A DNA stretch of 64,000 nucleotides from Verrucomicrobiaceae bacterium (lineage in GTDB: Bacteria > Verrucomicrobiota > Verrucomicrobiia > Verrucomicrobiales > Verrucomicrobiaceae): positions 1 to 64,000 of the forward strand of contig JAEUHJ010000161.1 of NCBI GenBank assembly GCA_016795375.1, given 5' to 3'. Below are positions 1-64,000 of the stretch, piece after piece. The first letter of the stretch is position 1. Each line of letters begins with the position of its first letter. The notes below the pieces were generated by a model. That model had not been told where the DNA came from, did not search any database, and saw nothing but the letters and a program-made list of their open reading frames with translations. The position numbers and the translations under genes are program-made.

Positions 1-123
1 CTCAACAGCCGCATCCAGGCGATCAAAAGCGCCGCGAGAGGCTTCCGCTCATTCGCCAACTACCGCATACGCATCCTCTTTCACTGTGGCAGACTTGATC
101 TCAAGCCCTCCCCTAGCCACTAA
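1..123 (+). pseudogene. C-terminal fragment of an ISL3-like transposase
   Basis: An open frame runs from the window edge for 40 codons to a TAA at 121-123. Its translation contains GFRSFANYRIRILFHCG followed by a short tail, which is the usual C-terminus of ISL3-group (DDE_Tnp_ISL3) transposases. The 5' part lies outside the window, so it cannot be told whether the whole gene is intact. The frame overlaps the GTG at 86 that could be read as an upstream start for mutY, which is one reason to prefer the downstream mutY start. A decayed N-terminal piece of a transposase of the same general type lies at 25961-26251. Confidence 0.7.
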
Positions 124-151
124 AACCCGCGAAGAACCAAAATTTGGAGAC

Positions 152-1189
152 ATGTCCGCGCTTTCACCCCCGCTCCGTCCTGCCGCGATCTCAGCCGCGC
201 TGGTCGCATGGTTTCGCAAAAGCGGGCGCGATTATCCGTGGCGGCGGACATGTGATCCCTACGCGGTACTGGTTTCGGAGGTGATGCTCCAGCAGACGCA
301 GATTTCGACGGTGCTGGATCGCGGGTACTATGCGCGCTGGCTGGAGCGGTTTCCTGATTTCGAGACGCTCGCCTCCGCACGCGAAGACGAGGTTCTGAAG
401 GCGTGGGAGGGACTGGGATACTACCGGAGGGCGCGCAGCCTTCATCGACTCGCGAAAGTAGTGAAGGAGAAGCACGGCGGAGTGTTTCCGCAGGATCGCG
501 ACGCGATTCTGGCGTTGCCGGGCATCGGCCCCTACACCGCGGGCGCGGTGGCGAGTTTTGCCTTTGGCCTGCCGGAGCCGCTTGTGGATGGCAATGTCGC
601 GCGTGTGCTTTCACGCATCCATGATGATGCGACGCCGGTCGATTCCACGGCCGGCGTCAAACTTTTATGGGAGCGCGCCGGGGCGTTGGTGCGATCGGCG
701 GACGATCCACGCGCATTGAACTCCGCGCTCATGGAGCTGGGCCAGACCTATTGCACGCCCGCAAAGCCTGCCTGTGATGGGTGTCCCGTGCGCTTGCAAT
801 GCCACGCCACAGAGCCGGAAACTCTGCCGGTGAAACGAGCCCGGCAGGTGATCACCGCGGTGACTGAGCATGTGTTTTTCCTGCGCACCCGCGATGGTGT
901 GTTGCTGGAACAGGAGACAGGAAAGCGCCGCACAGGCTTGTGGAAACTCCCGGCATTGCCCGCCGCGCATGAAGGCAAACCTCCGCCCGTGCTGATGCGC
1001 GCCAATTACGTCATCACCCGCTACAAGGTGGCGCTATGGGTGCATGAAGCGCCAGCCAGGCAATCGCGATGGCCGGACACGCACCGCGTCATCGCCTTCG
1101 CCGAGATCGAATCCACCCCCATGCCCGCCCCATACCGCCGGGCGTTGAGTCTTCTCTTGAATCGCGGTGAATTCAGGCTCGCTGGCTGA
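152..1189 (+). CDS. mutY: A/G-specific adenine DNA glycosylase MutY
   Basis: MutY removes adenine mispaired with 8-oxoguanine in base excision repair. The 345-residue product has the glycosylase core with EVMLQQTQ near residues 43-50, the helix-hairpin-helix LPGIGPYTAGA at about 122-132, the catalytic Asp in VDGNV (D146), and an iron-sulfur loop with C201, C208, C211 and C217 in the canonical C-x6-C-x2-C-x5-C spacing. A NUDIX-like C-terminal domain that recognises 8-oxoG follows. The ATG at 152 is chosen because GGAG lies just upstream and the alternative GTG at 86 falls inside the transposase fragment. It stands alone on the plus strand, with the metal-binding lipoprotein gene 55 bp downstream. 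Confidence 0.93.
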   Translation: MSALSPPLRPAAISAALVAWFRKSGRDYPWRRTCDPYAVLVSEVMLQQTQISTVLDRGYYARWLERFPDFETLASAREDEVLKAWEGLGYYRRARSLHRLAKVVKEKHGGVFPQDRDAILALPGIGPYTAGAVASFAFGLPEPLVDGNVARVLSRIHDDATPVDSTAGVKLLWERAGALVRSADDPRALNSALMELGQTYCTPAKPACDGCPVRLQCHATEPETLPVKRARQVITAVTEHVFFLRTRDGVLLEQETGKRRTGLWKLPALPAAHEGKPPPVLMRANYVITRYKVALWVHEAPARQSRWPDTHRVIAFAEIESTPMPAPYRRALSLLLNRGEFRLAG

Positions 1190-1244
1190 TCCTGGATTTT
1201 ACCATTTACATCCCCGCCATTTCAGACTGCAATCCGCACACCTC

Positions 1245-2186
1245 ATGAAAATCCGTTTCTTCATTTCCAGCCTGGCAATCCTGCTCCTGGCTGCCTGCAA
1301 ACCAGCCCCGGACGCATCCACCTCCAAGACTGGCGACGCCCCGCCCGCGCCGAAGTCCGGCAAACCGCAGGTGCTCGTGGCCAACTACCCGTTGCAATAC
1401 TTCGCGCAGCGCGTCGCCGGTGATGCTGCTGATGTGCGATTCCTGGCGCCAAAAGGCGAGGATCCCGCGTTCTGGCAGCCGGATGAGGCCGCCATCGCCG
1501 CCTTTCAAAACGCGGATCTCATTCTCATGAACGGCGCCACCTATTCGAAGTGGGCCGACAAAGCCACCCTGCCGGAGGCGAAGATGGTTGACACATCCGC
1601 CGCCTTTGCCAACACCTTCATCCAGGTCGCTGATGCCGTCACGCACAGTCATGGGCCCGGCGGTGAGCACAGCCATGACGGCACCGCATTCACGACATGG
1701 ATCGACTTCAAGCAGGCATCACTTCAGGCCAGAGCGGCGAGTGAGGCGCTCATTCGTCTGGTGCCTTCGGCCAAGGACGCCATGAAGAAGAACGCGGAGG
1801 CGCTCAAAGACGAGCTCGACGCGCTGGATGAACGCATGAGCGCGCTCAGCCGCCGCTGGAGGGACACGCCGCTGGTGGCATCGCATCCGGTGTATCATTA
1901 TCTGGCACGTCGCTACGGGATGAATTTGAAATCGGTGCTGTGGGAACCGGAAAACGTGCCGGATGACAAAGCGATGGCGGATTTGAATGCGCTTCTCGCC
2001 GGACATCGTGCGCGCTGGATGATTTGGGAAGGCGAACCGGCAAAGGAGGGCGTGGAGAAGCTGGATGCGATCGGAATCAAGAGCTTGGTCTTCGATCCTT
2101 GCGGCAATGTTCCAGACAGCGGTGATTTCATGACCGTGATGCAAGCCAACGTGGAGGCTCTGGAGAAGGCGTTTCCACAGCGTTGA
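1245..2186 (+). CDS. ZnuA/TroA-like metal-binding lipoprotein
   Basis: A 313-residue protein starting with a lipoprotein signal (lipobox LAAC, Cys18), so it should be anchored in the periplasm. The fold signature is that of cluster A-I (Zn/Mn ABC) substrate-binding proteins: NYPLQYFAQRVAG near residue 47, a His/Asp-rich loop with HSHGPGGEHSHDG at about 134-146, and SHPVYHYLARRYGM. Two canonical His ligands appear replaced: the usual DPHxxEP is DPAFWQP (residues 73-79) and the usual HxWLDP is TTWIDF (150-155). No permease or ATPase gene is adjacent, so import of zinc or manganese is inference; it could instead be a metal chaperone or scavenger. Confidence 0.8.
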   Translation: MKIRFFISSLAILLLAACKPAPDASTSKTGDAPPAPKSGKPQVLVANYPLQYFAQRVAGDAADVRFLAPKGEDPAFWQPDEAAIAAFQNADLILMNGATYSKWADKATLPEAKMVDTSAAFANTFIQVADAVTHSHGPGGEHSHDGTAFTTWIDFKQASLQARAASEALIRLVPSAKDAMKKNAEALKDELDALDERMSALSRRWRDTPLVASHPVYHYLARRYGMNLKSVLWEPENVPDDKAMADLNALLAGHRARWMIWEGEPAKEGVEKLDAIGIKSLVFDPCGNVPDSGDFMTVMQANVEALEKAFPQR

Positions 2187-2452
2187 TGAGAATGGATGAG
2201 GCTGCCTGGAGTTCCGGGGGCGTGCTGAATTTCTTGTGCGTCCGTCCGCCATTTGTGTTGGCGGCTGCTATTGGAATCAAGCGGGCCAAGCGGCCAGGAT
2301 GTGCTTGTGATGCCCGGCGGCATTTTGCCTGTCCAGACCACAGCGGAAAAAATCTTGCCGCTTGGCAAATGGCAAACTCTCGCCAGCGTGGTCGTCCAAC
2401 ACCGGGGAACGAATTGTTCTTCGTGCCGAAATTCCAATTTGAGGAGCTGCGC

Positions 2453-3058
2453 ATGAATGAAGTGTTGACCAAATCGACGGTGCTGGTGCTGAACCGGCAC
2501 TGGCAGGCGATTGACTCGAAAACGCCCATCGAGGCTTTTGGCATGATGGCTGCGGGAAACGCCACAGCGCTCGACATTGTCGGTGCGGGGGACATGCGGC
2601 CGGTGACGTGGGAGGAATGGCTGACGCTCGAAGTCCGTGAGGGCGACAACAGCATCGGCACGGTGCATCGGCCGGTGCGTGTGCCGTCGGTGCTGGTGCT
2701 GGCCCGCTTCGACAAGGTGCCGAAACGCCGCCCGAAGTTCTGTGCGAAGGCGATCTGGGAACGCGACGGCGGCGTGTGCCAGTACACGGGCCGCAAGCTG
2801 CGTCCGCACGAGGGGAACATTGATCACGTGGTGCCCATCTCACGCGGCGGCATGAGCACCTGGGAGAACTGCGTGCTGGCCGACCGCAAGATCAACAGCC
2901 GCAAGGGCAACAAACTGCCTGAGGAGGCCGGTTTGAAACTGCTGCGCCGGCCGTTCATCCCGCGTGAGATTCCGGTGACGCACCTCATCAAGAACCATCA
3001 CAAGGTGCGGGACTGGGAGGTGTTTCTCTCCGGTGGAACGGGCGTGTTTGAGGTGTGA
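2453..3058 (+). CDS. HNH endonuclease family protein
   Basis: The 201-residue product opens with the VLVLNRHWQAI segment typical of a widespread small HNH family. It carries the nuclease core in the second half: CQYTGRKL, then IDHVVPISRGG, then the Asn/Lys-rich NCVLADRKINSRKGN. Asp-His of IDH and the last Asn fit the HNH catalytic set. The zinc-binding CxxC pairs of many HNH proteins are absent (CQYTG rather than CxxC). The ATG at 2453 has GAGGAG seven bases upstream and matches the family start, although the frame is open further upstream. The 266 bp before it hold no recognisable gene. Cellular role unknown. Confidence 0.82.
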   Translation: MNEVLTKSTVLVLNRHWQAIDSKTPIEAFGMMAAGNATALDIVGAGDMRPVTWEEWLTLEVREGDNSIGTVHRPVRVPSVLVLARFDKVPKRRPKFCAKAIWERDGGVCQYTGRKLRPHEGNIDHVVPISRGGMSTWENCVLADRKINSRKGNKLPEEAGLKLLRRPFIPREIPVTHLIKNHHKVRDWEVFLSGGTGVFEV

Positions 3059-3066
3059 GCAGAGTG

Positions 3067-3137
3067 GTCCGCACTGTCCCCTGTGCGGCGGGGCGGACGT
3101 CTGCTGATTCCAGAACCGCACAGGGGACTGTGCGGAC
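3067..3137. repeat. Long inverted repeat between convergent genes
   Basis: Arms at 3067-3088 and 3116-3137 (22 nt each) are reverse complements with one mismatch, separated by 27 nt. It fills the gap between the convergent HNH and isomerase genes, so it could act as a bidirectional terminator. There is no clear U-tract. The arm core CCGCACAGGGGAC resembles intergenic palindromes I associate with PVC genomes; that family membership is inference. Confidence 0.7.
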
Positions 3138-3141
3138 TACT

Positions 3142-4056
3142 TTAACCCAGCTTTGCGCCGACTTTGTTCAGCATTGCCTCCAGCATGCGGCCGTATTTGA
3201 TGTAGCTGTCGTATTGAGCCTTTGCCTTCTGCTCAGGCGAGAGATTGTCAGCGGCGCCGGCGCCGTGGAAGACGACGGCGACATGGGGCTCGATGCTGAT
3301 GTGGCCGGAGTAGCCGGTTTCGACGAGATCCCGCATGATGCGTTCGGTCTGGCCGTCGCCTTCGCCGGGGAAGGTGTATTCGGCGTCGTTCTTCGCCTTG
3401 TCCCAGCGGCCGTCTTTGACGTGGACGTGGGCCATGCGGGGTTTGATGGCCTGGTACATCTCCCAGGAGTCCTGCTTGTGGCCGGGCCTGTCGCGGTCGT
3501 CGATGAAGACGGGGTTGCCGGTGTCAAAGACCCATTTCATGTCCGGCACGGCCTCAATCATGCGTTTCACATAGGCCGGGCTCATGCCGCCCCAGTTCAT
3601 GCAGTTCTCATGCAGCACGGTGATGCCGGCGTCGGCGAAGCGTTTGTTCACTTCCGCCATGCGCTTGATGCGCTCGGGGGCGAATTGCTCCGCGTCGTCC
3701 TTGCCGTCGGTTTTGCACACGGCGTAGCTCATGATGCGGATCATTTTGGCGCCGAGGCGCTGCATGCGCGGGATGGCGCGGCCGATCTCGGCCTCTGTGA
3801 TGCTGAAGTCGTCGGTGATTTTTTTTGCCCAGTTGCCGATGAGAGAGCCGAAGCCGCAAACTTTCATGCCTTTCTCCGACAGACGGGCGACGACCTTGTC
3901 GAACACGGCGTCGGGGATCTCGTGCAGGTTCCCCTTCACGCCGTCGAACTCGACCACGCGTGACTCGATGCTGTCCCAGCCGAGTTCCTGGTGGGCTTTG
4001 ATTTGCACATCCAGGGATGCGCCTGCTTCGTCTGCGATGCCGGTGAGTTTGATCAT
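3142..4056 (-). CDS. Sugar phosphate isomerase/epimerase (TIM barrel)
   Basis: A 304-residue AP_endonuc_2/xylose-isomerase-like TIM barrel without a signal peptide. Metal-site segments of the family are visible: HENCMNWGG, DTGNPVF, HVHVKDG and ISIEPH, in the right order. Such proteins isomerise or epimerise ketoses, hydroxypyruvate or inosose derivatives. The substrate cannot be inferred here because no catabolic operon surrounds it: it is transcribed divergently from the glycan cluster and ends against the inverted repeat. Start is the ATG at 4056, which reads straight into the first beta strand. Confidence 0.85.
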   Translation of the reverse strand: MIKLTGIADEAGASLDVQIKAHQELGWDSIESRVVEFDGVKGNLHEIPDAVFDKVVARLSEKGMKVCGFGSLIGNWAKKITDDFSITEAEIGRAIPRMQRLGAKMIRIMSYAVCKTDGKDDAEQFAPERIKRMAEVNKRFADAGITVLHENCMNWGGMSPAYVKRMIEAVPDMKWVFDTGNPVFIDDRDRPGHKQDSWEMYQAIKPRMAHVHVKDGRWDKAKNDAEYTFPGEGDGQTERIMRDLVETGYSGHISIEPHVAVVFHGAGAADNLSPEQKAKAQYDSYIKYGRMLEAMLNKVGAKLG

Positions 4057-4164
4057 GGTCGGGGGGGGAAGGGGAGTGGGGTGGAGCGGGAATTAGTGGC
4101 GGGATGAGGAGGTGTTTCAAGGTTCGGCTTTGACAAAACGCACCGCAGCAGCGGACGGTACCGG

Positions 4165-5415
4165 ATGTCTGAGGCCGCCGCCAACACACGCCGTCTGGAA
4201 TTCCTGCTGCTGGGCGGGACGTTGGTGCTTTATGTCATCGTCACACTCCTCGGCAGCCGCCCCGGTTTGATCTGGGATGAAGGACGCTACCTCATGTTCG
4301 CCGACAGGCTCACGCATGGTTTTTATGCCGATCCAAACAATCCCGACATCATCAACGGGCCGGGTTACCCGCTGGTGCTGGCCGCGCTGCTCATGCTGAA
4401 GACGCCGCTGGCGGGTCTGCGGATGTTCAACGCGGTGTTCATGGCGCTGGCGGCGTGGTTCAGCTTTCGTGCGGTGAAGCCGTATGGCGGGAAGCGCTGG
4501 GCGCTGGGCGTGGCGCTGGTCACAGTGCTGCATCCCAGCCTGGCGCGCACCGCGACTGTCTTGATGACGGAGGCGCTGGCGCTGTGCTGCATCGCCGGCT
4601 TTGCGTGGGCGTTCACAGCGGCGCTGCGTGTGGAAAGGTGGCGCTGGAGCCTCATCCTGGCAGCAGCTTTCGCTTTCGCGTGGCTGACGATGACACGCGT
4701 GTTCTTTGGCAACGTGCTCATGGCCACCACGGCCGCGCTTTTCCTGCTGCTGCCGTTTTGGAAAAGTCAGCGTGGATCCTTGTGGCGTGCGTTGGCTGTG
4801 CTTGTGCTGGCATTTTCGATGTGCGTTCCGTGGCTGGCCTACACGAAGGCGAAGACCGGCGACACGCTCTGCTGGTCCACGAACGGCGGCGAGCTGCTCT
4901 ACTGGGCCACCAGCACGAAGGCAGGCGAGAACGGCCACTGGTTTTCCGAGGAGGACGCGCAGGGCAAGCCCGAGCTCGTCGCCAACGGCCATCGTGATTT
5001 CTACAAAGCGAATTACTACCTGCCGGTGAAGGAGCGGGAGGCGGTGTTGAGGAGAAAGGCCATGGAAAACATCCGCGAGAATCCCGTCGGCGTGTTCAAG
5101 AACTGGCTATGCAACTGGGGACGGCTCATTTGCGGTTTTCCACGTTCGTTTCAGGCTGGAGGGGCGGCCATGTTCGTGCTCGTGGTGGTGAACGGGCCGC
5201 TCCTGCTGATGGTTTTGGTCGCAGGGTGGGCTGGCTGGCACTGCCGCCATTCCATTCCGGCAGAGGTCGTCTTGCTGGGCCTGATGACCTGCATTTACAT
5301 GGGGGGAACGAGCTTTTTGCCAGGTTTGCCGCGTTACACCATCGTGGTGTGGCCTTGGATCAGCTTGGGGGTGGCATGGGTTTTCAGTGAGCGCCCCGAC
5401 AAGAAGTTCAAGTGA
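4165..5415 (+). CDS. Polytopic GT-C family glycosyltransferase
   Basis: A 416-residue integral membrane protein with many hydrophobic helices. The first periplasmic loop carries IWDEGRY (D38, E39), the acidic motif typical of GT-C enzymes of the ArnT/PMT_2 type, which transfer sugars from polyprenyl-phosphate donors. The C-terminal half has a soluble stretch (about 230-310) followed by more membrane segments. It is the first gene of the glycan cluster, separated from the next by an A+T-rich 111 bp region. Downstream there is a DPM1-like GT2 that could make the lipid-linked donor. Acceptor unknown. Confidence 0.75.
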   Translation: MSEAAANTRRLEFLLLGGTLVLYVIVTLLGSRPGLIWDEGRYLMFADRLTHGFYADPNNPDIINGPGYPLVLAALLMLKTPLAGLRMFNAVFMALAAWFSFRAVKPYGGKRWALGVALVTVLHPSLARTATVLMTEALALCCIAGFAWAFTAALRVERWRWSLILAAAFAFAWLTMTRVFFGNVLMATTAALFLLLPFWKSQRGSLWRALAVLVLAFSMCVPWLAYTKAKTGDTLCWSTNGGELLYWATSTKAGENGHWFSEEDAQGKPELVANGHRDFYKANYYLPVKEREAVLRRKAMENIRENPVGVFKNWLCNWGRLICGFPRSFQAGGAAMFVLVVVNGPLLLMVLVAGWAGWHCRHSIPAEVVLLGLMTCIYMGGTSFLPGLPRYTIVVWPWISLGVAWVFSERPDKKFK

Positions 5416-5496
5416 GAGGTCAATTAGTTCGCAAACATGAGAATGTGACCTTGAGTCGGCCGCATTAAAAATTAATTACCATAATTTAATCTTGCC

Positions 5497-5520
5497 TATG
5501 ATAATCATCAGTTTATCATA
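5497..5520. promoter_or_regulatory. A+T-rich palindrome just upstream of wecB
   Basis: TATGATAA (5497-5504) and TTATCATA (5513-5520) form a perfect inverted repeat with an 8-nt spacer, ending 6 bp before the wecB ATG. It sits in a markedly A+T-rich stretch (about 5416-5560) inside a GC-rich region. Operator, promoter element or mRNA hairpin masking the start are all possible; none is proven. Confidence 0.4.
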
Positions 5521-5526
5521 GTAATT

Positions 5527-6702
5527 ATGGATTTATATTCTGAATACAATTCAAATCCACGCAAGGTTCTCATCTGTCTTGGAACACGTCCGGAGCTCAT
5601 CAAGTTTGCACCGATGGTCCGGGCGATTCAGGAGAGAGGAGCCAGTCTCGTCACAGTGAACACTGGCCAGCACACGGATCTGCTGCTGCCGTTGTTTGAA
5701 CTGTTTGGCATCAAGCCGCAGCACAATCTGGAGTCGATGCTGGCCGGGCAGAGCCTGAACGCGCTCGGCAGCCGCCTACTGGAGCGGCTGGATCCCGTCT
5801 TGGAAGCAGAGAAGCCCGATCTCGTGCTGGTGCAGGGCGACACATCATCCGCTGTGATGGGGGCAATCGCCGCGTTCAACCGTCGCATTCCGGTCGGCCA
5901 TCTCGAGGCAGGATTGCGCTCAGGAAATCCGCTCAGCCCTTTCCCGGAGGAAATGAACCGCCGCCTTGTTGGCCAGATAGCCGCGCATCACTTCGCCGCC
6001 ACGGAACGCAACCGCCGCACGTTGCTGGATGAAGGTGTCGCGGATGATTCCATCCATCTCGTGGGCAACACGGTTGTGGATGCGCTGCGCCAGACCTTGA
6101 AAAACACACGTCCGGGCAAGACGGTGGAGCTCATGCAGCAGTGGGCGGCCGGAAAGCGCCTGGTGATCGTGACCACGCACCGCCGTGAGAACTTCGGCGA
6201 GACGATGAGCTTGCACCTGCGCGCTTTGCGTGAGTTCATCGAGAGCGAGCCGGATTTGTGCATGGTTTTCCCCGTTCATCCGAATCCCAACGTGCGTGCC
6301 GCTGTCGCCGCCGAGCTGGAGCACCACCCGCGCATCCGTCTGACGGACCCGATGGGTTACTGCGACTTCGCACATCTGCTCTCTCACGCATGGCTGATCG
6401 TGTCCGACTCCGGCGGCATCCAGGAGGAGGCCACCGCGCTCGGCAAGCCGATGATCGTGCTGCGTGAGAACACCGAGCGCCCCGAGGCCGTCGAGTGCGG
6501 CGTGGCGCGCCTCGTCGGCGAATCCCCCGAACGTCTGCGCGACATGCTGCGCACGGCGCTGGTCGATGAGGTCTGGCACGCCAGCGCCAGCCGCTCCCGT
6601 GATGTCTTTGGCGACGGCCACAGCGCCGAACGCATCTGCGACCTGCTCTTCGGCACGGCATCGAAAAGCATGATGCCTCATTCGCTGCCACTCGCGGCGT
6701 GA
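5527..6702 (+). CDS. wecB: UDP-N-acetylglucosamine 2-epimerase (non-hydrolysing)
   Basis: Interconverts UDP-GlcNAc and UDP-ManNAc for surface polysaccharide synthesis. The 391-residue sequence shows the family landmarks: GTRPELIKFAPMV near the N-terminus, NTGQHTD, QGDTSS, HLEAGLRS, PFPEEMNR, TTHRRENFGE and SDSGGIQEEA. These supply the Asp, two Glu and His residues known to be catalytic in the E. coli enzyme. Length is normal. The start region is A+T-rich and has no obvious ribosome binding site. The stop overlaps the GTG of the deacetylase gene by 4 bp, implying cotranscription. Confidence 0.93.
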   Translation: MDLYSEYNSNPRKVLICLGTRPELIKFAPMVRAIQERGASLVTVNTGQHTDLLLPLFELFGIKPQHNLESMLAGQSLNALGSRLLERLDPVLEAEKPDLVLVQGDTSSAVMGAIAAFNRRIPVGHLEAGLRSGNPLSPFPEEMNRRLVGQIAAHHFAATERNRRTLLDEGVADDSIHLVGNTVVDALRQTLKNTRPGKTVELMQQWAAGKRLVIVTTHRRENFGETMSLHLRALREFIESEPDLCMVFPVHPNPNVRAAVAAELEHHPRIRLTDPMGYCDFAHLLSHAWLIVSDSGGIQEEATALGKPMIVLRENTERPEAVECGVARLVGESPERLRDMLRTALVDEVWHASASRSRDVFGDGHSAERICDLLFGTASKSMMPHSLPLAA

Positions 6703-7679
6703 TCCCGCCTTTGAATCGCGTCATGAAGCCCGCCGCCAGCATCTCGCTCGATCTCGACAACCTCTGGAGCTACCTCAAAACGCAGGGAGCTCCGGGCTGG
6801 GAGTCGTTCCCGGGATATCTCGACCTTGTGGTGCCACGCATTCTCGATGTGCTCGATCGTTGCGATCAGCGCATCACCTTCTTCATCGTCGGGAAGGACG
6901 CCACGATCGAGTCCAACCGCTCCGTGCTGCAAAAAATCTCCGCAGCAGGGCACGAGATCGCGAATCACTCCTTCCTGCACGAGCCCTGGCTGCATCTATA
7001 CAATCGCGACCAGCTTCATGAGGAGATCGGTGGTGCGGAGAAGGCCATCGCGGCCGTCACCGGCAAAGTGACGCGCGGATTCCGCGGCCCCGGCTTCAGC
7101 ACCTCGCCGCTGGTGCGTGACGTGCTGGCCGAACGCGGATACGACTACGACGCGTCCATCTTCCCCAGCATGCTCGGCCCGGTGGCGCGGCTGTTCTTCC
7201 TCCTGAATTCGAAGCTCAGCGCCGAGGAGAAAGAACAGCGCAAGGGCCTCTACGGCAAGTTCAGCGACGCATTCGGCGCCTTGCGGCCTTTCGTGTGGGA
7301 AAACGGCCTCATCGAGGTGCCGGTGACGACGATGCCGCTGTTCCGGCTGCCGGTTCACACGACGTATCTGATGTTCCTCGCGCAGAAGTTGGAATCTCTC
7401 GCCCGGCTTTACTGGAACACCGCTATCACTCTCTGCCGTGCGCGGAAAGTCGCGCCATCGCTGCTGCTGCACCCGACGGATTTCCTCGATGAGCAGGATG
7501 TGCCGGAGATGGGCTTCTTCCCAGGCATGAAACTGCCTGCGGCGAAAAAAACCGCGCTCGTCGAGCACACGATCCGCAGCCTCCAACGCCACTGGCAGCC
7601 CGGCACGATGAGCGAGCACGCCGCCGCCCTCAGCAGCCTCGCCAGCACATCCTCACGCCTTTCCATTCAACCCGCCTGA
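6699..7679 (+). CDS. Polysaccharide deacetylase family protein (CE4/NodB-like)
   Basis: The 326-residue protein has a NodB homology domain: SISLDLDN supplies D18 and D20, HEIANH supplies metal ligands H85 and H90, and RGFRGPGF follows. Such enzymes N-deacetylate GlcNAc-type residues in glycans or lipid-linked sugars. No signal peptide is seen, so a cytoplasmic lipid-linked or nucleotide-linked substrate is more likely than a finished polymer. GTG 6699 overlaps the wecB stop; an ATG at 6723 is an alternative start eight codons in. The arrangement is reminiscent of deacetylases in exopolysaccharide/exosortase loci, but that link is inference. Confidence 0.85.
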   Translation: MIPPLNRVMKPAASISLDLDNLWSYLKTQGAPGWESFPGYLDLVVPRILDVLDRCDQRITFFIVGKDATIESNRSVLQKISAAGHEIANHSFLHEPWLHLYNRDQLHEEIGGAEKAIAAVTGKVTRGFRGPGFSTSPLVRDVLAERGYDYDASIFPSMLGPVARLFFLLNSKLSAEEKEQRKGLYGKFSDAFGALRPFVWENGLIEVPVTTMPLFRLPVHTTYLMFLAQKLESLARLYWNTAITLCRARKVAPSLLLHPTDFLDEQDVPEMGFFPGMKLPAAKKTALVEHTIRSLQRHWQPGTMSEHAAALSSLASTSSRLSIQPA

Positions 7680-7692
7680 AACAGATCACGCC

Positions 7693-8502
7693 ATGAAAAC
7701 GCCGACCACCGTCAATGAAGTCGCCATCGTCCTGCCCGCCTACAACGAGGAGAAGGACCTGCCCGTCCTGCTCGAAAACATCCGCGAAAAAATGGCGGAC
7801 ATGCCTTTCAAATACACGGTCGTCGTCGTCGATGACGGCTCGAAGGACCGCACGGCTGAGATCGCGCGCAAGGCTGCGGAGACCATGCCGCTGAAGCTCA
7901 TCCAGCACGAGGTGAACAAGGGCCTCGGCGAAGGCATCCAGAGCGGATTGCGCGCCGGCTGGCACCTGGGCGATGTCGTCGTCGTCATGGATTCCGACAA
8001 CACGCACAACCCTGTTTACATCCAGGACATGGTGAAGGTTATTCAGGAAGGCGACGCCGATGTCGTCATCGCCTCGCGCTTCCAGGCATCCAGCGTCGTG
8101 CAGGGCGTGCCGTTTTTCCGCCAGGTGCTGAGCTGGGGCTGCTTCCTCATGATGAAGTCCCTCCTGCCGTATCGCAATGTGCGCGACTACTCCACCGGCT
8201 TCCGCGCCTATCGCAGCCTCACGCTAGGACGCCTGATTCAAAACGCCGGCCCGCGTTTCCTCGTGGAATCCAGCTTCGCCTGCATGCTGGAGCTGTTGCT
8301 GAGCCTGCGCTGGATCGGTGCCCGCGCGGTCGAAATCCCCTACACGCTGCGTTACGACCTCAAGGTCGGCGTCAGCAAGATGCGCATCATGCGCACCATC
8401 CGCCGCTACTTCAACGTCATCGGCCGCTACTGGGCCAAGGACGTGCTGCCGCAGGCCGAGGAGCCGACGCTCCACGAGCTTCGCGCCCGGCTTCCGGCAT
8501 GA
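7693..8502 (+). CDS. Glycosyltransferase family 2 (DPM1/DPG-synthase-like)
   Basis: A 269-residue GT-A fold enzyme. VLPAYNEEKDLP opens the nucleotide-binding domain, VVVDDGSKDRT follows, and MDSDNTHNP takes the place of the metal-binding DxD. Absence of C-terminal membrane helices makes it resemble soluble dolichyl/polyprenyl-phosphate mannosyl- or glucosyltransferases. A lipid-phosphate-sugar product would suit the GT-C enzyme encoded upstream. It lies 13 bp after the deacetylase gene, and its stop overlaps the next ATG by 4 bp. Confidence 0.85.
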   Translation: MKTPTTVNEVAIVLPAYNEEKDLPVLLENIREKMADMPFKYTVVVVDDGSKDRTAEIARKAAETMPLKLIQHEVNKGLGEGIQSGLRAGWHLGDVVVVMDSDNTHNPVYIQDMVKVIQEGDADVVIASRFQASSVVQGVPFFRQVLSWGCFLMMKSLLPYRNVRDYSTGFRAYRSLTLGRLIQNAGPRFLVESSFACMLELLLSLRWIGARAVEIPYTLRYDLKVGVSKMRIMRTIRRYFNVIGRYWAKDVLPQAEEPTLHELRARLPA

Positions 8503-9935
8503 TGCCTGTGATTTGTCATTTGCCCGACATGCGTCCCGTCACCCATTCCATCGCCGTCCTCGGTGGAGGCATCTCTGGCCTCACCTGCGCCCTCCGTCTC
8601 GCCCAGGAGGGGAGATGCGTGACTCTCATCGAGGGTTCCGGCCAGCTCGGCGGTCTCGGCACCTTCTTTGAGCACGACGGGCGCACGTTTGAAAAGTTCT
8701 ACCACTGCATGCTGCCCAGCGACGGGCCGTTGCTGCGCGTGCTGGAGGCGCTCGGCATCCGCGATGATGTGTACTGGAAGCCCACCACCTTCGCGTATGC
8801 GCATCAGGGCCGGTTCTTCCCGCTGAACACCGCGCTGGACCTGCTGAAGTTCGCGCCGCTGCGTTTCATCGACCGCATCCGTGTCGGCATCACCGGCTTG
8901 TATGGCCGCCTCGCCTCCGACAAGGGGCTCGACGACATCACCACTGTCAAATGGCTCACAAAACTCAGCGGCACGCGCGCGTTCGCGAAATTCTGGAGGC
9001 CCATGCTGGAGGCGAAGTTCGGCGACCGTCATCACGACGTGCCCGCGCTCTGGTTCTGGACACGTTTCAACCGTGAGAAGGGCGAGTCGAAGGGCGAGCG
9101 CAAAGGCTACATCAAAGGCGGCTACAAACACATCACCGACACCTTCGCCCGCGTCCTCCATGCCAACGGAGGCACCATCCGGCTCAAAACCACCGTGCAA
9201 CAGATGGATATCGACGATGAGGGCCGCGTCGCCATCACCACCGCCGCCGGCGTCGAAAAATTCGACCAGGTCGTCGTCACACTGCCCACGCCGCAGGTCG
9301 AAAAACTCATCGGTCCCGCCTTGCGCCGGGAGATGCCAGCGCTCGACACCACCACGGACTACCAAGGCGTCATCAACTGCCTGCTGTTCCTCAAAAAACC
9401 GCTCACCCCGCACTACTGGGTCGCCACGCCGGAGGGCGAACATCCTTTCGACGGCGTCGTCGAAACTTCCACGCTCACTGACACCGCCGATCGCGGCAGC
9501 CGCCACGTCGTCTATCTCACCAAGTATCTTCATCGCGACGACGTGCGTTTCGCCGCGAGCGACGACTGCATCCGCGCCGGCTGGATTCCCGCGTTGAAAA
9601 ACCTCTTCCCGCAACTCCAGGACGACGACATCGAGGCATCTTTCGTCTTCCGCGCCCCGTTCGTCGAGCCGATCTACAGGCTCGGTCAGATGAAGCTGCG
9701 TCCGCCGGAGGAACTGGTCGCGGACAAGGTTTATCTCGCCAACACCGCGCAGGTTTACCCGGTCGTCACCTCCTGGAACGGCAGCGTGACACAGGCCGAG
9801 CGCACCCTGGCGGTGATGGGCCTTCATGACACAGGCTGCCAGCCTGTGCCCACCGGGTCACGCACCGCGGAATTGAAGCTGACAAAGCCGCGCTTGGCGG
9901 CGCAACCGCTGCGTCCGGCGTCGGCGAAGGTTTGA
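8499..9935 (+). CDS. FAD-dependent oxidoreductase (amine-oxidase/protoporphyrinogen-oxidase-like)
   Basis: A 478-residue flavoprotein with an N-terminal Rossmann motif, VLGGGISGLTCALRLAQEG, and the GGLGTFFEHDG segment typical of NAD(P)-binding_8/amino-oxidase proteins. Members of this group next to GT2 and GT-C genes often belong to glycan or glycolipid clusters, where a UDP-galactopyranose-mutase-like or desaturation chemistry is suspected; the reaction here is unknown. The ATG at 8499 overlaps the GT2 stop; ATG 8529, directly before the Rossmann strand, is an alternative. The last 35 or so residues are encoded across a palindromic repeat (9830-9848) and look like a late extension. Confidence 0.82.
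   Translation: MMPVICHLPDMRPVTHSIAVLGGGISGLTCALRLAQEGRCVTLIEGSGQLGGLGTFFEHDGRTFEKFYHCMLPSDGPLLRVLEALGIRDDVYWKPTTFAYAHQGRFFPLNTALDLLKFAPLRFIDRIRVGITGLYGRLASDKGLDDITTVKWLTKLSGTRAFAKFWRPMLEAKFGDRHHDVPALWFWTRFNREKGESKGERKGYIKGGYKHITDTFARVLHANGGTIRLKTTVQQMDIDDEGRVAITTAAGVEKFDQVVVTLPTPQVEKLIGPALRREMPALDTTTDYQGVINCLLFLKKPLTPHYWVATPEGEHPFDGVVETSTLTDTADRGSRHVVYLTKYLHRDDVRFAASDDCIRAGWIPALKNLFPQLQDDDIEASFVFRAPFVEPIYRLGQMKLRPPEELVADKVYLANTAQVYPVVTSWNGSVTQAERTLAVMGLHDTGCQPVPTGSRTAELKLTKPRLAAQPLRPASAKV
9830..9848. repeat. Perfect palindromic repeat inside the oxidoreductase 3' end
   Basis: CACAGGCT (9830-9837), GCC spacer, AGCCTGTG (9841-9848): an 8-bp perfect stem. It lies within codons near residue 444 of the FAD oxidoreductase. 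I recognise the CACAGGCTG..CAGCCTGTG type as a motif that recurs between and at the ends of genes in PVC bacteria, but family membership has not been tested. Confidence 0.6.
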
Positions 9936-9940
9936 CGCGC

Positions 9941-10768
9941 TCAGGCCAGCAACTCCGCCGCGTTGCGTGATCGCACCGCCTGCGTCTGTCCTTCATCCAA
10001 GGCCGACTCCCGCATCTTCAGCTCGGCGGATTCCCAGTAAAAAACGGGGGCGAAGGAGCCGAACACCAGGCGCTCTTGCGGCCAGGTCTTCAGCAGGTTC
10101 ACCACGCCGCCCACGCCCTCAATCATCGCAAAGTCGAGCCACACATTCGGGCAATCTTGCAGATGTCGCAGCACCATCGCCGCGTTGGCGTTCAGCAGCA
10201 TCACGCGCGCCTCCTTCATCTCCCGCATGATCGGCGCCAGCGGCGCGAGATCGACCGCAGTCACGCGCACCTGCGGATGCTGCGTGCGTTCATCCTCCAT
10301 TTGCGTGACGATTTGGACCACGAGCCGGTGTTTCACCGCGAAGGCCAGCAATTCGCGAAACGCGGGTGATTCGATCGTGTGGCCGTGGTAGTTCGGGTGC
10401 AGCCGGATCACGCGCATGCCGTGTTCCTCCGCGCATCGTCGCACATCATCCTGCCATGCCGGCAGCGCGAGGTTGATCGTGCCGCAGGGGCGTAATATCG
10501 CGTGCCCACGGCATTTTTCCACGAGCTGGCGGTTCACCGTGGCCACATCCCGGCGCAGCAGGCCCTCAAACGCGCCCGTCCAGAGGTCGGTGACACCGCG
10601 CTGGATCATGCGTTGCATGAACGCCTCCGTGTTTTCGCCTTCCAGGCTGCGGAACGGGTTTGAACCGATGTAAACGTGGCAGTCGGTGAGTTTCGTCCCA
10701 CCCGTGGCATGCAACGATGATGCCGCCAGCGCGGCGCTGGCAGTCTGGAGGAAATTCCGGCGGTTCAT
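9941..10768 (-). CDS. Tat-exported amidohydrolase-family protein
   Basis: The 275-residue product begins with a twin-arginine signal (MNRRNFLQTASAALAAS), which fixes the ATG at 10768 rather than the in-frame upstream one. The rest is an amidohydrolase_2-like TIM barrel: DCHVYIG, then RLHPNYHGH. The HxH metal motif on strand 1 is reduced to DCHVY, and the C-terminal strand reads VFGSFAPVF instead of the usual GSD, so metal binding may be altered. It ends 5 bp from the glycan cluster, convergent with it. Substrate unknown. Confidence 0.72.
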   Translation of the reverse strand: MNRRNFLQTASAALAASSLHATGGTKLTDCHVYIGSNPFRSLEGENTEAFMQRMIQRGVTDLWTGAFEGLLRRDVATVNRQLVEKCRGHAILRPCGTINLALPAWQDDVRRCAEEHGMRVIRLHPNYHGHTIESPAFRELLAFAVKHRLVVQIVTQMEDERTQHPQVRVTAVDLAPLAPIMREMKEARVMLLNANAAMVLRHLQDCPNVWLDFAMIEGVGGVVNLLKTWPQERLVFGSFAPVFYWESAELKMRESALDEGQTQAVRSRNAAELLA

Positions 10769-10857
10769 GCGGCCAGTGTGACGGACAGAGGGCATGGTGA
10801 AAAGCATTTCCTCATCTCTTGCGCGGCGGAAAGGGACGCGTAGCCTCCGTGCTGACG

Positions 10858-11184
10858 ATGAACTGGTACATCAACAACGCCGGGGCCGCCGAGGGGCCGA
10901 AGGATGACGCCGTGATGGCCGGGCTGGTCCGTGAGAAAAAATTGACGCCGGACTCGCTTGTCTGGCACCCCGGACTCGATGCCTGGCAGACGGTGGCGCA
11001 GGTTTCGCCGTCGTGGGCCGGGGGCAAGGCGGAGCCAGCCGTCGAGAAGAAGACCGTGGCGGACAAGAGAGACCCCGGCGCGCGTCGTCTCGCGGGACCG
11101 AAGGCTCCGACTGCCGAGGCGGCCGGAGAAAAACCCGGCGGCCTTCTCAAACGTCTGTTCGGGTTCGGCAGGAAGAAGGATTGA
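10858..11184 (+). CDS. GYF_2 domain protein
   Basis: A 108-residue protein. Residues 1 to about 52 form a GYF_2 (DUF4339) domain: it opens MNWYINNAG, then EGPKDDAVM, and WHPGLDAW. These domains bind proline-rich peptides or occur beside membrane segments in signalling or secretion proteins. The C-terminal half is charged and low in complexity (Glu/Lys/Ala), ending in LFGFGRKKD. No membrane segment is present. ATG 10858 begins exactly at the domain; the frame extends upstream to a TTG that lacks support. Function unknown. Confidence 0.7.
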   Translation: MNWYINNAGAAEGPKDDAVMAGLVREKKLTPDSLVWHPGLDAWQTVAQVSPSWAGGKAEPAVEKKTVADKRDPGARRLAGPKAPTAEAAGEKPGGLLKRLFGFGRKKD

Positions 11185-11187
11185 TCG

Positions 11188-11973
11188 TCACGCCTGGATG
11201 CCCTTCGCCTTCAAGATCGGCAGCATGAGGCCGCGCAGGTTGTCGCAGAGGATTTTCTGCTTGTCCGCGCCGCTGATCTGCGCGCCGTGGACTTTCGCGA
11301 GCTGGCTGGCGAAGCTGCGCCCGCCGCAGTCGCTGCCGTAGATCACGCGGGACACGCCGAGCTCGCGCACGGCCATCTCGGTGTAGCCGGCGGTGGGATC
11401 GGAGCCGGCGAGATCGGCATAGAGGTTGGTTTGCGCACGGATCGCACGAATGCCCAGCTCCCAGGTGCCGCCGGTGTGCCCGCAGATGATCGGCACGTCG
11501 GGAAACCGCCGCGCCAGCGCCACCAGCTCGTCGGGAGTCGATTCACCGGCGTAATTGCCGTTCGTCTTGAACCAGGTGTGCTGGAAAATGACCGCCTTCA
11601 GCTCCGCCGCGCGGCGGATGATCGCGTCGATGGCCGGAACCGTGCAGCGTTCCGCCACCCACAGCTTCACGCCCACCATCGGGCCGTTGGCGACGCAGCG
11701 TTCGAGTTCGGCCAGGCTTTCCTGCGGATGCTTGGCACTGAGATAGACGAATCCGAACGCGCGATCCGGGAATTTCGTGACAGTGCGCAGCACCTCGTCG
11801 TTCTGTTTCACCAGATCGTCCGGCGTGGGATCCTGCGACCACTTCAGGCCCATGTAAACACACAGCCGCTCGATGCCCATGCGGTCGGCATAGACGAGCA
11901 GCGCCTTCATCCGCTCCTCCGGCGTGAGGCCGGGGACGCCGGACAGGTGGCAATGCAGATCCCAGATGCGCAT
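11188..11973 (-). CDS. Amidohydrolase family protein
   Basis: A 261-residue cytoplasmic amidohydrolase_2-type TIM barrel. All metal-site elements are visible: WDLHCHL (HxH), FQHTWF, CGHTGG and GSDCGG. These enzymes hydrolyse or decarboxylate cyclic and aromatic acids or lactones; the substrate is not deducible. The ATG at 11973 is chosen because MRIWDLHCH is the normal start of the barrel, although the frame is open to 12144. It ends 3 bp from the convergent GYF_2 gene and may form a set with the Tat-exported relative at 9941-10768. Confidence 0.82.
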   Translation of the reverse strand: MRIWDLHCHLSGVPGLTPEERMKALLVYADRMGIERLCVYMGLKWSQDPTPDDLVKQNDEVLRTVTKFPDRAFGFVYLSAKHPQESLAELERCVANGPMVGVKLWVAERCTVPAIDAIIRRAAELKAVIFQHTWFKTNGNYAGESTPDELVALARRFPDVPIICGHTGGTWELGIRAIRAQTNLYADLAGSDPTAGYTEMAVRELGVSRVIYGSDCGGRSFASQLAKVHGAQISGADKQKILCDNLRGLMLPILKAKGIQA

Positions 11974-12200
11974 GTCCGTGAGTGAAGCGGAGGCAGTCCG
12001 GCGCGGCAATGTTTTCTTTGCAGGCAGCCGCGCAAACCCCATGTGTCCGGTCATGATGGCAAGATGTGCATGCCGCCGCCACCCCGGAGTCCCCCTGTCC
12101 GGGACAATGCGGATGCTGTCATGCCGGGAAGGATGATTGAGCATAACTTTGCCATCCAGAGGCTTGCCATATGCCGCATTCTCGCCATGCTCAGCAGGCC

Positions 12201-12566
12201 ATGAAAATCACAAACATTCTTCTGATCGGGCTGCTCGCAGGCGGCATCACCTCATGTGAAAAAACACCGGAAGCCAAGAAAGCCGCCGAGGACACCAAAA
12301 AGGCCACGGAAGCTGTCAAGGAAGCCGTCAAATCGGGCGGGGACGCCGCCGCGAAGGCAGTGACGGATGCGAAAGCCGAGGCTGAAAAGAAGGCCGCTGA
12401 ACTGAAGGCCGAGGCCGAGAAAAAGGCCGCCGCCCTCGAAGAAGCCGCCGCCAAGAAAGCCGGGGAGGCTGCCAAGGCCGTTGAAGACGCCGCCAAGAAA
12501 GCCAAGGAAGCCCTCGCTCCCGCAGCTCCGCCAGCCGTGCCGGCTGTTCCTGCCGTGCCGAAATGA
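12201..12566 (+). CDS. Small Ala/Lys/Glu-rich lipoprotein
   Basis: A 121-residue protein with a lipoprotein signal (lipobox-like GITSC, Cys at about 19). The mature part, about 25-105, is an almost uninterrupted run of Ala, Lys, Glu and Asp in short repeats such as AEAEKKAAELK, which should form a long helix or coiled coil. A Pro/Ala/Val tail follows. The composition resembles Lpp-like or YtxH/apolipoprotein-like envelope spacers, and homology is hard to judge because of low complexity. A clear intrinsic terminator follows at 12599. Start is the ATG directly before the signal. Confidence 0.7.
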   Translation: MKITNILLIGLLAGGITSCEKTPEAKKAAEDTKKATEAVKEAVKSGGDAAAKAVTDAKAEAEKKAAELKAEAEKKAAALEEAAAKKAGEAAKAVEDAAKKAKEALAPAAPPAVPAVPAVPK

Positions 12567-12598
12567 CCTTCTTCTCACCAGCTTGAGAACCACCTCAC

Positions 12599-12632
12599 GA
12601 GCGCCAGGGGCATCCTTGGCGCTCTTTTCTTT
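12599..12632 (+). terminator. Rho-independent terminator
   Basis: GAGCGCCA (12599-12606) pairs perfectly with TGGCGCTC (12617-12624) across a 10-nt loop and is followed by TTTTCTTT. It ends transcription of the small lipoprotein gene and isolates miaA. Confidence 0.85.
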
Positions 12633-12663
12633 GCATGTCACAAGCCTTCCTCCACGCTGAGAC

Positions 12664-13602
12664 ATGCTTCCCGCGCCCACCTTCTTCATCGCCGGCCCCA
12701 CAGCCTCCGGCAAATCCGCCCTCGCGCTTGCCCTGGCGGAAGAAGTCGGTGGCGAGATCGTGAACGCGGATGCCCTCCAGCTCTACGCGGGCATGGACAC
12801 TCTCACGGCGAAACCCTCCGCCGCTGATCGCCAGCGCGCGCCTCATCACCTCTACGGCGTCCTGTCCGCCGCCGAGGCCTGTGACGCGCAGCGTTACCAT
12901 TCGCTCGCCATGCCGGTGATCACCGGCATCGCCTCCCGCGGCCGCGTTCCTGTGGTCGTCGGTGGATCCGGTCTTTACCTCAAGGCGCTCACTCATGGCC
13001 TCTCCCCGCTGCCCGCCGCATCTTCGCAGTTGCGGGAGAAGTTCAGACACCTCAGCCTTGGCGAAAAAACATCCTGGCTGCTCCAGCGCGATCCCGAAGC
13101 CACCACCACCGTGAATCTGCGCAATCCGCGCTACGTCGAGCGCGCGTTGGAAATCTGCCTGCTCACCGGCGTCTCCCAGTCCGCCTTGCGCCGCTCCTTT
13201 GTGGATAATGAGCCTCAAGTGAACGGCATCATTCTCGAATGGAACCGCGAGACACTTTATGAGCGCATCAATCAACGCGCGCTGGACATGTTCGCCGCAG
13301 GACTGATCGACGAGGTGGCCGGCCTGGGCGAAATGTCGCCCACCGCCGGAAAGGCCATCGGCATCCGTGAGGTGCGCGAGCATCTCGCCGGCCGTGCGAC
13401 GCTCGATCAAACCATCGCCGCCATCCAGCAGGCCACGCGGCGCTATGCGAAGCGGCAGATCACCTGGTTCCGCCGTGAACGCTGCCTCCAAACGATTTGC
13501 CTCGATTCCCTTCCACGGCCAGAGTACGCCGTCCCACGCATCCTCGCACTTTTTCCATGCCTCCGCCTGTCCAGCCAGCACGACCAGTCTTTGTCAACCT
13601 AG
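12664..13602 (+). CDS. miaA: tRNA dimethylallyltransferase MiaA
   Basis: Adds an isopentenyl group to A37 of tRNAs reading UNN codons. The 312-residue protein has the P-loop AGPTASGKS at about 9-17, the substrate motif VNADALQLYAGMD, HHLYGVL, and VVVGGSGLYLKAL. The usual GIREVREHL and QATRRYAKRQITWFRR motifs follow near the C-terminus. Length is normal. Its last 46 bp overlap the aroB start, so translation of the two is probably coupled. Confidence 0.95.
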   Translation: MLPAPTFFIAGPTASGKSALALALAEEVGGEIVNADALQLYAGMDTLTAKPSAADRQRAPHHLYGVLSAAEACDAQRYHSLAMPVITGIASRGRVPVVVGGSGLYLKALTHGLSPLPAASSQLREKFRHLSLGEKTSWLLQRDPEATTTVNLRNPRYVERALEICLLTGVSQSALRRSFVDNEPQVNGIILEWNRETLYERINQRALDMFAAGLIDEVAGLGEMSPTAGKAIGIREVREHLAGRATLDQTIAAIQQATRRYAKRQITWFRRERCLQTICLDSLPRPEYAVPRILALFPCLRLSSQHDQSLST

Positions 13603-14657
13603 GCCCGCGCAGCTACCTCGTGCAGGTCGGGCGCGACCTCCTCAAGACGCTCGGCGGGGAGGTGAACAAAAAAATGCCCGATCGCCTGAAGTGCGCCGTC
13701 GTCACCGACTCGAACGTCAGGCCGCTCTATGCCGACAAAGTGCTCGAAAGCCTCCGCGCGGCCGGAAAGGATCCTCATCTCGTCACCGTCCCGGCCGGCG
13801 AGGCGTCCAAATCGCTCATCCAAAGCGAGACCGTGCTCGGTGAGATGGCGCGCGCGGGCATTGATCGCAAAAGCTTTCTCGTCGCCCTCGGCGGCGGCGT
13901 CATCGGCGATCTCGGCGGCTTCTGCGCCGCCATCTACCAGCGTGGCATTCCCTACGTCCAGGTGCCCACCACCGTGCTTTCCCAGGTGGACAGCTCCGTC
14001 GGCGGCAAAACCGGCGTGAACCTGCCTGACGCGAAGAACATGGTCGGCTGCTTCCACCAGCCCGCGCATGTCATCGCCGACATCGACACGCTCAGTTCGC
14101 TCCCGACACGCGAGTGGAACGAAGGCTTCGCTGAAATCATCAAGCATGCCTGCATTCGCGACGCCTCGATGTTCGAGGCCATCCAGAGCCTCGCCGAAGG
14201 CAAGGGTGATCTCGTCGCCCTCATACGCCGGAACATCTCCATCAAGGCCGCCATCGTCGAGGCTGATGAATACGAAACCATCGGCACGCGGGCCCTGCTC
14301 AATTTCGGCCACACGCTGGGCCACGCCATCGAGGCCGCCGCCGGTTACGGCCGACTGCTGCATGGCGAGGCCATCAGCCTCGGTCTGCGCGCCGCCGCCT
14401 GGCTCTCCGTGCAGGCGTCCGATCTCACCGCCGAGCATTACGACCGCATCGTCGCCCTGCTGAAGCTCTGCGATCTTCCCACCCGGCTTCCCGACGATCT
14501 CGACACCGAGGAGATCATGCGCATCGCCCGCATGGACAAGAAATTCGAGAACGGCAGGATCCGCTTCGTCCTCCTGCGCAAGCCCGGTGAAGCCTACGTC
14601 AGCAAAGATGTCATCGAAGGTCACTTGAAGCAGGCGCTCGACGAACTTCGGAAGTAA
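13557..14657 (+). CDS. aroB: 3-dehydroquinate synthase
   Basis: Second step of the shikimate pathway, converting DAHP to 3-dehydroquinate with NAD+ and a divalent metal. The 366-residue protein shows PAGEASKS, the dinucleotide-binding GGGVIGDLGGFCAAIY, VPTTVLSQVDSSVGGKTGVN, and metal ligands in FAEIIKHA and the FGHTLGHAIE segment. ATG 13557 gives the family-typical N-terminus; the frame opens 60 bp earlier but that extension reads through miaA. It is the last gene of the miaA-aroB pair. Confidence 0.95.
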   Translation: MPPPVQPARPVFVNLGPRSYLVQVGRDLLKTLGGEVNKKMPDRLKCAVVTDSNVRPLYADKVLESLRAAGKDPHLVTVPAGEASKSLIQSETVLGEMARAGIDRKSFLVALGGGVIGDLGGFCAAIYQRGIPYVQVPTTVLSQVDSSVGGKTGVNLPDAKNMVGCFHQPAHVIADIDTLSSLPTREWNEGFAEIIKHACIRDASMFEAIQSLAEGKGDLVALIRRNISIKAAIVEADEYETIGTRALLNFGHTLGHAIEAAAGYGRLLHGEAISLGLRAAAWLSVQASDLTAEHYDRIVALLKLCDLPTRLPDDLDTEEIMRIARMDKKFENGRIRFVLLRKPGEAYVSKDVIEGHLKQALDELRK

Positions 14658-14762
14658 GAAGTGATTCGGCGGGGCAGTTGGCCGGTGGATCAGTGAGTTG
14701 AAACTCGACAGCGCCATTGCCTTGCTGTCCTACTGTCACGCCGATTTGTTGTCCCACAGGAA

Positions 14763-16598
14763 ATGCGCTTCCTCGCCCCCAGTTACCTTCACCTTGCCTG
14801 GCTGGCTCTCATCCCGCTCGCGTTGTGGTTGTTTCGCAGGCAGGCAAAGCGGGTGCCCGTTTCCACATTGCTGTTCTTCAAATCGCTCGCGCGCGAGCAT
14901 CAGGAGTCCGCGTGGCTGCGCAAAATCAAAAAATGGCTCTCGCTGCTGCTCACGCTGTTCGTCTTGATCCTTGCTGTCCTCGCGCTCGCCCGGCCCGGCG
15001 GCGACATCGCGGCCGGCTCACCCGGCGCGGTTGTCATCATCATCGACCGCTCCGCTTCGATGTCCGCCAGGGACATGCAGGGCCGCACATGCCTGGATCA
15101 TGCCAGGCGGCGCGTGAAGGAACGCGTCCGTGCGCTGCCTGACCAGGTCGTCCTGTCGCTCATCACCTTCGACTCACGCCCGCATGTCCTGCTCTCCCGC
15201 AGCCGCAACCGCCGCGAGTGCCTGCGCCTGCTCGATGAGGTGGCCGCTGTTCCCATCGAAGGCAGAACCTGGGCCGCGCTGAACGTCGCACGGCGTCTCG
15301 CTGATCTCGAGGCGCGATCCCGCATCTGGTTCGCCTCCGATTCCACGCCTCCGGCGGGCCAGGACATCGACCTGATCTCCTCCGCGCTGCCGGAGCCGCG
15401 CAATGCCGGCATCACCGCTTTCCAGATCCGCCCCAGCCCGCTCGCACATGACCGTTACGAGGCATTTGTCAAAGTCAGCGCCGCCTCCAGCAACGCGGGA
15501 AGGACGACATCCACCCTCGAAGTCTCCCTGGCGGGCCGCATCGCCCAGCTTCGTGAACTCGAGCTCGCGCCCGGCGGGTCCACCACGCTCATTCTGCCGC
15601 TCGAAGGACTGCGCGGGCAGCGGTTGGAAATGCGCCTGACCACTGCGGGCGACTGTTTCGGTTGGGATGACGGCTTGTCCGCCCCGCTGCCCAAAACCCG
15701 GCCGCTCAACGTCGCCTGGTTCGCCGAGAAGGCCGACCCCTTCACTGAACTCGCGCTCTCGTCACTCATCGAGGCCGGACGCATTGAAATGAAAAAAGGG
15801 GAGCCAGCCGCATGGCCGCCGAAAGAGCAGCCGGATGTGTTCATTTTCGAAAACTGGCTTCCGAAAGAATGGCCTGCGGAGAAACCCGTCATCGCCCTCA
15901 CTCCACGGCAAGACTCCGGCCCGCTGCGCGCCCGCGCCACACGCGGTGTGCCGTATGACAGCGTGCGCGTCTTGCGGCCGGATCATCCCGTGCTCTTTCG
16001 CGTCGCCAGCGGCCGGGTTGCCCTCACGCAGACCACCGTGCTCGGCCTCCCGGCGTCCATCGAGACCCTGTGGATGGCCGGTGGGGAGCCCGTTCTGGCC
16101 GCCGGCGAATTCGACGGGCGGCGCATCGTCGCCACCGCATTCTCGCCGGCGCAGTCCGAGCAGCTCGCCCTGCTGCCCTCCTTTCCGCTGATCCTTGGCA
16201 ACGCGCTATACTGGTGCGCCGGGGACAGCGACGCGCTCGCCAGCCTGCGCACGTCGCGCACGGGGGAAATGCTCGCGGCGGACAGCCTCGTGCAATGGCA
16301 TGCATGGGACGGAGCGCAGTTCATCGACGTTTCCGACAATCCCGTGAATGGCCTGTTCACGCTCAACCGCATCGGCGGTTGGGAGGCCGGGGACGGCCGC
16401 GTCGGAGCCTGCGCGTTGATCTCGGATGCGGAGACAAGCCTGCCGAAACTTGACGCGAAAAACACGCCAGCGTTCCAGGCGAACGCCCCGGTCATCACCG
16501 CCGCCGCCTTCAGCACCTGGCCGAAACGTCTGGTCTGGCTCGCGCTCGCCTTGCTGCTGCTGGAGAGCTTTCTTTTCCATCGCAAGGCGGTGTACTGA
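14763..16598 (+). CDS. BatA-type membrane protein with VWA domain
   Basis: A 611-residue protein. The N-terminus (MRFLAPSYLHLAWLALIPLA) is the aerotolerance-regulator BatA N-terminal membrane region, followed by a second helix at about 58-76. A von Willebrand factor A domain then carries the MIDAS motif DRSASMS (D95, S97, S99). A long beta-rich region and a C-terminal helix (about 587-605) complete it. In related genomes such proteins lie with MoxR ATPase, DUF58 and other Bat genes; none of those partners is adjacent here, so this is an orphan. Likely an inner-membrane scaffold with a periplasmic region. Confidence 0.8.
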   Translation: MRFLAPSYLHLAWLALIPLALWLFRRQAKRVPVSTLLFFKSLAREHQESAWLRKIKKWLSLLLTLFVLILAVLALARPGGDIAAGSPGAVVIIIDRSASMSARDMQGRTCLDHARRRVKERVRALPDQVVLSLITFDSRPHVLLSRSRNRRECLRLLDEVAAVPIEGRTWAALNVARRLADLEARSRIWFASDSTPPAGQDIDLISSALPEPRNAGITAFQIRPSPLAHDRYEAFVKVSAASSNAGRTTSTLEVSLAGRIAQLRELELAPGGSTTLILPLEGLRGQRLEMRLTTAGDCFGWDDGLSAPLPKTRPLNVAWFAEKADPFTELALSSLIEAGRIEMKKGEPAAWPPKEQPDVFIFENWLPKEWPAEKPVIALTPRQDSGPLRARATRGVPYDSVRVLRPDHPVLFRVASGRVALTQTTVLGLPASIETLWMAGGEPVLAAGEFDGRRIVATAFSPAQSEQLALLPSFPLILGNALYWCAGDSDALASLRTSRTGEMLAADSLVQWHAWDGAQFIDVSDNPVNGLFTLNRIGGWEAGDGRVGACALISDAETSLPKLDAKNTPAFQANAPVITAAAFSTWPKRLVWLALALLLLESFLFHRKAVY

Positions 16599-16689
16599 GC
16601 CTGCCCAAAACAGCGCCGTGTCAGCATGATTAAGGCGCACGCAGGAATATCCCGTCCTGCGGCTCCGTACTGCCTGCAAGCCTGCCACC

Positions 16690-19158
16690 ATGAGCAAAGC
16701 CTTCGTATTCACCCTCCTGGCGTCCGCCGCCAGTCACGCCGCCGAAGCGCCTGTTCCGGCGAAGATCGAGTTCAACCGTGATGTGCGTCCGATTTTGAGC
16801 GACAACTGCTTCTACTGCCACGGACCTGACCCGAAGCATCGCGAGGCGGATCTGCGCATCGACATCCGTGCAGAAGCGCTTGCAGGCAAAGCGTTCGTTC
16901 CCGGCAATGCGAAGGACAGCGAGCTGATCGCGCGCATTCTCACCAATGATGACGACGACCTCATGCCGCCGCCGGACTCACACAAGAAGCTCACGCAGCG
17001 GCAGAAGGACATCTTGAAGAAGTGGATCGATCAAGGCGCGGCCTATCAGCAGCACTGGGCCTATGAGAAGCCGGTGAAGGCGAAAATTCCCGCTGGTGTG
17101 AATCCGGTGGATCACCTTGTGCAGAAGCGCCTCGCTGAGATCAGACTCAAACCGTCTCCAAAGGCCGATGCGCGCACCTTGATGCGCCGTCTCCACTTCG
17201 ATCTCCTCGGCCTGCCGCCCAAACCGGCGGACTTGTCCGAAAAGCTCGACCTGTCCGATAAAGACTACGACGCCCTCGTCACCTCCCTCTTCAAGAATCC
17301 CCACTACGGCGAGCGCATGGCCATCACATGGCTCGACCAAGTCCGCTTCGCCGACACCATCGGCTATCACAGTGACAACCCGCACAACGTCTGGCCCTAC
17401 CGCGACTACGTCATCAAGTCCTTCAACACAAACAAGCCCTTCGACCGCTTCACCATCGAGCAAATCGCCGGAGACTTGATGCCAGGCGCGAACCAAGAGA
17501 CAAAAGTCGGCTCCGCGTTTAACCGCCTGCTGCTCACCACCGAGGAAGGCGGCGCACAGGCGAAGGACTACGAGCAGCGCATGCTCACCGATCGCGTCCG
17601 CGCCATCGGCAACGCATGGATGGGACAGACCACAGGCTGCTGCCAGTGTCACGATCACAAATTCGATCCCCTCACCATGCGTGACTTCTATTCGCTTGGC
17701 GCATTTTTTGCCGACATCAAAGAGCCCATCCTCGGCCGACGCGAGGACGGCATGCTCGTCACCACGCCGGAGAACGAGAAAAAACTCGCCGCGCTCGACG
17801 CCAAACTCGCCGCCGCCAAGACAGCGCTCGCCAAGGCGCAGCCGGAACTCAACAAGGCCCAAAAAGCCTGGGAAGCAGAGTTCCTCGCCAAAACTGACCA
17901 CACAGAAAAAGAAGCCAAGGAAGTCCGCGCGGCGCTGAAGGTAAAAAAACGCGCTCCAAGGCAGCAACAGCTCATCGACGCCTACTTCAACAAAGTGAGC
18001 CCTCTGCACAAAGCTGAGCGTGATGCCGTCGCCAAGGCCGACGCCGACCGCAAAGTCTTCTACGATCCGCTGCCGAAGTGCATCGTCTCCATCAGCGATA
18101 CCAACAAGCGCACCGTGCGCATCCTGCCGCGTGGCAACTGGATGGATGAAAACGGCGAGATCGTGAAGGCTGCGCTGCCGGGCTACCTGCCGCAGCCGAA
18201 AATCGAAGGCCGCGACCTCACACGCCTCGACCTCGCCCGGTGGCTTGTTTCCAAAGAAAATCCACTCACCGCCCGCAATGTGATGAATCGACTGTGGAAA
18301 CAATTCTTCGGCACCGGATTGAGCAAAGTGCTCGACGATCTCGGCGCCCAAGGCGAGCCGCCGGTGAATCCCGCGCTGCTCGACTGGCTCGCCTGCGAGT
18401 TCATGGACAGCGGCTGGGATGTTCAGCACATGATCCGTCTCATCGTCACCAGCCACACCTACCAGCAGGTCAGCACCTCGACGAAGGAACTCACCGTCGC
18501 CGATCCCTACAACCGCGAATGCGCCCGCCAGAGCGCTTTCCGCCTCGATGCCGAGCTCGTGCGCGACAACGCGCTCGCCATCTCCGGCCTGCTCGTGCCA
18601 AAAATCGGCGGCCCCAGCGTGAAGCCTTACCAGCCAGCCAGATACTGGGAGAATCTGAACTTCCCCACCCGCGAATGGCAGAATGACAGCGGCGAAGGTC
18701 TGTACCGCCGTGGCCTCTACACCTGGTGGCAGCGCACCTTCACACATCCGAGCATGCTCGCCTTCGACGCGCCAAGCCGTGAAGAATGCACCGCCGAGCG
18801 CAACCGCTCCAACATCCCGCAGCAGGCCCTCGTCCTCCTCAACGACCCCACCTATGTCGAAGCCGCCCGCGCCTTCGCCGCGCGCATCATCCAAAGCGAA
18901 GGCGATTCCGCCAAACGCATCACCTGGGCATTCCAGCAGGCATTGCAGCGCCAGCCGACGGCTGAAGAAGCGAAGACGTTATCTTCACTCTTCACCAAGC
19001 ACCTCACGGACTATCAAAAAGACCCCGCCGCCGCCGAAGTCCTGCTCAAAACCGGCGCTACACCTGTCGGGGCCAATTTGAACCAGCCCGAGCTCGCCGC
19101 GTGGACGCATGTCGCGCGCGTCTTGATGAACATCCACGAAACGATCACTCGCTCTTGA
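16690..19158 (+). CDS. DUF1549/DUF1553 protein with planctomycete-type cytochrome c domain
   Basis: An 822-residue exported protein with signal peptide about 1-18. The PSCyt1 haem domain follows, with NCFYCHG (C40, C43, H44) and the usual AKDSELIARI and MPP segments. DUF1549 (about 125-330), a coiled coil rich in Ala/Lys (about 365-415), and DUF1553 (about 510-750) come next, and it ends in the family-typical ARVLMNIHETITR. These proteins are abundant in Planctomycetes and Verrucomicrobia next to DUF1501 proteins, and are thought to serve in oxidative breakdown of complex glycans; the activity is not established. Its usual DUF1501 partner is 1.5 kb away rather than adjacent. Confidence 0.9.
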   Translation: MSKAFVFTLLASAASHAAEAPVPAKIEFNRDVRPILSDNCFYCHGPDPKHREADLRIDIRAEALAGKAFVPGNAKDSELIARILTNDDDDLMPPPDSHKKLTQRQKDILKKWIDQGAAYQQHWAYEKPVKAKIPAGVNPVDHLVQKRLAEIRLKPSPKADARTLMRRLHFDLLGLPPKPADLSEKLDLSDKDYDALVTSLFKNPHYGERMAITWLDQVRFADTIGYHSDNPHNVWPYRDYVIKSFNTNKPFDRFTIEQIAGDLMPGANQETKVGSAFNRLLLTTEEGGAQAKDYEQRMLTDRVRAIGNAWMGQTTGCCQCHDHKFDPLTMRDFYSLGAFFADIKEPILGRREDGMLVTTPENEKKLAALDAKLAAAKTALAKAQPELNKAQKAWEAEFLAKTDHTEKEAKEVRAALKVKKRAPRQQQLIDAYFNKVSPLHKAERDAVAKADADRKVFYDPLPKCIVSISDTNKRTVRILPRGNWMDENGEIVKAALPGYLPQPKIEGRDLTRLDLARWLVSKENPLTARNVMNRLWKQFFGTGLSKVLDDLGAQGEPPVNPALLDWLACEFMDSGWDVQHMIRLIVTSHTYQQVSTSTKELTVADPYNRECARQSAFRLDAELVRDNALAISGLLVPKIGGPSVKPYQPARYWENLNFPTREWQNDSGEGLYRRGLYTWWQRTFTHPSMLAFDAPSREECTAERNRSNIPQQALVLLNDPTYVEAARAFAARIIQSEGDSAKRITWAFQQALQRQPTAEEAKTLSSLFTKHLTDYQKDPAAAEVLLKTGATPVGANLNQPELAAWTHVARVLMNIHETITRS

Positions 19159-19161
19159 CCC

Positions 19162-19755
19162 ATGAAGCGCGACGCAGACACAACCAAGCTTGAAATTCTC
19201 CCAGAGGATGAAAATGCCCGACGAGAAGCCTTTTTAACCTTTCTCGGCCAGGAACTCATGGCGTTTCGACATAACGCAATGAAATGGGCTATGGGGCGTG
19301 CCAGGCCAGACGCGATGGATGGCATGTCCACTGTGGATCGGAAATACCACGAACGTCTCAACAGCTTGTCGCCGGAAGCTTATGAAACATGCAGGCAAGC
19401 TTGTGAGAAGACACTGAGTGAGTTCATGCAGCAGTTTCTAACCCTCATCACTTCCCACCCGCGGAATTGGCCTCTGGGCACTCAGCATGGGCTAAACTAC
19501 AAACTCATGGTTGAGGTGATCAATCTGCCAAAGCCCCAAAGCCGTCCGGAGCCCACCAGGGAGACCTTTGGCGATGATGCCATCGACGAATTCGAGCCTC
19601 CAGACCAACACAGCGACGATGACCGGCCCAATTACGGTCAGAAGCTTGAAACAATCGACCTTTCTTCTGGGGTGAGCCTGCACCTGCCGAATTATTGGTA
19701 TCGTTGGCTGAATAGATACGGCCACGAGACTGCTTCCAAAACTGAATCAAAATGA
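19162..19755 (+). CDS. Hypothetical protein, A+T-richer than neighbours
   Basis: A 197-residue soluble protein that I do not recognise. It starts 4 bp after the PSD1 gene. The first two thirds look helical and charged (FLTFLGQELMAFRHNAMKWA and MQQFLTLITSHP). The last third has an acidic linker (FEPPDQHSDDDRPNYG) and an aromatic-rich end (LPNYWYRWLNRYG). There is no signal peptide or membrane segment. Codon use and base composition are closer to balanced A/T and G/C than the flanking exported-protein genes, matching the following toxin-antitoxin pair. It may be part of one inserted island. Confidence 0.55.
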   Translation: MKRDADTTKLEILPEDENARREAFLTFLGQELMAFRHNAMKWAMGRARPDAMDGMSTVDRKYHERLNSLSPEAYETCRQACEKTLSEFMQQFLTLITSHPRNWPLGTQHGLNYKLMVEVINLPKPQSRPEPTRETFGDDAIDEFEPPDQHSDDDRPNYGQKLETIDLSSGVSLHLPNYWYRWLNRYGHETASKTESK

Positions 19756-19808
19756 TATCCGCGCTTTCTGCAATCTTGACTCGAGTCATCCCAGAGTGGC
19801 CTACACGC

Positions 19809-20261
19809 TCAGTTCACCTTCAGACCTTCCAGCTTGGCCAGCTTCTTCGCCTTAGCGTCAAAGCTCCAAAACATGTCGCAGCCGAGCACCAGAGCGGAAG
19901 AGACGTGGAGGATGTCATAGGTGCGGAAGCCTTCCTTGGCGGTGTGGCGGTGGGAAAGCTCCATGAAAAGATGTTCAACGCTGGACTCATCAACGGGATA
20001 GCGACGATAACGAATGCCCGAGTCAACCTCCGACAAAAAATGGGACTCCAGCACCGTCGCATGTTCGGGCGCCAGTCGCAGGTCTTGGACACCATGACGG
20101 CGCATGAAAACACACTGCTGGATGGCATTCACCACCTCCAGACGGAGCAGCCAAGTTACAGGAAGAATACTGACATTGCTCCTTGTGAGCAGTTCGGCCT
20201 CACTGCTGTGGGACAGTTCCATCAGCAAGTTGGTGTAGAAATTGGTGTCCGCGTAGATCAT
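19809..20261 (-). CDS. PIN-domain toxin (VapC-like)
   Basis: A 150-residue PIN ribonuclease domain. The N-terminal acidic residue is in MIYADTNFY (D5), a Glu follows in LLRLEVVNA, and the later acidic pair is in TYDILH and SFDAKAK. These four positions make the Mg2+ site used to cut RNA in VapC toxins. The ATG overlaps the stop of the upstream antitoxin gene by 4 bp, the standard layout of a type II toxin-antitoxin operon. RNA target unknown. Confidence 0.82.
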   Translation of the reverse strand: MIYADTNFYTNLLMELSHSSEAELLTRSNVSILPVTWLLRLEVVNAIQQCVFMRRHGVQDLRLAPEHATVLESHFLSEVDSGIRYRRYPVDESSVEHLFMELSHRHTAKEGFRTYDILHVSSALVLGCDMFWSFDAKAKKLAKLEGLKVN

Positions 20262-20605
20262 GGCTCTTCACCTGCGATCATCCGGGAGATCTTTTCCGAA
20301 TCGCTGACCGACGGAGGCACGAAGCCCATGGAGCGGAGTTTGCCCCTCATTTCAGCCAGTCTCTGGCAATATGCTTCAGCCTCCTGCACTCGCTTGTTGG
20401 GAGCCGGAATTTCGGGTGTGAGCACAAAATTGCCTTCACTCCGGCTGCGAATGATCACACGTCCCAGCTTCTGCGCGGCAGTCAGCAAGGATTGCGGCTG
20501 GCGGTTCATGTCGCGAACCGTGAACGTGCCGCGCATAGCTGCAGGAACTGGTGCTCGACGCTTGGCTGATTTCTTGATGGCGGCTTTGGCTTTCATGTCA
20601 GACAT
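20258..20605 (-). CDS. Antitoxin of the PIN toxin, Phd/YefM-like
   Basis: A 115-residue basic protein. After a Lys/Ala/Arg-rich start, the segment TFTVRDMNRQPQSLLTAAQKLGRVIIRSR resembles the Phd/YefM DNA-binding fold, and the C-terminal part would be the toxin-wrapping tail. It precedes the PIN gene with a 4-bp overlap. ATG 20605 is preferred; ATG 20596 (three codons in) is also possible. By analogy with known systems it should neutralise the PIN protein and autoregulate the operon. Confidence 0.7.
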   Translation of the reverse strand: MSDMKAKAAIKKSAKRRAPVPAAMRGTFTVRDMNRQPQSLLTAAQKLGRVIIRSRSEGNFVLTPEIPAPNKRVQEAEAYCQRLAEMRGKLRSMGFVPPSVSDSEKISRMIAGEEP

Positions 20606-20653
20606 GGTGGCTGACATTGGTTTCCAAGGCAAGTTTCAAATCCAACCTGCATT

Positions 20654-22072
20654 ATGAACACCATCGCTGCTCAAACCCGCCGCGCTTTCCTCGGCCGCGC
20701 TTCGCAAGGCCCCGGCGGCATTGCATTGGCGTCGTTGTTGAGTCCGAATCTGCTCCAGGCGGCTTCACGCGGTGTGCTGGGCAAGGTGCCGCTGCCGCAG
20801 AAGGCGAAACGCGTGATCTGGCTCACGATGGCGGGCGGGCTGTCGCAGTTGGAGCTGTTTGATTACAAACCGAAGCTCGCGGAGATGGATGGCAAGCCGA
20901 TGCCGGAGTCGTTCACGAAGGGGCGGCGGCTCGCGCAGCTCCAGGGCCAGAAATTGGTGTGCAAAGGGCCGATGTTTGGCTTCGCGAAACGCGGGAAGTG
21001 CCAGATGGAGCTATCGGAGCTCCTGCCGCACCTCGGCAGCGTCGCGGACGACATCTGCCTCGTGCGCTCGATGACCACGGACGCGATCAATCACGACCCC
21101 GCGCACATGTTCATGAACACCGGCGCTCAAATCGCCGGCCGTCCGAGCATGGGCGCGTGGATCACTTACGGACTCGGCAGCGAGGCGGAGGATCTGTCCG
21201 GATTCGTCGTCATGGTGTCCACGGGCAAAGGCCGCACGCCCCAGCCCATCGCCGCGCGGCAGTGGAGCAGCGGCTTCTTGCCGTCGAAGCATCAAGGCGT
21301 ACAACTCCGCTCGCGGGGCGATCCCGTTTTGCATCTCACCAGCCCGGACGGCGTCACGCGTGAACGCCAGGGCAGTGACGTGGCGGCGATCAACGCCCTC
21401 AACAAGCAGCATGCCTCGATTTGCGACGATCCCAAAATCGCCACGCGCATCGCGCAGTATGAAATGGCGTTTCAGATGCAGGCCAGCGTGCCGGAGCTGA
21501 TGGACACCCGCGGTGAAGGAGCCAAAACGCTCGAACTTTACGGCTGCACGCCCGGTGATGGTTCGTTCGCGTCGAACTGCCTGCTCGCCCGTCGTCTCGC
21601 CGAACGCGGCACGCGCTTCATCCAGCTCTACCATCGCGATTGGGACCATCACAGCCTGCTGCACGAGGAACTGCCGCTGCGCGCGAAGGAAGTCGATCGT
21701 GCCTGCGCCGCATTGATCAAGGATTTGAAGCAGCGCGGCATGCTGGACGACACGCTCATCGTGTGGAGCGGCGAATTCGGCCGCACACCGATGGCACAGG
21801 GCAACAAAGGCCCCGTCGGCCGCGATCATCACAACAAAGCAATGACGATGTGGCTCGCCGGCGCCAGTGTGCAGCGCGGACTCGTTCACGGCGCCACCGA
21901 CGACCTCGGCTATGCCGCGCAGGAGAACATCGTCAACGTCCACGACCTGCACGCCACGATGCTGAACCAGCTCGGCATCAAACACGACGCCTTCAGTTTC
22001 AAGTTCCAAGGCCTTGATGCGAGGCTCAGTGGCGTCGAAGGCGCGAAGGTGATCAAGGAGATCCTCGCGTGA
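20654..22072 (+). CDS. DUF1501 Tat-exported protein
   Basis: A 472-residue protein with a twin-arginine signal (TRRAFLGRASQG) and the DUF1501 fold, related to the alkaline phosphatase/sulfatase superfamily. Visible markers are VIWLTMAGG near the mature start, NHDPAHMFMNTG, GTRFIQLYHRDWDHH, and IVWSGEFGRTP. It normally sits directly beside DUF1549/DUF1553 genes and presumably works with them in the periplasm on the same substrate. Function is not experimentally defined. Its stop overlaps the MOSC gene start by one base. Confidence 0.9.
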   Translation: MNTIAAQTRRAFLGRASQGPGGIALASLLSPNLLQAASRGVLGKVPLPQKAKRVIWLTMAGGLSQLELFDYKPKLAEMDGKPMPESFTKGRRLAQLQGQKLVCKGPMFGFAKRGKCQMELSELLPHLGSVADDICLVRSMTTDAINHDPAHMFMNTGAQIAGRPSMGAWITYGLGSEAEDLSGFVVMVSTGKGRTPQPIAARQWSSGFLPSKHQGVQLRSRGDPVLHLTSPDGVTRERQGSDVAAINALNKQHASICDDPKIATRIAQYEMAFQMQASVPELMDTRGEGAKTLELYGCTPGDGSFASNCLLARRLAERGTRFIQLYHRDWDHHSLLHEELPLRAKEVDRACAALIKDLKQRGMLDDTLIVWSGEFGRTPMAQGNKGPVGRDHHNKAMTMWLAGASVQRGLVHGATDDLGYAAQENIVNVHDLHATMLNQLGIKHDAFSFKFQGLDARLSGVEGAKVIKEILA

Positions 22073-22893
22073 TGCGCATTCACAGCCTGCACATCTATCC
22101 GGTCAAATCGCTGCGCGGTTGTGAGGTCGCGTCGGTGGAGATTGATGAACTCGGCTTCGCCGGGGACCGCCGGTTTCTCATCGTGGATGAAAACGGCGGA
22201 TTCCTCACGCAGCGGACGTTTCCCGCCATGGCCACCGTCTCGACGGCGCTTTCGGAGAATGCTCTCACGCTCTCCACCGACGGCCACGGCAGCATTTCCG
22301 TACCGCGTGCCGGTGATCCGCATGCGCCGCTCATGCCGGTGAACGTGTGGCGTGACAGTGGCCTGCTCGCCGAGGATTGCGGCAAAGAGGCCGCGGCATG
22401 GCTTCAAGACGTGCTCGGGCTGCGATGCCGGCTGGTGCGCATCGGCGGCCGGTTTCACCGCTTGGTGGCCAAGGCAGCCGCACGGGCGGGCGATCTCGTT
22501 TCTTTTGCCGATGCGGCTCCGGTGCTCGTCACCAGCACGGGATCGCTCGATGCGCTGAACCGCCGCATCCGCTCTTGCGGAGGCGAGGCAGTGCCCATGA
22601 ACCGTTTCCGGCCGAATCTCGTCGTCACAGGCTGCGCGGCATTCGCCGAGGACGAATGGCCCGCGCTGCGTGTCGGCCCCGTCCTCTTCCGCAACGCGGG
22701 GCCGAGCGAACGCTGCATCATGACCACGACCGACCAGCATTCAGGCCGGCGCGGTGTCGAGCCGCTGCGCACGCTCGCCACCTTCCGTCGTGCCGCCGAT
22801 GGAAACGCGGTGTGTTTCGGTGTGAATTTCATCCAGCAAAGCAAACGCGGCGTGCTCCGCGCCGGAGATCCTGCCGTGCCGGCCATCCCGTGA
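22072..22893 (+). CDS. MOSC domain-containing protein
   Basis: A 273-residue cytoplasmic protein with the MOSC N-terminal beta barrel (IHSLHIYPVKSLRGCEV, LGFAGDRRFLIVD) and a C-terminal MOSC domain. The latter has NRFRPNLVVTG and the conserved Cys of RCIMTTTDQHSG. Relatives include mARC and YcbX, molybdenum-cofactor enzymes that reduce N-hydroxylated compounds. The ATG overlaps the DUF1501 stop (TGATG), suggesting cotranscription, although a functional link to the exported protein is not obvious. Confidence 0.88.
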   Translation: MRIHSLHIYPVKSLRGCEVASVEIDELGFAGDRRFLIVDENGGFLTQRTFPAMATVSTALSENALTLSTDGHGSISVPRAGDPHAPLMPVNVWRDSGLLAEDCGKEAAAWLQDVLGLRCRLVRIGGRFHRLVAKAAARAGDLVSFADAAPVLVTSTGSLDALNRRIRSCGGEAVPMNRFRPNLVVTGCAAFAEDEWPALRVGPVLFRNAGPSERCIMTTTDQHSGRRGVEPLRTLATFRRAADGNAVCFGVNFIQQSKRGVLRAGDPAVPAIP

Positions 22894-23131
22894 ACACTGC
22901 GCGTTGCGGAAGCCGGAATCTCAAAAGCATGCTTTTCATTTCGCCGGGCCGACGATGCGCCGGAAGTCCCAGCGCCCGCGCCATGTGCGCGGCATCCCGC
23001 GCATACGGGTCGTTGCTGGAATGAAACGAGCGCTTTGGCTCCACGCCGATGCTCAGCACATGCAACGTCTGGGAGGACACCGTGGAGACGAGCGCGGAGG
23101 AGACGGCGAGAATGCAATAAATAGTCCTCAT
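22829..23131 (-). pseudogene. Truncated caspase-like (peptidase C14) gene remnant
   Basis: The ORF begins with a plausible signal peptide (MRTIYCILAVSSALVS) and then LHVLSIGVEPKR and NDPYARDAAHMARAL. This matches the first strand and helix of caspase-fold proteins (xLxIGVxxY ... LxYAxxDAxxMAxxL). The match ends at about residue 55 (position 22967). The rest is antisense to the end of the MOSC gene, so the His-Cys catalytic part is missing. It could be a remnant of a deleted gene rather than an expressed peptide. Similarity is judged by eye on a short stretch. Confidence 0.5.
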
Positions 23132-23189
23132 GAGCAGTTCAAATGTTGAAGGGATGCCAGGAAAAGAGCAATATCAAAGATACTCCGTC

Positions 23190-25691
23190 ATGCGCCTCAT
23201 CATCCCCCTCCTCTGCCTCTTGCTCGCACCGTATGCGTTTGCCGTTCACACCAAAAACGCCGGGCCGGAGAAGGTGGAGCTGAAGTTCAAGCTGCCGCCG
23301 CCGAAGCCGCTGAGCCCGGAGGATGAGCTGAAGACGTTCAAAGTCGAAAAAGGCTTCCGCATCGAGCTCGTCGCGTGCGAGCCGATGATCGAAGGGCCGG
23401 TTGCGATGAGCTTTGACGATCAGGGGCGGCTCTACGTCTGCGAAATGCGCGGCTACATGCGCAATGTGGAAGGCAGCACCGAGAAGGAGCCGACGGGCCG
23501 CGTCTCGCTGCTGGAAGACACCGATGGCGACGGCCGCATGGACAAGGCGACGGCGTTTCTCGACAAGGTCGTCATGCCGCGCGCGGTGATGGCGGTGAAT
23601 GGCGGCGCGTTGATCGCCGTGCCGCCGAATCTGTTCTTCTGCAAGGACACCGACGGTGATGGCAAGGCGGACGTGAAGGACATTGTCGCTAACGACTACG
23701 GAGCATTTGGCGGACAGCCGGAGCACATGGCCAACACACCCGTGTGGGCGATGGACAACGCCATCTGGAGCGCCTCCTACACCACACGCTTCAAACTGCG
23801 CGGCGGTGTGTGGCAGAAGGACAGCGGACTCGGCCGCGGCCAGTGGGGCCTGTGCCAGGACAACTTCGGCAGGCTGTATTTCAACTACAACTCCGATATG
23901 CTGCGCGCCGATCTGCTGCCCACGGAGGCCTTCACGAAAAATCCGCTGCTGCGCAACGCCTCCAGCATCAATGCGAAGCTCGCCGCTGACCAGACGCTTT
24001 ATGCCTCGCATCCCACGCCGGGCGTGAATCGTGGTTACGACGCGAAGACACTGAGCGCCGTTGGAAAACTGACCAAGCCGACCGGCACCTGCGGTGCGCT
24101 CATTTATCGCGGCGACGCCTTCTCCGCTGCCTATCGCGGCAATGCCTTCGTGCCCGAGCCGTGCGCGAATCTGGTGAAGCGTTTCACCATGAGCGAATCC
24201 GGCGGAATCCTGAAAGCCACGAACACCGCGAAGACGACCGAATTCCTCACCTCCACCGATGAGCGTTTCCGCCCCGTGAACGCCTGCGACGGCCCCGATG
24301 GCGCGCTTTACCTTGTGGACATGTATCGCGGAATCATCCAGCACCAGAGCTTCCTCACGCATTACCTCATCGCGAACATCAAGGACCGCAAACTGGAGCA
24401 GCCCATCAACATGGGCCGCATCTGGCGCATCGTGCCGGACGCCAAAGAGCGACTGCGGCCCGTCAAAGCGAGCAAGGACGTGAAACTGCTCGCGCATGCG
24501 AATGGCTGGGTGCGCGACACCACGCAGCGCCTCATCGTCGAGTCGAGCGACGCCTCCGCCATTCCCGCGTTGAAGGAGATGCTGCAAAACGGGAACGCGT
24601 TGGCACGCGTGCATGCGTTGTGGACGCTCGACGGCCTCAGTTCGGCATCACCGGACGTTCTGCGCAACGCGTTGAAGGACACCGACGCCCAGGTGCGCGT
24701 GGCCGCTGTGCGCATCGCCACACGCGATCTCGCGCCTGATTTGATCGCGATGTCGGCGGAGAAAGACGCGCTGGTGCTCGCGCATCTCGCCATCAAGCTC
24801 ACCACGTTCAATCTGCCCGACGCCGATGCCGCCGTGGCCAAAATGCTCGCCAGCAACGGCAAGAACACGCTGATTTGCGAAGGCGCGCTCACCGGTTTGC
24901 GTGGCAAAGAAGCGGCGTTTGCCAAAGTGCTCGCCGCACAGCTCACCAAAGACAACGGCGCGCAGATCATGCCCGTGATCGAGGCGCTTGGCGCGTTGCT
25001 CGCCGCCGCTAACAAGGCCGGTCCGTTTGAAGAAATGCTCCATCTCGCCGCCACGCAGCCTGCGGGCGGGCCGTTTCAGGTCGCGGCCATCAAAGGCCTC
25101 TCCACCAGCGGCGATCCCAAGGCCAAAACGCCGCCGAAACTGCTCTGGCTCGATGCCGCGCCTACGTCTTTGAATACGCTCAAGGCCGCGATGACTGACA
25201 AAGCCAGCGCGAAGCTATTCGCGCGCGTCGAGGCACGTCTCGCCTGGCCCGGCAAGCCCGGCGCTCCACCGCCGCCCGTCATCAAGCCGCTCACCGAGGC
25301 GCAGACCGCGCTGTTTGAGAAAGGAAAGACGATTTATGCCACGCTGTGCGCCGCGTGCCATCAGCCGCACGGTTTCGGCCTCGACGGCCTCGCGCCGCCG
25401 CTCGTGGACAGCGAATGGGTGCTCGGCAAGCCGGAGATCGCCGCCCGCATCGTCATGCACGGCCTCGCCGGTCCCGTGAAGGTCGCCGGGCGCACCTACA
25501 ACCTCGCCATGCCACCGCTGCCGCAGCTCACTGATGAGGACGTGGCCGGTGTGCTCACCTACATCCGCCGCGAATGGGAGCACACCGCCAGCGCCGTCGA
25601 GCCCAAGGCCATCACCACCATCCGCGCTCAAAATAAAGGCCGCATGGCGATGTGGACGGAGATGGAGTTGAAGAACGTGGGGAAGAAGTGA
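23190..25691 (+). CDS. PVC-type heme-binding dehydrogenase-like protein with HEAT repeats
   Basis: An 833-residue exported protein. After the signal peptide (MRLIIPLLCLLLAPYAFA) a beta-propeller resembling membrane-bound/glucose-sorbosone dehydrogenases runs to about 420, containing calcium-type loops such as DTDGDGRMDKA and DTDGDGKADVKD. Alpha-helical HEAT-like repeats fill about 420-690. The C-terminal cytochrome c domain has CAACH (C720, C723, H724) and a Met ligand in AMPPLPQLTDEDV. This is the PVC-type CxxCH architecture. It is expected to oxidise a sugar or similar substrate and pass electrons on. ATG 23190 is chosen for the signal peptide. Confidence 0.9.
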   Translation: MRLIIPLLCLLLAPYAFAVHTKNAGPEKVELKFKLPPPKPLSPEDELKTFKVEKGFRIELVACEPMIEGPVAMSFDDQGRLYVCEMRGYMRNVEGSTEKEPTGRVSLLEDTDGDGRMDKATAFLDKVVMPRAVMAVNGGALIAVPPNLFFCKDTDGDGKADVKDIVANDYGAFGGQPEHMANTPVWAMDNAIWSASYTTRFKLRGGVWQKDSGLGRGQWGLCQDNFGRLYFNYNSDMLRADLLPTEAFTKNPLLRNASSINAKLAADQTLYASHPTPGVNRGYDAKTLSAVGKLTKPTGTCGALIYRGDAFSAAYRGNAFVPEPCANLVKRFTMSESGGILKATNTAKTTEFLTSTDERFRPVNACDGPDGALYLVDMYRGIIQHQSFLTHYLIANIKDRKLEQPINMGRIWRIVPDAKERLRPVKASKDVKLLAHANGWVRDTTQRLIVESSDASAIPALKEMLQNGNALARVHALWTLDGLSSASPDVLRNALKDTDAQVRVAAVRIATRDLAPDLIAMSAEKDALVLAHLAIKLTTFNLPDADAAVAKMLASNGKNTLICEGALTGLRGKEAAFAKVLAAQLTKDNGAQIMPVIEALGALLAAANKAGPFEEMLHLAATQPAGGPFQVAAIKGLSTSGDPKAKTPPKLLWLDAAPTSLNTLKAAMTDKASAKLFARVEARLAWPGKPGAPPPPVIKPLTEAQTALFEKGKTIYATLCAACHQPHGFGLDGLAPPLVDSEWVLGKPEIAARIVMHGLAGPVKVAGRTYNLAMPPLPQLTDEDVAGVLTYIRREWEHTASAVEPKAITTIRAQNKGRMAMWTEMELKNVGKK

Positions 25692-25960
25692 AGCCCGTCA
25701 GGAATGTGCGGCTGCGCTCTGCCGCATCCAGGCAACGGTCTGACAGATGCGCTTTCATTCTTGTCAAAACCCCGTCGCTTTCGTAAGGAAGCAGCAGTCA
25801 TTTTCTCTCGATGTCTGACGCTCCCTCGCCCGGCCCCACTCCCTGCGGTTATCAGCGCACGACTGGCGGGAACTTTCACTGGAAAGTCCCCACCGTGGAG
25901 AAAAACCGGTTCACCCGGGAAGTTGGTGCGGGATGGGCGGGATGATGGCAGGGAGATGGG
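25692..25960. other. Non-coding stretch before the transposase remnant
   Basis: No convincing gene is visible. ACTTTCACTGGAAAGT (25873-25888) is a near-palindrome that could be a remnant of an insertion-sequence end, but no matching opposite end was found. Confidence 0.35.
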
Positions 25961-26251
25961 ATGAGCCAGAGTTTGCCATATCACACATTTGGTGTGCGCG
26001 AAGGCTACGAGTATCGCAGCACGAAGTATGTGGAGGGCCGGGTGGAGTTCCATCTGGCCGTCAAAGATGCAGGCATCCCGTGCCCTCACTGCCAGGGGCG
26101 GGAGTATTGGCGGCGTGGCTAAAGGCAGCGGCGCATCAGCACCCTGCCCATCGGCCTGAAGCAGGTGGTGGAAGTGCCCAAATGCGAGCGCCGGCGCCGG
26201 GCCGCCTCCCGGTGTGTCAAGCATCACGACGCACAAAAGTTTTTCACACAC
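25961..26251 (+). pseudogene. Decayed N-terminal fragment of an ISL3-like transposase
   Basis: ATG 25961 opens MSQSLPYHTFGVREGYEY, then a zinc-finger start, CPHCQGREYWRRG. An in-frame TAA (26120-26122) interrupts it, and the same frame goes on as RISTLPIGLKQVVEVPKCE, which is the expected next segment of ISL3-family transposases. The second zinc-finger Cys pair is garbled and the match fades at about 26251. The DDE catalytic domain is absent. It is therefore a dead remnant between the heme protein gene and tex. Confidence 0.7.
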
Positions 26252-26339
26252 GCTGTTCCTCTCTTGCCCCCTGAAACGCCTTCGCTAACTCCACGCGTTC
26301 CAACTTGAAACTTCAAACCTGTGACTTGGAACTTTCTCA

Positions 26340-28715
26340 ATGCCCGCCGCCGCTGAACTGAACATCAACATCGCCCACGTCGAACGCATCGCCGGAGAGC
26401 TGAAGCTCAAGCCCATCCAGGTCGGTGCCACGGCCAAACTGCTCGCCGATGGCGCGACGGTGCCGTTCATCTCCCGTTACCGCAAAGAAGCCACCGGCGA
26501 GCTGGATGAAGTGAAGATCCAGGCCATTCAAGAGCGTCTAGGCCAGCTCGTGGCGCTGGATGACCGCCGTGCGGCCATCGTGAAGTCACTCGAAGAGCGC
26601 AAGCTGATGACCGATGTGCTCCGTGCGAAGATCGACAAGGCGGACACGCTGAACGCGCTGGAGGACGTCTTCGCGCCCTTCCGCCCGAAACGCCGCACGA
26701 AAGCCACCATCGCGAAGGAGAAGGGCCTGGAACCGCTGGCGGACTTCATCGAGCAAAACGTGCTTACTGCCAACGTCGATCTCGATGGCGAGGCGGCGAA
26801 GTTTGTGAAGCTGGAGGCCGAAACGGACGAGCTGAAGGTCAAAGATGCCGCCGAGGCGCTCGCCGGTGCTCGTGACATCATCGCGGAACGCATCAGCGAC
26901 ACGGCGGAAGTGCGCGCGGCGTTGAGAAAACTCTTCGCGGACAACGGCACGGTCACTTCCAAGGTCATGTTTGGCAAAGAGGAGGACCCGGAGGCGCAGA
27001 AGTTCCGCGATTACTTCGAGTGGACGGAGCCGGTGAAGTCGATCCCCTCCCACCGCATGCTCGCGATTCGTCGCGGCGAAAAAGAAGGCTTCCTGCTCAT
27101 GCGTGTGCAGCCGATGGAGGCGGAGGCCATCACGCTCGTCGAGCGTCTCGCCGTGAAAGGCAGCAACACCTGCTCCGCGCAGGTCAAACTGGCCGCGCAG
27201 GACAGTTTCAAGCGCCTGCTCAGCTCCAGCATGGAGACCGAGGCGCGCCTCGAATCGAAGAAGAAGGCCGACGCCGAGGCCGTGAAGGTTTTTGCCGACA
27301 ACCTGCGCGAGCTGCTTCTCGCCGCGCCGCTGGGCCAGAAGCGCGTGCTGGGCATCGACCCCGGTTTCCGCACCGGCTGCAAAATCGTCGTGCTCGATGC
27401 GCAGGGCCAGCTCGTCTATAACGATGTCATTTACCTCCTCGGCGATGGGAACAGCCTCCTGCACGCCAAAACACTGCTGCTGAATTTGATCGAGCGTTTC
27501 AAGGTCCAGGCCATCGCCATCGGCAACGGCACCGCCAGCCGCGAGACGGAGATGTTTGTGAAAAAGATCGGCGTGCCGTCCTCCATCCCGGTCATCATGG
27601 TGAATGAAAGCGGCGCGTCGATTTACAGCGCCAGCGAGGTGGCCCGCGAGGAGTTCCCGAACCACGACGTCACTGTGCGCGGCTCTGTTTCCATCGCCCG
27701 CCGTCTCATGGACCCGCTGGCGGAGCTGGTGAAGCTCGACCCGAAGTCCATCGGCGTCGGCCAGTATCAGCACGACGTGGATCAGACCATGCTGCAAGGC
27801 AGCCTCGACAACGTCGTCATCAGCACCGTGAACGCCGTCGGCGTGGAGCTGAACACCGCGTCGAAGCAGCTCCTCAGCTACGTCTCCGGCCTCAACAGCG
27901 CCCACGCCGCGAACATCGTCGCCTTCCGCAACGAGCACGGTGCCTTCGCCAGTCGTAAAGATCTGCTCAAGGTGCCGCGGCTTGGCGAAAAGGCCTTCGA
28001 GCAGGCTGCGGGCTTCCTGCGCATCCGCAGCGCCGCCAATCCGCTCGATGCCAGCAGCGTGCATCCCGAGCGCTATCCGCTCGTCGAGAAAATGGCGGCC
28101 GATCTCGGCTGCGGCGTGGCCGATCTGATGCAGAAGCCGGAGCTGCGCGCGAAGATCGATTTGAAGAAGTATGTCAGCGCCGATGTGGGCCTGCCGACGC
28201 TTCAAGACATCATGAACGAGCTGGCGAAGCCGGGCCGCGACCCGCGCAAGCAGTTCGAGGTCTTCAGCTTCGCCGAAGGCGTGAACGACATGAAGGATCT
28301 CACCGTCGGCATGAAGCTGCCGGGCATCATCACGAACGTGACGGCCTTCGGAGCCTTCGTGGACATCGGCGTGCATCAGGACGGCCTCGTGCATGTGAGC
28401 CAGCTCGCCGATCATTTCATCCGTGATGCCGCCGAAGTCGTCAAAGTGGCCCAGCGAGTGACCGTGACCGTCACCGAGGTTGATATTCCGCGCAAACGCA
28501 TCGCCCTGAGCATGAAATCGAAGCCCGACTTCGAGAAGAAACAGGGCGGTGGTCCTCGTCCTGCCGGTGCCGGTCAAGGCCAGGGCGGCAGTCAGCGCAG
28601 CTTCAGCAGTGCTGGTGGCAATCGCAGTTCCGGTGGCGGCATGGGCAATCCCTTTGGCGGTGGAGGCGGTGGCGTCGATTGGTTTACCGCTGCGGCAGCG
28701 AAGGGGAAGAAGTAA
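26340..28715 (+). CDS. tex: Tex family RNA-binding transcription accessory protein
   Basis: A 791-residue protein with the full Tex architecture: N-terminal helical region (VPFISRYRKEATGELDE), a YqgF/RNase-H-like domain beginning VLGIDPGFRTGCKIVVLD, helix-hairpin-helix repeats (YVSGLNSAHAANIV, LLKVPRLGEKAFEQ), and a C-terminal S1 domain (NVTAFGAFVDIGVHQDGLVH). The extreme C-terminus is a Gly/Ser/Arg-rich tail of about 50 residues, longer than in many homologues. Tex proteins bind nucleic acid and influence transcription and RNA turnover. It stands alone. Confidence 0.95.
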   Translation: MPAAAELNINIAHVERIAGELKLKPIQVGATAKLLADGATVPFISRYRKEATGELDEVKIQAIQERLGQLVALDDRRAAIVKSLEERKLMTDVLRAKIDKADTLNALEDVFAPFRPKRRTKATIAKEKGLEPLADFIEQNVLTANVDLDGEAAKFVKLEAETDELKVKDAAEALAGARDIIAERISDTAEVRAALRKLFADNGTVTSKVMFGKEEDPEAQKFRDYFEWTEPVKSIPSHRMLAIRRGEKEGFLLMRVQPMEAEAITLVERLAVKGSNTCSAQVKLAAQDSFKRLLSSSMETEARLESKKKADAEAVKVFADNLRELLLAAPLGQKRVLGIDPGFRTGCKIVVLDAQGQLVYNDVIYLLGDGNSLLHAKTLLLNLIERFKVQAIAIGNGTASRETEMFVKKIGVPSSIPVIMVNESGASIYSASEVAREEFPNHDVTVRGSVSIARRLMDPLAELVKLDPKSIGVGQYQHDVDQTMLQGSLDNVVISTVNAVGVELNTASKQLLSYVSGLNSAHAANIVAFRNEHGAFASRKDLLKVPRLGEKAFEQAAGFLRIRSAANPLDASSVHPERYPLVEKMAADLGCGVADLMQKPELRAKIDLKKYVSADVGLPTLQDIMNELAKPGRDPRKQFEVFSFAEGVNDMKDLTVGMKLPGIITNVTAFGAFVDIGVHQDGLVHVSQLADHFIRDAAEVVKVAQRVTVTVTEVDIPRKRIALSMKSKPDFEKKQGGGPRPAGAGQGQGGSQRSFSSAGGNRSSGGGMGNPFGGGGGGVDWFTAAAAKGKK

Positions 28716-28761
28716 GGCTGCTTCGTCTTGGCGAGTTTGGTTGGAGCATGATGGACGCGTC

Positions 28762-28850
28762 AGCGTTTTGGAGTGCTCCAGCCCTCTGGAGCTTTGCGCA
28801 GGCCAGCAGACGTCCGAAAGCGCCGGAGGTCCGGCGCACTCCAGGACGCT
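28762..28850. repeat. Nested palindromic intergenic repeat
   Basis: Outer arms AGCGTTTTGGAGTGC (28762-28776) and GCACTCCAGGACGCT (28836-28850) are inverted with two mismatches. Inside lie two perfect hairpins: GCTCCAG-CCCT-CTGGAGC (28775-28792) and GCGCCGG-AGGT-CCGGCGC (28820-28837). This cloverleaf-like unit sits between tex and a secreted amidohydrolase gene. It looks like a REP/MITE-type element; copy number elsewhere in the genome is unknown. Confidence 0.65.
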
Positions 28851-28903
28851 ATCGCGAGGATTCGGCGTGGACAGATCGGGTCGTGTGCTGATAGCCTCGG
28901 GAC

Positions 28904-30295
28904 ATGAAAGCGTTCGTCTTTTTCATGAGCGCCTGCTTGTTTGCGGGTGCTGCTTTTGCTGCGGATACGCCGTCTAAGTCGTATGATGCGATCAAAGCCT
29001 TCCTCGGCAAGGTTCCGGCGATCGACACGCACGATCATCTGTGGCGCTGGGACGAACTGCCGGGATGGCGGGAGGCGGAGGATGGGACGAAGGTGATGAA
29101 TCTGGCGTCGATCTGGCAGAACAGCTATTTGAGCTGGTTCAATGCGGTGCCGGGATGGAGGCCGAGGGAAAAGTTCGCCGACTGGTGGCAGCGGGCGAAG
29201 CCGGGCTTCGCGGATGTGCGGGCGATGAGCGTGTATCGCCACACGCTGCCGGCGTTGCAGGATTTGTATGGCGTGGATTTTGAAGCGGCGGATGACGCTC
29301 AAATTGCGGCGCTGAATGATCGCATCACGGCGAATTATCGCGATCAACGCTGGCTGTATGAGGTGATCACGGAGCGGGCGAACATCGAGGTGATGCTGAA
29401 CGATCCGTATTGGGAGCCGTTCGACTTTGGATGCCACTACGGCTTCGTGGCGAACGTGCTGCGGCTGAACCCGCTGTTTCGCGGCTTTCATCCGTCGGAG
29501 TTCGCGGTGACGAAGGGCGGGCGGAAGGAGAGTCCGTATGATTTTGCGAAGGCGAAGGGCATCAGGGTCGAGAGCTTCGACGATTACCTCGCGTTCGTGG
29601 AGCGTGTGTTCGTTCTGGCGAAGGAAGCTGGCATGGTGGGCCTGAAGCACACGCTGGCGTATCAGCGCACGCTGGATTTCGCGAAGGCGACGAAGGAGCA
29701 GGCGGTGGAGGCGTTCGGGAAGGAACGCAAGGACCTGAAGCCGGAGCAGGTGAAGGCGTTCGAGGATTTCATGATGTGGCATCTGTGCGAGCTGAGCGCG
29801 AAGCATGCGCTGCCGTTTCAGATTCATACGGGGCATGCGCGCATCCAGGGCTCGAATCCGATGCTGCTGGTGGATTTGATCGCGGCGAATCCCCAAACGA
29901 CCTTCGTGTTGTTTCACGGCGGCTTTCCGTGGGTCGGTGAATCGGGCGCGATCGCGGCGCGGATGCCGAATGTGTATCTCGACTCGGTCTGGCTGCCCAC
30001 GTTGAGCCAGACGATGGCGAAACGGGCGTTTCACGAGTGGCTGGATGTGCTGCCGAGCACGCGCATCCTGTGGGGTGCGGATTGCAATCACGCCGAGGGC
30101 ATCTACGGCGCGACGGAGTTCACGCGGCGCGTGCTGGCGGAGGTCTTGGCGGAACGTGTGGATCGTGGCGATCTGCGCATGGAGGACGCGGAGCACATCG
30201 GGCGGCAGATTCTGCGTGAGAACGCGCTGCGGGTGTTTCCGGGGCTCAAAGCGAAGCTCTGGCGCGACAAGCAGGCGAAGATGACGCCGCCGTGA
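28904..30295 (+). CDS. Secreted amidohydrolase family protein
   Basis: The 463-residue product has a signal peptide (about 1-19) and an amidohydrolase_2/uronate-isomerase-like TIM barrel. IDTHDHLWRW gives the strand-1 metal His pair (H43, H45), FQIHTGHAR and LFHGGFPW the later His residues, and WGADCNH the catalytic Asp. Periplasmic members of this family are common in Planctomycetes and Verrucomicrobia without known substrate. A relation to uronate or aldonate metabolism is plausible from the barrel type only. It converges on the ggt gene with a 12-bp gap. Confidence 0.82.
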   Translation: MKAFVFFMSACLFAGAAFAADTPSKSYDAIKAFLGKVPAIDTHDHLWRWDELPGWREAEDGTKVMNLASIWQNSYLSWFNAVPGWRPREKFADWWQRAKPGFADVRAMSVYRHTLPALQDLYGVDFEAADDAQIAALNDRITANYRDQRWLYEVITERANIEVMLNDPYWEPFDFGCHYGFVANVLRLNPLFRGFHPSEFAVTKGGRKESPYDFAKAKGIRVESFDDYLAFVERVFVLAKEAGMVGLKHTLAYQRTLDFAKATKEQAVEAFGKERKDLKPEQVKAFEDFMMWHLCELSAKHALPFQIHTGHARIQGSNPMLLVDLIAANPQTTFVLFHGGFPWVGESGAIAARMPNVYLDSVWLPTLSQTMAKRAFHEWLDVLPSTRILWGADCNHAEGIYGATEFTRRVLAEVLAERVDRGDLRMEDAEHIGRQILRENALRVFPGLKAKLWRDKQAKMTPP

Positions 30296-30307
30296 AGTCT
30301 TGCATCG

Positions 30308-31969
30308 TTACTTTCCGTCCGACTTGCCGGGAACGCGCGGATCGTGCGCGGGGAAGAAGAGTTTCTTCTCCGGATCAAAGAAGATCGCCTGGCAGGCACC
30401 GAAGCCTGAGCTGGGGGCGAGTTTGTGACCGAGGGCTTCGATACGTTTGAGCGTGCCTTCGCCGAAGGCTTTTTCGATCTTCAGCTCGTCGGGATTCCAT
30501 TGATGGTGGAAGCGCGGCTCGGCAAGCGCCGCGGCGGGCAGCATGCCGTCGTCAATGATGTGGGTGAGCAGCAGCAGCGCTTGGGTGATGATCGTGGGGC
30601 CGCCGGCGGCGCCGGTGACAATGACGGGCCTTCCATCTTTGAGCGCGATCGTCGGACTCATGCTGGAGAGCGGACGTTTGCCAGGCGCGATCGCGTTGGC
30701 CTCCGCGCCGACGAGCTTGAACGCGTTCGGCACGCCGGGCTGCACGGCGAAGTCGTCCATCTCGTCGTTGAGCAGGACGCCGGTGCCGGGAATGACGACC
30801 TTGCTGCCGAAGGCGGTGTTGATGGTCTGGTTGAGCGCGACCCAGTTGCCCTCGGCGTCAGCAGTGCAGAGGAAGGTGGTGTGTTTGCCGAAGATGTCGC
30901 CCTCCCAATGCGGCGGCATGCCGTGCGAAGGAACGGCGGTCGCATGATCGAGGTCGATCTTCTTCGCGAGCTCGGCGGCGTAGGCGGGATCGACAAGGCC
31001 GCGCGGCACTTTGGCGAAGTCGGGATCGCCGAGCCAGTGGGCGCGGTCGGCGAAGGCGAGCTTCATCGCCTCGGTGATGACATGGACGCGGCTGCTGGCG
31101 CGGAAATGCCGCAGCGGGAAGTGTTCGAGGATGTTGAGGATTTGCGCGACGTGGACACCGCCGGAGCTTGGCGGCGGCATGGTGATGAGATCGTAACCGC
31201 GATACTTCGAGCGGATCGCCTCGCGTTCGGGCGCCTGGTAATTCGCGAAATCGGCGGCGGTGAGGATGCCGCCGTTCGCCTTCATCCATTCGCCGGCCTT
31301 GGCGGCGAATTCACCTTCGTAGAACCATTCGACGCCTTTTTCAGCGACGGCACGATAGGTCGAGGCGAGGTCGGTTTGAACGAGCTTGTCACCCTTCTTG
31401 AGCGGCTGGCCGTCTTTGAGGAAGATGGCGGCACTGGAGGGGAACTTCGCGAGTTTGGAGGCGGTGGCGGCCAGCTTGCGCGCATAAACCTCGTCGAGGA
31501 GGAAGCCCTCTCCGGCGATCCCGGCGGCTGGCAGCAGCACGTCGGCGAGTTTGAGTTTGCCGTGTTTTTTTTGAGCGGCGGCGCAGGCTTTGAGATAACC
31601 GGGCACACCGGAGGCGAGGGCGCCGGTTTTGCTGGCCTCCTCGTCGAGCCTGCCGTTGATCACATACATGTCGCGGCTGGCAGCAGCGCCGGCCATTTCA
31701 CGACCGTCGATGCACGTCACCGTGCCGTCAGCGGCGCGGATGACAAAGAAGCACCCGCCGCCGATGCCGGAATTGTGCCCGTCCACGACGCCGAGCGTCA
31801 AGCCGGCCGCGATGGCGGCGTCGATGGCATTTCCGCCTTTCGCGAAGGCATCCATCCCGGCCTGCGTCGCCAGCGGATGCACCGTGGCGATGGCTTGTTT
31901 GGGGAATGACAAGTCCGCTGCGTGAGCGAGGCCGACGCTGGCTAGAAGCAAGACAAGAAGCGCATTCAT
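30308..31969 (-). CDS. ggt: Gamma-glutamyltransferase
   Basis: Periplasmic hydrolase/transpeptidase acting on glutathione and other gamma-glutamyl compounds, made as one chain that self-cleaves. The 553-residue precursor has a signal peptide (MNALLVLLLASVGLAHA), GGNAIDAAIAAGLTLGVVD, GHNSGIGGGCF, the nucleophile site KHTTFLC (Thr364 expected), LLNDEMDDFA, the PLSSMSPTI motif and GAAGGPTI. The residue after the Thr pair departs from the E. coli TTHYSVVD form but keeps the nucleophile. Length is normal for the family. Confidence 0.92.
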   Translation of the reverse strand: MNALLVLLLASVGLAHAADLSFPKQAIATVHPLATQAGMDAFAKGGNAIDAAIAAGLTLGVVDGHNSGIGGGCFFVIRAADGTVTCIDGREMAGAAASRDMYVINGRLDEEASKTGALASGVPGYLKACAAAQKKHGKLKLADVLLPAAGIAGEGFLLDEVYARKLAATASKLAKFPSSAAIFLKDGQPLKKGDKLVQTDLASTYRAVAEKGVEWFYEGEFAAKAGEWMKANGGILTAADFANYQAPEREAIRSKYRGYDLITMPPPSSGGVHVAQILNILEHFPLRHFRASSRVHVITEAMKLAFADRAHWLGDPDFAKVPRGLVDPAYAAELAKKIDLDHATAVPSHGMPPHWEGDIFGKHTTFLCTADAEGNWVALNQTINTAFGSKVVIPGTGVLLNDEMDDFAVQPGVPNAFKLVGAEANAIAPGKRPLSSMSPTIALKDGRPVIVTGAAGGPTIITQALLLLTHIIDDGMLPAAALAEPRFHHQWNPDELKIEKAFGEGTLKRIEALGHKLAPSSGFGACQAIFFDPEKKLFFPAHDPRVPGKSDGK

Positions 31970-32040
31970 GCGTCGAGGCTAGCGGCACGACTTCCCGGAG
32001 TCGATGGAAAGTTTGTCGCCAGAAATCGGCGGACGCACGC

Positions 32041-32262
32041 TCAGGAAGCACGTTTCCAGTTCAGCCATGCTCTCCGGTAGGTGAAAGCCATGGCCATGAT
32101 TCCCGCAAAGAGCAACACCGCCCGGCCCGGCTCAGGCACCACTTGAATGGCGCTGGCATTCGCTGGAAGCATGAAAGTGGCGGTGTCTGCCACGCCAGCT
32201 TTCGCCGCTCCGACAGCGATGACGCCACAGAGGAACCAGTAAGTGATGGAGCGGGCTAGCAT
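32041..32262 (-). CDS. Very short PEP-CTERM sorting-domain protein
   Basis: A 73-residue protein built from an N-terminal signal peptide (about 1-22) and a complete PEP-CTERM tail: VPEPGRAVLL, a hydrophobic helix and a basic end (YRRAW, then LNWKRAS). Only about 20 residues (GVADTATFMLPANASAIQVV) lie between. PEP-CTERM tails direct exported proteins to the exosortase for processing. Nearly all members have a much larger middle region, so this is either a micro-protein or a deletion product. No Shine-Dalgarno site is obvious. Confidence 0.65.
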   Translation of the reverse strand: MLARSITYWFLCGVIAVGAAKAGVADTATFMLPANASAIQVVPEPGRAVLLFAGIMAMAFTYRRAWLNWKRAS

Positions 32263-32464
32263 GATTGATCCGAATCTTATTCAAATTGACAGGGAATGGA
32301 CAAGGCATTTCCCACACTATTTTTGCATATACCATTCATTTTCAGTACGATGTTCATAGTTTCCTAGGAGATTAAAGGAGGTGGTTGGAGTCTGCCTTCT
32401 TGCTTGCGGGCTTACGTTGCCTCCGCCATGACTACGCCCCCTCAAATCAGGCATCTCATTCATC

Positions 32465-33787
32465 ATGTCCAACGTCAGTTCCCCGCGTGTCATCAACATA
32501 GGCTTGGCCGGTTTAGGCAATGTGGGGGCGGGAGTGTTCAAGAATTTGCAAAAGAACCGCGCCCTGATCAGTCAGCGCACTGGTGCGGACTTGCGGATCA
32601 CTCGCGTGGGCGTGCGTGATGTGCGGCGGACGCGGGATGTGGAGGTTCCGGCGGAGCTTCTGACCACGGACTGGAAGGAGCTGGTCAATGACCCGGCGAT
32701 CCCGGTGATCGTCGAGTTGATCGGCGGCACAACCACGGCTTACGAGATGGTCGCCGCGGCACTGCGGGCTAAAAAGATTGTCGTCACCGGCAACAAGGCA
32801 TTGCTGGCCGAGCGCGGGAAGGAGCTCTTCGCGCTGGCCGAGGAATGCGGCGTGCCGATCTATTTTGAGGCGGCGGTGGCCGGCGGCATCCCGATCATCC
32901 AGGTGTTGCAGGAGGGGCTGGTCGGGAACCACATCCGCTCCATCCACGGCATCATCAACGGCACCTGCAACTACATCCTCACCCGCATGTCGCAGGCCGG
33001 GCTCGGCTACGAGGCCGCGCTTCAAGAGGCGCAGGACAAAGGCTACGCCGAGGCCGACCCCACGCTGGATGTCAGTGGCTGGGACGCGGCGCACAAAGCC
33101 ATCATCCTCGCCTCGCTGAGTTACGGTTTCTGGATTCCGCAGGACAAGGTGTACGTGGAAGGCGTGGACCGTGTGAGCATCACCGACTTCAAATTCGCCG
33201 CGCGCCTCGGCTACACGATCAAGCTGCTCTCCGTCATCCGCGCGGATGAGAACGGTCTCGTCGAAGTGCGCACGCAGCCCACGCTGGTGCCGCTGTCGCA
33301 TGTGCTGGCGAGCGTGAGCGGCGCGTTCAACGCCGTGCTCGTCAACGGCGATGTGGTGGGCGAGACGCTTTTCTACGGCCGAGGCGCGGGCCAGGATCCG
33401 ACGAGCAGCAGCGTGATCAGCGATCTCTGCGAAGCCGCCGCCGTGCTCATGCACGGCACGCGTCACAGCGGCTTCGTGCCGCACGGTCTCTACGGCAGAT
33501 CAAAGCCCATCGACGACACGGTGTCGCATTACTACCTGCGTCTGACGGTTGATGACGTGCCTGGAGTGTTGGCTCAGGTCGCCACGGTGCTCGGGGAGCG
33601 CGGCATCGGCATCTCCTCGATGATCCAGCCGGAAGACCTCGAAGACACCAGTGGAGAAACGTCGCTCGTGCTCATGATTCACGACGCGCGGTTGGGAGAC
33701 ATGAAATCCGCCATCGCCGCCATCGGCAAACTAGCCTGTGTGCGTGGTGAACCAAGCTGGATGCGCGTGGAAACGCTTCAGGGGTGA
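32465..33787 (+). CDS. hom: Homoserine dehydrogenase
   Basis: Reduces aspartate semialdehyde to homoserine for threonine and methionine synthesis. The 440-residue protein has the NAD(P) site GLGNVGAGV, VVTGNKALLA, the catalytic-domain signature FEAAVAGGIPII, and GIINGTCNYILTRM. The C-terminal ACT domain (about 350-435, from YYLRLTVDD) should confer allosteric feedback. It abuts the CPBP gene with no intergenic base, convergent. The 200 bp upstream, shared divergently with the short PEP-CTERM gene, is A+T-richer and probably holds both promoters. Confidence 0.95.
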   Translation: MSNVSSPRVINIGLAGLGNVGAGVFKNLQKNRALISQRTGADLRITRVGVRDVRRTRDVEVPAELLTTDWKELVNDPAIPVIVELIGGTTTAYEMVAAALRAKKIVVTGNKALLAERGKELFALAEECGVPIYFEAAVAGGIPIIQVLQEGLVGNHIRSIHGIINGTCNYILTRMSQAGLGYEAALQEAQDKGYAEADPTLDVSGWDAAHKAIILASLSYGFWIPQDKVYVEGVDRVSITDFKFAARLGYTIKLLSVIRADENGLVEVRTQPTLVPLSHVLASVSGAFNAVLVNGDVVGETLFYGRGAGQDPTSSSVISDLCEAAAVLMHGTRHSGFVPHGLYGRSKPIDDTVSHYYLRLTVDDVPGVLAQVATVLGERGIGISSMIQPEDLEDTSGETSLVLMIHDARLGDMKSAIAAIGKLACVRGEPSWMRVETLQG

Positions 33788-34534
33788 TTACCAAAAACCC
33801 CACTGCTGCGTTTTCATCACATAGAGTCCCAGCGCCAGATTGCCGACGGCGTGCATCAGCACGCACGCGCCGAGGCTTTTCGTCCGCACAGCGAGGAAAT
33901 ACATCAGAGACCCCCACACGAATGCGCCGGGCCAGTCCACAGTATTGTGGACCAGCATCACGGCGGCGGTGACGATCCAGAAAACCTTCCACGCATGCGT
34001 GCCAAAGGGGATTTTTTCAAACCGACCGTCTTCAGCGAGCAAGTAGCGCATCAAAAAGCCGCGCCAGAACAACTCCTCCACGAACGGCACCACCAGTACC
34101 ATGCGCGCAAACCGGAAACCCACGACGAGGCCGAACCACAGGGGCGAATCCCCCGCGATCATCGGGTCAAAGCCTTTCGAGCGCTCCGCTAGCCCGAGCC
34201 ATTTCCACCATGAGGCCGACTGGATTCCGTCTTGAACCAAGTGTTCGCGCAGCAGCGCGGGAGCGATCCAGCATGCGCAGCCGACGATGCCGAGTGCAAA
34301 TGCCGGCATCAGCCCACGCCACGGTTTGAAAGTGTGGTGTCTGCGGAACAGAAGCAGCGTCACGGCACAGACCACAGTTTGCAGCGGGTAAACCCAGTGC
34401 TCCGGCGCACGCACATGCCAGGGCAGTTCGGGATTTTCCACGCGGATCAGGCCGGGCAGCGCGCCCAGCAGCAGAAACAGCAGCAGTGGCAGCACATGCG
34501 CGGCTGTAGGGGATGCGAGCAGTCGCGCGGGCAT
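33788..34534 (-). CDS. CPBP/CAAX-protease-like membrane protein (PEP-CTERM-associated type)
   Basis: A 248-residue polytopic membrane protein with the CPBP (Abi) motifs VEELFWRGF, LVHNTVDW and LMHAVGNL, which form the glutamic-protease metal-free site. Overall layout (HWVYPLQTV early, a conserved FRFARMVLVVPF before EE, and the terminal QWGFW) resembles the CAAX prenyl protease-related family found with exosortase/PEP-CTERM loci. It is the last gene of the six-gene operon starting at the acyl carrier protein (12 bp after the halogenase-like gene). A processing role for the operon product or for PEP-CTERM proteins is inference. Confidence 0.8.
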   Translation of the reverse strand: MPARLLASPTAAHVLPLLLFLLLGALPGLIRVENPELPWHVRAPEHWVYPLQTVVCAVTLLLFRRHHTFKPWRGLMPAFALGIVGCACWIAPALLREHLVQDGIQSASWWKWLGLAERSKGFDPMIAGDSPLWFGLVVGFRFARMVLVVPFVEELFWRGFLMRYLLAEDGRFEKIPFGTHAWKVFWIVTAAVMLVHNTVDWPGAFVWGSLMYFLAVRTKSLGACVLMHAVGNLALGLYVMKTQQWGFW

Positions 34535-34546
34535 GGGTGGAGTCGG

Positions 34547-35836
34547 TTACGGCAGCGCCAGCTCCTTCGCACGTTCTGGTTTCAGCAGCCACTTCGAGCA
34601 GCCGCGCAGATAACCACGGTTCCATGCGGCACGGGTGGCCGCGCCGGTCGCCATCATCGCAAGCGTGCGGCTGGAGATGGCCTCCATCATGTTGCTGAAC
34701 CAGCCGGGGTAGTCCGCCTTGAGCTGCGTGCCGCGTTCGTAGAAAGCCACGATGCGTCCGTCGTAGAAATACGCGACCAGCTCATGCCACGCCTCGTGCC
34801 AGGCGCGCTGGCGCTTCTCATGCCGCGCTAGTTCCTTCGCCAGACGCTCCGGCTGATCGAGCAATGACTCGCCGTGTCGTGCGAACATTTCCGCGAGCGA
34901 TTCCGCCGCGTCCAGCGCCAGGAAGACGCCAGGAGAGAGCATTGGATCGACAAAGCCGAACGCGTCGCCGGTCGAAACCCATCCCGGGCCATGCGCGCGG
35001 TCGGAGAGGAGCTGGTAGTTCGTGTAAGTGTAAACGTCGGTGACGCGCCGGCGGTTTTTCGCGAGCGGCGCGAGGATGCCATCGGTCGCGAGCACCTTTT
35101 CGAGGCGTTCCTCCCCGTTCGCGCCGAAGTGCGGCAGCGATTTGGGGTTCATCACGATGCCGAAGGACATGCGCTCCGGCAGCGGGATGCGCCAGCTCCA
35201 GCCCCACTCGTGAAACGTGATGACGATCTGGCCCTGATCGAACGGATGCTCGATGCCGGTGAAATGTGCGAAGTGCGCGGTGTCCCTGCGCGGACCGGCC
35301 TCCGCCTTGATGCCGAGCAGCCTGGCCGATGTGCGCGCCCGGCCGCTCGCATCGACGACGAGCGCGGGCCTGTCACCGTCGTGCCAGCCGCCGGCTTTGA
35401 GAGCCGCTGCATCCAGCTCCAGCTCAGGACTGCCGCCAGGCTTCGCCACGAGACCAGCGCGATGCTTCACAAACGTGACGCCCAGTTCCTTCGCGTAATC
35501 CTTGAGCACATCATCGAACTCGGGGCGCGGCACGTTGTAGGCATACGGCGGCAGGCGGCCCTCCACCGAGCGGAAATTGAAATGCATCTGCGTGCCGCGG
35601 TGATGAAAGAAGCTCGCACCTGGTTTGAACTGCGCGATGGCTGCCACGCGATCCTCGATTCCCATGCGCCGCAGGATTGCCACGATGGCGGGGATCAATG
35701 ACTCGCCCACCAGCAGGGCGGGGCGCTTCTCGTCATCGAAGACGACGGACTGGATGCCCCGTCCTGCCAGCAGCGCGGCCAGCGCGCTGCCTGCGGGGCC
35801 GGCGCCGAGGATGGCGATTCGTGGGGTTCGTTTCAT
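34547..35836 (-). CDS. Flavin-dependent halogenase-like monooxygenase
   Basis: A 429-residue flavoprotein. FAD site GAGPAG (11-16), LLVGESLIPA (41-50), then QFKPGASF with K71 at the position of the halogenase catalytic lysine, VDASGR (161-166), and WGWSWRIP (211-218), which fits the WxWxIP signature of flavin-dependent halogenases. Non-halogenating relatives (geranylgeranyl-reductase-like and hydroxylase-like proteins) can keep parts of these motifs, so halogenation is a proposal. ATG 35836 is chosen for the Rossmann start. It follows the AMP ligase by 8 bp; a carrier-protein-bound substrate is likely. Confidence 0.78.
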   Translation of the reverse strand: MKRTPRIAILGAGPAGSALAALLAGRGIQSVVFDDEKRPALLVGESLIPAIVAILRRMGIEDRVAAIAQFKPGASFFHHRGTQMHFNFRSVEGRLPPYAYNVPRPEFDDVLKDYAKELGVTFVKHRAGLVAKPGGSPELELDAAALKAGGWHDGDRPALVVDASGRARTSARLLGIKAEAGPRRDTAHFAHFTGIEHPFDQGQIVITFHEWGWSWRIPLPERMSFGIVMNPKSLPHFGANGEERLEKVLATDGILAPLAKNRRRVTDVYTYTNYQLLSDRAHGPGWVSTGDAFGFVDPMLSPGVFLALDAAESLAEMFARHGESLLDQPERLAKELARHEKRQRAWHEAWHELVAYFYDGRIVAFYERGTQLKADYPGWFSNMMEAISSRTLAMMATGAATRAAWNRGYLRGCSKWLLKPERAKELALP

Positions 35837-35844
35837 GAGGGGCT

Positions 35845-37215
35845 TCAGTGGCGGCGGAGCTTGCCGCTGGCGGTCAGCGGCAGCTCGGAGACAAAGGTGT
35901 AGAACAGCGGCACTTTGTAGGCGGAGAGGCGCTCCTGGCAAAGTTTTCTCAATTCGCCCGCAGGCGGCGGCGCGCCTGTGTTTTGCGGGATGATCTCCGC
36001 AGACGGCATCGCCCCCAGGGCGGGGTGCGCCCGGGCAGAGACACGCACGGCCTTCACGCCCGGATGAGTGAGGAGGATCGCCTCCACCTCCTCTGGGAAG
36101 CATTTCAATCCGCCCACATTGATCACGCTGCGCACGCGTCCGCGCAGGAACAAACAGCCGTCGTCATCCATCTCCGCGATGTCGCCGGTCGCGAACCATC
36201 CATCGCGCAACACGGCCTCGCGGGGCTGCCACGGCGTCAGATACGCGTCGAAAACGCCAGGCCCGCGCAGCAGCAGCTCGCCGTCATCCAGTTTGATCTC
36301 AAATGCGGGCAGCGGCTTTCCGATCGAAGTTGGCTTGTCTTTCGCATGCTCCAAATTCAAAACCGGCAGCCCGGCCTCGATGATTCCCATGCCCTGTGTG
36401 AGATGCAGGCCCGTTTTGCCCACGAACAGCGCCGCCACCTCCTCCGTCAGCGCAAACGCCGTGGACACCGCTAGCCGCAGCGAACCCAGCGCCGCCGCCT
36501 CCGGCTGGCCGGAGAGCATCGTGTAATGATAGGGCGAGCCGTACATCACCGTCGCGCCGTGTTCGCGCATCATGTCGATCATCACCTTCGGATCGCTCGC
36601 CGGTGCGAGGATCGTGGTGGCGCCGTGGTAGAGATAAAGCACGATCGAAACGGCAAAGTGATGTGCCATGGGCAGCACCCACAGCACGCGGTCGTTCGGG
36701 CCGATGCGTAACCCCTCGTTCGCCGCCGTGATGCGGCCCAGCAGCGTCTCGTGCGAGATGACAATGCCCTTCGCCGCTCCCGTGGTGCCGCTGCTGAAAC
36801 GGATGAAGGCCGGATTCAGCGCCGTGAGCGCCACCTCATCAAATGCGGGCGGCGAATCATGCGTGACAGGATCGATCCGCCATTCCTCCGCGTTTTTCGC
36901 ATGCACGATGGCGTCCAGAGCCGTCGCACTCGCTAGCTGCGCGCGCTCCGTGGCCGTCAGCTCGCCGGGAATCGGCACAAAGCACGCGTCCTGCCTCAGG
37001 ATCGACAACGCCGCCACGATGTAGTCCGCGCCGCTCGGCGCATCGAGACCGATGCGCGGGCGATCCTTACTCGGCCACGCCGCGTCAGCGCCCATGCGCC
37101 GTGCGCAGTCGATCATGCGTGACTCCAGTTCACCAAACGTGAGCCGCTGCTCCGGGCTGATGACGGCGGTGTCCGTGGCGGTGCTGCGCTGGAAGATGAG
37201 ATCGACGATGTTCAC
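35845..37215 (-). CDS. AMP-forming acyl/aryl ligase
   Basis: A 456-residue ANL-superfamily enzyme that would activate a carboxylic acid as adenylate and load it on the operon's carrier protein or CoA. Visible motifs: RFSSGTTGAAKG (P-loop), MYGSPYHY, TQGMGIIEAG, GWFATGD, and the C-terminal catalytic lysine in SGKLRRH. It is shorter than typical acyl-CoA synthetases, near the length of stand-alone adenylation enzymes of natural-product pathways. The GTG start overlaps the upstream stop by 4 bp. The substrate cannot be read from the sequence by eye. Confidence 0.85.
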   Translation of the reverse strand: MNIVDLIFQRSTATDTAVISPEQRLTFGELESRMIDCARRMGADAAWPSKDRPRIGLDAPSGADYIVAALSILRQDACFVPIPGELTATERAQLASATALDAIVHAKNAEEWRIDPVTHDSPPAFDEVALTALNPAFIRFSSGTTGAAKGIVISHETLLGRITAANEGLRIGPNDRVLWVLPMAHHFAVSIVLYLYHGATTILAPASDPKVMIDMMREHGATVMYGSPYHYTMLSGQPEAAALGSLRLAVSTAFALTEEVAALFVGKTGLHLTQGMGIIEAGLPVLNLEHAKDKPTSIGKPLPAFEIKLDDGELLLRGPGVFDAYLTPWQPREAVLRDGWFATGDIAEMDDDGCLFLRGRVRSVINVGGLKCFPEEVEAILLTHPGVKAVRVSARAHPALGAMPSAEIIPQNTGAPPPAGELRKLCQERLSAYKVPLFYTFVSELPLTASGKLRRH

Positions 37216-38483
37216 GTTTCCAGACCGCTTAAAACCTTCCGCACCCGTTGTGCAAGCGCTCCGGTGGCCGATTCAGCGCTTGCGGCGGCGATTCCGGCGG
37301 CCTGGCCGGTCGCCAGCGCCGTCCCCATCACGCGGATGCCTGCCTGGGCCCGGTGCGTGGCTGAAAGGCAGCGTCCGGCGATGAACACATTGCGCAAATC
37401 ACGCGCACGCAGGCAGCCCAACGGAATGCCACAGGCTTTCGGCTCGCGTGGATAAAGCAATCGCGGACCACGGGCCGTCTCACGCAGTTCCAGGGGCCAC
37501 GTCGCGTTGGCGACGGCTTGATCACCACAGCGGCTTTCAAGCATGTCCTCCTCGGTCAAGACGAGCTCGCCGACCCAGCGCCGACTTTCGCGGATGCCAG
37601 CACGCGCTGGTAGCGCGGTGACGCGGGCGTTGACGAATTCCTCCAACGCCATGCGAAGGTGCTCGATGATGGCGCATACCGTTTCGCGGCCCTCACGCTC
37701 GATCCATGTCAGACTGCGCGGATCATTCGGATCAAACGCGCCTTCGGGTGAATCTCCAGCCAGATCGAGTGTCAAGAATGCGTCGTCCGACATGGTGCCC
37801 GCTCTGAAATGTGCTCCCGAAACCGCGGCAGGCAGATTCTTGTCGCGAATCGCCCGTGCGAGACAGCCGGAGACTTTCAGCGGGCCGTCTCCTGCGAAGG
37901 CTGCAGGTTCCACGCCACTGATGCCGACGATGTAAGCTGGACGTTGCAGTTCGTCAGAAGGCGTGGATTCCCATGCGTGATCCGTCAACGCAGCGAGCAC
38001 GGCATCGCCGCTCGCATCGACGATCGCTCGCGGTCTCACACTCCATGACCTGCCGCGACACAGCAGCGATAGTTCAGCGGCACGGTTTTGATGAACGGAG
38101 CACGACGCGACTTCGGTGTGTAGCAGCACGTTCAAGTTTTTCTCGTGGGCGCACCAGCGATCATAAAACAACGCCAGCTTATGCGGCTGGTGCAGCAATA
38201 CATCGACCCTGCCCATGCGGATGGGGCCCTGCGCGATGCCCTGGGCGCGCAATTCGCGTTCGAGTTCGGCTGGAAGACCGGGATTCGCGACCTTGGGCGC
38301 CGCGTCGGGTGTCGCGGGCAGCTCATACAAACCGCAGAACGAATGCACGAGTGATGCCGTGCCCGCGCCGCCGAGGAAGCCGTGCCGTTCCACCAGCAAC
38401 GTGTCCGCGCCCTGACGCGCTGCGGCGAGTGCCGCTGCCACGCCCGCGCTGCCGCCGCCGATGACGAGAACATCCGGATTCAT
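37212..38483 (-). CDS. FAD-dependent oxidoreductase (FAD_oxidored family)
   Basis: A 423-residue flavoprotein with DVLVIGGGSAGVAAALAA at the N-terminus, VERHGFLGGAGT, VDASGDAVLAAL, RAGIRESRRWVGE, and the C-terminal FIAGRCLSATHRAQAGIRV. These are typical of the pfam12831 group. Many relatives are exported, but this one has no signal peptide. In this operon it may oxidise or reduce the carrier-bound acyl chain. ATG 38483 directly precedes the Rossmann strand; a GTG at 38498, overlapping the condensation gene stop, is an alternative. Confidence 0.8.
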   Translation of the reverse strand: MNPDVLVIGGGSAGVAAALAAARQGADTLLVERHGFLGGAGTASLVHSFCGLYELPATPDAAPKVANPGLPAELERELRAQGIAQGPIRMGRVDVLLHQPHKLALFYDRWCAHEKNLNVLLHTEVASCSVHQNRAAELSLLCRGRSWSVRPRAIVDASGDAVLAALTDHAWESTPSDELQRPAYIVGISGVEPAAFAGDGPLKVSGCLARAIRDKNLPAAVSGAHFRAGTMSDDAFLTLDLAGDSPEGAFDPNDPRSLTWIEREGRETVCAIIEHLRMALEEFVNARVTALPARAGIRESRRWVGELVLTEEDMLESRCGDQAVANATWPLELRETARGPRLLYPREPKACGIPLGCLRARDLRNVFIAGRCLSATHRAQAGIRVMGTALATGQAAGIAAASAESATGALAQRVRKVLSGLET

Positions 38484-38490
38484 GGCCGCA

Positions 38491-39834
38491 TCATTCACCG
38501 AGAAGATCAGAACGCCAGCGCTCCCGCATCAGTTCGGTCTCGGATTCGCTCAAACACGAGTCGAGGTGACTTACGGTCACGGTGAGCTGGTCGCGGCATT
38601 CGGAGACAAACAAGCCGCTGCCTGGAGGCGCACACAAAGTCGGCATGTGGACGGCATTCACGATCTCGCCGCCGCAGAACGTGGTCATGCCCTCGCCGAA
38701 GTTGCCGGTGTAGGCGTGGTAGAATGACGCGATCTCGCCGCGCTGGCCGAGGCGCACTAGGTCGAGCATCGTCTTGCCGGGCATTCGGCGCATGAGGAGC
38801 TGCATGGCATTGAAGGACAGGTGCCGCTTCAGTTTAAGATGCTCCATGTGCTGCCGCATCAGCGCCTTGCTGGCTGTGCCGAGGTCGGCGAGGTCGTTTT
38901 CCTTCAAAATGAAGAAAAACATCGCCATGTGGTTTTGAAACACGGCGGCCCTGCCGTTTGCGTCCTTCGGGCGCTGCTGCACCGGCATCGGTACGGCATA
39001 CGAGAGGCCGTGCTGGCCCCGCGAATGAAACACCGCCTGATGACAACGTGCTGCGAGAGCCGCGTAGAAGAACGTGCGCATCATATCGCCGCCGATCCTG
39101 CCGAGCGTGATCTTGATCTTCGCTGTCTCTTCCGGTGAAAACGTCTCCCAGAAGCAGCAGCGGCGTCCGGTGCGCAGTCTGCCCTTGCTTGCTGACACAA
39201 ACGGCTCCGAGCCTAGTTTGATGAGGTGTCTGCCGCATGCCTCGCTCTCTTGAAACAGCTTCCACCACGGGCGGTTGTCACTCACAGATGGCTGCTGCGG
39301 CGAAACGGCCTGCGGATCGTGCCACAGCTCGTCCATGTGCTTGAACAACAGCTCCACGCCCGTGCCGTCCAGCAGCAGATGCGACCAGAGCATGAGGATG
39401 GACCACGTTTGATCACCTGTGCGCACCACATCGAGGCGGATGTGCGGCGGGCCGAGGCTCACACGCTGGTGCCCACGCATGCGCAGCGCACGCAAATCTG
39501 AGATGGAATCGATTTGCGATGTTTCAGGGCCGGTTACTCCGCGCACACGATGAAACTCGATGGGAATCGCGTCCGCATCACCGCTGCATTCCCAATACGG
39601 CACGGCGAGCAGGCCGTCCTTGCGCAGTGTGGCGTGCAGCAGCGGCATGCGCTCCGACAGTTCGCCCGCGAGCCAGCGCAGACGTGCCTCATCGGGCTGG
39701 CCGCGCACATCGGCCTGCGTGAGTGCGTCCAGCCCGCGACCGTCCGCCGCGCGGGCGAGGTGATCCAGCGCGATGACAAAGCCATCCGTGCCGGTGACGG
39801 GGAATCGGGGGATGACAGGCGCGGTGGTGCTCAT
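38491..39834 (-). CDS. Condensation-like acyltransferase
   Basis: A 447-residue protein of the CoA-dependent acyltransferase/NRPS condensation superfamily (related to WS/DGAT and alcohol acetyltransferases). The active-site motif HxxxDG is SHLLLDGTG (H152, D156, G157), and the C-terminal lobe contains NFGEGMTTFCGG. A stand-alone member next to a carrier protein and a ligase would join the loaded acyl group to an amine or alcohol acceptor. ATG overlaps the carrier protein stop by 4 bp. Acceptor unknown. Confidence 0.75.
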   Translation of the reverse strand: MSTTAPVIPRFPVTGTDGFVIALDHLARAADGRGLDALTQADVRGQPDEARLRWLAGELSERMPLLHATLRKDGLLAVPYWECSGDADAIPIEFHRVRGVTGPETSQIDSISDLRALRMRGHQRVSLGPPHIRLDVVRTGDQTWSILMLWSHLLLDGTGVELLFKHMDELWHDPQAVSPQQPSVSDNRPWWKLFQESEACGRHLIKLGSEPFVSASKGRLRTGRRCCFWETFSPEETAKIKITLGRIGGDMMRTFFYAALAARCHQAVFHSRGQHGLSYAVPMPVQQRPKDANGRAAVFQNHMAMFFFILKENDLADLGTASKALMRQHMEHLKLKRHLSFNAMQLLMRRMPGKTMLDLVRLGQRGEIASFYHAYTGNFGEGMTTFCGGEIVNAVHMPTLCAPPGSGLFVSECRDQLTVTVSHLDSCLSESETELMRERWRSDLLGE

Positions 39835-40076
39835 GCGGCCTTCTCGTTCACCAGCGTTGCGAGCGCTTTCCCACTGCGGAAATTCGCCCGGCTCAGTTCC
39901 TCCGGCTCCACTTTTTTGGCGAAGCGTTCCTCCAGAAACATCACGAGCTGCATCACCCCCATCGAATCCAGCCCTGCCTCGAAGAAATCCGCCTCCGCGC
40001 CAAAGTCGGCGGGCAGATCGGGCAGAACTGTTTCACGAACGAGGGAGATCATGGTGCTGGGGGATGTGTCAGGCAT
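39831..40076 (-). CDS. Stand-alone acyl/peptidyl carrier protein
   Basis: An 81-residue carrier protein. FFEAGLDSMGVMQLV contains the phosphopantetheine attachment serine (S38 in DSM), with the acidic helix II and FRSGKALATLV after it. It is distinct from a housekeeping AcpP because there are no fab genes beside it. It is the first gene of the six-gene operon and overlaps the condensation gene by 4 bp. ATG 40076 is preferred; ATG 40052 is a shorter option. A phosphopantetheinyl transferase must be supplied from elsewhere. Confidence 0.85.
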   Translation of the reverse strand: MPDTSPSTMISLVRETVLPDLPADFGAEADFFEAGLDSMGVMQLVMFLEERFAKKVEPEELSRANFRSGKALATLVNEKAA

Positions 40077-40146
40077 GGGCGGGGTGTTTAGACACGAAGC
40101 ATTCAGATGCAAATGCAACGACTGGGGATGCTGCTGACGTGGCGGC

Positions 40147-40599
40147 CTATTCCCGCGCCCGCGAGTCGATGCAGATCGTCACCGGCCCGTCGTTGATGAG
40201 CGCCACCTTCATGTCTGCTCCGAAGGTGCCACGGGCCACTGTTTTGCCCGTCTCGGCCTCCAGCATCGCCAAAAACTGCTCGTAGAGCGGGATCGCGTGA
40301 TCAGGGCGGGCCGCGCGGATGAAACTGGGGCGGTTTCCTTTCTTCGTGCTGGCATGCAACGTGAACTGGCTGACCACGAGCAGATCGCCGTCGATGTCCT
40401 TCACGCAGAGATTCATCCTTCCTTCAGCATCGCCAAAGACGCGCATCTGCGCCGCCTTCTGCGCCAGCCATGCCGCGTCTTCCTTCGCATCATCACCTTC
40501 GATGCCGACGAGAATGAGCAAGCCGGCTCCGATCTGGCCGGTGATCCGGCCATCAATGCTGACGGAGGCGGAGGAGACGCGTTGCAGGACGAGGCGCAT
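40147..40599 (-). CDS. dtd: D-aminoacyl-tRNA deacylase
   Basis: Hydrolyses D-amino acids (and Gly mischarged on tRNA-Ala) from tRNA. The 150-residue protein shows [24 protein letters not shown], the SQFTLHAST active-site motif (SQxT), KKGNRPSF, and the C-terminal INDGPVT motif (Gly-Pro type). ATG 40599 starts exactly at the family N-terminus, though the frame is open upstream. It lies 70 bp upstream of the carrier-protein operon on the same strand and could be read into it. Confidence 0.93.
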
Positions 40600-40749
40600 G
40601 GGTGTGGTGATGGATTTGGTCACCAATGACCGCTCAAGGCGCGCATGCCTCCTCATTTTTGCGCGTTTGTTTCCCTCAGCGTGTCGCTGGCGGTGGCACG
40701 CCGGGGCTGCCAGTTCGTGGCGTGTGTTCCCTGGCGGGATGTTTTCAAA

Positions 40750-41481
40750 TCACGCCCGGCAGGGCTGCCGCCGTGTGCGGCGGATCACATGGGTGGTGGC
40801 GGCGGCCAGCAGCAGGAGGAGGGAGCCGGGTTCCGGTACGACCGCCGTTTGCAGGCTGAAGGCAGGCGGAGTCACGCCGAAGCCACCGTCGCCCTGTACG
40901 TTGTTCACGCCGCCGATGACGGCGGCGTCGGCATCGGCAAGCTGCCAGTCGTAGGAACCTCCGGTGTCCGCAGGATCGGGGATGACCCACGGGCTGCTGC
41001 TGTTGCCCGCAAAGTTGGAGTCTGTCACCAGCGCCCACTCGCTGCCCGGCACGATGACTTTTGAATTGTAGGCCCAGAGATAAACTTTTTCGCCCTGGGT
41101 GAAAACGTCCAGCGGATCAGCATCTGCGGAGCTGGAGTGGCCGAGCGAATCATGGGTCACGGTGGCCGTGAAAAACTGGTCCGGCACATTCCAGCCTTCC
41201 GGATCGCCGTCGTTAGGGTCCGACGGGGTGGGGTCAAAAGTGCGGTCAAAAACCTTCCAGTTGGCCTCCCACTGATCGACATTCTGGTAAGTGGGCATGA
41301 AGCCGCCAAAGGTGCCGACTTCGAAAGAGTAAGTGCCATTCAGAGGCTGGCCGTTGCTGTCGAAAAGCAAATCATTGAACACGCTGCTCCAGAAGACCGT
41401 GCTGGCGCCTGCGGAGCTGCACATGCAGACCAGCACCAGCCACAGGCTGCGCAGCGTGGTGGAAACGGGTGTGGCTTTCAT
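40750..41481 (-). CDS. PEP-CTERM sorting-domain protein
   Basis: A 243-residue exported protein: signal peptide about 1-26, then a Gly/Asp/Ser/Trp-rich beta-type region without recognised catalytic motif (GTYSFEVGTFGGFMP, YLWAYNSKVIVPG), and a C-terminal PEP-CTERM tail (VVPEPGSLLLLLAA, then an RRTRR basic end). Such proteins are exported and processed by exosortase, often as extracellular matrix components. An ECF sigma factor gene lies directly upstream on the same strand, and a sigma-70-like promoter lies in the gap. ATG 41481 is chosen for the signal peptide. Confidence 0.85.
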   Translation of the reverse strand: MKATPVSTTLRSLWLVLVCMCSSAGASTVFWSSVFNDLLFDSNGQPLNGTYSFEVGTFGGFMPTYQNVDQWEANWKVFDRTFDPTPSDPNDGDPEGWNVPDQFFTATVTHDSLGHSSSADADPLDVFTQGEKVYLWAYNSKVIVPGSEWALVTDSNFAGNSSSPWVIPDPADTGGSYDWQLADADAAVIGGVNNVQGDGGFGVTPPAFSLQTAVVPEPGSLLLLLAAATTHVIRRTRRQPCRA

Positions 41482-41550
41482 GCGGGATGCGGGTTTGGGG
41501 TGTTCTTGGCGTGCGAGTTGAGGGGGGTAAGGCACGATGAATCTATGTTA

Positions 41551-41578
41551 ATTATAATAAATATAACACAAACACCAA
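41551..41578 (-). promoter_or_regulatory. Sigma-70-like promoter of the PEP-CTERM gene
   Basis: On the minus strand TTGGTG (41578-41573), a 16-nt spacer, and TATAAT (41556-41551) lie about 70 bp upstream of the ATG at 41481. The surrounding 80 bp are A+T-rich. The -10 box is consensus, the -35 box weak. Confidence 0.5.
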
Positions 41579-41632
41579 AGAACAAGCAACATTTGAGGCA
41601 ACAAGCCATTGCCACGCTCCCAGAATGAAATC

Positions 41633-42229
41633 TCAGGCCAGGCGCGGTTTCACCAGCGTCTCCAGGCGGTTCACACCGCGACGGATGCGCGCCTTGATGG
41701 TGCCTAGCGGTTCGTGCAGACGCTCCGCCACCTCGGCCTGCGTGAGGCCGCTGAAGTAGGTGAGCTCGATGGCTTCACGCTGGTCGGCGGTGAGCCGGGA
41801 GACGGCGGTGTGCAGGATGGTGTCGCGTTCCTTGTCCTCCAGGTTTTCATGTCCGGAGCGCTCGAACTCGAACTGGTCCTTCTTGTTCTCGGTTTCAAAG
41901 TCGTCGTTGAGCTTCGAGCGGCGTTGCTTCGAACGGATGCGGTCGATGGCCCGGTTGCGCGCCAGTGTGGTCAGCCAGGTGAGCGGCTTGCCTTTGCGGG
42001 GTTCATAGAGATGGGCCTTGTTCCAGACCTGCACCAGCACCTCCTGCATCACGTCTTCAGTGTCGTGGTGGTCGTTGAGCACGTTTGAAATCGAGGCGAA
42101 AATAAGGCCGCTGTACTTCCGGTAGAAGGCTTGAAAGCTGACGGCGTCACGCTCGGCGACTCGCTTCAGCAGGCGAATGTCTTCCTCAAGATTCATGTCT
42201 GCTTCTGGAGTGTGTGAGGTCGCAGTCAT
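41633..42229 (-). CDS. ECF-type RNA polymerase sigma factor
   Basis: A 198-residue sigma factor. Region 2 includes FRKYSG-like YRKYSGLIF, DTEDVMQEVLVQVW (core binding) and LTTLARNRAIDRIR (-10 recognition). Region 4 is LTADQREAIELTYFSGLTQAEVAE with the helix-turn-helix PLGTIKARIRRG. No anti-sigma gene is adjacent, so control may be transcriptional or by a distant partner. The neighbouring PEP-CTERM gene downstream is a candidate target. ATG 42229 is used; ATG 42196 (MNLEEDI) is an alternative. Confidence 0.9.
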   Translation of the reverse strand: MTATSHTPEADMNLEEDIRLLKRVAERDAVSFQAFYRKYSGLIFASISNVLNDHHDTEDVMQEVLVQVWNKAHLYEPRKGKPLTWLTTLARNRAIDRIRSKQRRSKLNDDFETENKKDQFEFERSGHENLEDKERDTILHTAVSRLTADQREAIELTYFSGLTQAEVAERLHEPLGTIKARIRRGVNRLETLVKPRLA

Positions 42230-42301
42230 AATGGAGTTGAAATGCAAGTGGTAGGGCCACTTTTGCGACAAATGGCAATACGTCAAAGATTTGTTTACAA
42301 G

Positions 42302-42328
42302 TGTCTAATTTTAGTACGAAATGTCTAA
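42302..42328. promoter_or_regulatory. Direct repeat upstream of the sigma factor gene
   Basis: TGTCTAA occurs at 42302-42308 and again at 42322-42328, exactly 20 bp apart (two helical turns), about 75-100 bp upstream of the sigma factor start, in an A+T-rich gap. It could be a tandem operator or part of an autoregulated promoter. Unproven. Confidence 0.35.
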
Positions 42329-42427
42329 ATTATGACGCTGCCTGGGATGACATGAAGGAAACCCCGCCCTTGCTGGGAGACAGGCATGGAATGGGTATTC
42401 CCGCCAAAACACGGGTTCACAGGCTCG

Positions 42428-43807
42428 TTATCTGACCTCGTCCGTGCCGACGAGCTGACTCGGCACTTCCTTGACGGTGGCACGGTGTTTTTCGACCGCT
42501 GACTGAATGCGGGAGATGATGTCTGGATGCTGCCCGGCCACGTCGCGGCTCTCCGAGGGATCTTCCTCGATGTTGTAAAGCATCGGCACCGCGTGGACGG
42601 CCGGCTTTTCGGGGCCATAGGATGGCTGGGTGATGAAATGCGCCTTCCACGGGCCGACACGGGCGGCATAGAGGCGCTGGCCGCGGTAGTAGCAGAAGAC
42701 ACTGCGCTCCACCCTGCCGCTGCCGAACAACAAGGGGGAGATGTCCATCCCGTCGATGTCGCGGTCCTGTGGAGCAGCAGCCCCGCCCAGCTTCGCGAAG
42801 GTGACGAACAAATCCATCGTGCAGGCCACGTCACGGCAGACGGACGGCTTGATCCTCCCCGGCCACCACACGATGCCGGGTACGCGCATACCGCCCTCCC
42901 AGGTGCTGCCTTTGCCTTCGCGCAGCAGTCCGGCGCTGCCGCCGGTCTCCCCCATCGTCAGCCACGGGCCGTTGTCGCTGCTGAAAACCACCACCGTGTT
43001 CTCGGCCAGTCCGTTCTCGCGCAAGGTTTCAATCACGCGGCCCACACTCCAGTCGAGTTCCTCCACGACATCGCCATAAAGTCCGCGCGGGCTGCGGCCT
43101 TTGAAATTTTTCGACGCGAACAACGGCGTGTGCGGAAACGTGTGCGGGAAGTAGAGGAAGAACGGCTTCGACTTGTCCAGCGTGATGAATTTCACCGCCT
43201 CCTCGGTGTAGCGCCGTGTGAGCGTGGTCTGGTCCGCCGGCCGCTCGACCAGCTCCATGCCGCGATACAGCGGCGAATTCCAATACTCGGCCTTCTGGTC
43301 GGCCAGGGCGTTCGCCCTCTTCGGATTGCCTGGATTCGGGTTCATGTCGTTCGAGTGCGGCAGGCCGAACTGGAAGTCGAAACCGTGGTTCACCGGCTGA
43401 TGCCGGGGATCGTTCGCCCACACGCCGAGGTGCCATTTGCCGATGCACGCGGTGCGGTAGCCTTGCGCCTTCAGAAGTTCGGCCAGCGTCACCTCATCCT
43501 GCGGCAGCCCGCCGACCGAGTTGTTCCGCAGCACGCGAATCTGGTCGTGGCACATGCCGCTGCGGACCGGATAACGCCCCGTGAGCAGCGCGGCCCGGCT
43601 CGGCGTGCAGACCTCCGCCGCGGAATAGAACTGCGTGAAACGCATGCCCTCCGCCGCCATGCGGTCGAGGTTCGGCGTACGGATCGTCGGATGCCCGTAA
43701 CAGCCGAGATCGCCGTAACCGAGATCATCCGCGTAGATGATGACGATGTTTGGAACAGCGAGGAGTGACGTGCTGAGGGCAATGAGAAGAAGGAGGGCGC
43801 GCAACAT
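42428..43807 (-). CDS. Secreted sulfatase (arylsulfatase family)
   Basis: A 459-residue type I sulfatase with signal peptide (about 1-17). Metal-binding Asp residues are in IIYADDLGYGD (D27, D28), and the formylglycine site is C67-T-P-S-R71 followed by LLTGRYP. SSDNGPW and a conserved lysine later in the chain complete the active site. It needs a formylglycine-generating enzyme encoded elsewhere. In Verrucomicrobia such enzymes desulfate algal or mucin glycans. It stands alone, with no glycoside hydrolase beside it. Confidence 0.93.
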   Translation of the reverse strand: MLRALLLLIALSTSLLAVPNIVIIYADDLGYGDLGCYGHPTIRTPNLDRMAAEGMRFTQFYSAAEVCTPSRAALLTGRYPVRSGMCHDQIRVLRNNSVGGLPQDEVTLAELLKAQGYRTACIGKWHLGVWANDPRHQPVNHGFDFQFGLPHSNDMNPNPGNPKRANALADQKAEYWNSPLYRGMELVERPADQTTLTRRYTEEAVKFITLDKSKPFFLYFPHTFPHTPLFASKNFKGRSPRGLYGDVVEELDWSVGRVIETLRENGLAENTVVVFSSDNGPWLTMGETGGSAGLLREGKGSTWEGGMRVPGIVWWPGRIKPSVCRDVACTMDLFVTFAKLGGAAAPQDRDIDGMDISPLLFGSGRVERSVFCYYRGQRLYAARVGPWKAHFITQPSYGPEKPAVHAVPMLYNIEEDPSESRDVAGQHPDIISRIQSAVEKHRATVKEVPSQLVGTDEVR

Positions 43808-43856
43808 GGCTGGTCAGAGCCAAACGCGCCCAGCGTGACGGACATTGCCGGCCAAT

Positions 43857-45038
43857 TCAAAACCGCCACGTCATCTGCGTCGCCAGCAGATGTCCGGCAT
43901 TTTCAGCGGGGCTGTTTTCATGAGCGTAGCTGTATTGCAGCTTGAGCTGCAGGCTGCGGCTGAGGCGATAACCGACGGCGGCGTCGATGCGCAGGATGCG
44001 CGACTCCCATGTGGCGTTGCCGCCCGCTCCATCCGGCACGGTGTCAAAAAACTGCTGGTTCCAGCGCAGCGCGGCGAAGAGGCTTTCGGTGATCTTGTAC
44101 TTCGCCTCGATGAAATAGGAGAGCGAATCGGCGTTGCCGACGTTCGGCACCTCGAAGCGCGAGAGGATGACCTCGCTCCACAGTTGCAGATGGCCGTGCG
44201 CGTAGCTGGCGTCGAAGCCAAGCGTGCTCTGCTGGTAGTCATCGCGCTCCGAGCCTGCGGGCAGCCCCGGTGTCGGCTCTCCGATCATGTAAGCGCCCGT
44301 GCTGCCGCTGATGCCGAGATTCCACGCGGCGTCAGGGCGGAAACCGAGGCGTCCGCTATAGGTCGGTGCGGAGAATCCGACTTCGTCGGCACGCCAGGCG
44401 CTGGGACGTGATGACAGTCCCGCGTTCTTGACCTCGAAGGCATAATCAAACCGTTCCACGCGGCCGAAGATCGACGCCCCGGTGGCATACGACGGCCCCC
44501 AGATCACCGGCAGCCATGTCCCTTTCGTGTCCGTGCGGCCGCGCCGCGCGAGAAAGCCGCCCGCCCCCGCCGGCGCGGTGCGATCTGTCATGATGAGCAC
44601 GTTTTCATACGCCAGCGGAGCGGTGATGAATGGATTGTCCCACGCGAGATGACGCTGCACCCAGTTGCCGAACACGGTGGCGAATTTTCCCGCCTGCACG
44701 TTGATCACCGGTGTGTCGAACGGCGTCCAGCGAAGGAGATATTCGTCCAGCCGGCCTTTGCCGCCCGCGTTCAATCCGGGATCGAACCCGCGGTCGAATC
44801 GTGCCTGTGCGAACGCATACCAGTGGCTGCCGAGATGCACATCCGCGAAGAGCGACGCACGTGGATTGAAAAACAGTTCGTCATCGGAAAACAGCAGCGC
44901 GGGCGGCGCACCGTCGGACAGGTAGCTCTCCAGATCGACACGACCGCTCAAACTCGCATGCACCGGCCAGCCGCGCGGCAGCAGTTCGACGGCCAGCGCC
45001 GGAGCGGCGAGCAGGAGCAGGGCAAAGCAGCGTTTCAT
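43857..45038 (-). CDS. Porin-like outer membrane beta-barrel protein
   Basis: A 393-residue exported protein: signal peptide (MKRCFALLLLAAPALA), then alternating beta-strand pattern throughout (YAFAQARFDRG, AWNLGISGSTGAYM, LQLKLQYSYAH) and a terminal aromatic residue (MTWRF), as recognised by the BAM machinery. No close family is recognised; it may be a specific porin. It ends the cupredoxin-cyclase-porin operon, starting 19 bp after the cyclase gene. ATG 45038 is chosen for the signal peptide. Confidence 0.7.
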   Translation of the reverse strand: MKRCFALLLLAAPALAVELLPRGWPVHASLSGRVDLESYLSDGAPPALLFSDDELFFNPRASLFADVHLGSHWYAFAQARFDRGFDPGLNAGGKGRLDEYLLRWTPFDTPVINVQAGKFATVFGNWVQRHLAWDNPFITAPLAYENVLIMTDRTAPAGAGGFLARRGRTDTKGTWLPVIWGPSYATGASIFGRVERFDYAFEVKNAGLSSRPSAWRADEVGFSAPTYSGRLGFRPDAAWNLGISGSTGAYMIGEPTPGLPAGSERDDYQQSTLGFDASYAHGHLQLWSEVILSRFEVPNVGNADSLSYFIEAKYKITESLFAALRWNQQFFDTVPDGAGGNATWESRILRIDAAVGYRLSRSLQLKLQYSYAHENSPAENAGHLLATQMTWRF

Positions 45039-45057
45039 CTGATAAAAAGCATTGGCA

Positions 45058-46821
45058 TCATGCAACGGAGCCGGTCCCTTCGGCAAGACTCAAACGAAAC
45101 GCTGGCACCGGCTGGCTGAAACCCTTCAATGGCATCGGTTCCACCGGCTGCGCCTCGAAGGCACCGTTCAAAGCCGCGTGCGTGGCCTCGTCCATCATCA
45201 ATTCGCCGCGCCCGGCCTTGGAGCACAGACGCGAGGCCAGGTTCACGCGTTCGCCGAGCACGGTGTAGTTCAGACGGTCATCGGAACCCATGCAGCCGGC
45301 CACCATCTCGCCCGTGGCGACGCCGATGCCCATTTCAATGCGACGCGACGTCGTTTCGTTCAGCCTGCGCCGCACCGCGAGCATCTCCAGCGCGCAATCG
45401 ACCGCCAGCCGCGTGTCATCGCCATAGCTTTTCGGCGCGCCGAAAATCGCCATGATCAGATCGCCCACGAACTTGTCCACCACGCCGTGATGCGCGTGAA
45501 CGACGCGCGTCATGGCCGTCATGTGCTCGTTCATCATCGTGATGACCTCCTGCGGCGGCATGCCTTCGGTGAGTGCGGTGAAACCACGGATGTCGCAGAA
45601 CAGCACGCTCGCGCGCCGCACCTCGCCGCCGAGCGCCACGCGGCCATGCACCAGTGCGTCCGCCACCTGCGGATCGCTCACCTGCGCCAGCAGCAGCTTG
45701 TAGCGCTCCTTTTGCGCGAGATCGGCGGCCATCTCGTTGAAGGAGGATGCCAGGGCGCTGAATTCATCGCGGCCACGCACCTGCACGCGCACGGCGTAAT
45801 CACCCTCCGAGATGCGTCGTGTTCCGGCGGCCAGCGCTTCGATCGGACGGCTGAAGCCATGCGAAAGATAAAGCGTCAGCGCCAGTCCACCGAGCAACGC
45901 CACCACGCCGAATCCAAGAATGCGCATGCGAAGCTGCTGCTGCTCGCGCACCGCCTCCGCCATCGAATACAGGCCCACCTGCGCCGCCGGTGGAAACAAC
46001 GACCCCGGATTCAACACGCGATGAAACAGCAGATGCGGCACACTGGCGACGCGGATCGTCTCCGCGCTCGTGCCGCTGGCGGTGTTTTTGATCTCACTGG
46101 CCACTCGTTTTGCCAGCATCTCATGCAGCGTCGCCGGAATCGTCTGTGAATGGATGCTGCCATCCAGCCAGATGCCGCTGAGCAACGCCTGGCGGCTGGA
46201 CTCGTGCATCGCACGCTCGCCGTGGTCGCTGAGAGGAAAAGCCATCACCAGCGCGCCGAGCACGTCGTCGGTGGCCTGGTTCACCAGCGGTGTCACGATG
46301 CACTCGCCCAGCTTTCCACCGCTGAGCGTGAGGTAGCCGATCTCCTGCCGCCGTTCGCGGCCCTCACTCATGCGTTTGACCAGCCGCTCCAGCAGGCTGT
46401 CACGGCCGTCGCCCGTGCCGTGCGGCAGGAAATAGGGCCGTGATTTTCCCGGCACGAGAGCACGGCCCGTCGGATCGATCACCGTGATGGACGGGTTGTC
46501 CGCCGCCTCCGTCAGCAGCGCGATCTCCGTGTCCAGATTGTCGTAAAAGAGGTCGGGGTCGTTCTCCATGAGCGCCTCCTCGAGCGCGGAGATGATGCGC
46601 ACGGACTCCGACACATTTTTGCAACGTTTTGCGATCTCGCCGAGCAGTTGCACGCGGCGCTCGCTGAAAAAGGACAGTTGCAGACGGAACTGGTCCTCGA
46701 ACTGTCGCTGATACGCCGCCTGCACACGCTGCTGTGTCACATAGAGCGTCGCGCCCGTCACGCCGGCCACGGTCAGCGACATCGCCAGAATCAGCTTCGT
46801 GCGGAAGGAGAACGCGGGCAT
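45058..46821 (-). CDS. Transmembrane class III adenylate/guanylate cyclase with HAMP domain
   Basis: A 587-residue sensor cyclase. TM1 (about 8-26), a periplasmic sensor region of about 270 residues, TM2 (about 297-316), HAMP (about 317-370), and a class III catalytic domain from about 400. The domain has metal Asp residues in VLFCDIRGFT and KFVGDLIMAIFG, plus NYTVLGERVNLASRL with the transition-state Asn and Arg. The Lys in DKFVGD favours ATP as substrate. The periplasmic part looks Cache-like, as in double-Cache sensors. Signal unknown; the cupredoxin encoded 14 bp upstream is a candidate partner. Confidence 0.88.
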   Translation of the reverse strand: MPAFSFRTKLILAMSLTVAGVTGATLYVTQQRVQAAYQRQFEDQFRLQLSFFSERRVQLLGEIAKRCKNVSESVRIISALEEALMENDPDLFYDNLDTEIALLTEAADNPSITVIDPTGRALVPGKSRPYFLPHGTGDGRDSLLERLVKRMSEGRERRQEIGYLTLSGGKLGECIVTPLVNQATDDVLGALVMAFPLSDHGERAMHESSRQALLSGIWLDGSIHSQTIPATLHEMLAKRVASEIKNTASGTSAETIRVASVPHLLFHRVLNPGSLFPPAAQVGLYSMAEAVREQQQLRMRILGFGVVALLGGLALTLYLSHGFSRPIEALAAGTRRISEGDYAVRVQVRGRDEFSALASSFNEMAADLAQKERYKLLLAQVSDPQVADALVHGRVALGGEVRRASVLFCDIRGFTALTEGMPPQEVITMMNEHMTAMTRVVHAHHGVVDKFVGDLIMAIFGAPKSYGDDTRLAVDCALEMLAVRRRLNETTSRRIEMGIGVATGEMVAGCMGSDDRLNYTVLGERVNLASRLCSKAGRGELMMDEATHAALNGAFEAQPVEPMPLKGFSQPVPAFRLSLAEGTGSVA

Positions 46822-46835
46822 CGCGAAAAGTCGGT

Positions 46836-47492
46836 TCAGCGGCTGCTGGCGGTGCGGAGGCCGGAAAAATCCACGCGCAGCGTCTTCCCCACCGTCACCG
46901 TCACCTCCTGCATGATCGTGGTTTTCTCGCTCAGCCAGGCATTGAGCTGGAACGTGCCCGCGGGCACGCCAGCGAGCCGGTAACGGCCCTCCGCGTCCGT
47001 GGTGGCAAAGTGCGGCGTGTCCAGCACGAGGATCACGCCGCGCATGTGCTGGTGGATCTCGCAGTAAAGACGCACCTCGCCCGCCTTGTCGAGGATCAGC
47101 GCGGGCGGCGTCTCGTTCTTGCGGAAGCGGCCCAGGTCGAAGCGCTTCGCCTTCGAGTAGGAGAAAACGTTGTGATAATCGCTGTCGTCATTCGGAAAAA
47201 TCACCTGCGTGCCCGTCTGCACTGCCAGCACGCCCGGCGCGAATTGATAGCCGCTCTGCATCATCACCACCGGCTTCGCGGGCGGCGTTTTTTTCACACC
47301 CGGCACTTCGAGATAGACCACGGCCAGTTGTTTCGGCGACTCGGCCACCCGGCCCGCATTCAGCCCGTAATGTGAGGTTGGTGCCGGCCCCATCGGCCTG
47401 CCGGTCAGCGTCACGGTGCCTTCGACGACGCCCTGCGCGCAAGCGCCGCTCGTGACTGCCAGCAACAGGGCAAGGATGAAAAATCGGGTCAT
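46836..47492 (-). CDS. Periplasmic cupredoxin-like protein with carboxypeptidase-regulatory-like domain
   Basis: A 218-residue exported protein (signal peptide about 1-19). The central plastocyanin-like domain has probable type 1 copper ligands H107 (DYHNVF), C144, H147 and M150 (YCEIHQHM). The C-terminal part (DTPHFATTDAEGRYRLAGVPAG) is a carboxypeptidase-regulatory-like beta sandwich. Similar proteins are annotated as methylamine utilisation proteins. It is the first gene of the operon with the cyclase and the porin, suggesting a copper- or redox-dependent signal passed to the cyclase; this is inference. Confidence 0.82.
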   Translation of the reverse strand: MTRFFILALLLAVTSGACAQGVVEGTVTLTGRPMGPAPTSHYGLNAGRVAESPKQLAVVYLEVPGVKKTPPAKPVVMMQSGYQFAPGVLAVQTGTQVIFPNDDSDYHNVFSYSKAKRFDLGRFRKNETPPALILDKAGEVRLYCEIHQHMRGVILVLDTPHFATTDAEGRYRLAGVPAGTFQLNAWLSEKTTIMQEVTVTVGKTLRVDFSGLRTASSR

Positions 47493-47604
47493 GAGGCGGC
47501 CAGACTAACAGGCCGCGCCGCCTGCGGCCAGAGCGTTTTTGCCACCCCGCCTTCCCCCTTGCGCCCAGGCCGAAAATGCCGACTCTACGCGCCCTTTTTC
47601 CGCC

Positions 47605-49419
<1,815 letters not shown>

Positions 49420-49532
49420 ACCTAGCCTCGTGGCCGCGTGGATAAGCCCCACCTGCTTCGCTGGAACAAGAGCCGCTTTCCCCTCTTGCGAAGCCGTCAT
49501 CCTGCCACCACAATCGGTCGTTGTCCCTCCTT

Positions 49533-50636
49533 ATGCGCCCCTACGCGCTTCCAGCCCTCCTGCTGCTTCTCATGTCGATCCCCAGTTCGCCACAGGCCGC
49601 CAGCGTCGAATCTGTCGTCTGGGGAAAAACGGCGGAGGGTGAGGAGGTGAAGCTGTTCACGCTGCGCAACGCGAGCGGCATGGAGGCGAAGATCACGAAC
49701 TGGGGCGGCTACATCGTGTCGCTGAAGGTTGCGGACAAAAAGGGCCAGTTTGCTGATGTGGTGCTCGGTTTTGATTCGCTCGATGGTTATCTCGCGAAAA
49801 ACCCGTTCTTCGGCTGCATCACCGGGCGCTACGCGAATCGCATCGGCGGCGCGAAATTCAAGATCGACGGCCAGGAATTTAAGGTAACGCCGAACTCCGG
49901 CAAGAATCACATCCACGGCGGCAAAGTCGGCTTCGACAAGAAGCTGTGGACCGCGAAGGAGATCACGGATGGTGTTGAGCTGAGCCACACCAGCGCCGAT
50001 GGTGAGGAAGGATTCCCCGGCACGCTGAAATGCACGGTGACCTACACGCTCACGAAGGACAACGCCCTGCGGATCGACTACCAGGCGGCCACGGACAAGC
50101 CGACCGTGCTGAACCTCACGAACCACGCTTACTTCAACCTCGCCGGAGAAGGCAGCGGCGACATCCTCGGCCACGAACTGACCATCCCGGCGGAGCAGAT
50201 CACCGCCACCGACGACGATCTCATTCCCACGGGCGAGTTTCTCAGCATCAAGGGCACGCCGCTCGACTTCACCACGCCGCGCACCATCGGCGAACGCATT
50301 GGCGCGGACTTCAAACCGCTGATCCAGGGCATTGGCTACGATCACAACTACGTCCTGCCGGGCAGCGGCCTGAAACTGGCCGCCATCGTGAAGGAGCCGG
50401 GGAGCGGTCGCGTGATGACGGTGCGCAGCACCGAGCCTGGCGTGCAGCTTTACACCGGCAACCACCTCAAAGGCACCTCCGGCAAGGGCGGTCATATTTA
50501 TGCAAAACGCAATGGCCTCTGCCTCGAAACGCAGCATTATCCCGACAGTCCGAACAGACCGGAGTTCCCCGGCGTGATCCTGCGCCCGGGCGAGAATTTC
50601 CAAAGCACCACGATTTACCAATTTTCCGCCGAGTGA
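49533..50636 (+). CDS. galM: Exported aldose 1-epimerase (galactose mutarotase)
   Basis: Interconverts alpha and beta anomers of hexoses. The 367-residue protein has a signal peptide (MRPYALPALLLLLMS), so it acts outside the cytoplasm. Family motifs follow: NWGGYIVSL, GRYANRIGGAKF, NHIHGGKVGFD, LTNHAYFNLAG (catalytic His) and a Glu near the C-terminus in LCLETQHYPDSPN. The length is normal. Its stop overlaps the GTG of the PP2C gene by 4 bp. Confidence 0.92.
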   Translation: MRPYALPALLLLLMSIPSSPQAASVESVVWGKTAEGEEVKLFTLRNASGMEAKITNWGGYIVSLKVADKKGQFADVVLGFDSLDGYLAKNPFFGCITGRYANRIGGAKFKIDGQEFKVTPNSGKNHIHGGKVGFDKKLWTAKEITDGVELSHTSADGEEGFPGTLKCTVTYTLTKDNALRIDYQAATDKPTVLNLTNHAYFNLAGEGSGDILGHELTIPAEQITATDDDLIPTGEFLSIKGTPLDFTTPRTIGERIGADFKPLIQGIGYDHNYVLPGSGLKLAAIVKEPGSGRVMTVRSTEPGVQLYTGNHLKGTSGKGGHIYAKRNGLCLETQHYPDSPNRPEFPGVILRPGENFQSTTIYQFSAE

Positions 50637-51463
50637 GCGCCACCACCGTATTGACCGACCGGGTCCCCCTGTTTGAAACCCAGCCGCCCGCCTTCGTGCA
50701 GGAGCAGGATTTCGCCGCGAGGCAGTATCGCGGCCGCCGCGACAATCAGGAGGACTATTATGCCTTCGCCGATGCTGCCGAGCCGGAGGAGCGCAGCCTG
50801 GAGCGCCTGTTGCTCGTCGTGGGCGACGGCCTCGGCGCGCACGCGGGCGGCAGCGTCGCGAGTTACATCGGCGTGAACGCCTTCGTGCGCGCCTACCACG
50901 AGCAGGACGGGCCGCCCGCCTGGAAGCTCAAGCACGCGGTGGAGACCGCGAACGAAACGCTGGGCTTCATCACCAGCCGCATGCCTGCCGTGGCGCCGCC
51001 GATGGGCACCACGATGCTCGGCGTGCTCGTGATGCCGCAGAGCATGCAGTGGATCAGCGTCGGGGACTCACCGTTGTTTTTATTCCGTGAAGGCGAGCTG
51101 AAGCGCATCAACGCCGACCACAGCCTCTCCCCGCTGATCGACGCCCGCGCCGAGCGTGGCGAGATCACGAAGGAGGAGGCCGAGAACCATCCCGACCGCC
51201 ACACACTCCAGTCGGCTTTGCTCGGCCATCCCATCGCGATGACCGACGCGCCGCCGGAGCCGATGCCTTTGAAAAAAGGTGACATCGTCATCGCCGCCAG
51301 CGACGGCATTTTCACGCTCACACACAAGGCGCTCGAAGAGCTGCTCAGCTTCGGCAAGCACACCACGGCGGACAAGATCGCCGACGCCATCATCTTCGCC
51401 ATTCGTCGCATCAACAACGACCGGCAGGACAACACGACGGTCGGTGTGGTGAAGATTGCATGA
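50633..51463 (+). CDS. PP2C-family protein serine/threonine phosphatase
   Basis: A 276-residue PPM phosphatase. Metal-binding motifs: RGRRDNQEDYY (D41), VVGDGLGAHAGG (D65, G66), GTTMLGVLV, SVGDSPLFLFREG, AASDGIFTLT and DNTTVGVV. There is no signal or membrane segment. It would dephosphorylate Ser/Thr phosphoproteins, perhaps of a Hanks-type kinase encoded elsewhere. GTG 50633 overlaps the mutarotase stop (GTGA); the frame is open further upstream but only as a shadow of galM. It ends one base from the convergent methyltransferase gene. Confidence 0.88.
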   Translation: MSATTVLTDRVPLFETQPPAFVQEQDFAARQYRGRRDNQEDYYAFADAAEPEERSLERLLLVVGDGLGAHAGGSVASYIGVNAFVRAYHEQDGPPAWKLKHAVETANETLGFITSRMPAVAPPMGTTMLGVLVMPQSMQWISVGDSPLFLFREGELKRINADHSLSPLIDARAERGEITKEEAENHPDRHTLQSALLGHPIAMTDAPPEPMPLKKGDIVIAASDGIFTLTHKALEELLSFGKHTTADKIADAIIFAIRRINNDRQDNTTVGVVKIA

Positions 51464-51464
51464 T

Positions 51465-52502
51465 TCAGAGGCCGAGTTCGCGCTTCACGATGCCGACGCC
51501 CGCGCACATGTTCGCAAGCTTCCTCTTCGCGGCCCAGCGGGCGGTTTGGGACAGGCCGCAGTCAGGCGCGAAGACGAGTTTGTCGGCTGGCGCATGTTTC
51601 AAGCAGGCTCGAACGGCGTCGGCGATCTGCTCAGGCGTTTCGATGTGGTAGCTCTTCACGTCGATGATACCGACGGCGACATCGTAGCGCTCGGACATCG
51701 GTTTGATGACGTCGAGCTCGGCGTATTCGCGGTTGGCCATCTCGACATGGACTTCATCGCAGTGGAGATCGAGGAAGGCGGGGAACAGCGGCGCGTATTT
51801 GCGCCAGCCGACGGGATGGCCTTTGAAATTGCCGAAGCAGAGGTGCGTGCAGATGCGGGCCTTGCCGTAGCCGCTGGCGACGGTGCGGTTGAAGATGTCC
51901 ACGAAGCGCTTCGTGTCCTCGCGATAGCCGTAGCAGCTCATGCTGGGCTCATCGACGCAGATTTCTTCCGCACCCGCGGCCACGAGGTCGGCGATTTCTT
52001 TGTTCACGATGGGCAGCAGCGCCTCGGTGATGGAGTAGCGGTCTTTGTATTGCGCATTTGGCGAAAGACGGCCGCTGAGCGTGTAGGGGCCGGGGACAGA
52101 AACTTTGAGGCGTTTACCCGTGTGGGCCGCGAGACGCTGCAAGCGCTGAAATTCCTCCACCGCGCCGAGTCCGCGCGGCGCACGGAGTTCGCCGGTGATC
52201 TCGTGCTTGCCACGCTGATCGTGCGCAGGCGGCCCAAAACGGCGCGGGCTGGCCGGTTCGAGCGCGATGCCCTCGATGAAGCCGTAGAAGCTCAAATTGA
52301 AGTCGAAACGCGTCTGCTCGCCATCCGTGATGACATCGAGCCCGGCGGCGATTTGATCCTGGACGGCCACCTGCGCCGCGTCGTCCTGCATTTCAGCGAT
52401 GTCGGCCGTTCCGAAGCTGCCGAGATGCTGCGCGGAGAATTCGAGCCAGCCCGGGAAAGGATAACTGCCGATGACGGAGGTGCGGAGCGGTTGGCTTTTC
52501 AT
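51465..52502 (-). CDS. Cobalamin-independent methionine synthase-like (MetE C-terminal) protein
   Basis: A 345-residue TIM barrel corresponding to the C-terminal catalytic half of MetE. Zinc and thiol-activation ligands are present: H220 and C222 (THLCFGN), E254 (HVEMANRE) and C315 (APDCGLSQ). SVPGPYTLSG and CVDEPSM also match. Such half-length proteins methylate homocysteine from alternative donors, or act as methyltransferases in other pathways; the methyl donor is uncertain because the N-terminal folate domain is missing. No riboswitch is recognisable upstream. Confidence 0.87.
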   Translation of the reverse strand: MKSQPLRTSVIGSYPFPGWLEFSAQHLGSFGTADIAEMQDDAAQVAVQDQIAAGLDVITDGEQTRFDFNLSFYGFIEGIALEPASPRRFGPPAHDQRGKHEITGELRAPRGLGAVEEFQRLQRLAAHTGKRLKVSVPGPYTLSGRLSPNAQYKDRYSITEALLPIVNKEIADLVAAGAEEICVDEPSMSCYGYREDTKRFVDIFNRTVASGYGKARICTHLCFGNFKGHPVGWRKYAPLFPAFLDLHCDEVHVEMANREYAELDVIKPMSERYDVAVGIIDVKSYHIETPEQIADAVRACLKHAPADKLVFAPDCGLSQTARWAAKRKLANMCAGVGIVKRELGL

Positions 52503-52703
52503 GATTCAATGCCACTAACGCGAACGAAGAGCCTTTCGCCACAAGCGAGCCGCAAAGAACAACTGCCAGGCCGGAATGATCAAACAACCGCCACGCACCG
52601 CGTGAGAGGTTGCGTTTGCATACCCTCCATTTGCTCGTTAAACCCTAGCGCCTGGAGCTCCCAAGTTGTTTTTCAACTCGCGCTTTGCGCCCAATCGCCC
52701 GCC

Positions 52704-54404
52704 ATGTCCGAATCTGCCGCCAACGCACCCGCCTCGCTTGATTTCATCCGCGAAATGATCGCCGCCGATCTGGCGGAAGGACGCAATGGCGGCCAGGTCA
52801 TCACCCGCTTCCCGCCGGAGCCGAACGGCTACCTCCACATCGGCCATGCGAAGAGCATCTGCCTGAATTTCGGGCTCGCCCAGGAGCATGCGCCGAACGC
52901 CCGCTGCCATCTGCGCTTTGACGACACGAACCCGACGAAAGAAGAAGTCGAATACGTCGAGAGCATCAAGGCCGACGTGAAATGGCTCGGCTTTGACTGG
53001 GACGGGCACATGTATTTCGCCAGCGACTACTTCGAGAAGCTCTATGAGTTTGCGGAGCAGCTCATCTCCAAAGGTCTCGCCTATGTGGATGACCAGACGC
53101 AGGAGGAGATGCGGCTGAACCGCGGCACGCTCACCACGCCGGGCACGCGCAGCAAATTCGCGGAGCGCAGCGTGGAGGAAAATCTCGATATCTTCCGCCG
53201 CATGCGGAAGGGCGAGTTCAAGGAAGGCGAGAAAGTTCTCCGTGCGAAGATCGACATGGCCTCGCAGAACATGCACATGCGCGATCCGGCCCTCTACCGC
53301 ATCCTGCGCGCGCATCACCACCGCACCGGTGACGCGTGGTGCATCTACCCGATGTACGACTACGCGCATCCGCTGAGCGATGCGCTGGAGAGCATCACGC
53401 ACAGCCTCTGCACGCTGGAGTTCGAGGTGCATCGCCCGCTGTATGAATGGCTCATCAACAACGTCGATGGCCTGCCAGGCAGCCCGTATCAGCGCGAATT
53501 CGCCCGCCTGAATCTCAGCTACACGGTGATGAGCAAGCGCAAGCTGCTCCGCCTCGTCAAAGAAGGCCTCGTGGGCGGCTGGGACGATCCGCGCATGCCC
53601 ACCATCAGCGGCATGCGCCGCCGCGGCATCACATCGGCGGCGATTCGCTCGTTCTGCAAAACGATCGGCCTCACAAAGTTCAACTCGCTCACCGAGATCG
53701 CGCTTCTGGAGCACGCCATCCGCGAGGATCTCAACAAGATCGCCCGCCGTGCCTACGGCGTGCTGCGACCCATCAAGGTCGTGATCGAAAACTATCCCGA
53801 GGACAAGGTGGAGCACTTCGAGGTCGCGAATCATCCCGAAGACCCCGCCGCAGGCACGCGCCAGGTGCCGCTGTGCCGCGAAATCTTCATTGATGCCGAT
53901 GACTTCATGGAAACGCCTGCCGACGGCTTCCACCGCCTGAAGCCCGGCGGCGAGGTGCGTCTGAAATTCGCCTTCTGCATCATCTGCAAAGAGGTCGTCA
54001 AGGATGCCGCCGGAAAAATCACCGGGTTACGCTGCACCTACGACGAAGCCACGCGCCATGGCGTGAAGCCCGAGGGTCGGCCGAAGCCCAAGGGTATCAT
54101 CCACTGGGTCAGCGCCCGCCATGCCATCGACGCCACCGTGCGTCTCTACGACCGTCTTTTCACCGTCGAGACGCCGGATGCTGATGCCGGGGAGGACGGC
54201 GACTTCACCCGGTTTTTGAATCCAGGTTCGCTCGAAGTCATCGCCGACGCCAAGCTGGAGCCTTCGCTCAAAGAGGCCGCTCCTGGCAGCCACTGGCAGT
54301 TCGAGCGCGTGGCGTACTTTTGCGCCGACACGGTCGATTCAAAGCCCGGCGCGCCTGTTTTCAACCGCATTGTCACGTTGAAGGACGGTTGGGCGAAGAA
54401 GTAG
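52704..54404 (+). CDS. glnS: Glutaminyl-tRNA synthetase
   Basis: Direct charging of tRNA-Gln. The 566-residue class I enzyme has RFPPEPNGYLHIGHAKS with HIGH at 45-48, the VMSKRK signature at about 275-280, RFDDTNP, and the C-terminal anticodon-binding beta barrels. ATG 52704 is the family start; a much longer frame upstream is only antisense to the methyltransferase gene. Its presence means tRNA-Gln need not go through transamidation here, in contrast to what aspS suggests for tRNA-Asn. It is convergent with hscB. Confidence 0.95.
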   Translation: MSESAANAPASLDFIREMIAADLAEGRNGGQVITRFPPEPNGYLHIGHAKSICLNFGLAQEHAPNARCHLRFDDTNPTKEEVEYVESIKADVKWLGFDWDGHMYFASDYFEKLYEFAEQLISKGLAYVDDQTQEEMRLNRGTLTTPGTRSKFAERSVEENLDIFRRMRKGEFKEGEKVLRAKIDMASQNMHMRDPALYRILRAHHHRTGDAWCIYPMYDYAHPLSDALESITHSLCTLEFEVHRPLYEWLINNVDGLPGSPYQREFARLNLSYTVMSKRKLLRLVKEGLVGGWDDPRMPTISGMRRRGITSAAIRSFCKTIGLTKFNSLTEIALLEHAIREDLNKIARRAYGVLRPIKVVIENYPEDKVEHFEVANHPEDPAAGTRQVPLCREIFIDADDFMETPADGFHRLKPGGEVRLKFAFCIICKEVVKDAAGKITGLRCTYDEATRHGVKPEGRPKPKGIIHWVSARHAIDATVRLYDRLFTVETPDADAGEDGDFTRFLNPGSLEVIADAKLEPSLKEAAPGSHWQFERVAYFCADTVDSKPGAPVFNRIVTLKDGWAKK

Positions 54405-54421
54405 AAACGGGCCCGGTCTGC

Positions 54422-54982
54422 TCACATCAGGCGCAGCAGCATCTCGCGCACCTGGGCCTGCCATTTGCCGAGGTAGGCGAGGCGGGCCTGGAGGCATTGC
54501 AAATCATCGAGCGCCGTTGCCTCCGCGGAGTCCAGCCTGGTGTCGAGACCGGCAAGGCTGGAGATCAGTCCGCCGCGCTGTTCATCCAGCCTGGAGCCGA
54601 TTTCCTCCAGTTGTTCACGCAGGCGCATCTCCTCGGGGGCGAGCAGGGCCCTGGCGAGCGCGGAGGTCGCGGACTGGCGGCGGGTGAGAAAGGCGGCGGC
54701 GTCCTGCAGGGTGGTGCCGAGCTGGCTGAAGAGGTGCATCATCGCGTCGTCGATGGGCACGGACCGCCAGGGGACTTGATGAAGTTCTAGAAGGTGTTTG
54801 AGGCGCTTTTCGGGCGTTTGCAGCGTTTCGTAGGCGGTGTTGATCTCGGCCGCGCGGGCGGCATCACCACCGGGCTGGTCAGGGTGCGCCGCGCGGCTGG
54901 CGGCGAGCCAGGCTTTCTGCAAGGCGTCCGAGTCGAGCGCGGCGGCGCGCGGCAGGCCGAGGAGGGTGAAGGCGTTCGACAT
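54422..54982 (-). CDS. hscB: Fe-S assembly co-chaperone HscB-like J protein
   Basis: A 186-residue protein with an N-terminal J domain (MSNAFTLLGLP, HPD at 33-35, INTAYETLQTPEKRLKHLLEL) and a helical C-terminal domain of the HSCB type that binds IscU. It would deliver the scaffold to HscA/DnaK. The gene follows the A-type Fe-S protein gene by 10 bp, supporting the assignment; hscA and iscU are not in the window. Confidence 0.85.
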   Translation of the reverse strand: MSNAFTLLGLPRAAALDSDALQKAWLAASRAAHPDQPGGDAARAAEINTAYETLQTPEKRLKHLLELHQVPWRSVPIDDAMMHLFSQLGTTLQDAAAFLTRRQSATSALARALLAPEEMRLREQLEEIGSRLDEQRGGLISSLAGLDTRLDSAEATALDDLQCLQARLAYLGKWQAQVREMLLRLM

Positions 54983-54992
54983 CAGGAGAAAA

Positions 54993-55361
54993 TCAGGCGG
55001 AGAAGCTCTCTCCGCAGGAGCAGGTGACGACGGCGTTGGGATTTTTCACTTTGAAGCCGCCGCTTTGCAGGTCGTCGCTGTAATCCAGTTCGGAACCGGT
55101 GACAAAGAGGGCGCTCTTCGGGTCGATGACGACGCGTACGTCGCTGGAGGTGACCATGATGTCGCGATTCGCGGGGCCATCGACGAGGTCCATCTTGTAT
55201 TGCAAGCCGGAGCAGCCGCCGCCGACGACGGCGACGCGCAGGGCGCCGTTTTCCGCACGGCCCTGCTTTTTGAGCAGGCCGAGGAGACGGTTCGCGGCGT
55301 TCGGCAGCACCTTGATGAGTTTTTCATTGCCGATTTTGAAGCTGGGGGCGGCGGCGGTCAT
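54993..55361 (-). CDS. A-type iron-sulfur cluster assembly protein (IscA/ErpA/SufA)
   Basis: A 122-residue HesB-like protein with the three conserved cysteines: C50 in GGGCSGLQY and C114, C116 in TCSCGESF. It carries Fe-S clusters or iron to apoproteins. The extra residues at the N-terminus (about 10) are normal. ATG 55361 is chosen; the frame runs further upstream without family similarity. First gene of the pair with hscB. Confidence 0.9.
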   Translation of the reverse strand: MTAAAPSFKIGNEKLIKVLPNAANRLLGLLKKQGRAENGALRVAVVGGGCSGLQYKMDLVDGPANRDIMVTSSDVRVVIDPKSALFVTGSELDYSDDLQSGGFKVKNPNAVVTCSCGESFSA

Positions 55362-55482
55362 TGAGCGGCGGACTCTGAACCCGGAACCCCGGGCTTTGAA
55401 AGGCTTTTTTGCGCCTGCGCAGCTTTGTGCTTGCCTCGCAGGCTGATTTTTGAGACGAACATGGAGCAATCCGTTTTTCCTC

Positions 55483-55803
55483 ATGAGCGACACCGCGCCA
55501 CCGCCGCTGCCTTTGCAACTTTTCACACTGAAGGACGGCCTTGTGTCCAGCGACAGCGGCCAGGAGGCGGTGAACAACTACGCGGCGGACTTCCAGGGCC
55601 TGCGGCACTTCGGCCTGAAGATCGGCGAGTGCCTGGAACTCGGCGCACCGTGGATGGGCACGCTGCAGGAGGACGACTTCACCCTGAACTTCGCCTATTT
55701 CGACTCAGGAACTGATCCGCAGGATCCCGGAGCGGGCGCCCTCGTCGGCGAGCGGATGCCTTTGTTTGAGCTGCTCACCCGCGTGAACTCGATGGAGGCA
55801 TAA
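55483..55803 (+). CDS. Hypothetical small acidic protein
   Basis: A 106-residue protein I do not recognise. It is acidic and soluble, with a Pro-rich start (TAPPPLPLQLFTLKDG), a central LRHFGLKIGECLELG, and an FNLL-type C-terminus (PLFELLTRVNSMEA). ATG 55483 is favoured, as the frame upstream has a different composition. It is divergent from the iscA gene and 4 bp before the next unknown gene, so the two are probably one operon. Confidence 0.6.
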   Translation: MSDTAPPPLPLQLFTLKDGLVSSDSGQEAVNNYAADFQGLRHFGLKIGECLELGAPWMGTLQEDDFTLNFAYFDSGTDPQDPGAGALVGERMPLFELLTRVNSMEA

Positions 55804-55807
55804 GATC

Positions 55808-56290
55808 ATGGCTGCGTCGATCACCCCATCCCTCCGTTCCGCGCTTGAGCGCCTGAAGCACGCCGGCTCGGTCAACGGACTGTTGCTGTGCTGGCGGCGG
55901 CAGATTTTGATCAACCTGCTGCCCTTCGAGGAATTCCGTGCCGAACGCATCCTGCAGGTGGTGCATGATGCGCGCGCGCACTTCGCCAGCGGCGGCGACC
56001 GCGATGTGACGACCTTCTGGCTCGGCTACGAAGGCGTTTTCGTGCTGGCGCTTTTTCAGGGCGAGTGCCTGCTCATCACCCTGCACACCCATGCCGCCGA
56101 GGTGGACTTCCTGCGCCGCGCCGGGCTGACCTTTCTGGAAGACACCCAGCTCCTCGTCCAGACGCTCCTCCAGCCCTCGCCGGATGATGATGCCAGCCGC
56201 GCGGAAACACAGCCACTGGTGGAACCAGGTGTGGACGGACTGCCCCCGCAGCCGGCCGGACCGACGAAAATCATCCCGCGCAAGGCATGA
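55808..56290 (+). CDS. Hypothetical protein, roadblock/LC7-like fold suspected
   Basis: A 160-residue protein. The first 120 residues show the helix-strand pattern of roadblock/LC7 proteins: an amphipathic helix (LRSALERLKHAG), the strand pair VNGLLLCWRRQILINLLP, a helix (ERILQVVHDARAHFASGG), strands WLGYEGVFVLALFQGECLL, and a last helix (AEVDFLRRAGL). The C-terminal 40 residues are acidic and Pro-rich. Roadblock proteins commonly partner small GTPases; none is encoded nearby. Assignment by pattern only. Confidence 0.55.
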   Translation: MAASITPSLRSALERLKHAGSVNGLLLCWRRQILINLLPFEEFRAERILQVVHDARAHFASGGDRDVTTFWLGYEGVFVLALFQGECLLITLHTHAAEVDFLRRAGLTFLEDTQLLVQTLLQPSPDDDASRAETQPLVEPGVDGLPPQPAGPTKIIPRKA

Positions 56291-56375
56291 TCCCGTTCAA
56301 TCTGGGGCGTGGGTGAAAGTTTTGCCGTTCATGCGGCGAAATTTCCACCCCGTTTTTTTTCACCCCCACGTCATC

Positions 56376-57770
56376 ATGTCTGATCCTGCTGTCTCCATCT
56401 TCTCACGTCGTCGCTTCATCAATGCCAGCGGCGGAGCGCTTCTCTCCCCGGCGATTCTCACCGCCGCCGGTTCCTTGCGCGCCGCACAGAAGGCGGATTC
56501 GAATGAGACGCTGCGCATCGGTCTCATCGGCTGCGGCGGGCGCGGCACGGGCGCGGCGGCGCAGGCGCTCGGCGCTGATTACAACGCGAAGATTGTCGCG
56601 ATGGCGGACGCTTTCGACACGCAGATTGAAAACAGCATCAAGAACCTCACCACGCAGTTCCCTGACCGCGTGGATGTGAAGCCGGAGAAAAAATTCACCG
56701 GCCTCGATGCTTATCAGAAGCTCATCAACAGCGGCGTGGATGTCGTACTGCTCGCCAGCCCGCCCGGATTCCGCCCGCAGCATCTCACCGCCGCGGTGGA
56801 GGCCGGAAAGCACATTTTCTGTGAGAAACCGATGGCCGTGGATGCCGCCGGCTATCATGTGGCGCAGGCCGCTGTCGAGAAGGCGAAGCAGAAGAAGCTC
56901 AACCTCGTGGCGGGTTTCTGCTGGCGGTACTCCACCAGCCGCATCGAATGCTACAAGCGTCTGCACGACGGCCAGATCGGCGACATCACCAGCATTCTGG
57001 CCACTTATTATGCCGGCCCGGTGAAGCCGATGCCCCCCGCCGCAGGCCGCCCCGCAGGCATGGGGGATGTCGAGTGGCAGGTGCGCAACTGGTACAACTT
57101 TTCCTGGCTCAGCGGCGACAGCATTGTCGAGCAGGCCGTGCACAGCCTCGACAAAATCTGCTGGGCCATGAAGGACCAGCCGCCCGTGAGCGCGATCGCC
57201 ACCGGCGGTCGCCAGCGCCCGGCGGAGGACGGCAACATCTTCGACCACTTCCACGTCGCCTATGAATGGGAAGGCGGCATCCTCTGTCACCTCACCAATC
57301 GCCAGATCACCGGCTGCCACAACGAGGTCTTCGACAACATCCAGGGCACCAAGGGCCGTCTCATCATCGGCAAAGGCCCGGCTCCCTTCATCGACGGCGA
57401 GAAGCGCTGGCGCTGGCGTGGCGAGGAGAAGAACATGTACGACCTGGAGCATCAGGCGCTATTCAACGCCATCCGCAAAGGCGAGGCCGTCAACGACGGT
57501 GACCGCATGATGAGCAGCACGCTCATCGCCATCATGGGCCGCGAGGCCGCCTACACGGGACAGAAAATCACCTGGAAGGACGACGCGCCGGCCGCTCCGC
57601 CGCCGCCTGCCTCAGGCAAGGGCAAAGACGCGAAGAAGGAAAAGGCGCCGGAACGCGCCTCCCTGGCGATGATGTCCTCCAAACAGGATCTCGCGCCCGA
57701 CTCCCTCAAGTTTGGTGACAAGTTCACTCCCTCCCCGATGCCACGCCCTGGTGTGACGAAGTTCGTTTGA
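56376..57770 (+). CDS. Tat-exported Gfo/Idh/MocA family oxidoreductase
   Basis: A 464-residue protein with a twin-arginine signal (SRRRFINASGGALL) and an NAD(P)-binding Rossmann domain (IGLIGCGGRGTGAA), then the family EKP motif (CEKPMAVD). The C-terminal alpha/beta domain contains WYNFSWLSGDSIVEQAVHSLDKI. A Lys/Ala/Pro-rich insertion (about 405-430) precedes the end. Exported members are very common in Planctomycetes and Verrucomicrobia and probably act on sugars with a cofactor loaded before export. ATG 56376 is chosen for the Tat signal. Confidence 0.88.
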   Translation: MSDPAVSIFSRRRFINASGGALLSPAILTAAGSLRAAQKADSNETLRIGLIGCGGRGTGAAAQALGADYNAKIVAMADAFDTQIENSIKNLTTQFPDRVDVKPEKKFTGLDAYQKLINSGVDVVLLASPPGFRPQHLTAAVEAGKHIFCEKPMAVDAAGYHVAQAAVEKAKQKKLNLVAGFCWRYSTSRIECYKRLHDGQIGDITSILATYYAGPVKPMPPAAGRPAGMGDVEWQVRNWYNFSWLSGDSIVEQAVHSLDKICWAMKDQPPVSAIATGGRQRPAEDGNIFDHFHVAYEWEGGILCHLTNRQITGCHNEVFDNIQGTKGRLIIGKGPAPFIDGEKRWRWRGEEKNMYDLEHQALFNAIRKGEAVNDGDRMMSSTLIAIMGREAAYTGQKITWKDDAPAAPPPPASGKGKDAKKEKAPERASLAMMSSKQDLAPDSLKFGDKFTPSPMPRPGVTKFV

Positions 57771-57787
57771 GAGCGGGGTGATCGCGC

Positions 57788-57839
57788 CTCCTTCCGTCAG
57801 AACACCGGCGAAGGAGCCGGTGTCGTCCGGCAGAAGGAG
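57788..57839. terminator. Extended hairpin between convergent genes
   Basis: ACACCGGC (57802-57809), GAAGGA loop, GCCGGTGT (57816-57823) form a perfect inner stem. Outer arms CTCCTTCCG (57788-57796) and CAGAAGGAG (57831-57839) also pair with one mismatch. It lies between the convergent Gfo/Idh/MocA and apbE genes and probably terminates both. Confidence 0.6.
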
Positions 57840-57857
57840 TCGTCTCTTTTCATCTTC

Positions 57858-58808
57858 TCAAGGCACGGCGAAACGCACGGTCACACCGGGCAGTCCGGCC
57901 GCGATTTTTTCACCGCGTTCCCTGCCCAGCACGCACATCGCTGTCGCCAGCGCGTCGCTGGTGGTGGCGTCAGGAGCGATGACAGAGCAGGCGGCGCGCC
58001 CGGTCAGGCCGAGGCCGGTTTTGGGCGAGACAATGTGGGAGTAACGCACACCGTCGATCTCCATGAACTGGTACAAATCGCCGGAGGTGGAGACTCCGCA
58101 GTGTTTCAGGCGCGCGGTTTCCATTGTTTCCGCGGCATCAGGCGCCGGTTTGCTGAAGGTTCGCAGTTTGATTTCCCAGGTTTCTTCGCCTGGCGGCGGG
58201 TCGCCGATGGCGATGTCGCCGCCGGCCATGACGAGCGCGCGGGTGATGCCGCGCTCGCGCAAAATGCGCAGCCCCTCATCGGCGGCGTGGCCTTTGGCAA
58301 TACCGCCGAGGTCGAGCAGCATGTCCGGCTTCGTGAGCGTGATGGCGTGCGTCCTGGCATCGAGCCCCACAGCGCGCCAGTCTGTGGCGGCGAGGGCTTT
58401 GGCGAGGCGGTCGGCTGGCGGGAGTTTTCTCACACGCTTCGTGCGCCGCCAGAGCCGGGTGAGATTGCCGCAGGTGATGTCAAAGGCGCCGTCCGTGGCG
58501 CGGGACACTTCGAGGGAACGTGAGACGAGGGCAAACAGCGCGGGGCTGGCCGTGAAGGGGCTGCTCACGCCGGTGCTGCAAAGCCGCATGAGCTCGCTGT
58601 TCGGCTCGTAATCGGAGAAGACCGCGTTGAGTGAGGCCATGTGCGTGAAGGCGGCCTCGGCGGCGGTCTCCGCCTTCTTCTTTGACACCGCATGCAATGA
58701 AATGCGGAACGTGGTGGCCATCAGCGGCGCGGAGAAATCAAAGCGCGTCAGATCCTGTGCGGGGAGGATGCAGACGATGCTGAAGAATGCCAAAGAGTGC
58801 CGGAGCAT
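57858..58808 (-). CDS. apbE: FAD:protein FMN transferase
   Basis: A 316-residue ApbE-family enzyme that attaches FMN to Thr/Ser of flavoproteins such as NqrB/C or RnfG. The N-terminus is a signal peptide without a lipobox Cys (MLRHSLAFFSIVCILPAQ), implying a periplasmic location. Motifs: DLGGIAKGHAAD (Mg/FAD site), ALVMAGGDIAIGD, and HIVSPKTGLG. It is convergent with the Gfo/Idh/MocA gene; no nqr or rnf gene is in the window. Confidence 0.9.
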   Translation of the reverse strand: MLRHSLAFFSIVCILPAQDLTRFDFSAPLMATTFRISLHAVSKKKAETAAEAAFTHMASLNAVFSDYEPNSELMRLCSTGVSSPFTASPALFALVSRSLEVSRATDGAFDITCGNLTRLWRRTKRVRKLPPADRLAKALAATDWRAVGLDARTHAITLTKPDMLLDLGGIAKGHAADEGLRILRERGITRALVMAGGDIAIGDPPPGEETWEIKLRTFSKPAPDAAETMETARLKHCGVSTSGDLYQFMEIDGVRYSHIVSPKTGLGLTGRAACSVIAPDATTSDALATAMCVLGRERGEKIAAGLPGVTVRFAVP

Positions 58809-59188
58809 GAGAGGGGTTCCCTCATATCACCAATGCGGCGGAAGATGAAGCGCGAATGATCGCCGCCAGCCGCAAACCGGCATGATTCCGGCCCGCATCC
58901 TCCGCTTCATGTTGGTTTTCGAAGTCTGGTCATCGACTGCGGGTAGCTGGGGTGTGGCACGGGGGAGGAATGCTTTGACTGTTCAAATGCCTCTGCAAAT
59001 GTGAAAAAACTTTGGGATTGTGAATAAAATCTTGCCAGCATCTGCACGTCCTGACATTCTTTGGCAATTACCGTGATTCATTCAAAAAATCACATTCAGG
59101 GATCGGCAGGCTTGGCACTCCCCTTGCGCCAAAGACAAACCGTCCCTTCCGGTCGAACGCCGGAGCCAACCTCAACCACAGAACCATC
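58809..59188. other. Regulatory intergenic region upstream of the PIN-PhoH gene
   Basis: 380 bp without a credible gene. It is A+T-richer than its surroundings from about 58970. It holds GTGATT/AATCAC inverted arms (59073-59078 and 59088-59093), TTGCCA/TGGCAA arms (59032-59037 and 59062-59067), and a sigma-54-type promoter (59112-59128). Confidence 0.6.
59112..59128 (+). promoter_or_regulatory. Sigma-54 (RpoN) promoter
   Basis: TTGGCACTCCCCTTGCG matches the sigma-54 consensus YTGGCACG-N4-TTGCW except at the last G of the -24 box and the final W. GG (59114-59115) and GC (59126-59127) have exactly the required 10-nt spacing. Expected start of transcription is near 59139, 50 bp before the PIN-PhoH ATG. 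Sigma-54 promoters need an AAA+ activator bound upstream; inverted repeats at 59032-59093 are candidate sites. Confidence 0.7.
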
Positions 59189-60736
59189 ATGGACCGCGAC
59201 GACCATCCTGCCTCGGTAGCCCACCCCTTCATTTCTTCCCGCTCACCCGATTCTGGTCCTGTCTCTAGTTCCTTGCCTCCCGCCCCTTCCAACTCCCGCC
59301 GACGCCGTTCCGGCCCCGTCGTCGGCACCAAGACCTTTGTCCTCGACACCAACGTCCTTCTTCACGACCCGGCCTGCATCCACCGCTTTGCCGAGCATCA
59401 CGTCTGCATCCCGGTGGATGTGCTTGCCGAGCTGGATCGTTTTAAAAACGAGATGACCGAGCGCGGCTCGAACGCCCGCGAAGTCCACCGGGCGCTGATG
59501 AAAATCTTCACCGTCAAAGACGCCTCCGTGACCGAGGGCGTCCCCACCGCCGGAGGCGGCAGCATCCGTCTGGCCGTCTATGATCCCGAGGACGCCCGCA
59601 AATACGCCAGCGTCCAGGAGTTCGAGCGCATCTTCCACGATCTCGAAAAGGCCGACCACCGCATCCTCGCCTGCACGCTCTGGCTGCGGGAGCAGGTCTC
59701 GCCCCCTGTCATCCTCGTCAGCAAAGATCTCAACATGCAGCTCAAGGCCCGCGCCGTCGGCATCGAGTGCGAGGACTACCTGCATGACAAGGTGGAGCCG
59801 CGCGAAGTCGCCAACTTCGACATCGCCCGCGTCGAAGTCAGCCAGCACGAGCTGCAGCGCTTCGCCAGCAGCGGCCGTCTCACCCTGCCGGAACACCGCG
59901 TCGCCGGCATGGTCATCAATGACTACGCCCTGCTCTCCGCAGGGGAGAAAGCCACCATGCCTGCCAGGTTAGGTGCCAACGCCGAATTCGTCCGTCTCCA
60001 CCACACCCCGGAATCCATCAAGGTCGGCCAGGGCCGTGCCATCAAGCCCATGAACCTCGGCCAGGCATGTCTGCTGGATGCGCTGCTCGATCCCGACATC
60101 AGCCTCGTCACCTGCTACGGGCAGGCCGGCACTGGGAAGACGCTCCTCGCCGTCGCCGCGGGTCTCCAGCAGACCTTTGGCCGCGCTTATCATGGCCTCA
60201 CCGTCAGCCGGCCGATCGTCGCCATGGGCCAGACTGTCGGCTTCCTGCCGGGATCGTTGCAGGAAAAGATGCGCCCCTGGCTGCAGCCCGTCTATGACGC
60301 GCTCGATCTTCTCATGCGGCCCGTCGAAGGCAACCAGCAGGGGCCGGCCCGCAAAAAAAACCGCTTCATGCCCGATCCCCAGCAGGTGCAGGCGCCCGCC
60401 GCGCCTTACGATCACCTCATCCAGCAAGGCGTCATCGAAGTCGAGGCACTCTGCTACATCCGCGGTCGCAGCATCCCCGACCGCTTCTTCGTGCTCGACG
60501 AAGCCCAGCAGCTCACGCCGCTGGAGGCCAAAACCATCGTCACCCGCATGTCACGCGGCTCGAAGCTCGTCCTCGTCGGAGATCCCGCGCAGATTGACAA
60601 TCCATATGTCGATTCGCGCAGCAACGGTCTCGTTTACACCCGCCAGCGCATGCGTGGCCAGGCATTTGCCGCCCATGTACCGCTGGTCAAAGGCGAGCGC
60701 AGCGCCCTTGCCGAGGCCGCCGCGCGCCTGCTGTGA
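59189..60736 (+). CDS. phoH: PIN-PhoH fusion ATPase (PhoH2 type)
   Basis: A 515-residue protein. An unstructured Ser/Pro/Arg start (1-45), a PIN ribonuclease domain (FVLDTNVLLHDP with D53, DRFKNEMTERG) to about 190, and a PhoH ATPase domain with Walker A GQAGTGKT (311-318), VSRPIVAMGQTVGFLPG and Walker B FFVLDEAQQL. PIN-PhoH proteins are ATP-dependent RNA-unwinding ribonucleases in studied bacteria. The gene sits behind a near-consensus sigma-54 promoter. The ATG is preceded by ACCATC, with no clear ribosome binding site. Confidence 0.93.
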   Translation: MDRDDHPASVAHPFISSRSPDSGPVSSSLPPAPSNSRRRRSGPVVGTKTFVLDTNVLLHDPACIHRFAEHHVCIPVDVLAELDRFKNEMTERGSNAREVHRALMKIFTVKDASVTEGVPTAGGGSIRLAVYDPEDARKYASVQEFERIFHDLEKADHRILACTLWLREQVSPPVILVSKDLNMQLKARAVGIECEDYLHDKVEPREVANFDIARVEVSQHELQRFASSGRLTLPEHRVAGMVINDYALLSAGEKATMPARLGANAEFVRLHHTPESIKVGQGRAIKPMNLGQACLLDALLDPDISLVTCYGQAGTGKTLLAVAAGLQQTFGRAYHGLTVSRPIVAMGQTVGFLPGSLQEKMRPWLQPVYDALDLLMRPVEGNQQGPARKKNRFMPDPQQVQAPAAPYDHLIQQGVIEVEALCYIRGRSIPDRFFVLDEAQQLTPLEAKTIVTRMSRGSKLVLVGDPAQIDNPYVDSRSNGLVYTRQRMRGQAFAAHVPLVKGERSALAEAAARLL

Positions 60737-60755
60737 GTCTCATGAGTTGTGGAAA

Positions 60756-60789
60756 TTTGCGCGCGCAAAAAAATCACACAAATTTTTTG
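60756..60789. repeat. Adjacent palindromes after the PIN-PhoH gene
   Basis: TTTGCGCGCGCAAA (60756-60769) is a 14-bp perfect palindrome 19 bp after the stop codon. It overlaps CAAAAAA/TTTTTTG arms (60766-60772 and 60783-60789). A terminator or attenuator before the EF-hand gene is possible, but no ordinary stem plus U-tract is seen. Confidence 0.4.
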
Positions 60790-60890
60790 AAACGGAATCG
60801 GGCGCGTTTCGTTTAACGAGGCCACGCGCAAGCTTGGGACGCCAAAACCCCGTGCTCTCCGTTCAACCCAAACCACACAGACCACACATC

Positions 60891-61202
60891 ATGAAAGCGA
60901 TCACCTCGATCCTCTCCATACTCGCCCTCGCCGCCACCCTCAGCGCCGCTGAAGGCGATGCCAAGAAGCCCGCCGCCGGCGCTGACAAGGCCAAGCCCAA
61001 GATGAGCCCTGAGGAGTTCTTCAAGAAGAAGGACGCCGACGGCGACGGAAAGATCAGCAAGGACGAGTTCCTCAAGGGTTCCAAGGACACCGCCAAGTCC
61101 GAAACTCAGTTCACCGCCCGTGACAAGGACAAGGACGGCAGCATCTCCAAGGAGGAGTTTCTCAAGGCACCCAAGAAAAAGAAGGACGCCGCCCCCAAGT
61201 GA
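60891..61202 (+). CDS. Exported EF-hand protein
   Basis: A 103-residue protein with a signal peptide (about 1-20), a Lys/Ala/Pro linker, and two EF-hand calcium loops: DADGDGKISKDE (48-59) and DKDKDGSISKEE (78-89). A Lys-rich tail ends it. Both loops have full ligand sets, so calcium binding is likely. Small EF-hand proteins of this kind are frequent in Planctomycetes and Verrucomicrobia; the role is unknown. It ends with a good intrinsic terminator. Confidence 0.85.
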   Translation: MKAITSILSILALAATLSAAEGDAKKPAAGADKAKPKMSPEEFFKKKDADGDGKISKDEFLKGSKDTAKSETQFTARDKDKDGSISKEEFLKAPKKKKDAAPK

Positions 61203-61232
61203 CTTCAGACATGAAGTGAGGCAGAGTCTCGA

Positions 61233-61267
61233 AGCCGCGTCCGCCTTCGTGCGAGCGCGGCTTTTTC
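61233..61267 (+). terminator. Rho-independent terminator
   Basis: AGCCGCG (61233-61239) pairs with CGCGGCT (61256-61262) over a 16-nt loop and is followed by TTTTC. Ends the EF-hand transcript. Confidence 0.75.
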
Positions 61268-61344
61268 GTCCTCATTTTTCAGGCGGGCGAGTTCATTCGC
61301 GCCCTGTTCATGCCAGAACCGGCGGCAGGCGGGAGTGTGTGCCG

Positions 61345-62898
61345 TCAGGAACTGACGAGGGTGATGTCGTAGCCGTAGATCTCACGGAAAAGATCACACT
61401 TCGAGTCGATGGCGATCTGCTCCACGGTGGTGTCGTCCACGCCCTGGGTCAGCACATTGAGGCGCGGCCCTTCGGGGCGGAGCTGGATGGACTTGATGCG
61501 TTGCGCGTGGCTCCGGTCCAGCGCGTCGGCCAGGCGCAGCAGCGCGGCGAGCTTCAGCACGATCATGCGCTCCTCACGCGTGAGGTCGGAGAAATGTGGA
61601 TGATTCGGCTCGGGATTGTAGCGGCGGTGGTAGCGTGCGAGCAGGGCCACCATCACACGGTCATGGGAGCTGAGGCCGAAAATCTCGGTGTTCAGCAGGA
61701 TGTAGAGGCTGTGCTTGTGATGCTCGCGCGGGCTGATGAACATGCCGACCTCATGCAGCATGGCGGCGACGCGGAGGATCAACTCGTATTTCGCGTCCAG
61801 ACCGTGCAGATGCTGCAGCTCGCGGAAGAGCTGGCGGGAGAACCCGGCGACATGCTCGGCATGTTTGCGGTCCGTCTTGTAGCGCAGGCCGGTCTCGCAG
61901 GCGGCCTGCATGACCTCCTCCTGGAAGACGGAGGTGCGCGAGCCGGAGGTCATCAGGTCGAGCATCAGTTCGAGCTGGAAATCGCCCTCCGGCACCCAGA
62001 GTGACTCGTCGCCGAACCGGCGGGCGAGGGCGAGGTTCGTCTGCAAGGCGGGAACGATGCCCTCCCCGCCCGTGTAGTGAACGTGCAGTTCACGAACGAG
62101 CTCGTCAGGGGTCAGCCGCCCCAGTTTGTCGGTGAGGCGTGAGAGGTCGTCCTCCAGCACACGATGCGCGCCATGGCGTGCCCTGCCCAGGCGCGGCGCG
62201 ACGCTTTGAATCTCCGTGCCGATGGCGACGTGATGGTCGATCTTCACGCCTGAGTAATCCTGCGCGAGATGGTCAACGACGCCGCGGATGTGCTCCTCCA
62301 GATGCAGAAGCTGGTGCTGCGACTCCTCGTCCGGCGTGGCGACGGCCTCGCGCGCGCGGAAAATGCCGAGGCGGTAGTTGCTGTAGGCGGCGAGGCGGCC
62401 CTGCTGGAAATAAATGGCGCGGGTGTTTCCGGGGCCGATGTGTGACACAAAGGTGTTTCCGTTCGCGAGCGTGGGATTCCTTTTCAGGAGGCGCTGGGCG
62501 ATCTGATAAACGAGACGCGTCATGTTGCCGTCGTCGATGAGACCGGGCGCGACGCCGCTGTGAACCTGGAGGCGGTTGAGGAATATCTCGTGATTGGACG
62601 CCTCGGACAGGATGTTCGAGGTGAACAGGCGCAACTGCGACGCGGGGATGCCGTACTCGCGCATCGTCTGGAGATAATCCCGCAGGATGGCGGCGGCCTG
62701 ATCGACGGTGGAGCGCGAGATGCTGCGGGTGCGGAAGATGTCACGCGCGACAGGCAGCGGCCGGTCGAGGCTTTCGACACGGTTGAACTGCCCGCTGTCA
62801 TCCCGGCGCCCGATGACAAGCGAGACCGAGGCCGCGCCGACATAAATGACCGCGTGCTCGGGCGGCGCGGGCGCTGCTGCTGGGGCGGCTTCACTCAT
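61345..62898 (-). CDS. Divergent Ppx/GppA-like protein with HD-type C-terminal domain
   Basis: A 517-residue protein with the layout of exopolyphosphatase/guanosine pentaphosphatase: two actin-like ASKHA lobes (about 15-310) and a C-terminal HD-like domain (about 330-500; AAMLHEVGMFISPREHHKHS). Phosphate-binding loops are changed: IYVGAASVSLVIG replaces the usual DIGSNSIRLVV, and SHIGPGNTRAIYF replaces DIGGGSTEL. The HD pair reads HE. It may be a regulatory protein rather than an active phosphatase. ATG 62898 overlaps the ROK gene stop by 4 bp, so the two are one operon. Confidence 0.75.
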   Translation of the reverse strand: MSEAAPAAAPAPPEHAVIYVGAASVSLVIGRRDDSGQFNRVESLDRPLPVARDIFRTRSISRSTVDQAAAILRDYLQTMREYGIPASQLRLFTSNILSEASNHEIFLNRLQVHSGVAPGLIDDGNMTRLVYQIAQRLLKRNPTLANGNTFVSHIGPGNTRAIYFQQGRLAAYSNYRLGIFRAREAVATPDEESQHQLLHLEEHIRGVVDHLAQDYSGVKIDHHVAIGTEIQSVAPRLGRARHGAHRVLEDDLSRLTDKLGRLTPDELVRELHVHYTGGEGIVPALQTNLALARRFGDESLWVPEGDFQLELMLDLMTSGSRTSVFQEEVMQAACETGLRYKTDRKHAEHVAGFSRQLFRELQHLHGLDAKYELILRVAAMLHEVGMFISPREHHKHSLYILLNTEIFGLSSHDRVMVALLARYHRRYNPEPNHPHFSDLTREERMIVLKLAALLRLADALDRSHAQRIKSIQLRPEGPRLNVLTQGVDDTTVEQIAIDSKCDLFREIYGYDITLVSS

Positions 62899-63935
62899 GC
62901 GCGTGCCTGTTCCTTCTCGTTGCGCAGCCACGCCACCGCACCGGCGGCCACGGCCTGGCCGCCGAGTTTCGCGAGCGAATATTTCACACCTTTGGCGAGC
63001 TCGGGGATGGCGTAACGGTCCACTTCCTCCTTCAACAGGCTTAAATAAAGCCCCGGCAGCTCCTCGACGAGTCCGCCGCCGAGCGTGACACGGTCCGGGG
63101 CGAGGAGATTGACCACCATGGCCACTCCCATGCCGAGGTAGCGGATGGAATTGCGGAACATGATCATCGCCGCGTCCTCGCCGCCCTTGAAGGCACTGGC
63201 GAGCGCCTTGCTGCGGATGCCGCGCAGAGCGCCCTCGGTTTTTTTGTCGAGATCAGGAAGCTGTCCGCGGTAGCAGGCCACGCCGGCCTGTGAGGCGAGC
63301 GCGAGCCGGCTGGTGAGATCCTCCAACACGACGGCGCCGAACACCGGGCTGCCGATGTGGGTGCCGGGGAGGAGCAGGTTGCCAAGCTCCATCGCCGAGA
63401 TGCCGCGGCCCATGACAATCTGGCCGTTGTAAACAAATCCCGCCCCGACGCCCGTGCCGGGAAAGACGCCGAGCAGCGAGCGCGCGCCCCTGCCCGCGCC
63501 GAGCACATATTCACCATACGTTCCGGCGTCCACATCGTTGAGCACGGCCACCGCGCATTTGAACTCGTTTTGCAGCAGCTTGCGCAGCGCCACGTTCGTC
63601 CAGCCCAGATTCGGCGCGGTGACGAGCACGCCTTTGGCCGGATCCACGAGGCCGGGACAGCCGATGCCGATGCCCTTGAGACCCTTCGGATTCACGCCGG
63701 CGTCCTCCATCGCCTCATGGATCGCCTTGACGATTTTCGCGCGCCCTTTGCCGGCCCCCTCGGAGCCGTTGGTCGATTTGCGAGCGGAGCCGAGCACGTT
63801 GTAGTCCGCGCCGAGCACGCAGGCCATCATCTTCGTGCCGCCGAGATCGAAGCCGATCCAGAAGGGCACGTTCTTGAGCTTCTTCAGCACCTTGACGGGC
63901 CTGGCGGCTGGTTTTGTGTTTTTCTTCGCAGGCAT
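62895..63935 (-). CDS. ROK family sugar kinase-like protein
   Basis: A 346-residue ASKHA protein with a Lys/Ala-rich start, the phosphate loop FDLGGTK (29-35), GIGCPGLVD, the catalytic-Asp segment VLNDVDAGTYGEY, GTGVGAGFVYNG and VTLGGGLVEE. The ROK zinc motif (C-x-CG-x2-GC) is missing: the segment reads GTHIGSPVFG, and the preceding EGH is ELG. Glucokinase activity is possible because the catalytic Asp is kept, but stability or specificity should differ. ATG 63935 is chosen over an upstream in-frame ATG. First gene of the pair with the Ppx/GppA-like gene. Confidence 0.8.
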   Translation of the reverse strand: MPAKKNTKPAARPVKVLKKLKNVPFWIGFDLGGTKMMACVLGADYNVLGSARKSTNGSEGAGKGRAKIVKAIHEAMEDAGVNPKGLKGIGIGCPGLVDPAKGVLVTAPNLGWTNVALRKLLQNEFKCAVAVLNDVDAGTYGEYVLGAGRGARSLLGVFPGTGVGAGFVYNGQIVMGRGISAMELGNLLLPGTHIGSPVFGAVVLEDLTSRLALASQAGVACYRGQLPDLDKKTEGALRGIRSKALASAFKGGEDAAMIMFRNSIRYLGMGVAMVVNLLAPDRVTLGGGLVEELPGLYLSLLKEEVDRYAIPELAKGVKYSLAKLGGQAVAAGAVAWLRNEKEQARA

Positions 63936-64000
63936 GGATGACCGCAAGACACACGGGCTTGGCAGGATCGGCAAGTGACAAAGTGCCGGGCGGTGGGATC

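Follow-up and report, generated by a model that had tools for sequence, protein, structure and literature searches.

Within the window, a stretch of 64,000 nucleotides from a Verrucomicrobiaceae contig, a putative copper protein, a transmembrane cyclase and an outer-membrane barrel are encoded side by side, which raises the question of what such proteins would do together. The original prediction was of a copper or redox sensing unit that raises cyclic nucleotide within the cell and controls entry through its own porin, and we have examined the parts, their association in relatives, and the constancy of the signal output.

Organization of the operon

The open reading frame listing places the cupredoxin gene, the dCache-HAMP class III cyclase gene and the porin-like barrel gene in sequence on the minus strand, from 47492 to 43857 (Table 1). 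They are separated by 14 bp (46822–46835) between genes 1 and 2 and 19 bp (45039–45057) between genes 2 and 3, such that the predicted three-gene layout agrees with the reading frame coordinates; the gene 3 frame ends at 43857 and an ATG at 45038 gives a product of 393 residues. All three frames are intact, and a broken operon was ruled out. A consensus sigma-70 site was not found in the intergenic region upstream, consensus searches for an operon promoter and terminator gave counts no better than shuffled sequence, and a search for an inverted-repeat operator upstream of the operon returned just 6–7 nt arms. Searches of genes 1–3 against NCBIfam gave nothing beyond HAMP-level or trivial matches.

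Table 1. Features of the operon, with positions in the window and residues of the encoded proteins.
Feature	Position	Strand	Basis
Intergenic region up to the divergent upstream gene; presumed operon promoter	47493..47604	.	Position
Gene 1, secreted amicyanin-like cupredoxin with C-terminal carboxypeptidase-regulatory-like (Ig-type) domain, 218 aa	46836..47492	-	ORF, Pfam, profile, hydrophobic N-terminus
Cupredoxin domain, residues about 62-156; ligands H107, C144, H147, M150	47025..47309	-	Alignments, amicyanin profile
Loop at first His ligand, residues 105-123, DYHNVFSYSKAKRFDLGRF; candidate docking surface	47124..47180	-	Conservation (docking proposed)
CarboxypepD_reg-like domain at gene 1 C-terminus, residues 158-209	46866..47021	-	Pfam E 3.4e-9
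Gene 2, dCache-HAMP-class III cyclase, 587 aa	45058..46821	-	ORF, Pfam, structure comparison
Periplasmic double Cache domain, residues about 29-296	45934..46737	-	AlphaFold2 model, matched to dCache ligand-binding domains by Foldseek and VIA-align
Helical segment with R75, E81, Y93, E99, (near-)invariant beside cupredoxin, not in solitary paralogues	46525..46599	-	Sensor alignment
HAMP domain, residues 319-368	45718..45867	-	Pfam E 3.2e-14
Class III cyclase domain, residues 403-567; D410, K450, D454, T520, N527, R531	45121..45615	-	Pfam, alignments
Gene 3, porin-like barrel of the outer membrane (393 aa), ending in Phe and with a signal peptide-like N-terminus	43857..45038	-	ORF, model, relatives

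The three gene products

Judged by sequence, gene 1 encodes a type 1 copper-like (amicyanin-like) cupredoxin and putative copper binder. The cupredoxin match of gene 1 alone is weak and under Pfam's cut-off (0.0014); the family profile aligns with amicyanin at an E-value of 1.5e-4, with all four ligands in register. The ligands named in the original prediction, H107, C144, H147 and M150, are present, with the C-x2-H-x2-M spacing of amicyanin, and the set is intact in all 114 related cupredoxins. The amicyanin ligands are given as His53, Cys92, His95 and Met98 in PMC12723479, which is the same H..C-x2-H-x2-M pattern; unlike amicyanin, gene 1 adds a CarboxypepD_reg-like domain, an FSxSKxKRFDLGRY loop and a signalling-gene neighbour. 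The label 'methylamine utilization protein' carried by relatives is a name only. No mau genes are annotated beside the Proteobacterial relatives or occur among the window neighbours scanned, and a role in methylamine metabolism was rejected because the annotated neighbours of relatives lack them. The family also has COX1-linked members, and in this respect it recalls AcoP, described in PMC4059628 as a cytochrome-oxidase-associated cupredoxin that maintains the activity of another protein as its partner. AcoP partners an oxidase, with no sensor taking part, and its ligand spacing (H85, C159, H166, M171) differs from that of gene 1.

Gene 2 was predicted to be a sensor class III cyclase with a periplasmic domain, and this description holds: it has a Guanylate_cyc match (Pfam E 3.1e-30), a HAMP domain, and two transmembrane segments in the hydropathy plot (about 10–28 and 297–320), from which the periplasmic location of the intervening domain follows. 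The AlphaFold2 model, of moderate confidence (pLDDT 75.8), aligns with crystal structures of dCache domains at Z 10–13 and rmsd of about 3.5–5 over about 190–250 residues, and on this modelling the input is a double Cache fold between the two transmembrane segments, with the HAMP domain after it. The Pfam dCache_3 profile matches three of 15 members of the sensor family weakly and has no hits in the host genome, although the gene 2 fold is dCache. Among 34 cyclase sequences both Asp residues are present in every one, the Lys in 31, and Thr in 28 with Ser in five more; the Asn and Arg are each found in 33, the other being truncated by a contig end. We take the two Asp residues to be metal-binding, the Lys and Thr to be ATP-type, and the Asn and Arg to be transition-state residues. 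With the catalytic and ATP-type residues retained, cAMP is the predicted product, and the host genome encodes six cNMP-binding proteins as possible receptors. The catalytic domain is similar to that of CyaB, the Pseudomonas aeruginosa class III adenylyl cyclase (E 3.8e-29, with DKFVGD and YT..G..VNLASRL aligned), which has a different input domain and no known cupredoxin partner.

The gene 3 product is probably, from its model, a 16-strand outer-membrane porin-like barrel, in keeping with the outer-membrane barrel first predicted. As a single sequence it has nothing over the Pfam cut-off (best 0.011), its relatives match OMP_b-brl, Porin_O_P and BBP2 weakly (best 1.1e-5 to 9.3e-5), and a 13-member profile found no match in the PDB. 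The AlphaFold model, of moderate confidence (pLDDT 73.1), has 16 long strands and matches the porins OmpC, OmpU and OprP (E about 1e-14 to 1e-13); the C-terminal Phe (F393) is present in 13/13 family members, and the N-terminus is signal peptide-like.

Conservation of the gene association

The association recurs in relatives. Among 18 GTDB loci the cupredoxin is accompanied by a class III cyclase at 14 and by a histidine kinase at three, the last being cut by a contig end; a porin is also present at 13, and three loci (L014, L016 and L018) have sequence long enough, yet no porin match. Conversely, in a search of 387 genomes of the phylum the window porin family was found in 16 of them, with 18 places altogether, and 16 of these places adjoin a cupredoxin. 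A signalling gene lies within 300 bp of 51/86 cupredoxin genes versus 8/686 other open reading frames; these stretches were retrieved by cupredoxin search and the adjacency counts are conditional on that, and the Fisher p-value, which takes no account of shared ancestry, is not treated here as a probability. When open reading frames flanking 106 loci were clustered, the families that dominated by recurrence were the cupredoxin, at 103 loci, the signalling genes, at 94, and the barrels. For these counts, 40 stretches were taken from the Acidobacteria-type matches (those ranked highest, together with 20 chosen from lower ranks), one locus (L040) was excluded as more than 97% identical to another, and duplicate host-genome stretches and twice-fetched loci were removed. 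The association is thus non-random in relatives. With the copper ligands conserved as well, neither of the two outcomes named in advance as refuting the original prediction occurs.

Similar triads in Proteobacteria, mentioned in the original prediction, do exist in the form DUF3034 – (truncated haemoglobin) – cupredoxin – GGDEF/EAL. DUF3034 was not found in the host genome or in 14 control genomes. We note that in Comamonas a DUF4394 gene occupies the DUF3034 position.

The linkage is not universal. There is no recognised sensor beside 23 of 114 cupredoxins, and four further ones adjoin cytochrome oxidase; neighbours were called by phmmer, using a small set of representative domains, on open reading frames from a greedy caller, such that calls of no sensor or no barrel are lower bounds, and barrels outside the representative families were judged on size and C-terminal Phe alone. 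At three loci (L052–L054) the cupredoxin and porin occur without a sensor, and the pair therefore has some function of its own.

Exchange of signal output

This cupredoxin family, in most cases accompanied by a barrel, adjoins homologous sensors whose outputs are a class III cyclase, a histidine kinase, GGDEF-EAL or a Ser/Thr kinase, and an HD-GYP protein at one locus; related sets with swapped outputs are found across several bacterial phyla. The window dCache profile aligns at full length with the sensors of two groups, GGDEF-EAL and second cyclase (hhalign, 99.7%, E 7.8e-26), and also with hybrid-kinase sensors that lack HAMP (96.5%, E 8e-10). The barrel upstream of the second cyclase group is 19.9% identical to the window porin, and belongs to another barrel family or is too distant. 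On the tree, eight changes are required for histidine kinase and seven for cyclase, where the histidine kinase state, scored up to 2.5 kb away (11 cases), may include response-regulator-level matches that the 300-bp count excludes.

The constant part of the module, as read from these sequences, is the input half, cupredoxin plus dCache, with the barrel, and the swapping of output domains provides genetic evidence in its own right on which parts make up the input. The proposal of a unit that raises cyclic nucleotide stands insofar as the cyclase keeps its catalytic and ATP-type residues; the cyclase is just one of several outputs, however, and cAMP is therefore not the defining part.

Cupredoxin and sensor share a pattern of conservation. 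A membrane-distal R-E-Y-E motif is common to window-type sensors adjoining a cupredoxin, whatever the output (R75 28/28, E81 26/28, Y93 28/28, E99 27/28), versus 0/6, 0/6, 1/6 and 1/6 in solitary sister sensors, and the cupredoxin loop matches at five or more of six positions in 87/87 sensor-linked and 0/4 COX-linked cupredoxins; both motifs were chosen post hoc, and the six solitary sensors may form a separate clade. A second cyclase in the host genome, 46% identical and with neither cupredoxin nor porin beside it, has counterparts in five other genomes, and the dCache can therefore work without the copper protein.

A possible mode of action

We tentatively propose, at a little under an even chance, an envelope-spanning three-part sensory operon in which the state of the cupredoxin is read by the dCache domain and relayed to the cyclase. 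A small solute or ion would pass through the porin into the periplasm, where the cupredoxin would change state, most likely by Cu(II)/Cu(I) redox and otherwise by copper occupancy. Its HNVFSYSKxKRFDLGR loop may then dock on the membrane-distal dCache helices (R75/E81/Y93/E99), as the coupled conservation suggests, and a HAMP relay would switch the cyclase and alter cAMP. The family has cytochrome-oxidase-linked members, and recruitment of the cupredoxin from electron transfer would favour redox state over copper level.

By analogy, the module may work like NspS-MbaA, the Vibrio cholerae polyamine sensor, with the cupredoxin in the role of accessory protein. According to PMC8079147, NspS interacts with the periplasmic domain of its sensor, and as in the window the gene for the periplasmic protein is directly upstream of that for an inner-membrane sensor whose second messenger is made or degraded in the cytoplasm. 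The likeness is one of gene anatomy only, with NspS being a solute-binding protein and the window partner a cupredoxin; the module also adds a porin-like barrel, and its outputs are class III cyclase, histidine kinase, GGDEF-EAL and Ser/Thr kinase.

Alternative explanations

An explanation that we consider unlikely is that the dCache senses a small ligand of its own and controls the operon, with cupredoxin and porin being regulated products for uptake or electron transfer that have no physical part in sensing. Most dCache domains bind a small ligand and the structural best matches of gene 2 are mostly small-ligand receptors; the solitary sister cyclases, the cupredoxin–porin pairs without a sensor, and the other cupredoxin family members in respiratory clusters all fit as well. 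However, a cyclase, GGDEF-EAL protein or Ser/Thr kinase has no obvious route to control of its own operon alone, the linkage survives exchange of the output, and the triad-specific invariant dCache residues together with the cupredoxin loop suggest a shared interface. Pure coincidence of neighbourhood, with no functional tie, is contradicted by the synteny counts at both the signalling gene and the porin, and we give it almost no credence.

Sensing of copper supply, in which the porin admits copper and only the copper-loaded cupredoxin engages the sensor, so that availability and not redox state is read, would be consistent with the invariant ligands and the dedicated porin, but appears improbable: no copper transporter, efflux protein or regulator is among the annotated recurrent neighbour families (some families being unannotated), and type 1 copper sites are as a rule adapted to electron transfer. 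Yet more doubtful, to the point of being very improbable, is the sensing of nitric oxide or oxygen, in which either the copper site or an associated haemoglobin would be the chemical receptor. A group 1 truncated haemoglobin gene does lie between barrel and cupredoxin in Caballeronia and beside the barrel in Novosphingobium, but the truncated-haemoglobin cluster of flanking reading frames is restricted to plasmid loci, and the reading frames and Pfam matches around the window operon include no such gene.

Implications

Returning to the cupredoxin-read sensor, a wider interpretation that is possible, and that we regard with some doubt, is that a blue-copper protein has turned from electron carrier into reusable signalling subunit, with a single conserved input of porin-like barrel, cupredoxin and dCache plugged into many outputs in several phyla, and docking of a basic cupredoxin loop on an acidic dCache tip reporting the cell-surface redox state or copper loading. 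The outputs in question are class III cyclase, histidine kinase with OmpR- or NtrC-type regulators, c-di-GMP enzymes and eukaryote-like Ser/Thr kinase.

A literature search on the module and its parts found no title or abstract describing a cupredoxin–sensor–porin unit, and the module points to an undescribed mode of extracellular copper or redox sensing. If correct, a dedicated copper protein would act as a signalling partner that reads the periplasmic redox or copper state, a mode not found in the literature searched. It would also provide a testable function for many proteins that now carry the label 'methylamine utilization protein' or 'carboxypeptidase regulatory-like', as well as for orphan dCache sensors of the Verrucomicrobiota, Acidobacteria and Proteobacteria.

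Organization of the operon

All three genes are intact and occur in the order originally predicted (cupredoxin, cyclase, porin), with gaps of 14 and 19 bp. Gene 1 encodes a secreted protein of 218 residues, the middle of which matches amicyanins (E 1.5e-4, using the family profile), the His, Cys, His and Met ligands all aligning, and the final third of which is a carboxypeptidase-regulatory-like domain. The C-x2-H-x2-M spacing is identical to that of amicyanin, whose ligands are listed as His53, Cys92, His95 and Met98 in an excerpt of PMC12723479. In gene 2, two transmembrane segments flank one domain, which is a double Cache (dCache) domain in an AlphaFold2 model (pLDDT 75.8) and groups with crystallised dCache receptors (Foldseek, VIA-align; Z 10-13 over about 190-250 residues). 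HAMP and class III cyclase domains follow, the latter with K450, T520 and both metal Asp residues aligned with their equivalents in P. aeruginosa CyaB; we take these residues to be of the ATP type. With its 16 long strands, the gene 3 model resembles OmpC, OmpU, OprP and OprO.

Coordinates of the operon and of selected loci (L-numbers are retrieved stretches around relatives)
Feature	Location	Strand	Content
Gene 1	window:46836-47492	minus	Cupredoxin
Gene 2	window:45058-46821	minus	dCache-HAMP-class III cyclase
Gene 3	window:43857-45038	minus	Porin-like barrel
Downstream of operon	window:40750-43807	minus	Sulfatase, ECF-type sigma factor, protein with PEP-CTERM-like tail (last by eye)
Second cyclase, same genome (contig C5)	L026:6716-8686		dCache-cyclase, 46% identical to gene 2, without cupredoxin or porin beside it
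Locus without cupredoxin	L131:5463-11725		Porin fragment, window-type sensor kinase
Ser/Thr kinase loci	L077:3864-8662; L078:5647-8677		Cupredoxin, then CHASE4/dCache_3-HAMP receptor with cytoplasmic eukaryote-like Ser/Thr protein kinase
Caballeronia/Novosphingobium plasmid locus	L028:4045-8354		DUF3034 and group 1 truncated haemoglobin genes preceding or flanking cupredoxin and GGDEF-EAL pair (also L030, L032)
Multiple-cupredoxin locus	L107:5848-13821		Three family cupredoxin genes in one 14-kb stretch; kinases and regulators on both strands

Conservation of the gene association and copper ligands

The nearest relatives of the window cupredoxin are in Verrucomicrobiota records. Scanning GTDB genomes gave 18 loci. 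In 14 the gene directly after the cupredoxin encodes a class III cyclase, in three a histidine kinase, and one locus is cut by its contig end; the porin is present in 13. Profile scans of 387 genomes from the phylum gave 45 places in 35 genomes for the cupredoxin and 18 places in 16 genomes for the porin. Sixteen of these 18 adjoin a cupredoxin, the others being a lone 307-residue ORF and a fragment containing a stop codon. In the stretches from genomes, a same-strand signalling gene lies within 300 bp of 51 of 86 cupredoxin genes, compared to 8 of 686 other called ORFs; a random association in relatives, raised in the original prediction, is thus contradicted by both the synteny and the porin counts.

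A wider set of 114 distinct cupredoxins was drawn from the window's phylum, a second phylum (through an Acidobacteria-titled record) and plasmids of Burkholderiales, Sphingomonadales and Rhizobiales. The four ligands (H107, C144, H147 and M150 in the window) are intact in all 114, which answers the concern that they might not be conserved. The L008, L009 and L014 cupredoxins group with Verrucomicrobiota environmental genomes, and their record titles (Akkermansia muciniphila, Klebsiella pneumoniae) look wrong. When all flanking ORFs are clustered, the most prominent recurring families are the cupredoxins, the signalling proteins and a number of barrel families. Less widespread are cytochrome genes (some loci) and a MacB/FtsX-type ABC permease of about 850 aa, found at 10 loci, nearly all in one group, near the second cyclase group (L062-L076 flanks).

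Variation in outputs and barrels

The neighbours of the 114 cupredoxins are histidine kinases (46), cyclases (32, counting the window), GGDEF-EAL proteins (7), Ser/Thr kinases (2) and cytochrome oxidases (4); 23 have none recognised, although one of these (L106) adjoins an HD-GYP protein. Regulators accompanying kinase loci are of OmpR type (L043) or NtrC/sigma-54 type (L098). Output labels on the tree require at least 18 changes (histidine kinase 8, cyclase 7) versus 57.9 when shuffled, and outputs have therefore been swapped several times while remaining clustered. The window sensor profile aligns throughout its length with the GGDEF-EAL sensors and those of the second cyclase group (99.7%, E 7.8e-26) and with hybrid-kinase sensors apart from the HAMP part (96.5%, E 8.2e-10), both compared without an unrelated dCache control. 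By these profile matches, homology of the sensor half extends across the different outputs. The output is exchangeable.

Barrels of the listed families lie within 4 kb of 67 of the 87 signalling-linked cupredoxins. One group has an upstream barrel that is a homologue of gene 3 (99.0%, E 2.4e-18), and other groups have a different one: A7, DUF3034 or Alginate_exp. DUF3034, which ends in Phe, may be a barrel. The receptor-kinase layout of L077 and L078 is unusual for bacteria, and in L077 an Alginate_exp-type barrel also precedes. Distant family cupredoxins in L033 (Sinorhizobium meliloti pSymA) and L035 adjoin metallophosphoesterase, SCO, hemA and groEL, with cbb3-type oxidase genes nearby.

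A candidate sensing mechanism

The operon is most likely an envelope-spanning sensor, in which the porin would admit an ion or solute to the periplasm, the cupredoxin would shift its own redox or copper state, the dCache domain would sense the cupredoxin's state through docking, and HAMP would relay the signal to the cyclase. The principal alternative has the dCache domain binding its own ligand, with the copper protein and porin merely co-regulated. Bearing on docking is a loop of the cupredoxin, HNVFSYSKxKRFDLGRY, that has the first His ligand at its start. At least five of six positions are retained by 87/87 signalling-linked proteins, compared with 16/23 without a recognised partner and 0/4 oxidase-linked ones. 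Window-type sensors adjoining cupredoxins, with cyclase and kinase outputs alike, share R75 (28/28), E81 (26/28), Y93 (28/28) and E99 (27/28), a motif picked after inspecting the sequences and placed by the dCache model in helices immediately before the first strand. A putative docking site is suggested by the basic loop together with acidic residues of the sensor. Six solitary sister cyclases, one from the window's own genome, have R75 in 0/6, E81 in 0/6, Y93 in 1/6 and E99 in 1/6, although they may differ simply as a separate clade.

The sensor reading is weakened by these solitary sensors and by L052-L054, where a cupredoxin-porin pair lacks a sensor. Counterparts of the solitary cyclase of the window's genome occur in five other genomes; its own neighbours are presumably uvrC-like and superoxide-dismutase-like genes. 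L131 appears to be a degenerate version of the module. As the candidate signal of an envelope-spanning sensor, redox state ranks above copper level, because cytochrome oxidase or cytochrome genes adjoin some related cupredoxins and because the annotated recurrent neighbour families include no copper-transport gene.

The anatomy is the same as that of NspS-MbaA, in which, in an excerpt of PMC8079147, an upstream-encoded periplasmic protein interacts with an inner-membrane sensor; however, the partner here is a copper-type protein, and the operon is therefore not a member of that type. Every part belongs to a known fold, and the literature searched gave no description of a cupredoxin-sensor-porin unit. 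Among accessory-protein sensors, the novelty lies in the way these parts are combined, in the conservation of that arrangement and in the swapping of outputs.
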